Part shown: positions 1-64,000 of the stretch, in pieces | Numbering within the stretch: position 1 is the stretch's first letter | Layout of the letters: each line of letters opens with the position of its first letter | Source: Mesaphorura yosii | Taxonomy: Eukaryota; Arthropoda; Collembola; Poduromorpha; Tullbergiidae | Assembly (NCBI GenBank): GCA_009869945.1 | Contig: WIXG01000087.1 | Coordinates: 183,257 to 247,256, forward strand | Direction of reading: 5' to 3' | Length of the DNA: 64,000 nucleotides | Made by a program: the position numbers and the translations under genes | The notes under the pieces: model-generated | Seen by the model: the letters and a program-made list of their open reading frames with translations, nothing else | Database searches by the model: none | Told to the model about the DNA's origin: nothing

Positions 1-3000
1 GCTTATCCAACAGAAATTGGAACCCGTCACATTATATCATATGAAATTTATATTCGTTGGCAATGGAGAATTAAAACGTTGTCCCATTCAATTTTTATCG
101 CTTGTACCCGCTTTGTGTAGTATGAATTGTTGCCCTGCGACGTTCCACCAGTCACCATTCAACTCGGTGACAATGCAATAGCAAAACAGTAACAGCAGTA
201 TTCTTCTTTGCCATCTCCATTTGTAGGTTAGTACACTTTTGAGATCACTATTTCCTAATACGCCGCATCACCACACACAGCAGCAATACGCGGCGTAAGT
301 AAACATTGGTGCATTTTCCACATTCCAATTCCCAAGCCGATTTTCTTCTTCTCATTCTCATTCCCATTCCAGAAGTCTTAAAAAGTAATACGAATACGAA
401 TGCCAATTCCAAGTTTCTAACTACAAATGCCTTTTGTTTTGTACGTGGCAAGGCATGCAAGAACACAACAATACTAATAGAAATGAACATTATGGGCCAA
501 CTAAAATAGCAATCTCCCATCTCATCATCCCATGTGATGTAAAAATAGAAGAGATCGTAGCTGCGGCTTCGCTTTCACCGTTCGCCTTCGCCGCTCGCCA
601 CCTGGAGAATAAATTGAACTCGACTCGTGCGTCACGCTCACGCATCCTCCGGCGGAGTATGAATTCAAATTTTTCCGTGCCCATGACTTAATCAGGGGGT
701 TGCCGCGCTCGCTGCCACTTTTTTGATAATCTCTGTGAAATCTTTCCTAGCATAATAGGCAGGAGTAAAAAGAGCTTCACTCGTAAATTATAGGTCTTGC
801 CTTCCTTATTACGACTACTTGTGCGTTGTGAGTGCGTATGTGACGAGTTGGCGCTGGCGTTGAGTTTCGATATTCTTTCCCGTATCGCACTTCTTCCGCT
901 ACCCTGCCTTTCCCATTTCGTACTGGCTGCTGCATGCTTTTGCTGCTAAATCCCTTGAGACTCTTCGACGAGAACTGAGAACTCATTGCAGTGCGAGTCA
1001 GGAAAAGAAAGCAGCTACGCCGGGCAGGCCGGCGAGCGAGAAGATACTTTCTCTTCCTGAGTTAGGAGTTGGGACGTGAATGTTAATTGTACACCATTGT
1101 GCTGTACATTGTGCTCTTCTCTTAACTGCTTGGCGGATGGGGCCAGCACGAAACGGCTGTTAAAAATAACTGCACACCACCATCACACAAGATGCTGCAA
1201 AAGTGAGTTCATCGTCATCGTCTTTGCACTGCACTGCACGATTTCGCACAAACGTCCGTTCTTGCGAAACGTGAAGACAGCGTACAAAATATGAACTCCG
1301 AGAGTCCAATTCTGTCTCTATTTCTTAATTTGTTTTCTGAAGGCAATGACACGAGAGACCGAATACGAAAAGAAAACTTCCTAACGTACGCGCGCTGTGA
1401 GCGATCTACGAAGGCATGCACGCCCTAACAAACCGAGCGGAGCAGAATGTACTTATTTAGACAATCACATAAGACTTGTGTCGTGTCGTTGCAAATATTT
1501 GCACCGCAACACTTCTGGCATTCTGATGCTGATGCGATGTAATGTGATAAAATGGAAGCAGAGGTTCTTATTATTCTCTTCGTTGTTCTGATACGCTTTG
1601 CTTGATATGGTTAGGAGTTGTCTACGGTAGGAGTAACACGAGCATTATTGTCCATATTTTGCAAGTGCACTGAACCAAATCTACCTAACTAGATCACATT
1701 GCAAGCACAAGGTGACTTGTCATTGTCCAATTTAATAACGTGGCTGTTTACGAAGAAACCATTATGGTGAAAGGAAAGGAAAGTTGAACGCGTGAGAGTG
1801 AGCGGACTCACACTTTACTCGACTGACTTTACTTGACGCAAACTGACGACCATAGACTGGAGACCAGTCCTTTTCTGTTATTTTTTCTTGAACCTTCATA
1901 CACGTCACACGCCGCGAGCGTCCCAGTATTCATTTGTTTTACAAAATGGCTGTTAGCACGGCTGAGTAAACATCCAAGCAGTGCAAATTTCATTTAATTT
2001 TATGTGACCACTGAACAGTACACCGAGTAGTAAGCACCGTAGGGCTAAGCAAATGGCCATTATTTACACTAATGGTGAAGGCAGGCGGCGGACATGGGTC
2101 AAGGAGACCAAGATGCTGAGTAAAATGTTCATTTACGGCAGCTACATGTGTTTGTGTTTGTACCACTTTGCACTCACATTCGTCCATGCATTGTTGGCAT
2201 TCCGTTAGAAATCAGAATTTGATCTCTCTCGCGATATCCTATCCTGCAGTTAAATGAAGCGAAAGCGTGCAAATTGCGGTCGTGAATCACCATTCATGAA
2301 TCACATGCCGGAAGACCAAATTTTCTATTTTCCTGTAAGTTGCTTGACCCAAAGTCGGATGTACAGCAAGTCTTGTCTCGGTGTCGGTGCGCTTGTGCCG
2401 TTTGAAAAAGAGAAAGCTGCTGGGAAATAAATTAAGTAAAAATGTCTTTGGGCATTTTGTGCACTGTTCCATCCTCCTTTCTCGCCCAGCAATGGTGAAA
2501 GTTGAGCTGTGTTTACTTAGCAGTACAGTACTCAGACAGAGCAGACAGAGCGAAGAACTGAACCGAGCAAGAGAATCTCTCAATTGACAACAACGACACC
2601 GACAGCAGCAAATGATTTTTTAGGTTGAAACCTCCATTTGTATTTCTATCCCCGTCTCTCTTTGCGATCCGGAAAACTCAACTTCCGCTCCTCCAGCAAA
2701 ATGTTAAAGTTATTACTCAATTTCTGAGAGCGATATCTTTCAATGCGAGTGCGTATTTTCACGAGAACGAGAACTCGTCAAGTACAATGTGAAAAATACA
2801 AAATGAAAGTTGCAACTTTACGATGATGACAAAACATGACACTGACTTTGTTGGAATGGGCGAAATGTCCAACGTGGCTGGTTTCTCATGACGCGTGGCA
2901 GTGACCAGGAAAGACGACTTATGAAACCTCTGCTGCTTGTGAATTGTGGCCTAGCCATTATTACAATTGCCAGCTGCCTTTCTGGCAATTGCGAACTGTG

Positions 3001-4485
3001 TGTAATTTGCAGTTTCAGTTTGCGCCGACTGCTGTGCCGAGATTTATTTTTCTTAGATCTACTTTTTATCCTTCTGCTTGCGCCTTCTTTGCACTCAGTT
3101 CAATCTATTAGACCGTGTCAACTGTTAGTCGACAAGATCAACTTTCTCTCTTTTCGCAGTATTGCACAATGTACAAGGCACAAAGTAAAAAGCACCTCCG
3201 GACTTCATCAGCCAGCGGAACGGATTTGGTTTGGATGGATTACGACCTTCTTCCGCTAAAGCTTTTATGTTGTCTTCATGAAGGTCTGGCGGAAATCAAA
3301 ATTAAGATGTAAAGAAACCATTTTATTCCGGTTGTATGGTAATAATATCTACTCGCTCCTAGTTTAAGTCTCTGCAGTGCCGCCTTCTTGCAATGTACGC
3401 TGAATACAAATACAAATGCAATTATCCTTTATTCTTTGCGTCTGCGTTTGCTTTCGAAATGAATAAAACATGGCTTTCAAGTGGAAAACCAAATCCTTGC
3501 CTGCACACAAAATGAGAATTGCAGTCAGCCTTTCTTCATTTCTAATTTATTATTCCGACTAATGATACCAAGGCTGGATTGCTGATTTATTCCTGATGGA
3601 ACGGAACTCAAGATTAGACGGTAAGATGTTTTAGACATCAGACATTGAAATGCCAACCAAAATCTCCGAGCTTCAAAGCAGGAATTTGGCTTGGCTGCGA
3701 ACGTAATTTGGAACTGAAACTAGTCCAGTGCAGTTCTGTAATGCAATTTCCAGACACAATGACGCAAGAAGAATTTCCATAAAATTCCTATAGGGGATTA
3801 ACGATTTGACAGCAGGCCTATAATACTGCGATTACGAGTTTTACATGACAGGGACACAGAAGGGCAAGATTGCATTAGTCGCTTATGCTCAATGCTTAAA
3901 TAATGATAAATTATAGATTTTCATTTTTAGCAGCCGCAGAGCGCAGTCAGTGTGGAGAATACACAAAGTACAAATATGTGCCCATGATTTGCCTTTGCGT
4001 ATGCATTAGTTTTAATTAACTCTAATCCTCATCTAACTCTATCTATTGATTTTCCTTTGAGAGCACGTGCCTGTTTCTAATTCTAATTCTTATTCTATTC
4101 CAACCCAATGTCGTTTGAGAAGGCACAGAAGAGGCTTTGTTGACAAAGACGAATTATTTCATCCAACAGCAGCAGAGAAATGGAGTGATGTGGTGTGAAA
4201 ATAGATTAAAAATGGGCTTAATGGGAAACGAAGAGAGCGAGAAACAAAAACAATAGAAGCCGAGCAAGAAAGCAAGAAAGGCATAGGAAGAAGACAAACA
4301 TTAATTGGTCTGGAATTAAGAAAAGTCGTAGCCGCAGCTGGCTAGAGAAAGACGAGAGCGAGCTGATCTTCGTGGAGGATCAAAGCGTTCAAGGCTCAAG
4401 AATTAAGATCTCTCCTGGAAGATAATTTCTAAGTCTGCCTCCGAGCGTCGCGCCGCGCTTATTAAAAATGAACAAAGGTAATTAC
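1..4485. other. Non-coding stretch, probable intron or 3' flank of the receptor-like gene
   Basis: No open frame here has coding character; all are short and have no recognisable domain. Because the receptor-like first exon at 5227-4486 ends in a splice donor on the minus strand, this stretch is most simply the beginning of its first intron. I looked on the minus strand for a continuation of a glutamate-receptor amino-terminal domain and saw none. The sequence is AT-rich with runs of simple pyrimidine tracts. Confidence 0.55.
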
Positions 4486-5227
4486 CTTTAGGGCTTGGAC
4501 TGACGGTGATCATTATCATAGTCACCTCGGTCTGAGTGAAATTATATTCTTGCAGAAACTTATATCTCGATTTATACTTTTGCAGTTGCATAAGCACATT
4601 GAGGACAGCACGCTGGTAATCACGGTACATGAACATTGAGTAGGAGAGCACGAGTCCCACTTTCACACTCTTCGGCCCTCCAGCACCTCCAACAATGACT
4701 ACTTCTGGACCGACGACGATTCCTGTTGCCGGCGGTGTGGTGGACGGCGTGGTCGTCGTGGTTGTGACAGGCGTGAGTCCGCCACCTGACTTCCCTGTCT
4801 TGCCGACACCAAAGCCGGTGCCGCGGGTCGTGTTGCGGAGGTTGCCACCTGCACCTCCGGTTTTGTTTTTTCCACCACCGACGCTGAACCCTCCTGAACC
4901 AGAGCGACTTCGGCTGGTGTTCCTCTCAGTATTGCCCAGCAGCACTCCGCTCGCATTGTTCTTGGACGAGGTCTTGCCCGTTCCGATCCCACTGTCAGTT
5001 CGACGTTGAGCAGAGGTAATAACAATTAGGAAAGCGGCAACAACACAAAAATATAAAAGTACGTGTAGAAATGTAGCACCATTTATCGAGGTAATTCTTC
5101 TTGGTCTTGAAGTTTGGGCACTAGTACCATTTTTAAACGTAGAGGCAGTACACTTGCAGCAGCGCTCACATCCACATTCGCAGTCACGAGCACTTGAGAA
5201 ATCACTCAACTTGGGCACCATTGTCAT
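4486..5227 (-). CDS. First coding exon of a type I periplasmic-binding-like receptor, probably NMDA-type-2 glutamate receptor subunit (partial)
   Basis: The exon encodes about 247 residues from the first in-frame ATG (5227; a second ATG lies two codons on). The open frame itself begins upstream at non-ATG codons. Order seen: a short polar N-terminus with a cysteine cluster (residues 16-26, CECGCERCCKC); a hydrophobic segment at about 50-72 (LLYFCVVAAFLIVI) that could be a signal peptide or anchor; a Gly/Ser/Thr-rich low-complexity stretch to about 185; then VKVGLVLSYSMFMYRDYQRA and a tract ending in ITVSPSPK. This last part resembles the first strand and helix of an ANF-receptor fold. As I recall them, insect NMDA-2 subunits have a similar 'TPSPT' segment near their start, which is why I favour a glutamate receptor. 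The exon ends at a good donor (AAAG|GTAATT). The rest of the gene is outside the window or behind a long intron. A receptor guanylate cyclase is an alternative. Confidence 0.5.
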
Positions 5228-8200
5228 TTTGAATTCGGACAGCGCACTGCGCTGTAGAGATCTGCGATCCTTCACTCCTTCTCGATCTCACTTGGAAGCT
5301 GGCTCTCACTTCTTCATTTCATCATTTCTGAGCTGAATTCAATTAGTGACCTGCAAAAATTCAATTCAAGTATTTTATCAACGTCAGTAATATTTAGTGA
5401 CAAAGGTGAAGATTTATGATTTACGACAGGATGAAGAATCTCGCGACATTCTTGCATATGAGGAATTTCAAATATTTGCAGTTCAGCTCAATTTAGCGTG
5501 TTAGGGGAAAAAATCAGTTCCTCCATCTCTTTTCACATGTCATACTGCTGTCAAATAACAAAATTGCACTACACATTTTGTTAGGTTCAAAATCCACATT
5601 CGTATGCATGTTTTCGCGATCGTAATCTCAGTCGTAATATTATAAATGAGCAAAAGGAAGTAGCGATGAATGAGTAGGAGTACACGAAGAAAGTCACTTG
5701 GGAAATCGACTTTCGACTTTTGCATCAGATTCACATTGCATTCTAAATTCACCCAAAATATTCATCGGCGCATCGAACAACCTAGAAGCGAGGAGTGAAG
5801 TGAGAAGATGGTATTAACGAATGAAACTGAAAGTGTCGCTATCGTTGTCGATTTCATTTGTGAGCGCCAGTTTGATTGTAGGCTCACTAATCGGGTAATA
5901 ACAATAGGTACAAGCGTTAGCGAAGGCTTATTATTCCCATGAATCCGAGCTGCTGCAAGACAGAGGCTCAAGAAGACTGAGGATTATTTTTCTCATAACT
6001 TTCTTATGTGAATGAGCGAATGGTAATAATTGTAAATCTACCGTGAACCGTGAACAGATTGAGCAGGATTAATAACAGCGAATCACATCTCGTGTTCGTG
6101 ATACGTTTGTCATCATCATAATACTCGCTCGCACAGTCATTAGCGAAATCACATCATTGTCAAAACGTTAATTTGGTTGGAGACATTTGACATTTTGCAC
6201 TATGTATTTCGTGAAAATAAAGACGAGGCGAGGGTTCACAAAAATCTTGAATAATAATTTGAGAAGTAATAATAAAACTTTGGAAGCAGAAAGTTTCTCT
6301 TCCGCTACTTTTTTAAGTTTTGCAAGCGTTATTTTAAAAGGCGAGGCGGGAAGGAGTCATCGTAAAAAAGTGGTAGTCTAATAAGCCTAATGCAATACAG
6401 AATGTAATTGAATACAAAAATTGGCAGCGGAGAGAAAGACATCATGCTGCGGCGATGGCGATGGCAGTACTCGTTTGAAATGAAGAAACCAAGCAAAACT
6501 TTGCAAATCTTTTCTCCGTTTTGCACTTTCTTATTACGGCCGAATCTTGTTTCTTGTGCGTATCGTATACGAAGAATTCATCAAGTGTCTTTTCTCGTCT
6601 CCGTTTTCACTTAAGACGATATTTTATTATGCATGCATGAGAGAAAAGGAAATGAAGCACTTAAAACTTTGCTGCGAGCTCACCAAATCTCCGAACATGT
6701 TATTGCGTTATTAGAAATTACGTCAGGTCACAAGAGAAGGTTGGCCCAATTTGAATTGACAGCAAATCAGTGAACTAGCGAATTTTGTAAAATAAAATAA
6801 TAAAATACTTTGTATTTAATCCCAATCCCTGACGTGATTTAATCCGGCGACAAGATTCCATTGTCGTTGAGTGTCAAGCTTCCATTTCTTATCAATTACG
6901 ATCCATGACACGACACACGGATAAACAATTCATATTCCCAACTCATGCGCCATGTGTTGTGTGTCTAATGCATTTCGTATATGAATAATTTATTAATATT
7001 ATTATTACTACCGTACGAGAGTGAAAAGTTTTATAAATGCTAATCCAATATTCTTCTTAGCCGTCTGGGTCTGATAGCCTTGTCTTTTATTAAAAGCTAT
7101 AAACAGCTCTCGTGTCTTCTCCCATTATGTGCCAAAGTTTTGCGTCAATGTCGTCTTCGTCTTCACGTTCTTAAATTTACATCTTTATCCTAGGATATTA
7201 CGGAAGATGGAAAGTAGACGCTCGAAGCATTATTATCCTACTTTGACGTGCCTGCTCCAGACTGTCCAGACCCTGGCTCGGATTCCGCGATTCGGCGAAT
7301 AAACAATGCTTTCAAGCACGGAAGAAAGTAGCATAGAAAGCCTTTTGCGTGTCTTGCTATCCATTACCATTATTGTTATGAAGCATATAATATTTTCATT
7401 AAGAACAAAGGGAGAGCTTAAGTAATAGAAAAGTAGGCCGGAGGCAGTTTCTGTTTCAATTTTCTAGAAATGATACCGTGAGATGAAGTCAAGTAACTCA
7501 TTTACCGTGCCGGTGTGCTGACATGCGTGGCGCATCGCGCGCGCTCACGGTTTAGCCATTCAATTAAGTTCCAAGCCACCGGTCTCAAAATAAACGTTGA
7601 TGCCCTTGATTAGAATTCTTTCCAATTAGCATCGCATGTCATAGGAGAATTCACCAACCGACACCTTGTGTAATTTTTGTTTAAAGAGTAGATTTTTCTA
7701 TGAAGTGGATGGTGAACGAAGTAACAAAACTTAAAATTAATAAATTGAAACATATTTACACCACCATTCTTGTCTTCCTTTTGATTCTCTCTGGTAGCCA
7801 ACTTTAAACGAACAAGTACTTATTCACTAAATTGACACTTATATTCACATGATATCTGAAAAACTTACTCTGTCTAGACCGTACTAGGATGACGAAGAAG
7901 AGAGCTGATGCCAACAAAAGCTGAAGTGAGATGTCTGACCTCGCACCCACATCATAGTTTTCAGGATTCATGAGTATGAATAAGTTTGCAAATTGTTTGA
8001 TGCTTTATTTATGCCACACGCGTCAATAAATTCACAAAGATTCCAAGACAAAGCAGCTAATTGTTTAGCTCAAAGTACAAAGTACAAAATGCAGCATACG
8101 TCGTGTAGTCGTGTTCGTGCGTTTACGTTCGCAGTGCAATGGCCACAGTTGTTGAACTTTACAACACCTGACGCGAACTTTCACTACACACTCCACACCA

Positions 8201-11200
8201 CACAATTCACTCTTTTAACATATGACACAAGATTTGACGATTTGAGCAGTATTCCCTTTCCAGAACACGAATTCTGTTCAATAACCAATTAATCAACAGC
8301 TTTTGAGCATTTTTTCAACGCAGGGAGAGTTTGGTCAGCGATTTGTCCGGGAGGTCTTTCACTCGCCGGTCTACTTCTCTAACAATTAGGCGAAGGAAAA
8401 CAGGGTCACACTTTGTCAACTAGATCGCGAGGCGAGAAGAAACTCGTGCATGGAACAGTTCCAGTCGAAGGTCTACTGGTTACTCCCGTCCTTTCTCCTC
8501 GCTCGACGATTCTCTTTCGTCTGCGGGTTTCGTTCATAGAACTCGTCGTCCTCGACGCGAAGTGAATCGCCAACTCCAAGAAGAAAACGGGAAATGTTCT
8601 AAAATGTACACTCGCTCTGAGTTCAGGCCCGCTGCTTACTGCCACTGCATTGCGCGGTAGTTTAATGAAAGAGATAGCGGTGATAGTAAAGGAACAAACT
8701 ACCACTGCTAGTACGCTAGAACACATTTCGAGAAGAGCCAGAATCTGATACAGGATGCTGGATTCAGAAATTCAGACTCCGGCTCATGCTCACGGTTCTT
8801 TCAAACTCTAGCATAAAACTACAGCCCAAGTCAGTAACCCTTGAATTCTAGACCAAGGCAGCCAAACCAAACAATCTCTCCGCTTGGCGTGGCAAGTGTG
8901 GTGTGCTGGCATCCAGTCTGGACTAAATTGTTCAATGCAAAAGTGTTTTCAGTATCCCAAGCTTGAGTTCTTCATGAGAACTAATATTAGAACAGGGCAA
9001 GGATTCTTGCGTTAGAGCTTTGATTATTGCCCGTCCATCGCTGTCTGTTGTTACTTGGAGCCACCACTGTTGCAACTTTCACCAGAGCAAGAGAAACAAA
9101 AACAGAGTGGATAAGGCTCATGGACTCGGCATCGACTCGACGCAAATGCAGATTTAAAATTGGAGCAATGCTTCTCACGGCTAATAATTGAATTATTGCG
9201 ATGCGTATTTTGCGTACATTTTTCGTTGTATGTTTTGCGCTTTGAACTCCTCTTCAGCAAACTTCACTGACACTGTGTAATTGTTTACGCTCTTCAGCCG
9301 ATCTTTCTCGTGTCATTACGTCGGTTGGTTAAACATCGACGGAATTACAGTAAACAACGAACAGCGCTTGCTGTATACAATAATACAATCGGAGTACATG
9401 AGAAAAAGGGAATTACAGCTCATTATTTCAAAATCCTACACCCCAAAGCTTGTCAGGTTGTGCGAGTTTTGCCATCGCATCTACATTCTTGATCTGGACT
9501 CCGTCTGAAAATGGAAAAACGAACCGAGAAAATTGGATTAAATTAACCATTAAAGCATATTCGACAATACGAAAAAAAAGAAGTCGGAATGCTGTTCAAT
9601 GACAACGTGTCAGCTGCAGAACGCGCCTAAGTTTATAGAACGGCATGCTGGATGCCTTGTAAAAGCGACACACGGGAGCGAGAACCAACCCAAGAGTATG
9701 ATTTACAAGGAAGAAATGGAAATGGAGAATGGATTTCTTTTCTCTTAGAATTCAAGGGCCATGACACGAGGACACGACGCAATGCACCAATGCACGGATG
9801 CAGACGCCATAATGCTGCTGTCGAGCAGCATTACAAAATGACGCAGCATGATGGGCCTGCCATGAGCTGGCTACCAATTCCAATTCAACGCAATCACGTT
9901 CACGTTGGTTGTCGTTTGGCTCGTCAAACTGACAGGAGATGAGTAGAAAAATCCTATTGCCTATTGCATCATCACACTTTGTGATGCTTTGTGAAAGCAA
10001 GAAAATCTAATGTACCCATCGAGAGCATCCAGGATAATGCTGCCGAGGTTCCGTCTTGAAAGGAAATTGTCAAAGAGGTTTATGTCTGCTGTTGAATACG
10101 AATCCGTCGATGTCTCGTGAATGTGAATAGTGAATTTTGTCATCCCCGTCGCCATCTCCATCCACGCCACGGTTCACGTCTCGACTCAATTGTGTCTCGT
10201 CTCAGCCGCAAGCAAAGCAATGTTTTGAAGAGCGACAATTTCCTAATGCTTTAAAGAAAACGATCTACTTGTATAATAGAATAACAGCGATCACTATTAC
10301 TGCTATGCTATTGCGTATTACATAACTTAATAAAACTATTATGCTTACTGCTTCTAATACAGAAAGGGATTTACGCCTTAAAATAGTAACAATGCAATGT
10401 AAAATTGAATTAAGGAGTTTGAAATGATTATCTTTATCTTGGAATGGTTATTGAGTAATTGGGCCTATTGGGCTACTTCTTCACAGGCATGGTGAGGTTC
10501 ATCTGGGATGAAATACCGTTCAATACAATGAGATTTTGCTCCACAAGGCCAGATTACGTATTAGTTTTCGATGGGTGGTATCAGGCTTTCCTTGCACGAA
10601 AATATGGCAGTCCAGCGTAAAACTCGAATGGAATGTCGTGTCAGACACTTTCAAGCACACTCTTATTCGAAACAGAAGTCGCAAGACAGCAAGTACCGAA
10701 GCATCGAAAAATGTTCATGTTCTGTTCGTGTTCTCGATTGATAATAATGAAAAACTGCTTTCACTTCCATATTGCCAGTGCTATGCTCCATGAAAATGAA
10801 AATCGGTCTACAAGCGTGGAAGCGAGAATGTGTGACTGTGACGGTCAACTGGGGACTTGATGATTTGCTGTGATGGGTTTCATGAATCGTGAGCGGCTTA
10901 TTACTGTCAAGTTCCTGCGGGCGTCCCGGCGAATTCCCGTATGAAGTGGAAAAGCCTGTACTTGTCTATTCGGAACGAAAAATGGTAATTTCACGGAACT
11001 CAGCCAAACCGAAGACCAAGCGAGCATGTCTTGTACATAAATAATATGAAAATATTATTATTACATGATTCCAGCAGCCAGTCAGCGTTCTCAGTACAGG
11101 GAAGTGGCACACGTGAGTGGAATTCAATATTTTTTAATAAAACGTACGGTACGTGTAATGGGTGATGTCTTCCTTGTACTTTCCACTTCTACCTCCTCCA

Positions 11201-14200
11201 AAAACTTCTTTCTGTCATTATTATCTTTTTATGATTATTAGCTTTTTATATTCAAATTGCATTTTGAAGAAGACGCGCAGAAGCAGTGACGGCGGCGGCA
11301 GTGGCGCTGGATGGCTTTCATTTTATGCTGACTCAAGTCGGCCAGATTCTGGATCGGCCTGGATCACTTAACTTTTCTTTTACTTTACGCTTCTCCAGGC
11401 GCGTGTCTTGTATGCGCCTATTTTTAGCCAAAACTTTTAGTTTTCCTTTAATAAAAGACGACACAAACAAGTACGAGTGTTCTTGTACAAGTACAAGCAT
11501 CATCAACTCTTGGCGTGGGTAACCGACACTTGTAAATACTTGTGGGGTCAGTCACCCACAATGCCATAATACAAGAGCTTAGCTGTCTGCTGCACTTGCT
11601 TGCGCTGGAGTAAATTTAGTGTTTAGGAAACTTGATCACGGGTCGCCTCACCTTGTAATTTAGCAATTTCAGCGTTAACATTAACGGTCAATGTTTTCAG
11701 CATTTTCTCTCGACTCGACTGATGTAAAGTGTAAATCTTGGAGATCACATTTCCGCTCGTCAACCGCCAGCGGTTTCATGGTTGCCAGCTTATAACCATT
11801 TTCAGGCTCGTGAATAAGCGGTTTGCTGTCGCTTTAATATCGACGACATTTCATGGGCACAGATACGGTCGCGGCGAAGGCTACCGTCAGTGGGCTTGCA
11901 ACTTTTAATTCGGCCTAATTCACACGAATTAAAAACGTCAAAATGAACTGATCGTCGAAGGTGGTAAAGCTATTATATTCCTGAAAGGTTCTTTGCGATT
12001 TTAATACTTAAAAATTACAAGAGGAATGGCGCAGGACGCTAAAGACACAATTGCAAGACTCGAATGTTAACTTAATCCTGAAGTAAACTTTCGGGATTTA
12101 GCGCTCCGGTATTTATCTTCCCGTTGCAGCCAAGGTCGTCCTGGACCAGGCCTCGGTCCGGCCTTGCCTGCGATTGTATGCCAGCATAAAAGCATGGTTC
12201 GGTTTGGGACAGCAGCTTAACCTAATTTCGCACACAGACGTTTTCAAAACGCAAGTAATTAATTCCTTTGTTTAAAGCATGTGACGGTAAATCATGTGAA
12301 AGAATTAATTCCCTATTCTGACAATGACATCCGCAGCGCACTTCAAGAAGATAAACAAATCTCCGACCGACTGTGAACAAAACGTAGGCAGGCAGGCAGG
12401 CAGACGGGCAGGAACTTTGATACCGACATTGAGTTTTATGGGAGCTGAAACCGTGTGACAAGGCCATGAACAAAATTGCACGCAAGTGGCAGTGCGGTGC
12501 AGGCTTTGGAATTTGAAGCCCGGAGCTCCAGCCGCAGCGTCAGTCCGAACTCGCCTGTTTTAATTATAACTTCAGTGCCAGGGCAGACCCAATTTAGAAC
12601 CGAAGCCTGAACGACTCAACCGCAAGTACTCGCATTCCAGGTTGTAACAAAAGTGTCAGCCTTTATTTACCAACTACCAACCATTTATTTCTTTACTTAC
12701 ACGGTGACACGACTGTGGCATGTGGAGCTGAATGAGGCTATATTTTAGGAGAATGAAACTAATTGGGTGCCAATTAAAATGTGAGCGCGATGATATTTCA
12801 CGTTTCGCAACTCGTCTAAGCCTTGACCGGTGTCGCACAGGCGAATTAATGGGAGCAGCAAGTTCGCGTGCCCTGAAATTAGTAATTAAGGAAAAAAGTG
12901 ATATCGTTCGGCCGATTTTTCTTTGAGCGACAACTTCATTCATTTCATTTTTCATTCAAGAAAAATGCTCGCTCGGTGTGTCTATTAAAAGTGATCTTTT
13001 TAATAACCTGTGTGGGCTCAAAAAAAAGAGCCCAATTACGAAATGAAACTTAATTTCAACACTTTTCCAATAAAATTTTTCAAAAATGTACTCAAACCCG
13101 CTATTCTGTTTTCCCGTACGTCTCACATGTCAAAGACTCCGAAAAGTTGAAGCAAGTACAGAAATACACGGAATAGAATTCATTTTGAAGTCCTCGATTT
13201 CAGTTGAAGTTTCCTATGCAAGTGGCGAGTCCGACTTTTATTACCACTTTCAACTTCTTCCTGGCACGGCGCAGCACTTTCCGGAAAAACTAACTCAGTT
13301 GCGCAACAATGCAATATTTCGGTAAATTAAACAGGGTAATGGTAGACAACGGCAGAATGGAGAAATACAAGCAAATTCGTATTCGCAGTAACGCAGAAAG
13401 AATTCAAAAGAAAAGAAACCAGGTTTTATTTAAACAAGCTTTTTTGAGTTTCAAATTGAAAGGAGCAGTAGAAAAGCTTCTGCCATGCCATGAAGACGAA
13501 GTTAAACTTGAATTGAGGTTCTTTCTCCTTCGCGAACGTTTCGCCTTGTTCGTTTGGTTGTTCTTGCATTCTTTAACAAGGTTTCATATTTCCAATTTAT
13601 GTAAATTCTTTCCAGTTCGACTCTGTTTACATTTACACGTCTCCGTGGCTCGTTCTTGAGTATTTGTATTCATGTCGAGGTTGCTCAATGAGAAATTGAA
13701 CTTTATTGAACTCGAATTTCTAAGACAGAAATATGCAAGACTTCTGCGCAATTCGCAATGCACGTCTTTAGCACTCGCAGCAAATTGCAAAACAAGTGAC
13801 CCGAAACCGAAGAATGTGCGCGGAATATTTTCAGAAACAGCCACGCCACAGCCACAGCAGCAGAAAATTGTAATCACTAACGAGAGATGTAGATATCAAT
13901 AATACAGACAACGCGCCATCGCGTTAATTTATGTCAATTGAGTTTAAAACATGTTTAAGTGCTCAAATATCCCGAAATTATGTTATTCGGGCAATTTACA
14001 TTACATCACATCACAAGATAAGGTCATAAAATGCTAGAGAGCATGAAAATGAACAACGAAACGAGCAAACTCGATTCTTTCATGTTTGCTGTTCTTTTCT
14101 TGCGGTCTGCTTGCGGCATTCGAAATTTGTTTAATTCACAATTTGCGTTGTGCGATCGCGCACGCTTGCGGCTATAAAAAATCAGCGTCAGTGTCGCGTC

Positions 14201-14848
14201 GGCGCGTTGTTTAGAAATCGAACTAAGATCATGTCTTCATGATTATCATGCGGAGAAAACGACTAACGTTTTGCCACTCAAACCTCCCAGTTTTTTCTAT
14301 TTTGAAGATGAAAAGATTTCATATCCGGTACACTCCATCGCTTCCTGCTTATAATGATCCACAAATTTCACCCATTACCAGACGTGCACTTCAAAGACCC
14401 AGACAAAGCCTTAATTTCTTAATTTTCTGATGGTATCGTTCAATATGATTAACCCATTCCGCGGGTGCCAAAATGCAAGACCAAGATAAATGTAATGGTG
14501 ACATTTTACGTGCTGAATTTTTAAAAAAGAGAGAAGTCTACACAAATTCAAGGCGTCCAATTAAACGAGGAGCTTTAATGAACTTTAATTACGTAAAACA
14601 ATTTATAGCCACAAACGGCCTACAAACCTGAATATAAGAGTAAGAATATGTAAGAACTTGTTGCTTATGAATAACGAACCGACCTTACAGAGTTAAAGAA
14701 GCTTCGATAATTTTCTATGTTAAGGCAAGGATCAATAAACATAAAATACTTTCGGCTACTGAAGGGATTCGGAAATTGGGAAATTACGTGCGTTATCAAG
14801 AATAAGAAAGAAAGGTTCGGTTCAACTGTTGGAGGGCACATTATGCAA
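5228..14848. other. Gene-poor 9.6 kb stretch
   Basis: No open frame here resembles a protein family or joins to others through splice sites. The longest frames (13309-13659 plus, 8406-8726 minus) have composition typical of chance translations. Contents that can be named are small: a (GGCA)4 tract at 12387-12402, a 7-bp stem with an 8-A loop at 13013-13034, and a TATA-like word at 14173-14179. It lies upstream of the receptor-like exon and downstream of the HMG-box gene, so it may hold receptor promoter or 5' UTR exons that cannot be recognised by eye. Confidence 0.6.
12387..12402. repeat. (GGCA)4 short tandem repeat
   Basis: Four exact copies of GGCA, followed by a related GACGGGCAGG. The same CAGG/CCTG tetranucleotide recurs at many places in the gene-poor parts (for example near 44784, 46016 and 63006), so it is a common simple-sequence motif of this genome. 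Confidence 0.7.
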
Positions 14849-16189
14849 TTATTGATCAAAGGAATTTCCCGACTTAGCGTTGAATTGGTTGTTTTGCATC
14901 TGAGTTTGGTTGTATCCCGCCCGCATCAAATCGCCAATCTCTTCTCCATTTTTGTTGCCATTATTATTTGGTTGTCCAACTGCAGCAGCAGCAGAAGTAT
15001 AAGCATTTGAAAGAAGCAAGTGTTGTTGAAGCTGATACATATTTGCGTTCGAATAGGCCAAATTTTGTGTCGAGCTTGGGCTTGAGTGTGAAGTTGAAGC
15101 TTGTCGTTGAGCCATTGGTGAGTTTGGATGAAACATTTGCTGTGGCCATGGACTGATTGGAGTGTAGAATTTAGGTATCGAATGTTGAATGCTTGCGTAC
15201 GAATTTGGTGAAATGGTTGACATATTCACTGATTGTCCAACACCAGAGCTACTCGCCTGGGGCAAATATTGTCTGCCCATGTCTTGACTTCCTGCTGAAA
15301 CGTTGGAATCTTCCCCCAATGACGTACGATTGCGCTTTGGCGTTGTATCCTGACCCTGACTAACTGGTCCATAGGCTGCCATTTCCTAGAAAGCAGATGC
15401 AGCTGTCAATTAATCTCTCACGTGATTGAATTGGTACAAATCCATCTAAAAACAAAGTAAAATACCTTTTCGTATCTTGCCTTATCAGCTTCCGCCTTGG
15501 CTAGATACGGAGCTTTTTTCTCAGTATCTAAAGTGAAAATAAAAAATATTACCGATTACCACTTGTGTCCAATTAACTAAATTTAACCAGGCACAGTTAG
15601 ATTCGAAAAAAGTTATCACAATTACTAACACATGATTTAAAGTGTCTTACCCATGCCACGCCAAATGCTCCCAAGATGTTTGCTCATCTCGATAATATTC
15701 ATGCTTGGGTTGCTTTCTTGAACTTTCTTTCTCTCCTCGATAGAAAAGCAGAAGAAGGCTGTCAATGGTCTTTTAGGTTTGTTGGGATCTTTATCTTTGT
15801 TTTGCCTCTTCCTTTTGCGGGTCGACTTTTCATTACCAGCAGAATCAGCCGGTTGCTTGGTTGAAGCCGAAGCTTGCATCTCCATTTCAAGTCTTTGACG
15901 GTCTTGCAACTCCTTTTGTGCGAATATTTGCTGCTTTTCCATTGGCAGTTGCTAAAAAAAAAGAAATGAAGATCAATGATATTACCAATTACTGCAATTA
16001 CCAAAAATAGAGCTGAATAAATTAATGTAACAATACATTCCACATTGCAATGTAGCGAGCTTTGATGGCTGGATCAGTGAAATCGATAGTTTGCCCACCA
16101 CCTTGTTGCACGACATCTATAAAGAAAGCAAATGCTGTCTTAGGCCGCACCAATTTGTTGTTAGATGAACTTCCAGCTAGGTCCGACAT
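14849..16189 (-). CDS. Dsp1: Two-HMG-box chromatin protein, DSP1/HMGB family
   Basis: Four coding exons, 16189-16037, 15951-15651, 15527-15466 and 15385-14849, join in frame to 350 residues. HMG box A (about 13-76) is divergent (RPKTAFAFFIDVVQQ); box B (about 107-178) is canonical, starting KDPNKPKRPLTAFFCFS and ending ADKARYEKEMAAY, the typical DSP1/HMGB ending. A basic linker (STRKRKRQNKDK) between the boxes is a likely nuclear localisation signal. HMGB proteins bend DNA without sequence specificity and act as nuclear architectural cofactors; fly DSP1 is a Dorsal corepressor and Polycomb recruiter. Residues 179-350 form a Ser/Asn/Gln/Tyr-rich disordered tail in place of the usual acidic tail. 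An acceptor just upstream of the ATG (about 16207) and a donor at 16301 indicate a 5' UTR intron. The family is clear; orthology to Dsp1 rather than another HMGB-like gene is inferred. Confidence 0.85.
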
Positions 16190-17519
16190 CTTCACGACTC
16201 TTCAGCTAAAATTAAGAATTTATTGAGCTCACATTTGGAAAACGATAGCCATTTGATGATCACTGTCGAATCCTTCTTCTTATTAGTTTCAACTGACTTA
16301 CCCCACTGCATAAATAAATCCGATCACTTGCAATTTGAACTCTGGACACTGACTTGCAGGCTTGCTCTTCCTCCGAGAAGCTAGCTGAACTGATCTCTTA
16401 AAACTAAACACAAAGCCGTGAAGACTAGGCGGGCGATGACCGAGTGCAAATTGTGACCACACAATGCGTGAGTGCAACACGAAACTGATCTGCGTCCAAG
16501 AACGTTCACCCTTGAGTACGATGTGCAAAGGCCAAGGCACAATTGAAACCGAGAGGAATCTTCGTTCTTTTGTGTTTGCCACGCGGCCGAGGGACGAGCG
16601 ATGAGCAAGAGCAGACCAGCAGTTCGTAATCTCAATGCCGACAGCCCTTTGCTATTTAAACATACAACAGCCAGGCGCCGCGCTGTCTGGGATTTCAATA
16701 AACGCAACCTGTAATACGACAAGGTGTCCCACATCACTCCGACCAAGGCATAAGATTTGAGGAAAATTACGTAATAAAATGAATGAGATACATGATGATT
16801 TGATGCTTGTTTCAGCTTTATTGGACTCGCGTCGACATTTTTTAAGTGAATCCATAATAAAAATTTCTTTTGGACCTTCGACCGAGAATGTCAAGCCATG
16901 GGCGCTCGTCGAAGGCCAATCAAAGAGTGAAAGCCAGAACGGTCGCATCGAATAGCTTCCATTTTATATATAATGGCTGAGTCCAAACATTGAAATTATG
17001 AACTTATTGGCTGTGGAAGGAGATGCTGAACAATTGCTGGGCGGCAGCCATTCAGTGAATGGGTTCACGATTCAATTTTTGGACTACTCGTCGATTTGAC
17101 ATAAAAGGAAAGTGTTTCGCCCGTCTCAGCTTTCGCTTCCAATTTGTCCTTCTGCCTGTGAAGTGAACATGATGTAATGACTGTCTTTTCTCGGATTAGC
17201 TCGTCTATGATTTATACACCGAATTGAATATACGCACGTGAACGTGAATAAAATGATTATTGCAAATATGCCTGAACAAATAAACATTTGCCGTTCAACT
17301 TCTGATTAACATGAGCAGTTGCAATTTTATTCAAATGCATAAGACTGACAACAAATTGAGAGGAAAGAATAATAATTATAATTAAGGCAATTAACAAAGG
17401 GATGATTTGGAACTTCGAATGGAATGGAAATGAAAACAGTAACAAGAAATGGGTAAGAGTTAAGGAATTAATGCAAAAATGCGACAGGATACAGATTCCA
17501 GTGCCAAACTTGTGTGTGG
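16190..17519. other. Intergenic stretch with the 5' UTR exon of the HMG-box gene
   Basis: A minus-strand 5' UTR exon of the HMG-box gene probably ends at 16302 (donor GGG|GTAAGT) and splices to about 16206. The promoter should lie within roughly 16.3-16.8 kb. The rest is the 3' region of the next minus-strand gene, with a minus-strand AATAAA-type signal at 17331-17326. Open frames here overlap in several phases and show no domain. Confidence 0.55.
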
Positions 17520-18842
17520 CTAGAAGAGATGCTGAACCTGGACCAGCTGTTGATTCCTTGGGCTGTCCTCAGCATCGCTGCCTCCACCTCCGTACGTTGT
17601 TTGAAGAAAAGCGAGGCCGTCAGTAAAGAACGGTGACACACACGTGGACGTCGTAGCCTCGGGCGATGATGAAGATTCAGTGGAAGTGGAGCACGTCCAC
17701 GGTGGAGGTGGTGTAGAAATCTTCTGCAAATCCTGCCCGCAGGAGAAACTGGGCATTGGTGCTGGAGGTCCGAACCAACGCTCAGGTAATTTAGCTGGCT
17801 CCATGAAGGTCACCGTCTTTGGCTTGTCTTGACTTCTGGTCGGAGTGGAATTCATTTCGTTGCCCCAATTCGGATATTTGATGCTGGGTTTTAATTTTAA
17901 AACATTAGGAGTTGCAGGCGGCTCAAACAGCGTCGTTGGAATTTGCATCGGCTCGAAAAGTGTTCCAGATTCTGATTTCGGGGCGTCAAACAGAGTCGAA
18001 GAAATGCTAACTGACTCCATGAATACACTTTGGTGTTCCACTTCGCCAGAAAATGGGCTTTCATCACTTTTACTTTTGTTGTTGGCTACCTTGTGTGGAA
18101 ATCGTTCGAATATTTCAGGAATTTCAGGTCCATCACCACATAGAGAGTCAATCAGTTCCTTCACGGAGTACTTTGATGTAACTTCGGACAGCTGAGTGCC
18201 AGCTCGACATGACGAAGTCTTGTTAAGGTCAGATCGGCTTACCCAAGGGCTTTGCAACAGACAATTACTATTCGGTGCAGCTGCCGGAGCTGGAGCATTG
18301 TCATTTTGATTTTCCGAGCTGACTAAAATTCCAGAAGGAGGCTGTTGAACACAGTTGAGCATGAACGGGACCGGCTGCCTGCAGAAGATAAGGCAACGCG
18401 AACGCACCAAAATTATGAATAAACCACTGAACAATCCGACGACCAGTTAACTTGATTAAAGTGGTTTAAGAACTTACCGGAACCCGTCAGGATTTGTGTT
18501 TTCAACTCGTGTGATTGGCTGCGATGAACAAACTGGCCATCTTGAATTTTTCGGTTTCAGCTCTCCTATTCTGGCCGCACGACATGCTGCTGGAGTGACC
18601 AATGGCGGAGGAAGGAACATGGAACTTTTGTTTTCATTTTCTTTACCAAAAAATCCGGGCAAAAATAAATCCTGCTGATTTCGGGTAACAACTGCAGACA
18701 CACGATGATTGGCAAATCCAGGCTGGCCATCACTTTTTGCGCTAAATTTTTGGATCTTTCGTCCTCGCTGAATGCCCATAAGGATGGAGAGGTCCTCACG
18801 CATTTCTCGTGCCCTTGAAGTCTTGGTTTTGGTTCGGATCAT
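17520..18842 (-). CDS. Uncharacterised disordered protein with repeated TLF-x-P motifs
   Basis: Two coding exons, 18842-18478 and 18378-17520, join (TTC CG|G CAG) into 407 residues. The ATG is the first one after an in-frame stop and follows a 5' UTR intron (acceptor ending CCCACAG near 18850, donor at about 18954). There is no signal peptide, membrane segment or known domain. The N-terminus is basic (MIRTKTKTSRAREMRED). The middle contains a short conserved-looking helix (KYSVKELIDSLCG), then a series of related motifs: STLFDAP, GTLFEP, TTLFEPPATP, VTFMEPA and ERWFGPPAP. The C-terminus is Pro/Ser/Thr-rich. Such spaced hydrophobic-Phe-Pro motifs suggest a docking scaffold. A loose likeness to the 'FSEPPSPxVLPKPP' region of PNRC-type decapping activators was noticed but is too weak for a call. 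A minus-strand AATAAA-type signal lies at 17331-17326. Function unknown. Confidence 0.75.
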
Positions 18843-19392
18843 CTTCGTTCTGTGGGATTAGGGAATTAGGAATTGACAATTAAATCAAAGCAAGAGTTAA
18901 TTCACTTCGTTTGAGAGTTAATCAGATCTTAATTTTCTTTGCTGATACTCACCGTATTGTGTTTCCAAGTCCGGGTAGAAGCTAATTCACCGACTTCCCT
19001 AGCAAACGATTGACCAGATTGCATTCAATATTACAACTTACAGATGAAAGAAAATTGACTTCGAGCATGAGCAAATGGGCATCACATGTTGTCTTGCTGA
19101 ATTGCAAACAAGAGCTGAAAGCCGACCCGAATGAAGCAGTTTGCTTTTACATTACTTCGCTGAGTTCTGAGAACCCCCAACTCGGCTTCTGATTGGCTGT
19201 TGAATTGCCTTCATTGAGTCGTGGCAAACTGTCACGTCGTTTCCTTTCCTGCGTAAAAAATAGATGGGCGCCGCGTTAATTTATCTCCACAACGTCCGCA
19301 CCGAAACCGTATACAAAAATAGACTCACCCTTGAAAATTCTTCAGGTACTCACGTGTCTTTGTCGAGCGTACTGGGAGAGCCGACTATGCGA
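18843..19392. other. 5' UTR exon and upstream region of the 407-residue gene
   Basis: On the minus strand a splice donor (AATACG|GTGAGTATC, about 18955-18954) and an acceptor (CCCACAG, about 18850) delimit a 5' UTR intron. The upstream exon has an in-frame stop, so translation begins at 18842. Beyond about 19.0 kb nothing coding is seen; the promoter of this gene is expected here. Confidence 0.5.
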
Positions 19393-20047
19393 CCAGATGC
19401 ACTATGGGACAGGGTTGGGTAAAAAATGGAATAAAAGGGGGTACCGAATACCCCTATATAGTAAATTACAATTGACTCTACTAAATAAAAGGCGTGGATG
19501 GTAAAAATTTCATCAAAATTTATTCACCCCTCTCCTCGATTTCGCTATTTGAAAATATGTTCTTCAAAGGAATGTCAATGGCAGCTACAAAGTTTGCGAT
19601 TGCCTGAGATTGCCGACCTTCCAAAAAATTCCAAAGTTACAATTCTATCGTATACGCCATTGTGCACCAAAATCCATCCCACCGCGTCCCCCCGCCAAAC
19701 TCTGCAGGAGATATTAAGGCCGAAGTATGTGAAGCAAGTGCGCGTGCTTTTGGATACGATGAGTCGTGCATTAGATAAATAGCGCTAGGATGGCAAGAAT
19801 AGCTTCACTTCAACCAGATTTTACGAATGGACAAAAAATTCGATGCCTGCGGAAAGTTGGGTTACCTAGTTTTTACCATTCAACCTTGTGCTGGACTAAT
19901 ATTACCTACTTCAGCGACTCAATTTGTATTATCATACCCTCAGCTCAAAAACGTGAATTTTAGTCGAAAGATACTAATTTCAAATGTTTCGAGGCGAATT
20001 AGAATTTATTCCCTTTTTCACCCTTCCCTGTCCCACAGTGCACCCGG
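19393..20047. mobile_element. Short DNA-transposon-like element with imperfect 43-bp terminal inverted repeats
   Basis: The left end (19393-19435, containing CACTATGGGACAGGG) and the reverse complement of the right end (about 20047-20005, containing CACTGTGGGACAGGG) match at about 36 of 43 positions by eye, including the tail GGAATAAA. The element is about 655 bp. This is the arrangement of a DNA transposon or MITE. No target-site duplication is evident at either candidate boundary (CCxGxTGCAC or CAC). The start CAC-x-x-TG followed by an A-rich run recalls Transib/RSS-like ends, but that is only a resemblance. The interior has a 94-codon open frame but no recognisable transposase, so it is either non-autonomous or of an unrecognised family. 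Confidence 0.6.
19498..19782 (+). CDS. 94-codon open frame inside the inverted-repeat element, hypothetical
   Basis: This is an ATG-started frame of 94 codons lying wholly between the inverted repeats. Its second half (PEIADLPKNSKVTILSYTPL and RPKYVKQVRVLLDTMSRALD) reads like a real, partly helical protein, but I recognise no family and no DDE-type motif. It may be a remnant of the element's own gene or chance. The reading is kept only because it is the longest plausible frame within the element. Confidence 0.25.
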   Translation: MVKISSKFIHPSPRFRYLKICSSKECQWQLQSLRLPEIADLPKNSKVTILSYTPLCTKIHPTASPRQTLQEILRPKYVKQVRVLLDTMSRALDK

Positions 20048-20400
20048 CTCTTGCTTCCCATCGGCCATGAACCTGCCCCTGTAGTGGCTATGGAAGTGAC
20101 CTTACGTGCAATCGTTTGGACGACGTACAGAAACCAATTTGCTCCGGACTCGTCGGTGGGGGCCGACTGCTTGGCTGGGTGGAGCCGAGAAGCAGTCGGT
20201 TGGCGAGCGGGCTGAGGGGGAGGGGTTCCAGCCTCGTGCTTTGGCACAAATGTGGCTGGGTGTACCGTGTCGGCCATAACTGGGGTGGCTGACGGACGCA
20301 CGGAGTGCCATGGGGAGCGGACTGGACGGGTCGCACTCTGCACACCTTCGGTTGACTGACTGACTTCCCACCAATGATTATGAAATACAAAATAAACATC
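20048..20400. other. GC-rich patch open in several minus-strand frames
   Basis: Between the inverted-repeat element and the acetyltransferase 3' end lies about 300 bp markedly richer in G+C than its surroundings. It is open in three overlapping minus-strand frames (20343-19999, 20399-20088, 20374-20102), all Pro/Ser/Thr-rich. A possible donor (GCAC|GTAAGG) lies at about 20104 on the minus strand. It could be an isolated exon, an upstream exon of the 407-residue gene, or a repeat fragment; none can be chosen. Immediately beyond (20.40-20.65 kb) is the acetyltransferase 3' UTR. Confidence 0.3.
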
Positions 20401-20649
20401 TTTCTAATTATGGCTCTTTGATGCTGTGATACTTAAATTTTATTATTTGATTTATGATTGTTCATGGTCTGCATTTGATTTCGGGAATGCATCTCGTACA
20501 GCATTAATTTCAGTATGATTTATTGGCGACACAACCTTGAGTTAAAGAATGAAAGTAGGCACAGCGCAATGCAAGAAATTCAAAAGCTGCAGCGACGAAT
20601 TCTTAATGGTACGCGTAATGTTGAATAGCTGAATGCAGGGTCTTTCCGC

Positions 20650-21380
20650 TCATAACAATTTATACACCATAACAGCTGCGCAGTCATCAGGCGCAGCCTG
20701 TGGAAAGATTGGTTGTCCATTCTCATATTTTTCATCCCGCACGTAAATTCGACACAGCTCCTCAAATTGCAGATTAGCTGCCGCCTTTCTCGTGTACGGG
20801 CTTGTAAACACGCTTTTGCAGATCGGGTAGCCTTTGGCACGCAGGAAATTCATGCTTCGACGGTATATTTCTGTGACCAAGCCTTGCCGTGTAAACTCTG
20901 GGTCCACTGACGTCATGAGGAAGTCGGCGTAGTGATCGATGCCGTACAAATCGAAGAGATTGACCATTTCACCCGCTTTCTTGACAATACCAAACACGTC
21001 TGCGACTCGCGGAGAAAAGTAGCTCGTGTCCACGTTGGGGCCAGTTCGAGTGCACTTGTACGTCAATCTGACGCCAGCAATCTGTAAAACGTATGCGTTT
21101 CAATTTGAACTGATTAATTGGCTTTGTATCAGGCAATTTAGCTCACCTTTCCAGAAGCTTTGTCCTCGACGAAGAAGCTGAGGTTGTCGTTCAAATTCAA
21201 GAACTCCAGCACAAACTTGTCCATCTCGTCAAAATCTGTGCCGCCAACCTGTGCCATCTTGCAAAGTGGTTCTTCCGCGTAAAAGGACTTTCTTAAATGC
21301 GCTAGGATTCTTGGGTAGTCAGCCGGGGTCGCCATTTTAAACACAAATTGCTTGAAATCGCCTTCCACGTGTTCCGTCAT
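20650..21380 (-). CDS. GNAT-family N-acetyltransferase, arylalkylamine N-acetyltransferase-like
   Basis: Two exons, 21380-21147 and 21081-20650, join in frame (GGA AAG|ATT GCT) to 221 residues, the normal size for arthropod AANAT-like enzymes. These transfer acetyl from acetyl-CoA to amines such as dopamine or serotonin, for neurotransmitter inactivation and cuticle chemistry. Visible features: an N-terminal GNAT helix (ATPADYPRILAHLRKSFYAEE), the central strands, and motif A near residues 145-170, where VDPEFTRQGLVTEIYRRSM supplies the R/Q-x-x-G-x pyrophosphate-binding loop. This is followed by a helix and a C-terminal strand. No signal peptide or membrane segment, so cytosolic. A minus-strand AATAAA signal lies at 20524-20519. 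The particular substrate cannot be told from the sequence. Confidence 0.85.
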
Positions 21381-21930
21381 GTTGCATCCGCCTCAGTTTT
21401 TCAGTTTATTGAAGATTTGACGGTGACGTTCGATTGAAAGATTTTATTCTAAATGGTTGCTGGAGATCAGCTGATGCGATGTTGACTGCTACTTGAATAC
21501 TAAAGAACTCAGCCGTCTGGCATTAACTCCGGGCAAACATGCACGAAGTTTTGTTTATTACATAACGTGAAAATATGAAGTACGTACTCAACACAGCACT
21601 GATGAATCGACTCCACTCGGGATATTAACAAGGTCGACCTTGTCCTTAATTTTTTATTGGCATTACGTTCGCTGAGTCGCTGAGTTGAGGCACCAACAAA
21701 GAATTCCATCCATGCATCGTGTCGGTCGGAACCAAGACTAATATCAGCTGATTGAGTTGAGAGCCCATTTCCTAATTGCTTTGTAATTTAGTTGAGTCTG
21801 CACCGCACACGTGCGCTTGATGATTGATGTTGATCGGATGAATGAAGATCAAATCGCAATCCGTCACTTCAAAACTTGCACAGCACACAAGTTTTAATTA
21901 ATTAGCTGCATTGCGCTGGCGGTGGCTTAA

Positions 21931-22179
21931 TTATACACTTGCCACTTGGCTTGGCTCGTCCTTGCTGGGTTGAAATGTAACTTTTGGAGCACCGCATTCT
22001 TCCCAGGTACCATCCAAGCCGCACTTGGAGGCGAGCTCGTTGCCAAGAAACAGAGAGACTACAGAAATGAATCCCCTTTCGACTAGCCAGCCTGAAATGC
22101 CAGCCAGTAATGCAATAATGGGATGAAAAAAGATTATATACACTACGGAGATACGTTGATGCATTTGTCGTAACAACAT
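21931..22179 (-). CDS. Possible small single-pass membrane protein, hypothetical
   Basis: An 82-codon ATG-started frame begins MLLRQMHQRISVVYIIFFHP, runs through a hydrophobic stretch to about residue 48, and ends in a polar tail with two cysteines (ASKCGLDGTWEECGAPK). The change from a clean hydrophobic segment to a charged tail is protein-like, and there is no competing gene on this stretch. It could instead be the last exon of a larger membrane protein or chance. It sits divergently to the OTU-like gene, about 400 bp from its first sure exon. No family recognised. Confidence 0.3.
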   Translation of the reverse strand: MLLRQMHQRISVVYIIFFHPIIALLAGISGWLVERGFISVVSLFLGNELASKCGLDGTWEECGAPKVTFQPSKDEPSQVASV

Positions 22180-22585
22180 TTACGAGCTCATGGAGTCTTT
22201 AAAGGGTTCTTCAATAACCACTCCATGCAAGAAGCATTCGATTTCATAACGGATTGGTTCCACAATCGCGAATCGTACAGATGAGCTACGAAGCTACGGA
22301 CGCCTGTAATTTGTTGGCTTCTTGATTCGAGTCAGTTCTATCCTGTTGCGCTTGCCCTACTTGGTCATTAGAACAGATGCGCTGTGTGTCGATGGGGTTC
22401 AAGTTTACACTGGCTGATTGGCAAATAATGAGAAATGTCGCGGAAATTCGTGGACGCAGATTTCATGTACTCAAGTTTCGGTCTCATTCTGGATAGGATT
22501 TCTTTGAAGTCTGTAGCAATTCTGAATACCTCCTAAACTAGAATCAGAGTTCTTTCACTTAGTTTTCTTTGAAATTATTTCACAG

Positions 22586-25222
22586 GCGCCTGCCACAGCA
22601 CACGTGCTTAGAAGTGTTTGGTGTCAACTTTGACGTGCTGGCAAACCAAACTGGTCAAACTCTCTTCGACGCACTTGCACAAGCGTTATTTGGTGATTCG
22701 CTGTCCAAGGCAAATGTCGATGAAATTCACGCGGAGACGGTGGACTACATCCTGAATGAAAAATGGGACGTTTACAAAGACTTTGTTCAGAAAACGATAC
22801 TGCGTGAACGGAATGACAAGCCGCCATCGCCGCAAAAGAGTAGCAGCAAAATTCGGAGCAGCAAGGTGTGGACTCCTGCTGAGCTGCCAGACCCAAAGGA
22901 AGAGTTCAAAGCGTGCAGCTTCTCGGAGCAGAATCGCGGGTTCATGCTGGAGCTTTGTGCGGCCGCAGAAAAGTTCCAGTTCACATTTGGCGTAGTCGTT
23001 TTTGAGCCGTTCAAGAACGCCGTGGCACGATCGAACGAGGAAGGCTTCAAACTGGAGTTTTTGCGGGTCGAGCCCGAAGATTTCGTAACGCACGTGTTCA
23101 ACTGTGAGGACTCTGAGATTCTAGACCACGCCTATGTCAAGTACTACTTTCTACAGAGTGCGGACAGCAATGGCGTCCACGAATGGAACTACCTTCAACC
23201 CAAGGGGTATGAACCTTCCTCAAACCATGCACGCTGCAGATTTCTCGCGAAAGAAACGTGATAAGCTACTCGCTCTTTTAGACCATTTTACGAAGTACGA
23301 AATGGCATCTACGACGTGAAATTCAAGCGAGTAGCCAAGTTCCACGATAATATTCTTTACCACGCTAATTTGTTGAGTGATAAGTGAGTTGTGCATTCTC
23401 AATTAGTGCTGAAGGTCTTGGAACCATGAAGTCCATTAGAGAAAGCAATTTTCTCCCGAAACAGGCGACTGCAAACCACGCCAACGCCAAACTCTTCAAA
23501 CTTGCTCAATTACATTGCGCGACTGTCGATGGCGTCGGCTCGGAAGAGGTCCATGGCAAGAATCAGAACGACCATTACAGTCCCAATCGTTCTGGAGCAC
23601 AGCGGTCGAGAATTCTTCTATCGTCAATATGCATACGATGACGGCACGCTATTTTCTATTCTAAATCACTGCCTCTTCGATACTCACGCTGATCACCGAC
23701 TGGGAATTCAGCTCATAATCGCAATGAAAAGAGCCGAGGTCGCCCATTTTGTGGAACCAGTCTCGGAACGAAATGAGACGCTCAACCCTCAGAGAGGATC
23801 TGGACACCAGGCACTACGCTTTTGTAAGTATTTCGACATTGGCGATGTCCACGACTTGAGCATTGCCTCGTCCATCTTCGCATTCTCCTACGAGCTCTTT
23901 CTCCTGGATGACAATATGAACTGGTATTACGAGAGAAAAAAGGGTCCGAAAGGCGGAAGGAGTGAGTTCAAGTCAAGATCAACTGTGCATCTGGTTTTGT
24001 TTGCTCGAACAAACGAACTTAAGTTTGGCATGAAGTGGTATCGGCTGGAGCCGTTGCCGACGGCGATGGTACCGATTTTGGATGAGGACAATGACCAGAA
24101 TGAGGAGGGAGACGATGTGGACTTACAGTTGATGGCCGGAACATCAACCTCGTTCATAGCTGCCACCAGCAGCACTCGGTTCGAAACGGAGGAGGAGGAT
24201 GACAGTGGTCCACAATATTCAGAACCTGAATCGAAGGGAACGCCCTGCAGAGACTCTGATTTGTCGGAGGCGGAGGCGGCAGCATCTGGCCTGTACACAG
24301 ACGAGAAATCTGACGAAAGCCCTCACCCAACCACATCAACGTCGTCCATGTCTTCCGAAGAGGCTCGAGCGAGAATGCCCATCTTCAAAAGCATTCCAAT
24401 TCTCTTTCCCGACGCGCAGGAACCAAAATCGACAAATACAATTCAGATAATTCTGGGTAAACTAAATGAACTAATGAACCAATTAATTTTTTGCAAAAGG
24501 CAAATGACAGCGCGATGAAATGGAAAATTCCATTTGGTTTTAGGCTACATCAAAAAGATATTCAGACTTGACTCAGGACCCGCTCCCACGAAAGTATTCC
24601 TCGTGCCTAAAGTCTACTCGCCCGATAAGGAAATTCATGAAATTGGGCCGGAAATGGCTGAGATCCTAAGCGGGAATATTCCGTGGATTGCATCGATCCC
24701 CGAATCGGAGTACTTCATGGTTACAGCGAATAAGAACAATCCATCCACAATGCTGCCCTTTCTCGCTTTTCACATGGCGAAAGGAAACGATCTGGAGCGC
24801 AGAGACTGGGGAGTGACGAGCAGCAGCGAGAACGAAAACTCAGACCTCAGCCACCATGACGATGACGATGACCTGCCTCGCCTTGAACGTCTTGAAGCAA
24901 TGCAGGACAAAGATACGAACGCGAATGCAGGAGAAGAAGGCTCTGGAGCCACTCCTCCACGTAGGCAGGCGGAATCTTACTGGTACCGAGTTTTGCATCA
25001 AACCATCAGCACAATTACGAGGTAAATTCCAAAATGTCCATCTTTGTAAACAATGCACACGCCTTCGCTTTGTTGGCTAAGTGGGTAATAAGGCCACTTA
25101 TTCTTTTATGAATTATGAATTGATTTCATTGTTTTCTTGGCAGATTGAGCACTTCGGTTGGGCATAGAGTTCGGACGCTGTTTGTCAGAAATAATAGAGT
25201 TCACCTAGTCGGGGAAGCCTAG
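22586..25222 (+). CDS. Tandem OTU-like domain protein lacking catalytic cysteines (5' end uncertain)
   Basis: Exons 22586-23206, 23282-23383, 23465-24456, 24544-25021 and 25144-25222 join in frame to at least 756 residues. The first exon opens mid-codon after an acceptor, so a start exon lies upstream; an ATG at 22392 with a weak donor near 22484 fits in phase but is unproven. Domain 1 begins TGQTLFDALAQALFGDSLSK and continues IHAETVDYILNEKWDVYKDF, closely following the OTU pattern DGNCLFRALxxQLxG...LRxxVVDYI. Domain 2 begins YDDGTLFSILNHCLF. In both, the OTU catalytic Cys position is Thr. Later parts resemble the WGxxxELxALA helix (FMLELCAAAEKF; VHDLSIASSIFAF) and the HYxxL end (HEWNYLQ; KWYRLEPL). 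The C-terminus is acidic and disordered, with a DDDDD run. OTU proteins are deubiquitinases; this one is inferred to be an inactive ubiquitin-binding or scaffold form. Confidence 0.65.
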
Positions 25223-25448
25223 ATATATTATATTGAAGCCTGAATGCAATGAGTGCTTTTATATACCAGTTTTATCGCACCAATAATTTCTTGTAAAGCA
25301 ACCGCCTGTCTCGTCTCGCGTAAGCCCTGTTGCACACGCAAAATCGGAACCTTTATTCTTTAAGTGTAATTACCGACGTTAAAGTTTGGTCTTCCGTTTC
25401 CGCCGTTTGGCCTTCATCAGTCCAGTTTAGAAACTACATTGCTCCAAG

Positions 25449-26629
25449 ATGGATTTGATCCTGCTCTGCGTTTGTGGCGTTGCTCTAATTGCTCTGTGCG
25501 CCCTAAATCGCCAGCGTAATCCGAGCAACTTTCCGCCAGGTACAATTTGGCGAATTCGATTCGTGAGTCGTGTTATCATACTTTGCATTGTTGCTGTTCT
25601 TTTCCAATCAACAGGTCCGTGGGGCTTTTCGCTGGTCGGCCACCTCCCACTTCTCGGTTTGGAGTCACATACGAAGGCTATGTCTTTGATCCCAAAGTAT
25701 GGCCCCATTCTCGTTGTTAAACTAGGCTCATATCCCACTGTAATTATTTCCAACTACGAACTCGCTAAAGAAGTGCTCAACGACCCGGCCTTCAACCGAC
25801 GTCCCCAGTTTCAAGTTTTCTTGGAGCCATTCGGCGGCTCTGAAGGCCTCGTTTTCTCAACTGGGCGAACATGGAAAGAGTAACGCACGTTCACTCACTG
25901 AAGTCTAAAGGAGTTGGACGGATTTTGAACACACTCCATTGAGATTAGCATCAGCAAACAGGCACAAAAACTGGTTTGTCTAATAAGAGCAGAGGAAGGG
26001 CGTCCTATCAGCACCTACACACGGTTCAACGTGGCCATACTGAACATCTTCTGGGCAATCGTCGCCGGGGAACCCTTGTCGTAGGAGAACCCAGAAGTCC
26101 AGTGGCTCGTGCGGATCCTGAGCATTGCCTTCTCCGAGTCAAATGTGGCTACGGCTCTCTGCATGTTCATGCCTTTGTCACGATCAAAGGCTGCCGGACT
26201 CTGGAGTCAGCCGGTCAGCCGGAGAGAGTCCGTGCGGATCATGCGTGTGGCATGGGTAGGCAGACTTCGGAGTCTTGATGGTAGAGTCCGGAGTCACATA
26301 CTCTGAGCAGTAGAGAGTCCAGTGAAGTCGAGTCTGAGACGCCGACCCTTGTTTTCGGCCGTACCATGCAGTTCCCATGAGAAGAACTTCCGAGCTCTTG
26401 TGAGTAGGGATTTACTACCATGAATTAATCCCTCTCTTGACATTCTTCGTAACAGTGGTTGCACACTGCTTTTGTCTCAGCCAGGAATACGACACTTTTT
26501 GGAATATTCCAGGCTTTTCGCGTGGAGTTGGAGCCAGATTTATCTGCACCGTCTCTGGACCCGCAGCGGGCTGGAGCGACGCTTTGTCCGAAGCCTCATA
26601 AACTTGTCTTCCAGTCGCGAGGACCTTAA
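25449..26629 (+). pseudogene. Cytochrome P450 pseudogene, CYP2-clan type
   Basis: Exon 1 (25449-25539) encodes a hydrophobic anchor (MDLILLCVCGVALIALCAL) and a proline-rich hinge. It splices (CCAG|GT...CAG|GT) to exon 2 from 25615, giving PPGPWGFSLVGHLPLLGLE, then KYGPILVVKLGSYPTVIISN and FGGSEGLVFSTGRTWKE, all typical of P450 helices A to C. The same frame then runs on with clear P450 sequence (YTRFNVAILNIFWAIVAGEP; LVRILSIAFSESNVATALCM) to about 26190, but it is broken by in-frame stops at 25881, 25899, 25926 and 26082. The C-terminal exon (26456-26629, SLDPQRAGATLCPKPHKLVF) follows a usable acceptor. The part carrying the I helix, ExxR and heme-cysteine loop is missing. The gene cannot encode a P450. 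It lies 226 bp downstream of the OTU-like gene on the same strand. Confidence 0.88.
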
Positions 26630-26986
26630 TTTGACAGATTAATCAGTTAGAGTGACTTGTTAAGCGTAACATAGGGCTGAGTGAACCATTAGTCATTGAG
26701 AAGTTAATTAAAATCGTTCGTACATCACTCACTCGATCTTAGTTCGGTGCGAGTGCGAGTTATGAACATGCGAACGCTTTCAACTCCATCAACAACGGTT
26801 GTCAACTTGAAGTGAGGTTGGCAATTGGTGGGTTTGTGGTGGAGTGTGCAAGTTTTAAACGCACGTGCTTCCCTGTCGAGGCAAGACGTTAGCTACTCGG
26901 AAACCTCGCCAGCGTTTATCACCCTGTTTTTGACGAATTCCAATCAGTAATTCAGGAATAGATACTGGACGAGGGACGTAGACATC
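26630..26986. promoter_or_regulatory. NOL11 upstream region
   Basis: This 357-bp gap separates the P450 relic from the NOL11 start codon and must hold the NOL11 promoter and 5' UTR. No TATA box in a convincing place is seen. No coding frame of interest is present. Confidence 0.4.
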
Positions 26987-29316
26987 ATGGCCAAGTTACT
27001 GCCACCATTCATATTGTGCCCATTGGCCGAAAGGAAGGAGTTTCTCGGAGTCAGTTCAGAACATCAAGAAAATAAAGTCATCTTGACAATTGGGAAGAAT
27101 ATTGCCATCAGATATCATGTAAGCGTTATCACTTGTCTTGGCATTTCCTTTCTGAGTTTGTCTTAGATTGTGAGCAATAAATTGATTCTGAATGTAAAGG
27201 TCCTGGAGCAAAAGCAGGAAGTAAGTTGGATTTCCACTCGCCATTGGTTCACTTCGCGTGTCGTATATTGTGCAGATCTAGAAAAATATGCAGCAGTTAT
27301 AGATTACAACACTCTTATTCTTTTTGACGAGAATGACTCCAACCTAAGTGAAATGAAGAAGTACAAGGTAATTTAATACTACTACTATTAGTTGGATATT
27401 CTGTTAGATCTTTTTGCTAATTGTTCAAGTTTGTCTTTGCAGTTTTCTAAACCAATTGCCGAGTTGAAACCAACGAAATCCTTTGGAACCATGATCATCT
27501 TCAAGAATGGGGCGGTCAAGAGTTTATCTCATGCCATCGGATTAAAGAAACAAACATTGGAGTTGGAACTGAAAGATGTAGTCAATACTGCGGACGAGGT
27601 TCTTTTGCAGGTGGAAATAGTAGAAAAGAGAAATCAGGCGATATTGATAGTCGGATTTACAAATGAAGCCCAGGTACTTGAGCCTATGAATTTTGTTTTT
27701 GTTCATGTCATTCGGGTCTCTGATGCGCATTGCCTTCTCATTAGACGACTGACAAATGCGGCATGGACAAACTGAAAAGAGTGAAAGTGATTCTTCTGGA
27801 TCTTCGCGGAATTAATTCCGCAGCATCAGTATCTCAGAATTCCAAAGTGAATATTGGCAAGATTATTGAAAAAGACGATGACCATATTTTAGGCTTCGCG
27901 GTGAATAGTTTCTCAGAGATGGGTACCAGTTTGATTTTTTTATGTAAGTCCTCTAATCTGTAAATCTTGCGCCGGTAGTGCACAATACGCCGATAAGTAT
28001 TAGAATGTCCGAACTATCTTGCTCCTCTTTTAGGCTCTGACGGATACTTGTATCAGGAACTATTAATGGCGCCTGTCCACGAAGCCGACGAGAAATTATC
28101 AACTAATCAACAGAACGCGTCCACAAAAGTCGCTCAATTAGAAAAATATGTCAGCAGTTCCCATGCCGTGATAATAGAACCGTTAGATGCATCATCCGTG
28201 ATTATTTACGGCTGTGATCCATCCGAGGAAGGAGCTTGTGTACTTATCTACGACATTAATTACAACATTTTAATTACGAAACAGTCAGTTAAGTTGTACA
28301 GTTCGCCGCCCATGATGTCAAGAGTTGGTTCTCATATTTTTGTGCCCGTTGGCCTTCATATACTGGTCATAGGCCTCAAGTTTACACAATCTCGCCTATC
28401 GGCAGTCGTTGGAAAACATCAGATTCAAGAAACAGATTTATTCGAGAAGAGGGACCCGTTCATCCAGCCTTGGTACTCCCTGACTGAAAATTTTGACGTC
28501 AAAAAGCTTATGAACGGAGACATGGGTCAATCTGAAATGGACGTTGAAATGTCTTCCTCAACGAAAGGATTTGAAAATATTTACAAATTAGTAAAAATTC
28601 TAGAAAAAGATGGACAGCCAGAATCTATGTAAGTTGAATTCTTTCTTGCAACTCATTTGCATTTGTCAGAGGCGAAGATTAAAACGATGAATTTTTGCAG
28701 GATTTGTGGTCAAATAATTCCGCAGATCATTGAAGAAGGAAATACGGAAGCACTAAAATGGATTAATAACTACTTTTATGACATCCCGGAGTCAGCGTTG
28801 GTGTCCATCTTAGCATTTTTAATGACGTCGTCAGAAGACGAAGACAACCCGCTGGAGGGAAGCTCATCTTCTGGGAAGGCATGCCCAAATAGCGAACTGA
28901 TCAACCAAATGTTGGAACGAAATTTCGACCAAAGACAGCTTCTTCACGAATTCCGACGACTGGATTTTGAAACTGTCAAAATGTTCTTGCAGTATTTTTG
29001 GCAAAGAATGAACGAGTTGTGGAATGTTAAAGTTGTTTGTGACAATGACGAAATGGAAAGTGGCAACCACCGTGAATTGCTGCAGATTTTTAAATGGACT
29101 TGCATAGTTTTCGACGCGCAGTATCCACAATTTGTTAGTAAAAATGAAACTGAACTAATTGATAAGATATTCCAATTCATAAATGAGAAGTTCAAGTTAA
29201 TGCAAGAGGTCGAGAGTATAGAGCCATTGCTGACCCTAATTTTGTCGAAAATATCGTATGAGCCACAGCCAGCACGGAATACAAAGTATCGTGTCGAGAC
29301 TGTTACGTTTGAATAG
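26987..29316 (+). CDS. NOL11: Nucleolar protein 11, SSU processome / UTP-A (t-UTP) component
   Basis: Six exons (26987-27118, 27167-27367, 27443-27673, 27745-27943, 28034-28628, 28701-29316) join in frame to 657 residues, compared with about 719 in human. NOL11 is the metazoan partner of UTP4/cirhin, needed for rDNA transcription and early 18S rRNA processing in the nucleolus. The N-terminal half is a beta-propeller-like region (ILTIGKNIAIRYHI, YAAVIDYNTLILFD) that includes SDGYLYQELL, matching the human SDGCIYETL segment. The helical C-terminal half has DIPESALVSILAFLMTSSED, LLHEFRRLDFETVKMFLQYF and WTCIVFDAQYPQFV, each corresponding to human NOL11 in the same order. All introns are 48-90 bp with standard ends. 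The likely poly(A) signal is ATTAAA at 29403-29408, which lies inside the 3' region of the convergent UQCRC2. Confidence 0.9.
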
Positions 29317-29522
29317 CACATTGTCTATGTAAGGTTTTAATCATTACTTATCATAATACAACAATAATAGGGCCAATTTTATACAAGAAATTCTATGTTT
29401 GAATTAAAAGTTTTACATTGACATTAGATTCTTCGCTGTCTGCTCGCCGTTTGCATTTTTCTATCGACTAACGAAGAGTGTAGTGGATTACAATTACAAG
29501 CTTGACTCAATTGTGTGTCTGC
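29317..29522. terminator. Shared 3' region of convergent NOL11 and UQCRC2
   Basis: Only 206 bp separate the two stop codons. A plus-strand ATTAAA at 29403-29408 (NOL11) and a minus-strand ATTAAA at 29341-29336 (UQCRC2) are the best poly(A) signals seen. If both are used, the mature 3' UTRs overlap antisense by roughly 100 bp. Confidence 0.45.
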
Positions 29523-31459
29523 CTACTTGATCTCGTCCAAGTATGGCACGTTGGAAATATTTCCGTAAGCAGCCATCACCAACTTTCCTCCACTCTTCTT
29601 AAGAACCTGGTAGAAAGAATCAAATTTTCAATTCGGCAGAAGAAATGGAGTCAAGAAGGCAAGGGCAAAGATAATCAACTTACGCTATTCAAATCGCCTG
29701 CGCTCACTGAATCAATCAGACTGAAGAGTTCTGTGGTTGAAGCCACTTTCTTGTTGAACAGGCTTTGAAGTCCCATGTCATCCAGCAGACCTGCGTCGGT
29801 ATCTAGGATGGAACCAACGTCGGTTTTTAGAATATTTTTTGCACGACTAGCTTCTTCCTCAGTAAAACTGGCAGTACGCAGAACCTCCGCTGCCTTTCTG
29901 GTGGCCTGCAATTGATTTATACATTTTTAAAATGATCGAATAGAAGAAACGGGCAGGCATACTTGTTCAATGCAGCAGGAGGATGCAACCAGGTAGGCTC
30001 CAACAATTCCAGAATCAGTGTAGCTAGCGCTGAAACCTTTTAACACCAAAAAAGGGCCATGCCACCATGACTGAAACTTTCTGACGTGCAATTATACAAG
30101 GCATTCGAATACCTGTGGCGAGGCTTTCTTTAGGAGTATTTCGGGAAATGACGTCTAGTTTCCCACCCGGATTCATTCCTCTCTTTGTTCGAGCTCCAAC
30201 ACCAAGCGCCCGGTGAACAAGCGCTGCTGCAATGACATCCTTTGGTTTGGATAGTCTGGTGAATTATTTAACTTAGCTTAATAAGCTCTAGTATATGAAG
30301 TCATTAATGGCCATTTCAATTCAACTTACGGCGCTCCTTCAAAGCCAAGTGTAACGTACGCCAAGTCACTGCCGGACTCTTTTCTGATTTCAGCTCCATA
30401 ATAAAACTTTGAAGCCTCGACGGCTCGACTACTAGATTCTTTCAGGTTTAGTTGCTTAGCAAATGCGACAACACTATCATGAGGCAGCCCAAGTCCAACT
30501 ACACTTGCTTCAATAAAATTGGAGTTGACGTGTTCTTGCAGCTGCATTTTAAAAGTAACATCGTTGTTCTCCACTTTTCAACGGATTCTCCTAATGCTTA
30601 CCAAGTCGGTGCTATGCTTCCCAACCATGAATTTCGGGCTGTACAATGAATTGCCCAAGCCCCTCCTGAACGCCGCCTTGTGCAATCGTTCGAGAACGCG
30701 AACCTCAGGTGGACGATTGACTCGATCAAGTTGGAGTCTGGGCAAATGATCTTCCAACTCCCAAGGCTTGAAAGCCTGATTTACGCTTGCATCATGGAGG
30801 AATTTTTCCAAAGAGCCTCTAAATTTTCGAGAATATGTCAACAGAGAGGTCAAACTTGAGCTTCACGGGACAATAGCTAGCAGCAGAGTTATCTGACTAC
30901 TCTTACATTTTGTCTCTCGTAGTTTCTAGAGTATAAGCAACGTGCTCCCTCCCCGCAGTACAATACAAATTTCCACCATTGAAATCAATGTTTCGTGAAA
31001 TTCCGAATTGAGAAGCGCCAGTGGTTCCCAATCCAGCGTAAACTCTTAGAGCATGAACAGTACCCGGCTTCTTCTCAAAGCGTGAACCGGCCCTGGGAAG
31101 ATTTTTAATTCTTGTCATACTCATTTAGATCATCTTCGCATGTAGTTTAATTTAAGCTATTCCAATTACTTACTTGAAGTAAACCGCTAGTTTGGCTAAC
31201 GCTTGATTTGTTTCAATTGAGGACACAACCACATTGCCGACCACAGTTGTTTTTAGTTCTTCTCTGGGGGTCAGTGTAGCCTTTGAGGGTTGGCTTTTTG
31301 GCTGAGCTGCTGCGGCAGCAGCAAATCCTCTGGCATTGTTGATCTGTTGCAGAGCATAGAGTTTCAATGATTTCTTAAACAGGGAAAAAGCAACTTGCAA
31401 AATTTTACCTTCAGACAACGAAGATACGGAGCTACGGCAGTGGTTGGTGGGAGGGCCAT
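29523..31459 (-). CDS. UQCRC2: Cytochrome b-c1 complex core protein 2, mitochondrial
   Basis: Nine exons (31459-31409, 31343-31174, 31092-30907, 30818-30602, 30541-30330, 30255-30113, 30036-29963, 29905-29684, 29606-29523) join in frame to 452 residues, against 453 in human. The protein is a core subunit of respiratory complex III on the matrix side, related to the mitochondrial processing peptidase alpha subunit. An Ala/Arg-rich N-terminus (MALPPTTAVAPYLRCLK, then NARGFAAAAAA) is a matrix-targeting presequence. The M16-type fold is visible as KLAVYFKAGSRFEKKPGTVH, LYCTAGREHVAYTLETTRDK, LGLPHDSVVAFAKQL and ARAKNILKTDVGSIL-like segments. As expected for core 2, no HxxEH zinc site is present. 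An acceptor at about 31484 and a donor at 31580 point to a 5' UTR intron. The gene faces SURF6 head-to-head. Confidence 0.93.
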
Positions 31460-32131
31460 GACTTGCCTTCACCAGGTGGAACCTAGACAAAAAGCTTTCT
31501 TGAAATTCTAAATCTTGACAGGGCTAAGTAATCAGTCTGTCTGCCTAATGCTGAATGAACTGGACGTTTCGACGTCTTACCTGCGCTATTAGACGAACAG
31601 ATAAACCCGACCAAACTCTACTAACTGTTAACCCTTCAGAAACCTACAAAGTCACTCCAACCGAAGAGCCTTGGAGGCCTTGATTACTTAATTCACTAAA
31701 ATTCCAGTAAGGAGCAGATAGACTAAATTCACAATTCTTCAAACCGTACCTCTCGCTTTCCTTGAACACACTACAGTGAAGATGTGCAGAAAGGAATGCT
31801 TTTCCGAATCCTTTTGAGAGCGCACTGCGGGTAAATTAAATGGGCACGGTACCCACATGTTGAGAAAAGAAATTCCCAGTAAGCCAAACGTTGGAAATTG
31901 GAATACTATCACCTTTGTCCGTCTCGAACATAAACGACTAGCCACAACCACAAAGAATTGAATTGCAACTTACTAGTGGAAGATTCACGATTACAAATAC
32001 AAGGTAAATGCTTCTCATTTCATGTTTGATGATTGGATTCATTTTCATCGTCCATTTAATTTAGGGCTTCAACAATCCACAGATAGCAGATTCGTTCTAC
32101 GCCAGGCGTCAGCCGACGATTCTGAATCAGC
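31460..32131. promoter_or_regulatory. Head-to-head promoter region between UQCRC2 and SURF6
   Basis: The two start codons point away from each other across 672 bp. Each gene seems to have a 5' UTR intron: UQCRC2 at about 31580-31483 (CAG|GTAAGACG ... TTGTCTAG), SURF6 at 32004-32064 (AAG|GTAAAT ... AATTTAG). That leaves only about 400 bp for a shared promoter. No TATA box stands out. Short open frames here have no coding character. Confidence 0.5.
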
Positions 32132-33808
32132 ATGTGCAGTTCCAACACGACAGTAGATACCAGAAGCACGAAAAGGTCTAAGCCCAAAGAGCCAGAAGTT
32201 AATGACGATCATTCTCAAGGTACGCGACGCTCATTTTATATACTTGTTGTTCGCACCTCATATTTTGTGAAGTCTTGAGTCCTGACTACCTGATTTGTGA
32301 ACTCATTTGTGGTACATGTAGGTGTCACCTCAAAAGGAAAAATTGACGAAAGTGGAAATGTTGCCAAGACGTCGAAGATAGCTAAGAAGAAAGAAAAAAA
32401 TAAAATCAATAAGCAAAAGAGGAAAGAGCGCCTCAGGTTACAGAAGTTACAGAGATTACAGAAGTTGAATAACTCCAAGCCGAGGCAAGAGCATGTGAAA
32501 AATCTTAAAATGGCAAGTCGTGCTGATGTAAAAGTCAAAGCTCCTCATGAGAAACTACAGAAGGGACATGGCGTACAATTTCACGGAAAACTTTCGAAGC
32601 AATTCCATAAAGTTTTCGAAGAAGAGCGGCAATTTATTGCGAATGTCATGAAACGTGTGCCTAAGGTCGGTCACAATGAAGAGAATTTAGAAGATTACTT
32701 GCTTGAATCCGACGAAAGCGAAGTTGAACTGAGTATCCTGACTGAATCGACTAAAAAGAGGAAGCACGTTAAAAATGGCTCAAGTTTGGATGACGTTAGC
32801 GCCAATGCAGAGGAAATTGATACGGACAGTGATGATACTGACAACGAAGCAAAGAAGCGAAGACAATTTTTGCAGAGTTTAGAAGCGATTAAGCAAAATA
32901 AAAAAGTTAAATCTGAATCTGAAGAAGTAAGTAGAGAAGAGTTGAAGGCGAGGTTAGCTGCTAAACTTGAGGCGATCCGTAAAGGTGAGGCAATATATAC
33001 GAAAGTTAACCTATACTCAGATTCTAACTCAATTCGCTCAACGCAGAGAACGAGAGGACCTCAACCAAACCCAAGAAGAAAAAGAAGAAAGACAAACAAT
33101 CGGACGATAAGAAGAAACAGAAACAGTTTATTTCAAAGCCAAATCCTAACGTTACGAATAATAAGACTGGCAAAATTAATGTAAAAGATGATACTGCTTC
33201 TATTAGCAGCACATCTTCGTCAATTGAACAGAAGACTCCATTGAGAAAGAATCAAGTTGTCAAATCCAATGGCCAAGTCGTGTATTCCAAGTTCGACTTT
33301 ATTTCGGATGACAAGTACTATAATACTAAGCAATATAGCGAGAGAAAGGCCGGGCCTAAGCCTGAAGAGCTTTTAAAGAAAGTTGAAAAGCACGAGAAGA
33401 AAGTTGAAAAGCTGGAATCGACTGGGAAAATTTCAGAAGCTCTTGCGATGACGGATGAGGCGAAATGGGCGACAGCAATGAAAAGAGCACAGGGCGAAAA
33501 AGTGCGCGATGATCCCACATTGCTCAAGAAGACAATCAAGAAGGAAAGCAAATTAAAAGATGTAAGTAATTAGTCGATTAAGCCTTTGGCCGGTTTTTCC
33601 AAACCAAAAACGTGATCCTCTGAACTGAACATTCACTGATTCACTCTTTGAACAGGTGAAACGTAAGAAATGGAAGGAGCGAATAGATCACGTCGAGAAA
33701 CAGAAGCAAAAGGTACAGGAAAAGCGCCAATCCAATATTCAACAGAGGAAAGACGAAAAGAAGAAGCGTGCCCTCAAACTACAGAGAAAGCGAGGCAGAA
33801 TAGCTTAG
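32132..33808 (+). CDS. SURF6: Surfeit locus protein 6 homologue (SURF6/Rrp14), nucleolar
   Basis: Four exons (32132-32219, 32322-32984, 33047-33561, 33656-33808) join in frame to 472 residues, longer than the 361 of human because of acidic and lysine-rich inserts. SURF6/Rrp14 is a nucleolar nucleic-acid-binding protein needed for pre-rRNA processing of both ribosomal subunits. Diagnostic segments are SREELKARLAAKLEAIRK at the end of exon 2, VVYSKFDF in exon 3, and a C-terminal basic helix with KWATAMKRAQGEKVRDDPTL, KKWKERIDHVEKQKQK and a final RKDEKKKRALKLQRKRG. The middle has Ser/Asp-rich acidic tracts (DTDSDDTDNEAKKR). The start was chosen because the first short exon reads in frame to a good donor (CAAG|GTACGC). 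A poly(A) signal AATAAA lies at 33912-33917. It is convergent with SLC35E1. Confidence 0.9.
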
Positions 33809-34091
33809 AATTACTCAGAGCGTACGTTTTCCCACTTATACTTGACTACGAAACGAGTTCATAATATTTGTAAGTGTTATTAAGGAGCATGTTATTATTC
33901 GATAGCTTGTAAATAAAATCTATGATTGTTGAATAATGTCTTTTGCATCCGCTTTATTTGAGACAATAAATTTCAGAATCATAATTTATCATTTACATGC
34001 GATTTGCAATACGTCAAGTAAAACTCGTAATGTCGTAATTATCGTGTCAAAGTCGGCAAAATATAAAATACTTCGTCAAAAATAAAATTCC
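33809..34091. terminator. Shared 3' region of convergent SURF6 and SLC35E1
   Basis: The stops lie 283 bp apart. A plus-strand AATAAA at 33912-33917 serves SURF6, and a minus-strand AATAAA at 33958-33953 serves SLC35E1. Cleavage about 10-25 bp after each signal would make the two 3' ends abut or overlap slightly. Confidence 0.45.
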
Positions 34092-35304
34092 TCACACAAC
34101 GCTACCGTTAAATCTTATATAATTAAAGTTCGAATCATTTTTTGGGTTATTGACGATTGTTCTTGGAAGTTCAGATTTTCTTAGCCCTTCTATGTACTTT
34201 CCTCTATTGTACAGAAATACACCGCCTAACGCTATCGAAATTCCAAATACATTTGACATGCTAACAGGATTTCGAAGTAAAAGTAAGGAGACTCCGATTA
34301 TTGCCACTCTCTTTGCCGACGATGCTACGGCGTAGGTTAACGGTGTGACCAGTCTTAGCACTGTGAATGCGATCAAGTTTTGGAAAAAGTTGAGGAATCC
34401 ATCGAGTATTAAAAGCCCACATATTGACGTTGGATCGTGAAGCTCCGTTGTTCCCTGCAAAAATAGCGCACACGTTAAGTGACTGACTAGAAATAGCCTG
34501 CAGTTAATTACAGCTTGGAAACTTACCACCCACATCTGCCTTGCATCCAAAATTAACCACACAGGCGAGAACATGCACAGACTAATTCTTGCTAGTGTCG
34601 CAAGCAGTTGGAATTGATGGATTCCCGTCTGCTTCAGTACGCGTTTCGAAAATATGTGCTGCAAACTGAAGCAGCATGTCGCCGCCAACGCTGCAAATCG
34701 TAAAGAATCAGGTCAATGAGTTAGCAATTCAATCACAAGCTTTTCCGAAAGCTTACCTGAGATTAACCCGATCATGTCGAAACTAAATTCAGTCGCGGAT
34801 GCGATGATAGCGCCCACGACTATTGGAACTAAGCTAAAGTAAATCATCTTCGTCTGTTTCTCTCCAAATAGGACTCTTGATAAGACGACAGTGAAGATTG
34901 GCATAGTCGCCTTGACTGAAAAGCAGCAGAAACATCAATATTCATTGTTGTGTCCCTTCCCTTCATATATCGATAAAGATTCCAAGAGTTCAGTGCTTAC
35001 TTGTGTGGGCATAACTGACGGGTACTTTCCAAATGCTGATGTGCGATGAGACACTGGCAAGGAATTTGCCACAGGCCAGTGGAATGACGATTGTACGATA
35101 AATACTTTTGCTAATGTCACCTTTTCTTGTTATCGATCTCAGCAATGGTTCTGAACATAGTGATACCGTTAAGAGCTGGACCATGGTCAGCGTCAGCGGG
35201 TACGGGAACTGATTGAGAAGAGTCTTGCCAACGACTGAGTTCAGACTGGAGACCGTGTACCACAACACACACAAGCCCAAAATTATCGCCCATCTTGGTA
35301 CCAT
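34092..35304 (-). CDS. SLC35E1: Solute carrier family 35 member E1-like transporter
   Basis: Four exons (35304-35001, 34915-34757, 34690-34527, 34454-34092) join in frame to 329 residues. The open frame extends a few codons upstream, but the first ATG is at 35304 ([20 protein letters not shown]). The protein is a DMT-superfamily transporter of the triose-phosphate/nucleotide-sugar type with about ten membrane helices, expected in Golgi/ER membranes; the SLC35E1 substrate is not established. Family-typical segments are [20 protein letters not shown] followed by SYAHT and [45 protein letters not shown], and [20 protein letters not shown] near the end. The C-terminal tail is much shorter than in human SLC35E1 (410 residues), which ends in a long polar tail. 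An upstream in-frame start exon cannot be excluded. Confidence 0.88.
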
Positions 35305-36928
35305 TGCAAACTGGCCGCCCACCCACTTGAAAGTTGGAAATTATCCTGCGTCCAATGAGTTTGAACTGCCGCTGACTTAAAATTAACTAGTTAATTGAGC
35401 TACATAATAAAAGAAGTGCAAGTTATTCAGTCAGACGAATGCACGCCAGCACTAAGCTAACTAAACTTAAATTAACTGTTGCAGATATTAACTAAAATCC
35501 TGTGTTATAACAGTAACATATTGCAATTCGTTGTTGGCGATAACGCTAAAGCGAAGTCAAAGACTTCATCAAAGGTCAATAACGGTAACTGACTGGAGAA
35601 GTTAAAGAAGTCTCGTTCCAGGAACTTTTATCAATCCCCGTCTCAGTGCTAAAGTCCCTCCACACCACAACTTTGTATGTATGCAGAAAATGACAGAAAT
35701 TCCTGCGAAATGCTCTCAGCATATGTGTGAATGAACCATCACTAATGTACGAGAGCAATGCGGTTTCTGTTGCAAGACTAATAGCATGGCTCATCCTATG
35801 CAGCAGTAATCTGCAGTGAAACTTGATATACACTATAGTAAATTCACTTCGCCATAGTGGCCATAGTCGACTACTCCCACGAATTGCTCGTTTCATAGTG
35901 AAAGTCAGATGTTCATTCATTCATGCTTGCTTGAGATTTTAGACGGCTCAAGATTTTTACGCTGCTATTGGACTTCCAACTGCCTAATGCCAAACTCATC
36001 TAGCGTAGAGTGTGTCAATTTTGTAAGCACACGGACTCTTCTGACATTTAGAATCCCCTGACCTTTACATTTTACATATTCATGGAAAGCTTGACCTTAT
36101 CTCTTGTAACAAATTGTCTTAGAGTCTCAGGATTCAGGATGCGGATGTGAAGCCAACAGCCAACTAAATACAAGCCCAATACAAGTTTTGATCGATGGAT
36201 GATTGTTTGGAAGAATTGAAGAAATCTGTTCACATTTGCTCCCGCAGTGCTAAACCGCTAACCTACCTTGCCTCCAGTCTATCGCTACGCTACTAAATGG
36301 CCATTGCAACTTGTACGTCAATATTTTGCGCACATATGAGCAGTTCTTGCAGTTGTGCAAATATAACCAGTTGCCGCAGACCATTGATATGTTGATATTC
36401 GGTGATAGCTTGGGCTGTCGTAATGTTTGCCAACGCCATGTTTATTTAGGACACACCAGATTATGAGTCTTCTAGTTGTACGTGATAATACAAACCTTAA
36501 AGCAATTGCGATTTGCAATAGTATCACACTTGCCTTAATCAATACCGTATTCATTTTAACTTAACTAATGTAAAATAATTTAGTACTGCGCTGCGTTCAG
36601 TCACTGATTTAGAATTTGCTCAGTTCTTCGTAACTTTGTAGAAATAGTCGGTTTAACTAAAAGATATTTTTAACTCAAGCCTAACAGAATCTTTCACTAG
36701 TGGGTCTGGAATTACTGCAGGCGTCAATACTCCGCTCAGCACGGAGCCTAATTGCCTAACTAAGAATCAGTGGATTGATGATCAGGTCTCAACTCTATCC
36801 TCAAGGTGTAGCGGTGTTATTTATTCTGCTAAATATGCTCACCATAAAACTGAAATCATGAATGATGCATTATTGTTACCAAAAATATTAGTCACTTGCC
36901 GATACTTCTTCGCTTAACAAAAATTATG
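35305..36928. other. Intergenic 1.6 kb between SLC35E1 and MMADHC
   Basis: This region holds the promoter side of SLC35E1 and the 3' flank of MMADHC, both on the minus strand. A minus-strand AATAAA at 36825-36820 is the likely MMADHC poly(A) signal. A 114-codon minus-strand frame (35920-35576) has no domain and is judged chance. Nothing else is seen. Confidence 0.55.
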
Positions 36929-38482
36929 CTATTCTCGTCGCATCCGCTCGTTACATTTAGCCAGGACTTCTTCCATGTACTCGCTATCGTAAGCCGCTGA
37001 GGTGAAAATTGATCCAACAAATGAATGTGTTCCCCATTTACTATGCTTAATCACTTTACAGCATCCCAGGTCATCTATCCGGAATCCGAGGTGTCGATAC
37101 CGCTCGTCAGTTTCAAAGAAGGTGATGTTCGTGTAAGGGCTGAAGAATGGACGACCAGAAGTGGGGTCGATGAAATCAGCCCATTGTCCGCGATTACGGA
37201 GCTCTTGACACAAGTCTTTTCCGTACTTCACAAACTGTAATAGTAATATTCAATGGATTCAAGTTGGTTCAGTTTTCGCAATGAATTCCGAAGTGATACG
37301 CGCAAAACTTCTGAACTTACATTTGCTACTAACACCTCACGCTCATCTTCCACTTCAGGACTCCAGGAAGTCATATCGTGTGTTGTACGATGGCAAAATG
37401 TGATAACACTCATTTTCTCAGACGTATGCATGGGTGCAAACATTCCAGCTAATTCTATAAAAGATTGCAACATGAAATAACTCACACCGAGCACGAGACC
37501 GAAAGTCATACTTCACAAGGAGTCAATGCTTGTGAAAAGTATAATGCTTACCACGGCGTAGCAATTCCGGACACGGCTGAGCAGCGCATTCCAGCAGGTC
37601 ATCAAAGTTTGTTTTAAGAAGTTTGTTTAATGTCTCCATTTCCTCTTTCTTAACACGTTCAACCTCTTCGTGGTGCTTTAGGACCTGAACGCGAGCATTA
37701 TGGACTTGAATTATGGACTAATTCTCACTCTAACTCCGATGTCAAACAGAAGAGAGAATGTTACCTTAAACTGCCGTTGATAACTGGTCGGCGATTCACA
37801 CAGATTCCTCCAAAATGCAATTTCCTTCTCAATTAACTTTTTATCTTCCTGCAATCGTTCAGGTGTGACTATTTCTTCCTCTGTTGGTGCAAGCGAATCT
37901 CCTAAGCCAACATCCCCCGGTAGGCCAAATCTACCGTCCTTAGCTCCCAAACATCCAAGGCTTGAATCCGGCCAAATCGTTGGTGCCTTCCTTTCGCCTG
38001 ATATAATCAATTCATCTAGATGAGATGCTTATTGAGATATGTGATATCCTGACTCTGAACGAACCTGTGTGCTCGAAAAGTATTTGCTCGACGTAAGTAT
38101 TTTTCCTCCAGCGGCCTTGACTAGAATAGTCTCGACTAGCCGAACTTGTGCGAACTCCTGATGTTTCTAATGCATGAACACTGATTCCTCGTCCAAGTTT
38201 TCCAAGTTTTTGTGCGTTGTGTGGAGCAAATAGCTGGCGAAAAATGAAAAAAAGTTCAGTATAATTATTTTGTGGAGAAAGGCGAGCTAAAAGAGCGAGA
38301 AGCCTTCGATTCTTGTGAAATACATCATGGCTTCATTCTTGGCTTTTTCGCCTTAATAGTTATAATAGTTAAAATGAGTTCATCAGTAGTTCGAAGTTAT
38401 GATTTTACTTTAAAATGAGTAACATCTGTAAAGCACAAGTTGCAACAATGTGCGAATAAAAATATCTTACGCGATTAGCCAT
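36929..38482 (-). CDS. MMADHC: Cobalamin trafficking protein CblD
   Basis: Six exons (38482-38471, 38233-38065, 37997-37765, 37684-37552, 37448-37321, 37234-36929) join in frame to 326 residues (human 296). MMADHC receives B12 from MMACHC and directs it to cytosolic methionine synthase or mitochondrial methylmalonyl-CoA mutase. The conserved C-terminal domain is very clear: [72 protein letters not shown] and [20 protein letters not shown]. In the human protein the DLGCCKV stretch includes the cobalt-coordinating Cys; it is retained here. The N-terminus (MANR, then [20 protein letters not shown]) is basic and lacks acidic residues, consistent with a mitochondrial presequence. The first coding exon is only 12 nt long, then a donor (CGC|GTAAGA). 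The gene faces PDE6D head-to-head. Confidence 0.93.
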
Positions 38483-39489
38483 GACGTTTCAGTAATGCTG
38501 CCCAGTGATAGAAATTCGCACACGACAGACGGTTTTATAACCCCTTGAAAAGTAAAGATCAATTTAATTAGTAATACCAATGGCCCGAATCAGTACAGAT
38601 TAAGCAGTTGCAGCCAGTGCAGTGCAATATGCGAGGTACAAGTATCCAAAACTAACCTGAGCGCAGGCTGCTTGATAATTTACAAGCTAGCTGCTGGAGA
38701 CTTGATCGAATCTGGAATTTTGATACACACACGATCAGTAAACTTATCCCGACTTATACAGCGGGTCTTACTGAGAATTACATTAAGCAAAATTAAATTA
38801 CAAGATTTTATAAACTGGCTAAAATTAAACGCTAGTAATTTCGTAAATATTTACGTTATTAAACGACGAGTGATCCTTTCACGAAACACGACATCAAATT
38901 GTGTATTGTATCATACAAATTCCAGTGCAAATGGAGTATTTGCTGCAAAAAAATACAACGCAGAAAGCGAAACGTTGTGAGTATCAGCTGACCTGACGAC
39001 TCTCACGTAGTCAAGATTCAAGCAAGTCTAGGAAGTGGTCGAGTTTTAGTCGAGCAATGACTAGCTAGTTGAATTGAAACTGTGCAGTGCGTGTTTGTTA
39101 GCGATATTTAGAAGACTCGTAGACTGTCCCGGATATACTGGCTGCTAGTTCTTTTGGTTTGCTCCTTGCTTGGGGGTGAAGTGGAAGTCAATAATAGAGG
39201 AACAGATTACCGCGCACGGGACGACTGCTAAAGACTCATTATTCTTGATCAAAATGCAGTAAGTTTAATGCTATGTTGTCCAAAATTATTGTCGTGATTT
39301 GTGTTGATTGTGAATTGGCATCAAAAGCAGTGAAAATTAAAAGACACAATTGGCAACCAGTGGTAGGCAATTCAGTTCCAAGATCCTGAAAGAACAACTT
39401 TACGTGCTCCTCGTTTTTTGCATCGCTAGAACCGGAGGAAGCTTCTTGCATATCAGATTTAATCAGTATTTGGTCCACGATCATTAATT
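38483..39489. promoter_or_regulatory. Head-to-head region between MMADHC and PDE6D
   Basis: The 1.0 kb between the two start codons must contain both promoters and 5' UTRs. It is AT-rich with no convincing TATA/Inr pair. A plus-strand frame (38672-38980) and a minus-strand frame (39484-39239) were examined and set aside, since neither shows a domain. Confidence 0.4.
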
Positions 39490-40412
<923 letters not shown>

Positions 40413-40773
40413 GCAATTCCATTGGACTTTTTGATCTCATCATGGAACATTTTACTTCTCAGATCATTCCTAGAGTCCTCGCAATAATCTTTCTCTTTCG
40501 ATAACTTTTACCATTTAAGTTGCAGGAACAACGCTTTTAATTAAATGAGCATACTTAACTCATTTATTGTCATGCCACTTACTTGTCGGGGACAAACGAA
40601 TGAATAAACTTTTTACATTGATGACCTCATATTTTAATGAGAGCTGAAGTCTGAAGGATTTATTTCGCTTCTCACAACGCAGCCGAGCTTTTTCAAATGA
40701 CTATTTTTGTACACTAAATAAATGCACTACTACAATATTCGCGTTAAGAACGTTCCCGAAGGCCAACTAGCCA
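40413..40773. terminator. Shared 3' region of convergent PDE6D and NDUFB5
   Basis: The stop codons lie 361 bp apart. Plus-strand AATAAA at 40603-40608 (PDE6D) and minus-strand AATAAA words at 40664-40659 and 40568-40563 (NDUFB5) are interleaved. Depending on which is used, the 3' UTRs of the two genes would overlap. Confidence 0.4.
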
Positions 40774-41723
40774 CTAGCGGTCCAATGGCACCCCAATAGC
40801 CGATTCGTCGTCAATCGGATCTCCCATTCCGTCGATAATTCTCTTATTTTCCTCCGCAGCTTGTCTCAAGTACTTCGGATGCAGCGTTTTGGGTCCGTAG
40901 TAGTTGTAGAAGTCACCTCTCTCCCTCATCAGTGCCTCGGCTTTCCAAGCGAGCAATCTACAAGCAAGCAAGTTAAAGTTTAAGGAGTTTATTCTTCCGA
41001 TTTCTTTATCTTGAACCTAAATCTTTACCTCATTCTTCTCTTGTCCTCCTCTTCCTTAATGTAAAACAAGTTTCTCTCATAAGTTTCCTGAAGTGAAGGG
41101 AAGCAGTAGCGTGCCATGAATTGAGTGATAGGATGCTGTATCAGGAAGAAATGTTAATTGTTAACTAATGATCCATTGGCTTGCTTGCCAATTAAGAATT
41201 AAGAATGAAGACATAATCTTACGCGCTGATATTCCCAAGGCTTTGGTATGTATCCCGGTTCAGGTATTGCCAGTTTGGGAGGTCCAATAAAAATGTTGAC
41301 GAGAAAAACAATCGTTATGCACGGTATAAACCCAAGCATGAAATAGAAGTGAAACATGTCCTTATATTTCTGCCAGGCATATTTGCTAGGTGTTATCTTG
41401 AATTCCCTGAATAAAGGGGTCTTGATCATCTCGCTGACTCTTGCTCCTGATGTCGGTCCTGATTGACCTTTGCCACCTGAATTTGCCACAAGCATATCAG
41501 CTATAAATTAAGCCTTCTTAATGTGCCGTGGTAGGCTCCTGTACTTACTCGAACCAAAGAAGCGCAGATTAAGAAGGCCATTATTTTGCCGAATTAATTG
41601 GGTTGCATTGCCAGATCTTCCCAGCGCAAAAATCCTGATCGATGTTATTGTTACATTTGAAGTTGATGAACCAACTGCTCCACCTGCGCCTGTACAGCTC
41701 CTCAGAACGCTTAGAACCGTCAT
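40774..41723 (-). CDS. NDUFB5: NADH dehydrogenase 1 beta subcomplex subunit 5 (complex I SGDH subunit)
   Basis: Four exons (41723-41549, 41476-41223, 41135-41029, 40957-40774) join in frame to 239 residues. NDUFB5 is an accessory subunit of the proton-pumping membrane arm of mitochondrial complex I. The N-terminus (MTVLSVLRSCTG and onward) is Ser/Thr/Arg-rich and fits a mitochondrial presequence. One membrane helix lies at about residues 100-122 (HFYFMLGFIPCITIVFLVNI). Family segments are FREFKITPSKYAWQKYKDMF before the helix, PKPWEYQRHPITQF after it, and a charged C-terminus with YERNLFYIKEEEDKRRMR and DFYNYYGPKTLHPKYLR. Introns are 65-90 bp. Downstream neighbour PDE6D is convergent; upstream lies a gene-poor stretch. 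Confidence 0.93.
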
Positions 41724-42329
41724 TGTAACCAGTCACTCACGCTTAACAACTGGCCTGGCCTTACTCCATGCGAAAATCGCAAGTAATTAACAAAGCTTAT
41801 AAATTAATTATTATTTAATACGGTTTCACAAAGGAAACCCGTAGCTGTAGCGTACGAAACTCTAGCTCTAGTTCAAAGTTTCGAGGATCAGAAAAGTTGC
41901 GTTGAGAGTCCACGTGATGTGGTGAGTTTTGATGCCACAAATAGCGTTAACGTCAAGCGATACAAATTAGTAGGTTTGGCAGACTCGTGCGTGGTGTTGA
42001 TGCTGTGGTTCAGCGTATCAGGACACAGGGCATAAGATACTGGTGCATTTTAGATTTAATGTAATCTAGCACTAACTGCCAGCGAGATTCATCTCTTGGC
42101 CCACTTGAGCCATCGCATGATGGTGCCAAATGAGGGTGGAGAAAAATTAGACAAATAAACCTGTGGTCAAAATATCAACCTTTTATCTCGCAGATGTTGG
42201 CTTGCCAGTTGTCAGTTACAAACCCCTGACTCGACGATTTGAGAATTAATTGGAATGAAATCCAAGACCTCAACGGGATGATATGACAAGATCAATCCAG
42301 CCCATACACCATTCTCGGATGAGAAAATC

Positions 42330-42357
42330 AAGGAAAAGGAAAGTTTACCTTTTCCTT
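42330..42357. repeat. 10-bp inverted repeat, purine-rich arm
   Basis: AAGGAAAAGG (42330-42339) pairs exactly with CCTTTTCCTT (42348-42357) around an 8-nt loop (AAAGTTTA). Low complexity makes chance occurrence quite possible. Confidence 0.6.
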
Positions 42358-42893
42358 TCACCACGAGGAGAAAGTTTTGTCTAGACACAAGTCTGTGCAT
42401 GCATGCCACTTTCCCTTTTGTGCTGCATTCCAGAGGCAAAGATCAAACTCGTCCCACAAAACTGGGATGCAGACCTTGGATGGAATCTGTGTCAACTCAA
42501 TTCACACGGCAGCTTCCATTTCCATTTATGTATACGAACAATTCTGCAAATAATGTACCAAGTACCAATTTAAGGAACCTGAGATTAAAATTACTCAATT
42601 TATTGTGATCACAACTTGCATCTGTGAATTCATTTTAGTGTTTATTTAAAAACTGCTCAGCTATCTTGAATTAAAGCTTCAAAAGTATTATGTAGCATTT
42701 CAATAGGAATGTGACCTGTGCGCTGATATCGCTGTGCGAGCGATCAAAGGGAGACTGTAAGATCCCACGTACTGTTGCAACTGTAGGACTTATTTGGCTC
42801 AAATATGGATGCAATTAAAAGAAGCAAACGGCCTTCAGGTGTAAATGATATCACCCATCAGTGACGACGGTAATCACAGGTAAGAAACACTTT

Positions 42894-42946
42894 CTCTAAC
42901 TCGGTTTGTACTAGTGGTTCCAGCACTAGTACAAACCGAGTTAGAG
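42894..42946. repeat. Perfect 23-bp inverted repeat with 7-nt loop
   Basis: Left arm 42894-42916 (begins CTCTAACTCGG, ends CTAGTG) is matched without a mismatch by the right arm 42924-42946 (begins CACTAGTAC, ends GTTAGAG). The loop is GTTCCAG. Pairing stops abruptly on the outside (T opposite T). It could be a transposon remnant, a cruciform, or a transcribed small hairpin; there is no coding context. Confidence 0.9.
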
Positions 42947-45900
42947 TTAGAGCATCAGCTCAACGTTTCTGTCTTGAAAACTGGAAACCGTTGTGGTGGT
43001 CCCGAATAATGGCTGGTGGTGCTGTGACATTCATGATCCATGCGTAACTCAACACATTGACGCAAATCGTGTCGTAATGCTAGAAGCTTGAAAGTTTCAA
43101 TTCCATTCCCTTCCAGAATGCATCGGTTTCATTTCAATTTCAATTGTAAATAAATAACACTTGGCTTGAGTCGATACTCGAATGCTGACTGACTTGAGGC
43201 TGCCGACATATGCCGCCATTTCTGTCCACGAATAGCGCTGAAGGCCTGGCGTCTAGCCGTCTGGGCTTATTTATTCAACTCAAATACTCAAAGTGTCTTG
43301 TGATGGCACGATGGCAGTCATAAAAGTCTTGAATTTCTTGAATCCACGCGGCTATGTGGTAAAAATTCAATAATTCTTCGTCAATAAGTCCAAGAGGGCT
43401 TTCATTATTATTTACACGTTCAAATGAGAAAGCAGAGAAATACTTCTTGACTCGACGTCTTCGAATCGCAGGCCTGCCTGGTGCAGCAATTTTTTAAATT
43501 GAAATTCGGCTGAGCTGTTTCATATCACAACCATTGCCATTGCTATTATGATCTTTTTTAAGGACACACATACATAACTTCTAAACTTCTGATCCTCCGC
43601 AAGTGGGATCTCAAACCCTCTACATCACCGAGTATGAGTCGTATCGTCATCGTCATCATATTATTGCAACAACAAGAGTTCGTTCGTTCCATTATTGCGG
43701 CATGGCATGGCTTGACAGTATTTGAAGCAGGCAAGTCAACCTACTTAGCTTCTGCCCTGCCCTGTCAGACCACTTTGTGTATAAACTTTATATTCGCTAT
43801 TCGCCGTGTTCGGTGTATATTTTTCTTTGTACTCTCTCTTCGTCTCCGCACACAAAACCTGCTGCAAAACCAAGATCAATTTATTTTTCGTTTTTATTCA
43901 TTGCTGTGCTGTGCTGTTATGTTGTGTACGCACTCAAACTACTCGCTGTGACTTGATTCGAAAGCCTTTCTCGAGTTATCAAATATAACTTAACGTTTAC
44001 ATTTTTACGTTGCGTTTCAGGCAGATGAAAAATAAGAAAAGAATAACATAAAATGCGTATTCATAAAATGTCCGTTTTTCATTTTGACTTGAGTTGTCGG
44101 CCGCAACTCGCAATAGTAAAGCTTCTTTTTTGCTTGTGCTTTCTACTGCCTTTTACTGACTGACTTCGTCGAGTTTTGGCTTTGGCTTTTTGCCTTTATG
44201 TTGCGGTGAAAGTAAAAATTACGACATGTAAAGTGGTTGGATGTTGAATTTTATGTGCTATTTTTACAATTTGCCATTTCTCATTTCCTATTTTCTATTT
44301 GCCATTTTATTTGCAGAATGCTGAAGCAGGTCAGTCAAAATCTGCTGGCAATCTCATAGCTTAGCATTTCCCATAATAATATGCATGGATCGCAATTTGG
44401 AGCAGTAGTGAAAGTAGTCCAGTTCTGCCAGCTCAGTTCAAATCGGACAGGATTTGTACTTTGTAACCTTTCGAGCAGCGCGTATAAGAGCCTGCTCAAC
44501 TTCCGACTCCGAGAGCGTACAGGTAGGCAGGGAAATATTAGCATCTGTTCTGGTGTGTCCTTTTTCTTTATGTACACGAATTGCACCAGTGCAAGCAGAG
44601 AACCATGACAGGCAATAGCAATATACATTCACAAGTTACAGCTATAGCTGAACTGGATGCAGTGCACAGCACACGCACGAGTCGAGTACAAATACACGCT
44701 ACACAAGCAGGAGAGAAGATTTGATTCAAAACCGTGTGAAACTTCTCTCACCATAACTTTCTCCTTCCTTTCTCCGGCTTGTCTGCCTGCCTGCCTCGTC
44801 TCTTGACGTCGTCACCGCTCTTTATCCATTTCTGCAAACGTGGAGGCGAAGGCAAAGGCGAAAGACGAAAGAAAGAATCATCATCGTATTACTTACGTGG
44901 ATCGTACGTGCACGTGTGTGCTGTCGTGACTGTGGCTGTACAATGTACACTTTTGGCTTAACTCTTCTCTTTCCACTTCTACTTCTTCTTTGACCGTATG
45001 TGTACTCGTACATGGACTTGGAATAGAAATGATTTTGGTTCCGCTGCTGTGTCTTGAATTGCTCGTTGCCGAGCGCTGCGCTGTACTGTGCTCGAGCGAT
45101 ACGATTCAAGTGTGTGCCGGAGTCCTCGGAGTGTCGGCAGTCGGATGAATTTAAACTTTTGTAATGCGAACCAGGACAAAGTGCAAACCGTTCGTTAGCC
45201 GTGGGCCTGAGCTTGAGCTTAAGCAGCCGTGAGGGCGGGCAGGAGCTGAATGCTGAAGAAAGTAAGGAAGAACGAAGAAGAAATACGAAGAAAGACAAAG
45301 TATCCATTGAGGTTAAAGTACTGCTATAACTTGAGTGTTCGTTGGGAAAGACGGATTAGACGGCAAGGAAGCGAACCAGGCAACGGCAGCGACCGCTGAA
45401 GGACCGGGCCATCAACATTTCGCAGCGTGCGAGCGAGCGTGGCGTAATATTTAAACAGCCATCATCAAGTGATTAGCGAATGCAAATGCGAATGCCAAAT
45501 AGTTAGTTGACTCAAAAGCTTAATTAGAACGCAAAGGAAGGCAGGCGGACGCGCGATTCGCGATAAAGCACGCTGCTACATGCGCCTTGCGCACATGTGC
45601 TAACTTTAAGCTGTCTGAGTAAAGTACTTTCACCTCACTTTCGCCTAACGCAAGCCATCACCATCATAATTTGATTATTTGATTTAAGCAGAGTGAATCG
45701 ACTTTATTAAATTGAAAGCGAAAGTAAATAGAAAGGCAAACAACAGCAACGGACGTTTCAAAAATAAATTGTAGTCTCTTGAACCTGTTTTGCCTGCGTT
45801 CGCACTCCATGGGTGAAAATGCGAATACGAATATGCGATGCGTGTATGAGGCTGAATTCTGAATCGAGTAGAGGAAGAGGCAACTGCTGTATGCAGAAAG

Positions 45901-46947
45901 CAAGTATGAGGCTCAGGCTGAGGCTCGTTCGCATGGTGGATTCACATTCTCTCCCTCTCCATACAATTTATGATACTACATTTGAAGTAGTTGAGCATAT
46001 TCTCTATATTTCTATGCCTGCCTGCTGCTGGGTTCCACGGACTTTCTCCAGCTTTCTCCGTGTGGGCTAGGCTGCTGAAATTTTCTCGACTCGCCATCGG
46101 TTTCATTTACTAGGAACCTGAACCATGGCATGGCTGGCATGTGTGTTATTCCTCATATGCTTGGCTTGGCTCGGTTCTGTTCCACTTTCTCCTCCGTTCA
46201 TCTTCACCACACCGTACACCGAGCGATTCTCAGGCGAGCCAGCAGCTGTACGCTGCGTTGCGTGCACGAAGCACTTTGTGCAGTGTGTTTTTCCAGTTCG
46301 TGGCCGTACGCAGCGCAGCGCCCGCCGTACTCTTGGACTCCCATTTCGGCTCGCACTCAATGTGAGTTTCGGATAGGATGCGCAAAGGACACACGGCCCG
46401 TTCCATTCAGTGAACTAGAGAGAGTGAGAGTGAACGGGCAGACGGTGAAAGTTTCTCCTCCTTCGACTACGACTGGACGTGAACTTGTTCTGCTCTTTGC
46501 GCGGTGCGTGGTGCAGTGCGTGCGTGCGTGCACGAAACTGCTGTTAAGATTGTAGTTTTGAGGAAATGTAGGAAATAGTGACTGTTTGTTCATACGCACA
46601 CGCATAAGCTTTGTTACAATTTCCCACAATGGAGAAGGTAGTCGAAGAGGCAGGCCACACTGCTTCCGAGCCCGGGCTGATTGCAATTTCTGGTCACACT
46701 GCAGTAAAGAAGAGAAAATGAGTCGAGTGATGACAGAGACAAATAACTCGACAGCGTTTCATATTCCTCGGTGCATCTTAGCGTTAAGTTCAGAAGAGGA
46801 GGCAGTGACAGAATACAAGTGTGCATCTCGCCACGTGAGAAATTATGACGTAGAGAGAGCGTCAGCGTCAGAGACGGTGGTAGTATGACAAAGTTAAATG
46901 TAGCATAAGTAATTCAGTCCACAGTCGCACGAAAAGCGAAGGGCGAA

Positions 46948-49900
46948 ATGGCGAGTAAAAACGTGGGCAGTACGACTCCGTCGTCGTCCAAGAGTTGGAG
47001 AGGCGGCGGCGGCGAGGGGGTGGGAATGGCGATGGCGGGCACGAATGACGGTGGCAGTAGCGGTATCCCACACGGCGGCATTTCTGCCAAAACGTATCCT
47101 CCGCCGGTTCGAGCTTCTTCAAGTGCTCAACATCAACAACACTTTCCACATTATTCAGTGGTCACAAAAGGGCATCGCGGCGGCGGCGATCCGACGACTC
47201 CGGGTCACTCGAAGGCGCACTTGAGACAATCGCAGAACGATATTACATCATTCGTCCCACCTCCGCCACCGTCTAGTATTCAGGCAGGCCACCAGCATCA
47301 CCACGGAAAGCATCATCAACACGCGCCAGGCTCGTCGAGGCAACGCTGGCCGAGTGGCGGTGCAGCAGTAGCAAATCACAGTGGCAGCGGTGGCGGTGGA
47401 GCTGGAAGTGCGGGTCGCAGTGTGCTCGGTGCTACAAGTGCTCTGCCTGGTGCGGGTGGTGATATAGAAAACATTGACACTTGCTCACGTAATCCGCTCT
47501 TTTGTCTCGTGTGTAACAATGTGTTCGAAGATCCAAGACTTTTATCTTGTTATCATTCCTTTTGTGCCAAGTGTTTGGATGGAAGAATAGGAGATACGAA
47601 AATTACGTGTCCGTTGTGTGGGTGAGTTGGCAAATTAGCTTTGTCATCTTTCATTTCTTTCGTACTTTCTTGCTTGCTCGTACTGGTATTGCTTTGATTC
47701 TTTGATCATCAAGAAATTTCTTACGCTCGCTGCGATGCGACGTGTGACGTGATTGCTCAAATGTGATTTCAAGCACTTCACATTTCGCTTTTCAATCACG
47801 CAAATACAAGTGAACAAGTGGAAACTTCCTTTTGACGTGCGTGGGTGCAGACACAGACTTTCCTGCTGCAGCAGGCAATTCCCAGGCAGGCTCGTTCGTT
47901 TTGCGATGGGCATTGCACCATTACACCTGCTAGCCTGCTGAATGAAGTGCGCGTGGGGGTGAACAAGAATGCTATCAATTAGTATGCGGTTGTAAATGTT
48001 CAAGGCCCTTGTTACGAGATTCGACTTCAAAGTAGTACGTACAATTAAGTGCATCTTATTGAATACCTCAAATTTCAGGCTACGAAATCTTACCCTTCAC
48101 CTTCGCCCTCGCCTTCTTGAACTCCTTCTTGTATCGGTCGTGCTATCATTATGTTGTAGTAATCCGATCCAGAATCCAGATCCCGTATTGGATTTCATTA
48201 CATAGAAACACGAGACGTGAGAGGCAGGAGCGAGTAGCGAGAACGAACCTGAAATGACATGACCATGTTATGATTATCGTCCCGAATTACGAATTGCGAA
48301 TGGCGAACAGAGAAATGCAATGGTGAATGGATGATGGATACATCATGCAAGAAGCAAGAGACTGATGCGGATTGTCTGGAACCCGAAACTCATGACATAT
48401 GACATTTCCCTTAAGAGCCTTCCTTTCTTTTCTGAATCTACAATTCTCGTTCTCGCGTTTCACATTCGCATTTCGCATTTCTGAATCTCACGAATCACGA
48501 AATCATGATCCCATCACAGTATGGACGAAAACGCGGGAGCGGGCAGGCAGGTAGAACAAGAAAGACTCGTTCCAGTTTCATGACATGTAGCAATAATAAT
48601 ACGCCAGGCGTACAAGCGCCTTATGTATAATAAAATACAGTAATAATGCGGAAAAGCGAATGGTGAATGGCGAATGTGAATCTTGAAAGAAACGTAACAG
48701 AACACGGCACGGCGACGGCAGCATACACATCGGCGTCAGCATTATAAAGTTGAAAGTTGGAACGGAGGAGCGAACGGAACATTTTCCCTTGGCTGCTCCG
48801 CGCCGCCTTGCTGCTGTTCTTTTGTGGATCTTCTCGAACGAGCCGAGCCTTCTCAGGTCGTGGAGAGAAAAATGTGAGCAAAGATATGAACTGTGAACTG
48901 AATATTTTCTCTACCTTTTTGAAAAATAATATGAGATGCGGGTCGACAGAGTGTGATTTGAATTTTGAAGAGGCTCGGGCCAGTGCAGGTTCGTATTCAC
49001 ATACAATTTTTGGAGTCGACGACAAAAAGCCGTCGGTCGTTGGGCCACCGCTCGAGTTGTGTTGGTTCAGAATTCAGAGTTCAGTGTGTCAGATGAAGAC
49101 AAGTTCTGTACCGAGCCACCTTTGTACGGGACTTGAATTGGACTGACAACCGCACCGCATCGCACTGCATGGCGAAAGCAAATGCAAAGGGAAAGTAGAG
49201 CGGTCTAAACCTCTCTTGCATCAGCTTCGCCTTGCCTTGCCTGTAACGCGCAGCGCAGACAAGGCACAATGGTCTTAATAAATATATTCGTTATGTTTGT
49301 CTCAGTGTTTTCTTCTTTCAAATGTAATTTATCATTTGCGTCGAGTTGAAAGAAAAGTTCGTCTTCGTCTTCGTCGGTATGTTTCAGTCCGGGTACCTTT
49401 TTCTCTTTGGGATTTTTCATCTTGCTGAATTCATTCGTCTATCACCTTTTCTTCTTCTCTTGAGTTCTGAGATCCTTTTCCTTTTTTGTTTTGGGTTTTC
49501 CGTTTTCTCATCATGCAGGCAGGCTGGCTACCGGTGCAGTTCTTCAGAATAAAAAGGAAAGAGTAAGCAAACTCAATTCGCCACAGCCAGCCACACGAGT
49601 ACGACGACAACGAGGAAGGAGATGACTTTGACTGAGCAAACTTTTGACGGTGCGTTGGTTCGGTTCGGTTTTGTCTGAAATCCTTCCTCTTTCTCTTTCC
49701 ATACGAGAGACGAGAACCTGAATTGCTTATCTCAACCACTTATTGCGACTAATATGTGTAAGGCATAATTTTTTGAAGAATTATCCGTCAAAATTACGGC
49801 ATGCATGGAAATTAATCTTTCAAACAAAGTTTTTATAATGACTTTTTGTTCCTGCGCTGCTGCTGCGGTATCTGTTAACGAGTCTTCGGCCTCGACAGTC

Positions 49901-52900
49901 GCAGTCGGCAGCTTCCCATTAAAAACTTTTGCAACATGGAGTGATAGTGAATAGTGAGTGGTAGTTGAACTCGCAGTCGGTTGTCGCTGTCGCCCGTTGT
50001 CAGCCTCCTCAAAACCGCTGTCGGGCTTGTCCTTTCCTTGCTCGACTCGACAGACTCGGCTTGACTCAAAAGTAAGAAATTAGTGATTTGACTTTTTGAA
50101 CAGTTTGCGTTTGCAGCTCATGTCAGCCGACAGATTCTTCATACTTTATTTTATGCAGGCCGGCTAAAAGAAAAGTTAGACTTGGTGTCTTGTCTTTGAG
50201 TGACAAGTACAAGTGTAAGTACAAGTTTTATGTAATTGCCTGGAACTATTCAACTATTCGTGGAATCTTGATCAAGATCGTACTTACTTCTTTCTCCATT
50301 CAGCATCGTATGCTATGTACCATCTTTTTGACAGAAGATAAACATGACGAGGCGATTTTATGATAGCCAGAATTAATTAGTAATTATAATTAAATTGTAC
50401 AATGAATTCAGGATTATTTCGCCAATTTTGCTTTTTAGCAGTCGAAAACTATTGGTACGCCGTTTCATATTTTAGCAAACGACGAAATTTATTTTTAATG
50501 CAGAGAGATTTAGGATACGGAATAAAGCACAACAATGAAATGGATTTTGGTTTGGGACAATTTTGCACACTCGGTACAAAATGCGATCTTCTAATGGAAT
50601 GCATCCGAGGCCGGGAGTTTATATTTTTATTCCGCACTGTGACCATGCGATATTTTTGTTTTTATGTCTATGAAGCAGAAGCAGAGGCTGGCCAGCCTAA
50701 GACCGAGCCGCAGTAGTTCGTATTCGCGTTCGTGTTCAGTAGTTCAGTTCAGCGTAGGTAATACATTTTATTCGAGTCAGGTAACGGCCGTAAATTATTG
50801 TTTATCTCAAGCACAGGCAGACAAAATAGTACAAGCACCTATTTGGCAGTAGCAGTAGACTCGATGCGAATTACGATGGGATGCCCTGAATATTATCTCC
50901 AGTCTACTCTCCATGCAGCACACGCGTACGCAAAGAGAGTCAGGCTAGGAGTTGAAGTCTAAATTATGAACTTGTACCTTTGAACTTACGAGTACAACGA
51001 GCTCAAAGCTTGGGCTCAGGCACAGGCTCAGCTGGACTGCTGAATGGACATGTGACTGTGACGTGAAGGGAATTCGGAGAGCTTTGTGGTCTCGTTTGAC
51101 AAAACCTGATCTCGACTGGCTTATGGAACGGCAGTTCCTGTGTCCAGCTAAATCCTAGTTAGACCGGACAATGGCTAGTCTCTCCAAAAAGAGACATTCA
51201 CCACCCGATTCATATGACATACCACAGCAGACAGCACAGCGACAACGCACGCATGGGCAAGTCTGAAAATCTGAATAACCAGTGCGGTCGGTAAAAATTC
51301 GGTGAGGGACTTTAAACGTGGAGCAGATGTTGTCAATTCTCCGAAATGTGCAGTGTTGTACAGCGCGTGTCCGTGGCGCGTATACTTACGCGCCACAGCC
51401 GCATGCGTTTGAACCCAGTTGGCCAGAAGAATGCTGAATGGAGCTCTCTGAAGAGGCCCGGCATAGAAGAAAGTCGGTCCGACACCAACCGGACATAACA
51501 GAAAGGAATAAAAGGAAACTTGCAAGGAAACGGGGTAAAAAGACTGTCGACAACTGCAGGCCAATCTTTAAAGTGCGGCCATGTATGAAAGTAGGTAATC
51601 AAAGAATGCGTCTGTGTACAGTGCGGCTGCCGACTTGGCCAGGCCATGGCCAGCAATTCTTTGGTTCTGATTCCCATTTCCTTTACCTGGCACATGGCAC
51701 TGGCACTAGGAAACTCTAAAAATAGCTCACATAATAAAGTGCCCAATTCTTTTCTCCCGACAATACTCATGTGTATTCTTCCTTTATCCATTTTTCAATT
51801 GCACTCTTCAAAGCAGTAGAATAAAGTAACGCTAATACTCTTGTCGGATGCCCATTGCCATTGCACATTGTGAATTGTGCTGGCACAAATAGCGACCAAG
51901 GCTTCATGTGTTGCCGTTTGTGTTCTCAAGTAAATCTATTCAGCATTTTTGTATCTCTGCATTCCATATATTGCATATTGCATTGAAATCAAATTTACTC
52001 CGCCTGTCTTTAAGTTGTTGAAACTTTTAACCAACGAACAATGAACTTTCTCGAACACCGAATCTTCCTTACTATCTGCATTGGTCGGTCGGTCCTCTTG
52101 AAAAATTTTCTTCTTTGAAAATCGCATCCATAAGAGAGCCTTCTCTTGGTCGAGTCCTGAGCCTCGATTGCCAACTAGCTGCTTTGACCTCGTAACGTAA
52201 TGTGCTTAGTCCATAAGCCTTCGCCGCCCACAAACAAACCTGAGACCAGGCCAGGCCAGACGAGAGTCCATTGTGATTAAGTGGAGGACTTAAATCATTA
52301 CAAAGTAGGATTTTTCTTGTGATAAGGAGCTTACTTGAGCTTTCAGTCATTAAAGTGCAAATATGACGAGAAAATCCGAGCTGGACCATAATCGGAAATC
52401 GGATCCGCTGGCCTGATTCTTTTTGATCTCATTAATAAGATTGTGCCCGTCTCCTTTTATAGTATTAATGGTTCCAACGAAATTCTTAGCAGAGGATCTG
52501 ATGATCTCACCTCCTTCAGTGATAGAAAACGAATCTCATTAATTTTTCTATGCGCACTTGCCTTGGTCTGACATTAATTCCAGTCGAACCGAATTATTTA
52601 ATTAGTCTCTTTCCGTTTTACGATCTTATCAAATTCTCACAAATGTAAAGTACGAGTACCAATTTAGTCTGTGAAACTTTGACTCAAGCTTCGCTGCATA
52701 AACACAAGAGTTTTGAATTTTTAGAAATTTTATGCGGGCACTTGAACTCAGCTCCAGAATTTGCTTCTTACTTCTCCTTCTGCATTTTCATATCTTTTGA
52801 ATTCTTTATGCTGCTTTCTGAATTCTGAAGTTTCCATATGCTGGCTGGCTGGATGCTCGAGCCTAATATTTTAGTGTAATAATAACACGACGTCATACAA

Positions 52901-55900
52901 CTTAAAGAGCAAGCACAGGCAGTAAGTAGAGCGTTTTGACAATTAGGAGCGAGTACGAGCACGAGTACGAGCAAAGGCACAAATAAGTGAAGCTGGAGCG
53001 AGAAGAAAATAGGAACAGGGAAAATGGGAAAACTAATTCACGAACTGAACGAACAAAAATTTCTGTTAATGACAACTACTCTCTTTGAATCAATTATGGC
53101 ATTTCACTCTTCAGATTTCCATTGTACGAACAAGTCTAGTCTAACAAGTGCAAGTACCGAACAGCGTCAGGCAGACATGGGAAACCGATGAACTCGAAGC
53201 TCGAAAGCTGTGAACGTACAGTGGCTGATGAAAGTTGAACATGCAATATTTCGAGTCGAGTTTCAAATCTGGAGCAGAGGCAAAAGCAGCAGCAGCATGC
53301 GAACCGATTTTAGTATTCATTATCCATTTTCAGTACGAGCGAGTACTTAAGTGAGACATGCGTTCCTAGTCAACGCTCAAATTCGCAAATGGTAAGTACG
53401 CTGCAGGGCCCGAGTAATAAGTTACAAGTTTGAAATTAAATTCTTTTTAATTTCTTTCGTTCGTTTCAAAGTGATAAAAATTTACAGAGATCTAAAAATA
53501 AAAAGTTTGTTCGTGCTCGTATTCATCAAACTCTCATTTGAAAGATGCAAATTAAGTTGATGTCGTCGCCCTGAATTCGCTGTGATATTGTCGAGAATCG
53601 ACTCCAACAGAACCCAACTCGACCTTTGCTTTGTTGTTACGCGTTCATGCCAAATTTGAAGTAATGCAGATGGCCCGACGTTAGTTTGGGAAACTTTCCA
53701 TTTGGGTTTCACACGCGAAGGGGCCAAACACGAGACACGAGACAGGGTTCAATGATTAGTTCACGTTTTCTGCACGACATGGCTTAAACTGAACTTCTTT
53801 TGATCTTGGCGTAGCACGAGGAAGAACCGTGGGAGCGTGAGAAGCAATGCCCTGCGCGTGTAGTAATTTTGCCAATCTCCTCTCCTCCGCGAGCCCTGCT
53901 GCTCTGGTGTTACGTTTCCAGTGCTACTAAATCTCTCAATGATAAGTATTAATAATACCTTGTTCAGCTTTGTAATAATGTTCGAAATTATATTTCCTTC
54001 TGTAACACTGCAGTTTCAACTTCCTCCTCCTTCTTCATGGCGCGGCGGCTCGATCGAGCTGCTGAGAACTTTCCTAAGCTTCCAGTTACTTGCCATGCCA
54101 TGCAGGTCTCACTTCCTCTGCGTTCTCGCTTTACTATTACTTTTACTGTTCCACTGCTATTTCTATTGAGGATGTGTTAAGTAAAAACTTCTCAAATAAA
54201 ACTTATAAAACCAATTACGAATAAAACAGTAAGAGAACTTGATAAACATTGTAGCGTACCGTAGCAAATTTACTTGTCATGCTCCTTTACACCTTTCGAG
54301 AGGATTAAAAGGTACAGGTGGAACATGAGCCAGGAGAGCAGCTTGAGGTGATGAGTTACAGTCTTGAGCAATAATACTCTCACCTTTCCTGGCACGAAAC
54401 AGAATACGAGAAGGTACGCAAGGCACACAGCAAATATTTGAAACTTTGCATAATTATATTTAAGCTTCAGTTTCTAATTCTAGACGGAAATTCCATCTTA
54501 CATTTGTCTAGCGTTTAAATACTCTCATGGCGCGGTGCGCCGTGGGTTGGGTCTTGGGTTTCCGGTCGCAGTGTTGAATTGAGTCAATTGCTCAAACTTT
54601 TGCGCTTTTAATTAACTCATTGTCTGCACAGGCAAAGCAAAGTTTGTAGATTTGTATCGAGTCGAATAAGGATTTAATTCGTTATTTGTTTCAGTACGAC
54701 GAGAATGTATGTGCTGTGCTTCGTATTGTGTATAGCCTTCCCTGCTTTTCAGTTCTCGTCGATACAAAGTACTACAAACTCATTCGCAAGAAGTTCGTGT
54801 GCGCAATTAATTACGGATTGTGCGTGTCAGTCATATTCATATAACCATCCGGCTATAACTGCCATCTAAACTTTAACTCGGTGTACATAAAAAGTAGATG
54901 GCAATGAATTTCAATCGGCTTGCAAAGCAAACTCACATCGCGATAAAACCAAAAATGAAATTCCGAAACCGATACACCCAAGAATCAAAATTGGAAATGA
55001 ATAATGCAGTACCGCAAGAATAAAAGTGGGGACACACCCGCGCCTGTGCCTGTTTGCCCTATCAACAATCACAAAGGCGACTTTCAGGAGCCTGCCCTGC
55101 CTTTGTCTCTGTACTTTCTTCAGATTCAGGCGGCAGTAACCGGAATTCCTTTTTTCTCTCCATCTCCATGCAAATTCCTTATCTGGAATCTTGTGTGGCG
55201 GAATTTAGAACCAAAGCCCAAAGTTTTCCTTCGTGCTAGTGTGTTACAGCAATTTCGTATTCGGTTGGCCATAACATCATCATCTTTTGTTGCGTACACG
55301 CTGAGCTGAGTCATTGTCATTAGATTGTAACATCGCGTCGCATCACAAGAAAGATCAACTCGGCTAACGCATTGCATGCTGTGCAGCAAGTACATTAAAT
55401 ATTGGTGGGACGGGACGCGCTGGGACCGACAATTCACGTTCCCGTAACACTGCGCTGCTGCTAGAACGAGAAGGTTAGACAAACAAAAGAAGTAGTAACC
55501 GAAAGAGGAGCCTGCCATCGTCGCTTCGTCGTATAAAAGTGGTGCAGCTCGTATAAATTCCGGGACTCCAAAAAAGAAAGCTATTTGTGTCATCATGTGG
55601 TCCCATTATTATAATAGACTGACGCACAACATGGCACCGAGCTGGCGCTTAATTGGGGTCTAATGCAGATACAAAATACGTACAGTTTGAGCAGAGAGGA
55701 CGATAGCGATGGCCACGGCAGTCGCAAAGGCGAAAGATGGACATTTCGCCAAAGGCAGCACAGTGCAGGTCTGAATGGAGATTACTCGTCGTCGTGTCTC
55801 GTGTGGTGCAGAAAGAAGAAAAGTCCCAGCAAATTGCTAATAATATACCAGGAATCCAACTCAAGCAGCAGTGCCACGACATGACTCTTTCACTCTTTCA

Positions 55901-58900
55901 AAAGACTCTGCGGAGCCTCGCTTTGCTTTGCTTTGTAACTTTCCCAGAAACTCAAATCGTATTATTTAAATTTACGTTTAATCCCATTTTGTAATTATCA
56001 TAATTATATACTTTAGTGCCTGCCCAGCATAATGAAACTCATTTTTCTTGCTTTAAAATTAATTTGTATTTTATGTGACAGACACCGCAAGCTGAATTCC
56101 TTTTGGTTTGGCTGGGCCGTCGCCCGTTCTAATCTATAAATTCAACTCACGAAGTTAGGTCGCTGAATCAAATTGTACGGTCATTTTGCGCCCTTTCGCC
56201 TCAGCCCCAGTAAAATGTTGGCGTTAGCGTAACATAGCGGCCAGACTTAATAAATATAAATAACTAGCATTTTGTTTTCGCCGCAGTGCCTGCCATGCTG
56301 TGTCCCGTCCTAAATAAATGACCAGACGACCAACAGCTTGGGCTAGCCAGAAAATAGAACGAGATTCCAATTCCGTGTCTCTGCAACTTGGACTGAGAGA
56401 CTAGTACAGAGAAAAGCATGCAGCAGGGAAGAAGCAGAAGGGCACATCTGCTTAATGTTGGCCTAATGAAGTATAATGATAGCATTAGTTTTTGTGTCTG
56501 TCTTTATTAATGCGTTGTATGCTGTATTAGTGTACTGTAGTGTTTACTACAACGATTATTTACACGCAATCGCAATATACATTTTCACCTTCTCTTCACT
56601 GCATTGGAGCCTGGCACGGGAACGGGCACTAGTGCTGTTCCAGCAGCAGGTTTACTTGTTTGTTCACGGTCGTGGTCGCCCTTGTTTATGTATTACATAA
56701 TATGGTCACAAAACACATTTATGTCAAAGTATGAAAACCATAAAGGAACAACAGGGAAGAAAAAGCCGGGCTGGCGTGGTCGTGGCGGCGTGTACACTGA
56801 ACTAAAAGCAATTTATTTGAGTATAAGATTACTGCCATTGCCACTGCCGCTCCTACAAACACAATGCACATAATTCGTGTTGTCTTTAAGCAGAGTCTGC
56901 TTAAACCAGAGTCTACATGGTGTCTGCAGCAGTGAAATGACACGACACGATGCGTTACATTACAGCTAAGCAATAAACTAGTCTACTGCCCTACCATCAA
57001 ATCAAATGGACTCCACCCGTCCCAGTGCCTTAATGAAATAAACTCATTCAATTTGATTTCGCCATTTCCACAATTTTAACAAATCAAGTCAAGCTCTGCC
57101 TCTAGCCAGCCCACGGCTCGAAAGCCCGTCAAGCCTGAATAGACTAACATCATGTAAACGTGCTCTGGCCGTGCTCTAACCCATTACCACTACAAACATT
57201 TTATTATCTTGTCTTTTCCACAATCCATCCTAAATTGAACTCCATCACCTTTGCGCACCTGTTCGGACACCAGCAAAGTGAAGGCGCAGTGACGGTGACG
57301 GTCTTTGTAAATCAAATCAGTAAGGTCGAATTAATCGGGACAGCCAACATTGACACCGGACCCAAAGAATTACATTAAATTAGTACAACTTTGTATGTAA
57401 TGTTGTACAGCAAACTTGAAACCTGATTTCCAAACCGATCTTCAGAGTTCAGAAAGGCAGCAGGGTTCGCAAGATTGAAACTTCTTCAAACGACGGGTCG
57501 AATCAAGTTACAAATACGTGCCACGATCGCTCATACTGTGTTGTACGGTGCTCTGTGTCACGCCGTATCGAAGTGAAAGTTTAAAGGAAAAGTTTCCCAG
57601 ATCCAAACCCAATTCCCAGCAATAATAACTTCACGAGGAGGTATAAAACAAAATGTTAAATGTATTGTTTTTACATTTGAAGAGATCCTCCATTTTTCTG
57701 CGCGTAGCATAGCCGTAGCGTGGATTGTGTGAATGAAGACTGAAAAGAAAGTTTGGATCGTGAGCTTCAGTCTTTTCTTTTAGCCCAAACTCTCTTTACT
57801 TTATTTTACTTTACTCGAATAGATTGCCAGTGTGCTAGTTTTAAAGAAATTGATTAGAAATGTTGTACTACAAAAAACTTGGCTTTAGCTTAGCTTCGTC
57901 GATGTGTACACAAATCTTACACGCCTTTGGTCGATTTTACACACGTACTAAATGTTAGACGATTCTATGCCTAGGCCTTGCATTGCCTTGATTATTGTTC
58001 AACAACCCAGTAGCCTGATCGTATTCGTAAGACAAACCAAGGGTGAGAAAAGTAAGGAAGAGGAATGCGAGAGCAGAAGTGATTAATGAGTTTTACTACC
58101 AACTAAGATCAAGAACAAAACCAAAGTGCATGCAACTTGGCTGGCGTAGCGCAGCACAGCGCGGCGTGGCGTAGCAAAATGGTAATTTGTGTTTATAATT
58201 TATTTTTAAGGTTGAGTGCATTAGACGTGTGATGATAAAGAATTGGATTCAGGTTTTTGAATAGTCAAAGTGCGGCAGAGTCCAGAAGTCGGATTTCTGA
58301 GTTGATGACTTGATGACGATTTTGCTGACAGATTCGTGAAAAAGGCGTGGTATAATTCTTCAACGTGCGAATCCGCAAGTGGCAAATGCATTCATTCATA
58401 ATCTGCCATGCAGGCTTCAACTTCGTGCAGAAAGCGTGTCATGGAGAAAATCAGGTCACGCCATAACAAATGGGCTTTATCCTTCGACGCTATCGCATAT
58501 CGCTACACATCAACAGTTCACAACAAAATTCCAAGAAAAACTCGTGAAACTGGAATTATTTTCTACTTAAATTGAGTCCTTTCTTAGGTATTCGCTTATT
58601 CGTGCTTCCTGAGCAAGACTTGAAAATTCTTTCTTTTCTTTCAGCCTCCATACTTTACCTTTTCGCACCAGATCGGGTGCTGAGCTGGTGCTGGGCTCGG
58701 AAGTGACGTGATGTGTGAAATGAGCCATAAGAATGCGTTACTGTTACTTACTTGCTCCCATTCCAAAATTGATATGTTTCCAGACTCGAGTTTACTTTTA
58801 CTCGAGTGCATTACAGATTGACTGATGACGCACCCCCGCCGCTTAAGAATTGTTTTTTCCTGCCAGAAACCTATAAGACAAAAAAGATTCGAAGCGTGTT

Positions 58901-61900
58901 TCAAAACATATTATTTCATGCACTTGTCGAATTTTGATGGTGTTTTCCTCACAAAAACCTAAAATCGAGTTGAGCACTGACTGGAAATTCGGCGCTTCCG
59001 TTCTTTTATTGAAATACTGCTATTTTATAGTTTTCCAATGTCGCACTTCCGTTATTGCCCATTTCCAATTTCATGTTTGCATCCTGGCGGGTTTTCTCAA
59101 CGATGAAGTCATTGGTATCGAAGGCGTATACGTAATTTGTCTTTTTATGGTAGGAACCCAGCATTTAATTTAATGGCAGCGATTGCAGTCAAATTTTTCC
59201 AGTTCAGTTAACCTGAATGCCTGCCCTAATAACAGCTCAATTCTGCATCGCATCTTACCGCGGAGGTACAAGTTAGAGAATCGTTAAACGTAAGCGTATT
59301 CTAGGTTGACCTGGATCAACGGCTTGATGGCTCCCATGAAACTGAGAATCAATTCAAAGCATCGACGAATTGTCCCTCGCTTGGCCTTTACGACTCCGAC
59401 AGCTTTGACAACATGATGGTGTTGACTCTTCTGGCTGGTTTCATCAGCCGGAAGTTTGTCTGCAGGCCTTTCCCATTTAATTTTGTCTTGGTCTGGTCGT
59501 ACTTTGTCATTTTGTGTTTACATGAAGTCCTTTGCCGTCCTCCTTTCGTTTCATCACTTTTAAGAACTGTCTGCACTTAATTTTGAATTCTTGTAGCACT
59601 CGTACTTGCAGTCGAGTAGTCTTTCACCACAAACTTAACCCTGTGAACCACAAATAGTGAGAAATTATTACAACGTTGGCCTCGTGTATGAGGCCAACGG
59701 AGCATAATCAAGTGTACGCACTATAACGACGGAAAGAAATTAAACGGATTTTCCGAAAATTACCTTTGCATATGCCACGAGAGGCGAACGGCGAATCTTC
59801 ATGCCTGTCTGCAGTGCGCAATGCATACGCCACGGCATGGCATGGAAGGTCATTAGTAAACACTGGAGACTGGTAAAGCACCAATTATGTGCACCAAACT
59901 AACAAACTTCGCCCTCAGTGCATGCAAGATTCAGTGCAAACTGACCACATGAAATTATTTTTCATTATCAAATACGAATTAGTTTCCTGGCTGCAGTGTG
60001 GCAATCTGAACAATGGCGCTGGAAACCGGCTAAAAGGAAGAACATGATGATGATAATAAATTACACTTTTCGCAAACGCAAATCATGAAACAAGCATAAA
60101 GCGTTCTGTGCTCTCGTTGATGACGGCGTACCAACCCGCGAAAAAACTAATTAGTTTTAAAATTAGGAAATTGTATGGTTGCATGTTGGTTTGGTTTAGC
60201 CTTCAGTGTGAGCGAGCTGAATTATTACGACGACTACATATGGATATGGCGAATATGTAACGGTGCTCAGCACGAAGTCTAATTCGTTAGCATCCATACG
60301 AGCGATACGAACCAACGAATCATTTGACTTCTTGTGTAATCAGCAGCTTTCCTTTGTACGGATTTCTGATTGCGCGTTCCACTCATTCGGTGATTCTATT
60401 TCTCGTAATGAGACTAAGCACGGCTTGCAAAACATATAAAGTGAGAATTCGCAGAAGTGTGGGGAGACCGAATAAGTACATAACACAAAATTAGTGTTTT
60501 CCAGAATTAATGTCGTAAATACAAATGTGTGTATAACAGCGCGAGGTGTTAAAATCTGGGATTTGATCAGCATTTTGTCTTTTTGTCCGAACTGTGTCGT
60601 GCAAATTATATTTCAGCTTCAGTACTTCCAATCAAAGACGTCGACGTCGGATTCGCTATTTCCATTTTGCATTTCAACTATTTTAATCGAGAACAGAATA
60701 TCGGACTCGGACGAGTATTTGGACCGTCTGGATCATGATTACCCTGTCTTTAATCCGCTTAGTGTCGTTTATGGTTAGTAATCCTGTCCTGTGCGTTATC
60801 CATCGCAATACCTTCAAAGGACGGAATTTATTAGGAATTGAGAGTAGGCTTCGCTCTGACACACTTTAAAGGGAAATCTAAAGCTTTAGTGCAAAGTCCA
60901 AATTATACGTACAAGCACATGGAATTCGAACCCGTGTAAATTGCGGCGTATAAAAATAAGGAAGTAAGCTCAATCGCGTGCCAGGCGCGCAAATTTAAGG
61001 TGCACTGCCTAATCGAAAATACTTGTTTCCTGATTCGTTCCATCATTTTATTAATACGAGCCGCTTAGTGCTTTTGCCTTGCTCTGCAGCATTATCGTAG
61101 ACGTACTGTGTAAGACAAGAAATGTTTATCTCGTACAAGCGATCTTGTGAAAGCGAGAGATCGAACATTGTAACACTTTTCCGAGAACAATTGTCACACT
61201 CGCCCAAAAGTCGAAAAAGTTGTCGAGCAGCCGCTGCTGCTGGCTGTCTTACTTGCTTGAGGCTTACGCCCACTTCTTCCTACGGTACACTTTTCCATTT
61301 CGTGGAAAAAGAAAGAAAATAGTTCCTGGAACTTTGCAATTCTTCCGTCCAACGCTAACGCTCTTTGCAGCTGAACCAATAAATCCATGTTGTTTGTTCT
61401 TTTATACTGTTTAATGACTTTCTTTTCTTAATCTCGCCGTAAAAGTTTGTCCCCGCACGCCGATCGTCGTACATACGTACGTCACTAGCCAGCCGCGTGT
61501 AATTATGGCGGAGAAAGCATCCGCTGTAGCACGGCGCACAGGGTTGGACGTCCTATAGAGATTGTTTATGTCTCTTTTCCCACCTTTTTACTAGGAAGAC
61601 TTCGCGTCAAATTATGTAACTTGTACCGTGATACAAGTTCTTGTTCATACATGCCAGATTCACGTGGAGAATATTTAATTTCGCGTTCAAGTGACAAGTT
61701 CTCGTCGCAGCTAAGAACCAAAAGAGCTATAAATTCTAGTTTTGGTTCTCAAGATGCTATTGAGCCGAGCCAGATGATACATAGCTTCTTGTCTATTGCT
61801 ATTGCACCTCCGGACTCCGTGCAACATCGTATCATTTCTATATTAATATTTCGGCCGCGCATATGAACTCACTCGAGCCCAAGCAGGTCGTAGGCAGCGA

Positions 61901-62610
61901 AAGTTGAGAGTGAAGTGAGAAATATGTGAGCGTGAGCAGAAGAAACCAACGATGGATTTTACCTTTACACCTTCGGGAAAGACAACAACATTGCACACAT
62001 GACTAACATAATAAATGGATTTTTGCACTCTTATCATCCGTAACTTGACAATAAGAGCATGGCATGGGCGCGATACTAGCGAGGCCAGATATCGAGCATT
62101 TACGCTGCGCTGGCGCTAGCTCTGATACTGGTTGGGATGAGACAAAATTGCTCACAGGCTCCAAGCAGGGAGGCAGGCAGCTCCTTTATCATCATCATGG
62201 AAATTGTAGTGTGTTGGCTGAGTCTGGAAGGATAGGCAATGTGAATCTATGGAATTGTCCTGCAACGACGCAGAAGACAACGCAGGATGGTTTCTCCGCA
62301 ACGAATTCTTACGAACATAGCAATCCAGGCCAGCATGTAACCTTGTGTGTGTAGATTATTTGTATCTTAAAATTCGACAATACTGACGGCGTCTCGTCGC
62401 TTACAATTGAAATTAACACTTCGAACGCTCTTTGATTACTTTACCCTCATTTTTTTTATTGCAGGAAGGTGACTGGACTCAAAGAAGGCTCAGGACCACA
62501 ACCTGATCTGCTCTTACGCTTTCTGCTTCACTCGACGTCGGACATTCAACCGCCCTGTGCTAACTGTGATAACAAACGTCGCGTTCCAATGTATTACTGT
62601 AATACGTGTG
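46948..62610 (+). CDS. RNF207: RING and B-box zinc-finger protein, RNF207-like (partial)
   Basis: Two exons are in the window: 46948-47621 and 62465-62610, joined TGT GG|G AAG after a 14,843-bp intron. The start ATG (GGCGAAATGG) opens a Gly/Ser/His-rich disordered region of about 180 residues with HQHHHGKHHQH and poly-Gly runs. A C3HC4 RING finger follows at about 186-224 (FCLVCNNVFEDPRLLSCYHS, FCAKCLDG, CPLCG). Exon 2 gives GLKEGSGPQPDLLLRFLLHS and the start of a B-box (PPCANCD, YYCNTCG). The order RING, 'LK-x-G-SGLPP-x-x-LLxFL', CANCD, YFCNTCG matches human RNF207, a RING E3-type protein linked to cardiac potassium-channel stability. The long disordered N-terminus is not in human RNF207. 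Exon 2 ends in a donor (GTGTG|GTAAGT); later exons are beyond the window. Confidence 0.82.
47622..62464 (+). other. 14.8 kb intron of the RNF207-like gene
   Basis: The donor is GG|GTGAGT at 47622 and the acceptor TTTTTTTTATTGCAG ends at 62464. No open frame inside shows a domain; several 60-160-codon frames on both strands are best read as chance. Notable contents are a 10-bp hairpin at 59674-59699 and many short CAGGCAGG-type and AAGTACAAGT-type repeats. The size is far above the 48-160 bp introns of the neighbouring genes, so enhancers or unannotated RNAs could be present, but none can be supported by eye. Confidence 0.6.
59674..59699. repeat. 10-bp perfect inverted repeat in the RNF207-like intron
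   Basis: CGTTGGCCTC (59674-59683) pairs with GAGGCCAACG (59690-59699) across a GTGTAT loop. The stem is GC-rich and would be stable in RNA. No function is apparent. Confidence 0.7.
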
Positions 62611-63802
62611 GTAAGTCGGATGAATCACGAATTTCTCCCAGGCCCTACAATTTCTAACAATTTCCAGCAACTTTGTGAGAGTGATGTGCAAAGGGTCCCC
62701 AAAGGCACTCACCGTTGAAGAGTTTCATTTTTATTTCCATCGCGCGTCAAGCAAGGTGAAGATGAACTTGGCCATGGCGTGGCCAGGTTCGTTTGTGCAC
62801 AGTTTCAATATGTAGTCTCGCAGTCGTATATTATGTGGTTATAAGTATTGCCATAAATGGCCCTCATAATGATGATGGTTATGCGGCCATGCATGGACAT
62901 GATTGTTAGCAGTTCGTATAAGTAAATGTGTCCATTTGGAAGCCCGAAACTGACCATCGACGAGACCAGACCAACTTTGACCATCATCGTCGGTCATTGC
63001 TCATTGCCTGCCTGCCTTCGCCCATAATAAATGTAATCATGAGCTCAACCAACAAATAGACTGATGAAAGGAGTAAACGTAACGCGCAGGCTGGAAATGA
63101 CCAAAGAGAAAGAAGAGGAAAATTATTATTATTACAATAAGTTTTTGTGATGTGATGATTTGAGTGAAAGTGAAATACACACGCTCGGGCGTGTGTGTAG
63201 GAAAAGTTATGATTACATTTCTTTTCTAAACTGCACCACAAACACAAAAACTTCCAAAGCATCAGCATCAACTCGCCACGCCAGGCACACGGAGGATCTG
63301 CAAACTTTCGGAACGCGAACGCGTGGCGTGGTGGAGCAAAGTTCCTCATCTCATGATGATGATAGGAAATGAAAGTAATGACCACCTTGGGGCTTCTCTG
63401 GCGAGTGAGTTTGATCTGTGATGGTGATGACCACATGCAAAGAGCAAAAGCAAAGGCAGCAGCCAACTCGTTCGCTGGCTCGTTTTCGTTTTCACTCTCG
63501 TTGGCTCGTCAGAGTAATCAGAATGATGATGAAGATGGTCAGTCTCGTCTCAGCCTCGGTTACGCTACGATTTCCCCTTTCGCTTGCACATGAGCGAGAG
63601 CACACGTGGCTAGTAATTCTAATGCATATACACGGCTACATATATATATAATGCATGGCTAATGTTAGTACTCGTACCTAGTACGTGCAGTACTCGACCG
63701 ACCGAGTCAGTTTGTCAGTTAGCTTTAATGTGAAAGATCATCACGAACTGTAAACTTGACGTTGGCGCGGTATTGCCTGGTCGGAATAGTAATAATAATT
63801 TA
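62611..63802. other. Next intron of the RNF207-like gene, no features seen
   Basis: After the B-box exon donor at 62611 there is no third exon recognisable as the rest of the B-box or coiled coil. The stretch has short CATGATGATG-type and TATATATA runs only. Confidence 0.5.
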
Positions 63803-64000
63803 CAAGGGTGTTCAGGCTTTTTTTACCCAGTTTCGCAGACTCGCTTAAGCTGATACTTTTCGTCGGTGAATAGCGCGAGTGTTCTCTATATGTTCACCTT
63901 GCCCCTTAGCAACTGCTCGTAAGCGTCGTTTCCAGGAATTCATGATGTTGGTGACGATTTGAGATGGTATTCCGTTCCACACTTGATTTAAAACGTTCCA
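63803..64000 (-). mobile_element. 3' end of a Tc1/mariner-type DNA transposon (cut by window edge)
   Basis: On the minus strand, 64000-63845 is open to a TAA and encodes the C-terminus of a DDE transposase: VWNGIPSQIVTNIMNSWKRR, LRAVAKGQGEHIENTRAI. This follows the Tc1 family ending (V/EW..IP....NL..S...R..AV....G.H...). About 40 bp beyond the stop, the DNA ends in a TIR-like sequence (CAAGGGTGTTCAGGCTTTTT) that abuts TA at 63801-63802, as expected for TA-target insertion. The catalytic domain and other terminal repeat lie outside the window, so whether it is intact is unknown. It is inserted in an RNF207-like intron, antisense to the gene. Confidence 0.75.

Follow-up and report, generated by a model that had tools for sequence, protein, structure and literature searches.

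A diverged Mesaphorura yosii gene with a putative N-terminal OTU-like domain lacking the catalytic residues

The DNA analysed here, referred to as the window, is a stretch of 64,000 nucleotides from the Mesaphorura yosii (Collembola) contig WIXG01000087.1, positions 183257-247256, and all positions below are counted from its first letter. On its forward strand, 22586-25222 is a real gene, with canonical borders and matching phases over five exons. From 22586 on, the exons comprise 757 codons and end in the stop TAG at 25220-25222. A start exon was added to give the working protein model of 781 residues, which is composed as follows.

22435-22508, forward strand: candidate first coding exon, a best guess and uncertain (24 codons, MSRKFVDADF..., phase 2)
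22586-23206, forward strand: exon A, with OTU-like domain 1, interrupted by about 34 residues of low complexity; placed by splice sites and phase
23282-23383, forward strand: exon separating the two proposed domains; placed by splice sites and phase
23465-24456, forward strand: exon B, with proposed domain 2 and then an acidic Ser/Thr-rich stretch; placed by splice sites and phase
24544-25021, forward strand: exon D, free of domains by assignment, with a second acidic run, HHDDDDDLPRLERLEA; placed by splice sites and phase
25144-25222, forward strand: last exon, ending in TAG at 25220-25222; placed by splice site and phase

The candidate start exon has its own ATG, an in-frame stop immediately 5' of it, a phase-2 donor and a 77-base intron. 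Its donor, GAA/gtctgt, is weak, agreeing with the consensus at five of nine positions. A Met is found upstream of or at the junction for 4 of the 19 phase-2 donors listed (exon ends 21579, 21976, 22466 and 22508); the alternative exon end at 21976 offers a better donor than 22508 but leaves a 609-base intron. When codon usage was scored, with other genes from the same genome as the training set, exons A (0.161), B (0.101) and D (0.126) were positive in the modelled frame, and each of the five remaining frames gave a negative value. TGQTLF and DDGTLF, the strings from which two OTU-like domains with Thr for the catalytic Cys had been proposed in the initial annotation, are both present in frame in this gene, the former in exon 22586-23206, where its T is residue 25 counted from the start of the exon, and the latter in exon 23465-24456. 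The acidic tail described there was borne out as to composition, and not as to a position at the tail only: the acidic stretches fall at about residues 471-550 and 691-716 of the 781-residue model, between or within other coding parts, and more coding sequence follows each of them.

The window also carries the following features.

20653-21392, reverse strand: two open stretches with the look of a GNAT-type acetyltransferase
21934-22179, reverse strand: ATG-initiated open frame of 82 residues with a hydrophobic stretch and KCGLDGTWEECG, and no Pfam match at E <= 0.01
25449-26200, forward strand: start of an adjoining cytochrome P450 gene (Pfam p450, E 8.6e-14)
27997-29313, forward strand: Nucleolar protein 11 gene (NOL11_N, Nol11_C)
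34095-34712, reverse strand: TPT/SLC35-type sugar-phosphate transporter (Pfam TPT, E 1.4e-32)
46909-47622, forward strand: long N-terminal region of low complexity, then a RING finger

Pfam matched 20653-21099 weakly to Gly_acyl_tr_C and to Acetyltransf families, each time below the cut-off. In the P450 stretch an in-frame stop was seen by eye after GEPLS, and the heme-binding motif FxxGxRxCxG was absent from the forward frames of 25401-27900. This stretch, 25449-26200, looks like a fragment or pseudogene.

Standard profile searches returned no OTU domain for the gene at 22586-25222. With Pfam, PF02338 was absent at E <= 10 from exon A, from the halves of exon A, from domain 2 and from the spliced protein part; the same search recognised true OTUs of this genome, including a fragment of 56 residues (E 0.0019, below the curated cut-off). 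Similarly, no OTU was returned by phmmer against all PDB chains, nor by searching the PDB with a two-row profile that combines the Cys-helix regions of the two domains. The PDB matches that did appear, 8ugc (E 0.0057) and 6ahx (E 1.2) for the Cys-helix region and 2n93 (E 0.76) for exon A, are not OTUs, and a match of exon A to AAA_23 (E 0.093 and 0.12, below the cut-off) was attributed to chance. A profile that mixes true OTUs with both domains retrieves OTUs, which proves nothing. Structure prediction of each half, which had been proposed as a check, was uninformative, with mean pLDDT near 33 and 35: from single sequences without homologues, AlphaFold2 gave a mean pLDDT of 33.4 and a pTM of 0.22 for domain 1, and 34.8 and 0.26 for domain 2. 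The best Foldseek matches of the low-confidence domain 1 model were Rubisco small subunits, and were set aside as noise.

The initial annotation had held that a lack of OTU hits in profile searches would speak against its assignment. Pfam and HMMER searches did lack such hits, but a test of individual OTU segments did not. For this test, position profiles of four OTU segments were derived from true OTUs of the M. yosii genome and the PDB, and scanned over six-frame open reading frames of at least 50 amino acids within the window. Because the catalytic Cys column was masked in the profiles, a lost Cys carried no penalty. Three segments of exon A were identified.

22650-22697, forward strand: TGQTLFDALAQALFGD, corresponding to the Cys-loop and Cys-helix of OTUs, in which Thr occupies both the Asp and the Cys position
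22716-22784, forward strand: VDEIHAETVDYILNEKWDVYKDF, equivalent of OTU helix 2 (LRxxVVDYL...), rank 2 of 30,468 windows at 5.9 bits
22932-23000, forward strand: NRGFMLELCAAAEKFQFTFGVVV, corresponding to the GGxxEI helix and strand of OTUs, rank 7 of 30,468 at only 0.9 bits

With the Cys-masked Cys-helix profile, TGQTLFDALAQALFGD ranked first among 34,374 windows at 23.9 bits, and the runner-up scored 10.7. The helix 2 and helix-strand segments of exon A both lie where expected; hhalign placed NRGFMLELCAAAEKFQFTFGVVV in the same register, with 5 of 100 shuffles equally good. Domain 1 thus reads TGQT where OTUs have DGxC, so that the catalytic Asp and Cys are both replaced by Thr. The fourth segment, the His-loop, had no convincing match in either domain, the best ranks being 79 and 75 of 32,700 and in the wrong places; the earlier reading of a late His/Trp-Leu end as the OTU His-loop was not upheld.

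The three segments were combined in an ordered score, which requires Cys-helix, helix 2 and helix-strand to occur in this order and within set distances. The distance limits were set with the layout of domain 1 known, and shuffled sequences were scored under identical limits. Exon A reached 30.7 (z 8.0), a value attained by none of 1000 shuffles (best 7.4), and the next best among 122 window pieces was -8.5. Most of this signal, 23.9 of the 30.7 bits, comes from one segment of 16 residues. True OTUs that were left out, with their own kind removed from the profiles, scored 65.8 (z 12.9) for OTUD5, 22.4 (z 7.0) for the OTU1 of 3by4, which was padded by two Ala, and 17.7 (z 5.8) for OTUB, in which the Cys-helix placed was not the true one. 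An OTUD4 sequence scored 79.2. In 64 pieces of six other loci, three exceeded -8, all in OTU genes, two of which had been used in the profiles; the best non-OTU control piece, from an ATRX-like gene region, scored -8.3. Since its score falls within the range of the left-out true OTUs, domain 1 behaves as a true but divergent OTU would. Consistent results came from hhalign, which aligned domain 1 to a set of eight OTUs in the same register with P 0.0016, ahead of all 279 negatives, and from HMMER with an eight-row OTU profile, where domain 1 scored 10.0 bits (E 0.043) and exceeded each of 600 shuffles as well as every window open reading frame but its own. Sequence comparison thus supports the assignment of domain 1 as a putative Cys-less relative of OTU domains.

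A first alternative to this assignment is that the gene encodes an orphan, lineage-specific protein that is not an OTU, in which a helix resembles the OTU Cys-helix by chance. Such a protein would explain why standard profile and fold searches return no OTU, and it would fit the lack of relatives. The assembly of 93.0 Mb and 1127 contigs yielded no second copy: protein searches of it, scoring only the best first-look candidates, returned the gene itself alone, and no paralogue that keeps the Cys was found there. No relative was confirmed in plasmids, bacterial genomes or viral contigs, and arthropods beyond its own assembly lay outside these collections. Viral-contig matches to the DGNCLFRA codon pattern (L014, L015) were discarded, being without a long OTU-like frame. 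Against chance resemblance stands the ordered score of domain 1, which no shuffle and no other window piece equalled and which lies among those of the left-out true OTUs; we regard an orphan as quite improbable. The other alternatives concern domain 2, for which two segments were proposed.

23637-23684, forward strand: DDGTLFSILNHCLFDT, proposed second degenerate Cys-helix, picked once order and spacing were imposed
23685-23753, forward strand: HADHRLGIQLIIAMKRAEVAHFV, which may be helix 2 of domain 2, rank 4 of 30,468 windows at 1.8 bits

If both domains are OTUs, the protein would carry tandem pseudo-OTU domains with Thr for Cys in each, and might serve as a ubiquitin reader or as an antagonist of active deubiquitinases. 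In the DDGTLF register, domain 2 had the second-best ordered score of the 122 window pieces (-8.5), but 40 of 1000 shuffles matched it and the non-OTU control from the ATRX-like gene region was level with it (-8.3). Alone, DDGTLFSILNHCLFDT, which contains DDGTLF, scored -2.9 bits and ranked 247 of 34,374. Aligned with eight OTUs by hhalign, domain 2 again took the DDGTLF register (P 0.025), but was outscored by 9 of 279 negatives, and the eight-row OTU profile in HMMER left it at noise (1.9 bits). Against the OTUD4 sequence, it was aligned at the DDGTLF motif for both the core and the full stretch (equalled by 33 and by 15 of 1000 shuffles, respectively), with the Thr adjoining a gap at the Cys. 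The pattern G-x(0,1)-[CST]-L-[FY]-x2-[LIVMA]-x3-[LIVMA]-[FYLG] had two matches in 127,996 six-frame codons, both at the proposed Cys-helix sites, and was drawn up post hoc, after both sites had been seen. The C-terminal half of domain 2, in contrast, gave no OTU signal (100 of 100 shuffles equally good), and the two domains are barely alike (17 of 400 shuffles as good); BLASTP linked them only through a stretch of 17 residues outside the OTU register (E 0.005 in a single comparison). As to ubiquitin reading, the study of Drosophila CG3251 reports that its binding of ubiquitin chains was not significant, with the data not shown there (PMC4654579). A second OTU-like domain, and hence a tandem pseudo-OTU architecture, is thus possible from these comparisons, and of the two OTU-like domains first annotated, domain 1 was supported by the Cys-masked test and domain 2 was only suggestive. 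We hold a tandem protein that reads ubiquitin or antagonises deubiquitinases to be rather unlikely. Equally built on two Thr-bearing domains is a lineage-specific non-catalytic scaffold with long acidic linkers that may have taken the place of OTUD4/Otu in this lineage, a version that we consider unlikely. The tandem arrangement overlaps with the preferred interpretation of an N-terminal OTU domain without catalytic residues, and adds domain 2 to it. Domain 2 might instead be an OTU in another register, with NHCLF as its Cys motif and the catalytic Cys kept. The NHCLF segment at 23661 scored better as a single segment without spacing (6.1 bits, rank 6 of 34,374), and hhalign with a four-row profile picked this register (P 0.029). 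However, this register overlaps helix 2 and leaves no room for it, and therefore does not fit; the His-loop profile, too, gave it no convincing match. A retained Cys at NHCLF is in our judgement barely credible.

Two further readings of the C-terminal parts were dropped. A Tudor domain at domain 2, suggested by the likeness of YAYDDGTLFSIL to a Tudor strand, had no Pfam match, and none was found by Pfam in any part of the protein. A third OTU-like repeat in exon D, where the order of helices and strands looked alike by eye, was equalled in score by 844 of 1000 shuffles, and exon D had neither a Pfam match nor an OTU signal in the ordered score.

Inactive OTU proteins are known from flies and humans. 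According to PMC4654579, two Drosophila proteins of the OTUD4 subfamily, Otu and CG3251, have Ser in place of the catalytic Cys and left ubiquitin chains uncut in tests, and putting the Cys back did not revive activity. The same study describes losses of the Cys several times in insects within the OTUD4/Otu branch, together with gene duplications, and biological roles of Otu and CG3251 despite the absence of deubiquitinase activity in its tests. Like these proteins, as they are described in PMC4654579, the M. yosii gene is from an arthropod, has its OTU domain near the N-terminus and carries a hydroxyl residue for the Cys, Ser40 in Drosophila Otu and CG3251 and Thr at about residue 50 in the M. 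yosii model. By the same account, Otu and CG3251 keep the Asp and His and are easily recognised as OTU domains, whereas in M. yosii the Asp is gone and the His-loop was not found; they also have a Tudor domain, and none was found in the M. yosii protein. The human pseudo-OTU FAM105A/OTULINL is described in PMC7862380 as having a disrupted triad (Asp139/His350/His352) and leaving di-ubiquitin uncleaved, and it resembles domain 1 in being an OTU domain with such a triad. OTULINL has a domain of the OTULIN type, about 33% identical to OTULIN, and is predicted to carry a membrane motif (PMC7862380); neither was apparent in the M. yosii protein. Vertnin, a human protein, is counted among the inactive OTU-like homologues in PMC10318531, and is like the M. 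yosii protein by that description alone. Human OTUs are listed in PMC3705208. With OTUD-type enzymes of PF02338, domain 1 has in common the order of Cys-helix, helix 2 and helix-strand; unlike them, it has no Pfam match, lacks the catalytic Asp and Cys, and has no His-loop that was found. Neither a tandem pseudo-OTU protein nor a case of Thr for Cys was found in the open-access literature searched.

Taken with these precedents, the reading that we moderately favour is a diverged arthropod gene, found once, whose N-terminal OTU domain is without catalytic residues and which most likely acts as a scaffold or adaptor. By comparison of sequences, the N-terminal domain probably descends from an OTU deubiquitinase, with loss of its catalytic residues. 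With Thr in place of both Asp and Cys and without a recognisable His-loop, the protein would not be expected to cut ubiquitin by the OTU mechanism. A role as scaffold or adaptor could be exerted through the OTU fold together with the long acidic Ser/Thr-rich segments behind it. By analogy, the best and closest precedent would be the OTUD4/Otu branch, in which, according to PMC4654579, flies repeatedly lost the Cys and the protein is still needed. Membership of the gene in that branch is a guess. The OTU-like segment sits at the N-terminal end of the protein model. Alignments of domain 1 with the core or full stretch of OTUD4 gave z of 1.3 to 3.0 (0.0 to 1.3 for its C-terminal half alone), compared with 0.2 to 2.6 for OTUs of its own genome, showing no clear preference for OTUD4. 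A family profile found no OTUD4-like OTU in the assembly, which fits, without proving, that this gene stands in for OTUD4/Otu. When the human OTUD4 sequence was searched against the assembly, six matches were obtained: five fell in recognised OTU loci, and the sixth, on contig C450 (E 0.24), hit an unrelated helicase, judged SNF2/ATRX-like by eye, and was rejected. The gene probably encodes, as far as can be judged from its sequence, a further OTU-class pseudo-deubiquitinase, dead OTU proteins being already known in flies and humans. As an extreme arthropod case, lacking the Asp too and perhaps carrying two successive domains, it would help to show which surfaces are kept without catalysis; if domain 2 is not an OTU, it would be one more divergent pseudo-deubiquitinase of modest interest.

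The protein content of the assembly looks arthropod, with 66 matches at E <= 0.001 to Chitin_bind_4, a cuticle-protein family of arthropods; a search for nematode cuticle collagen was negative, as was its control, and that absence carries little weight. The recognised OTUs of this genome resemble OTUD5 (two genes), OTUD6, OTUD3, YOD1, OTUB and an OTUD7/VCPIP type. In the two OTUD5-like genes, L003 (C56) and L006/L007 (C222), the domain lies in a single long exon in one and is split over several frames in the other. One of this pair is possibly a retrocopy or duplicate.
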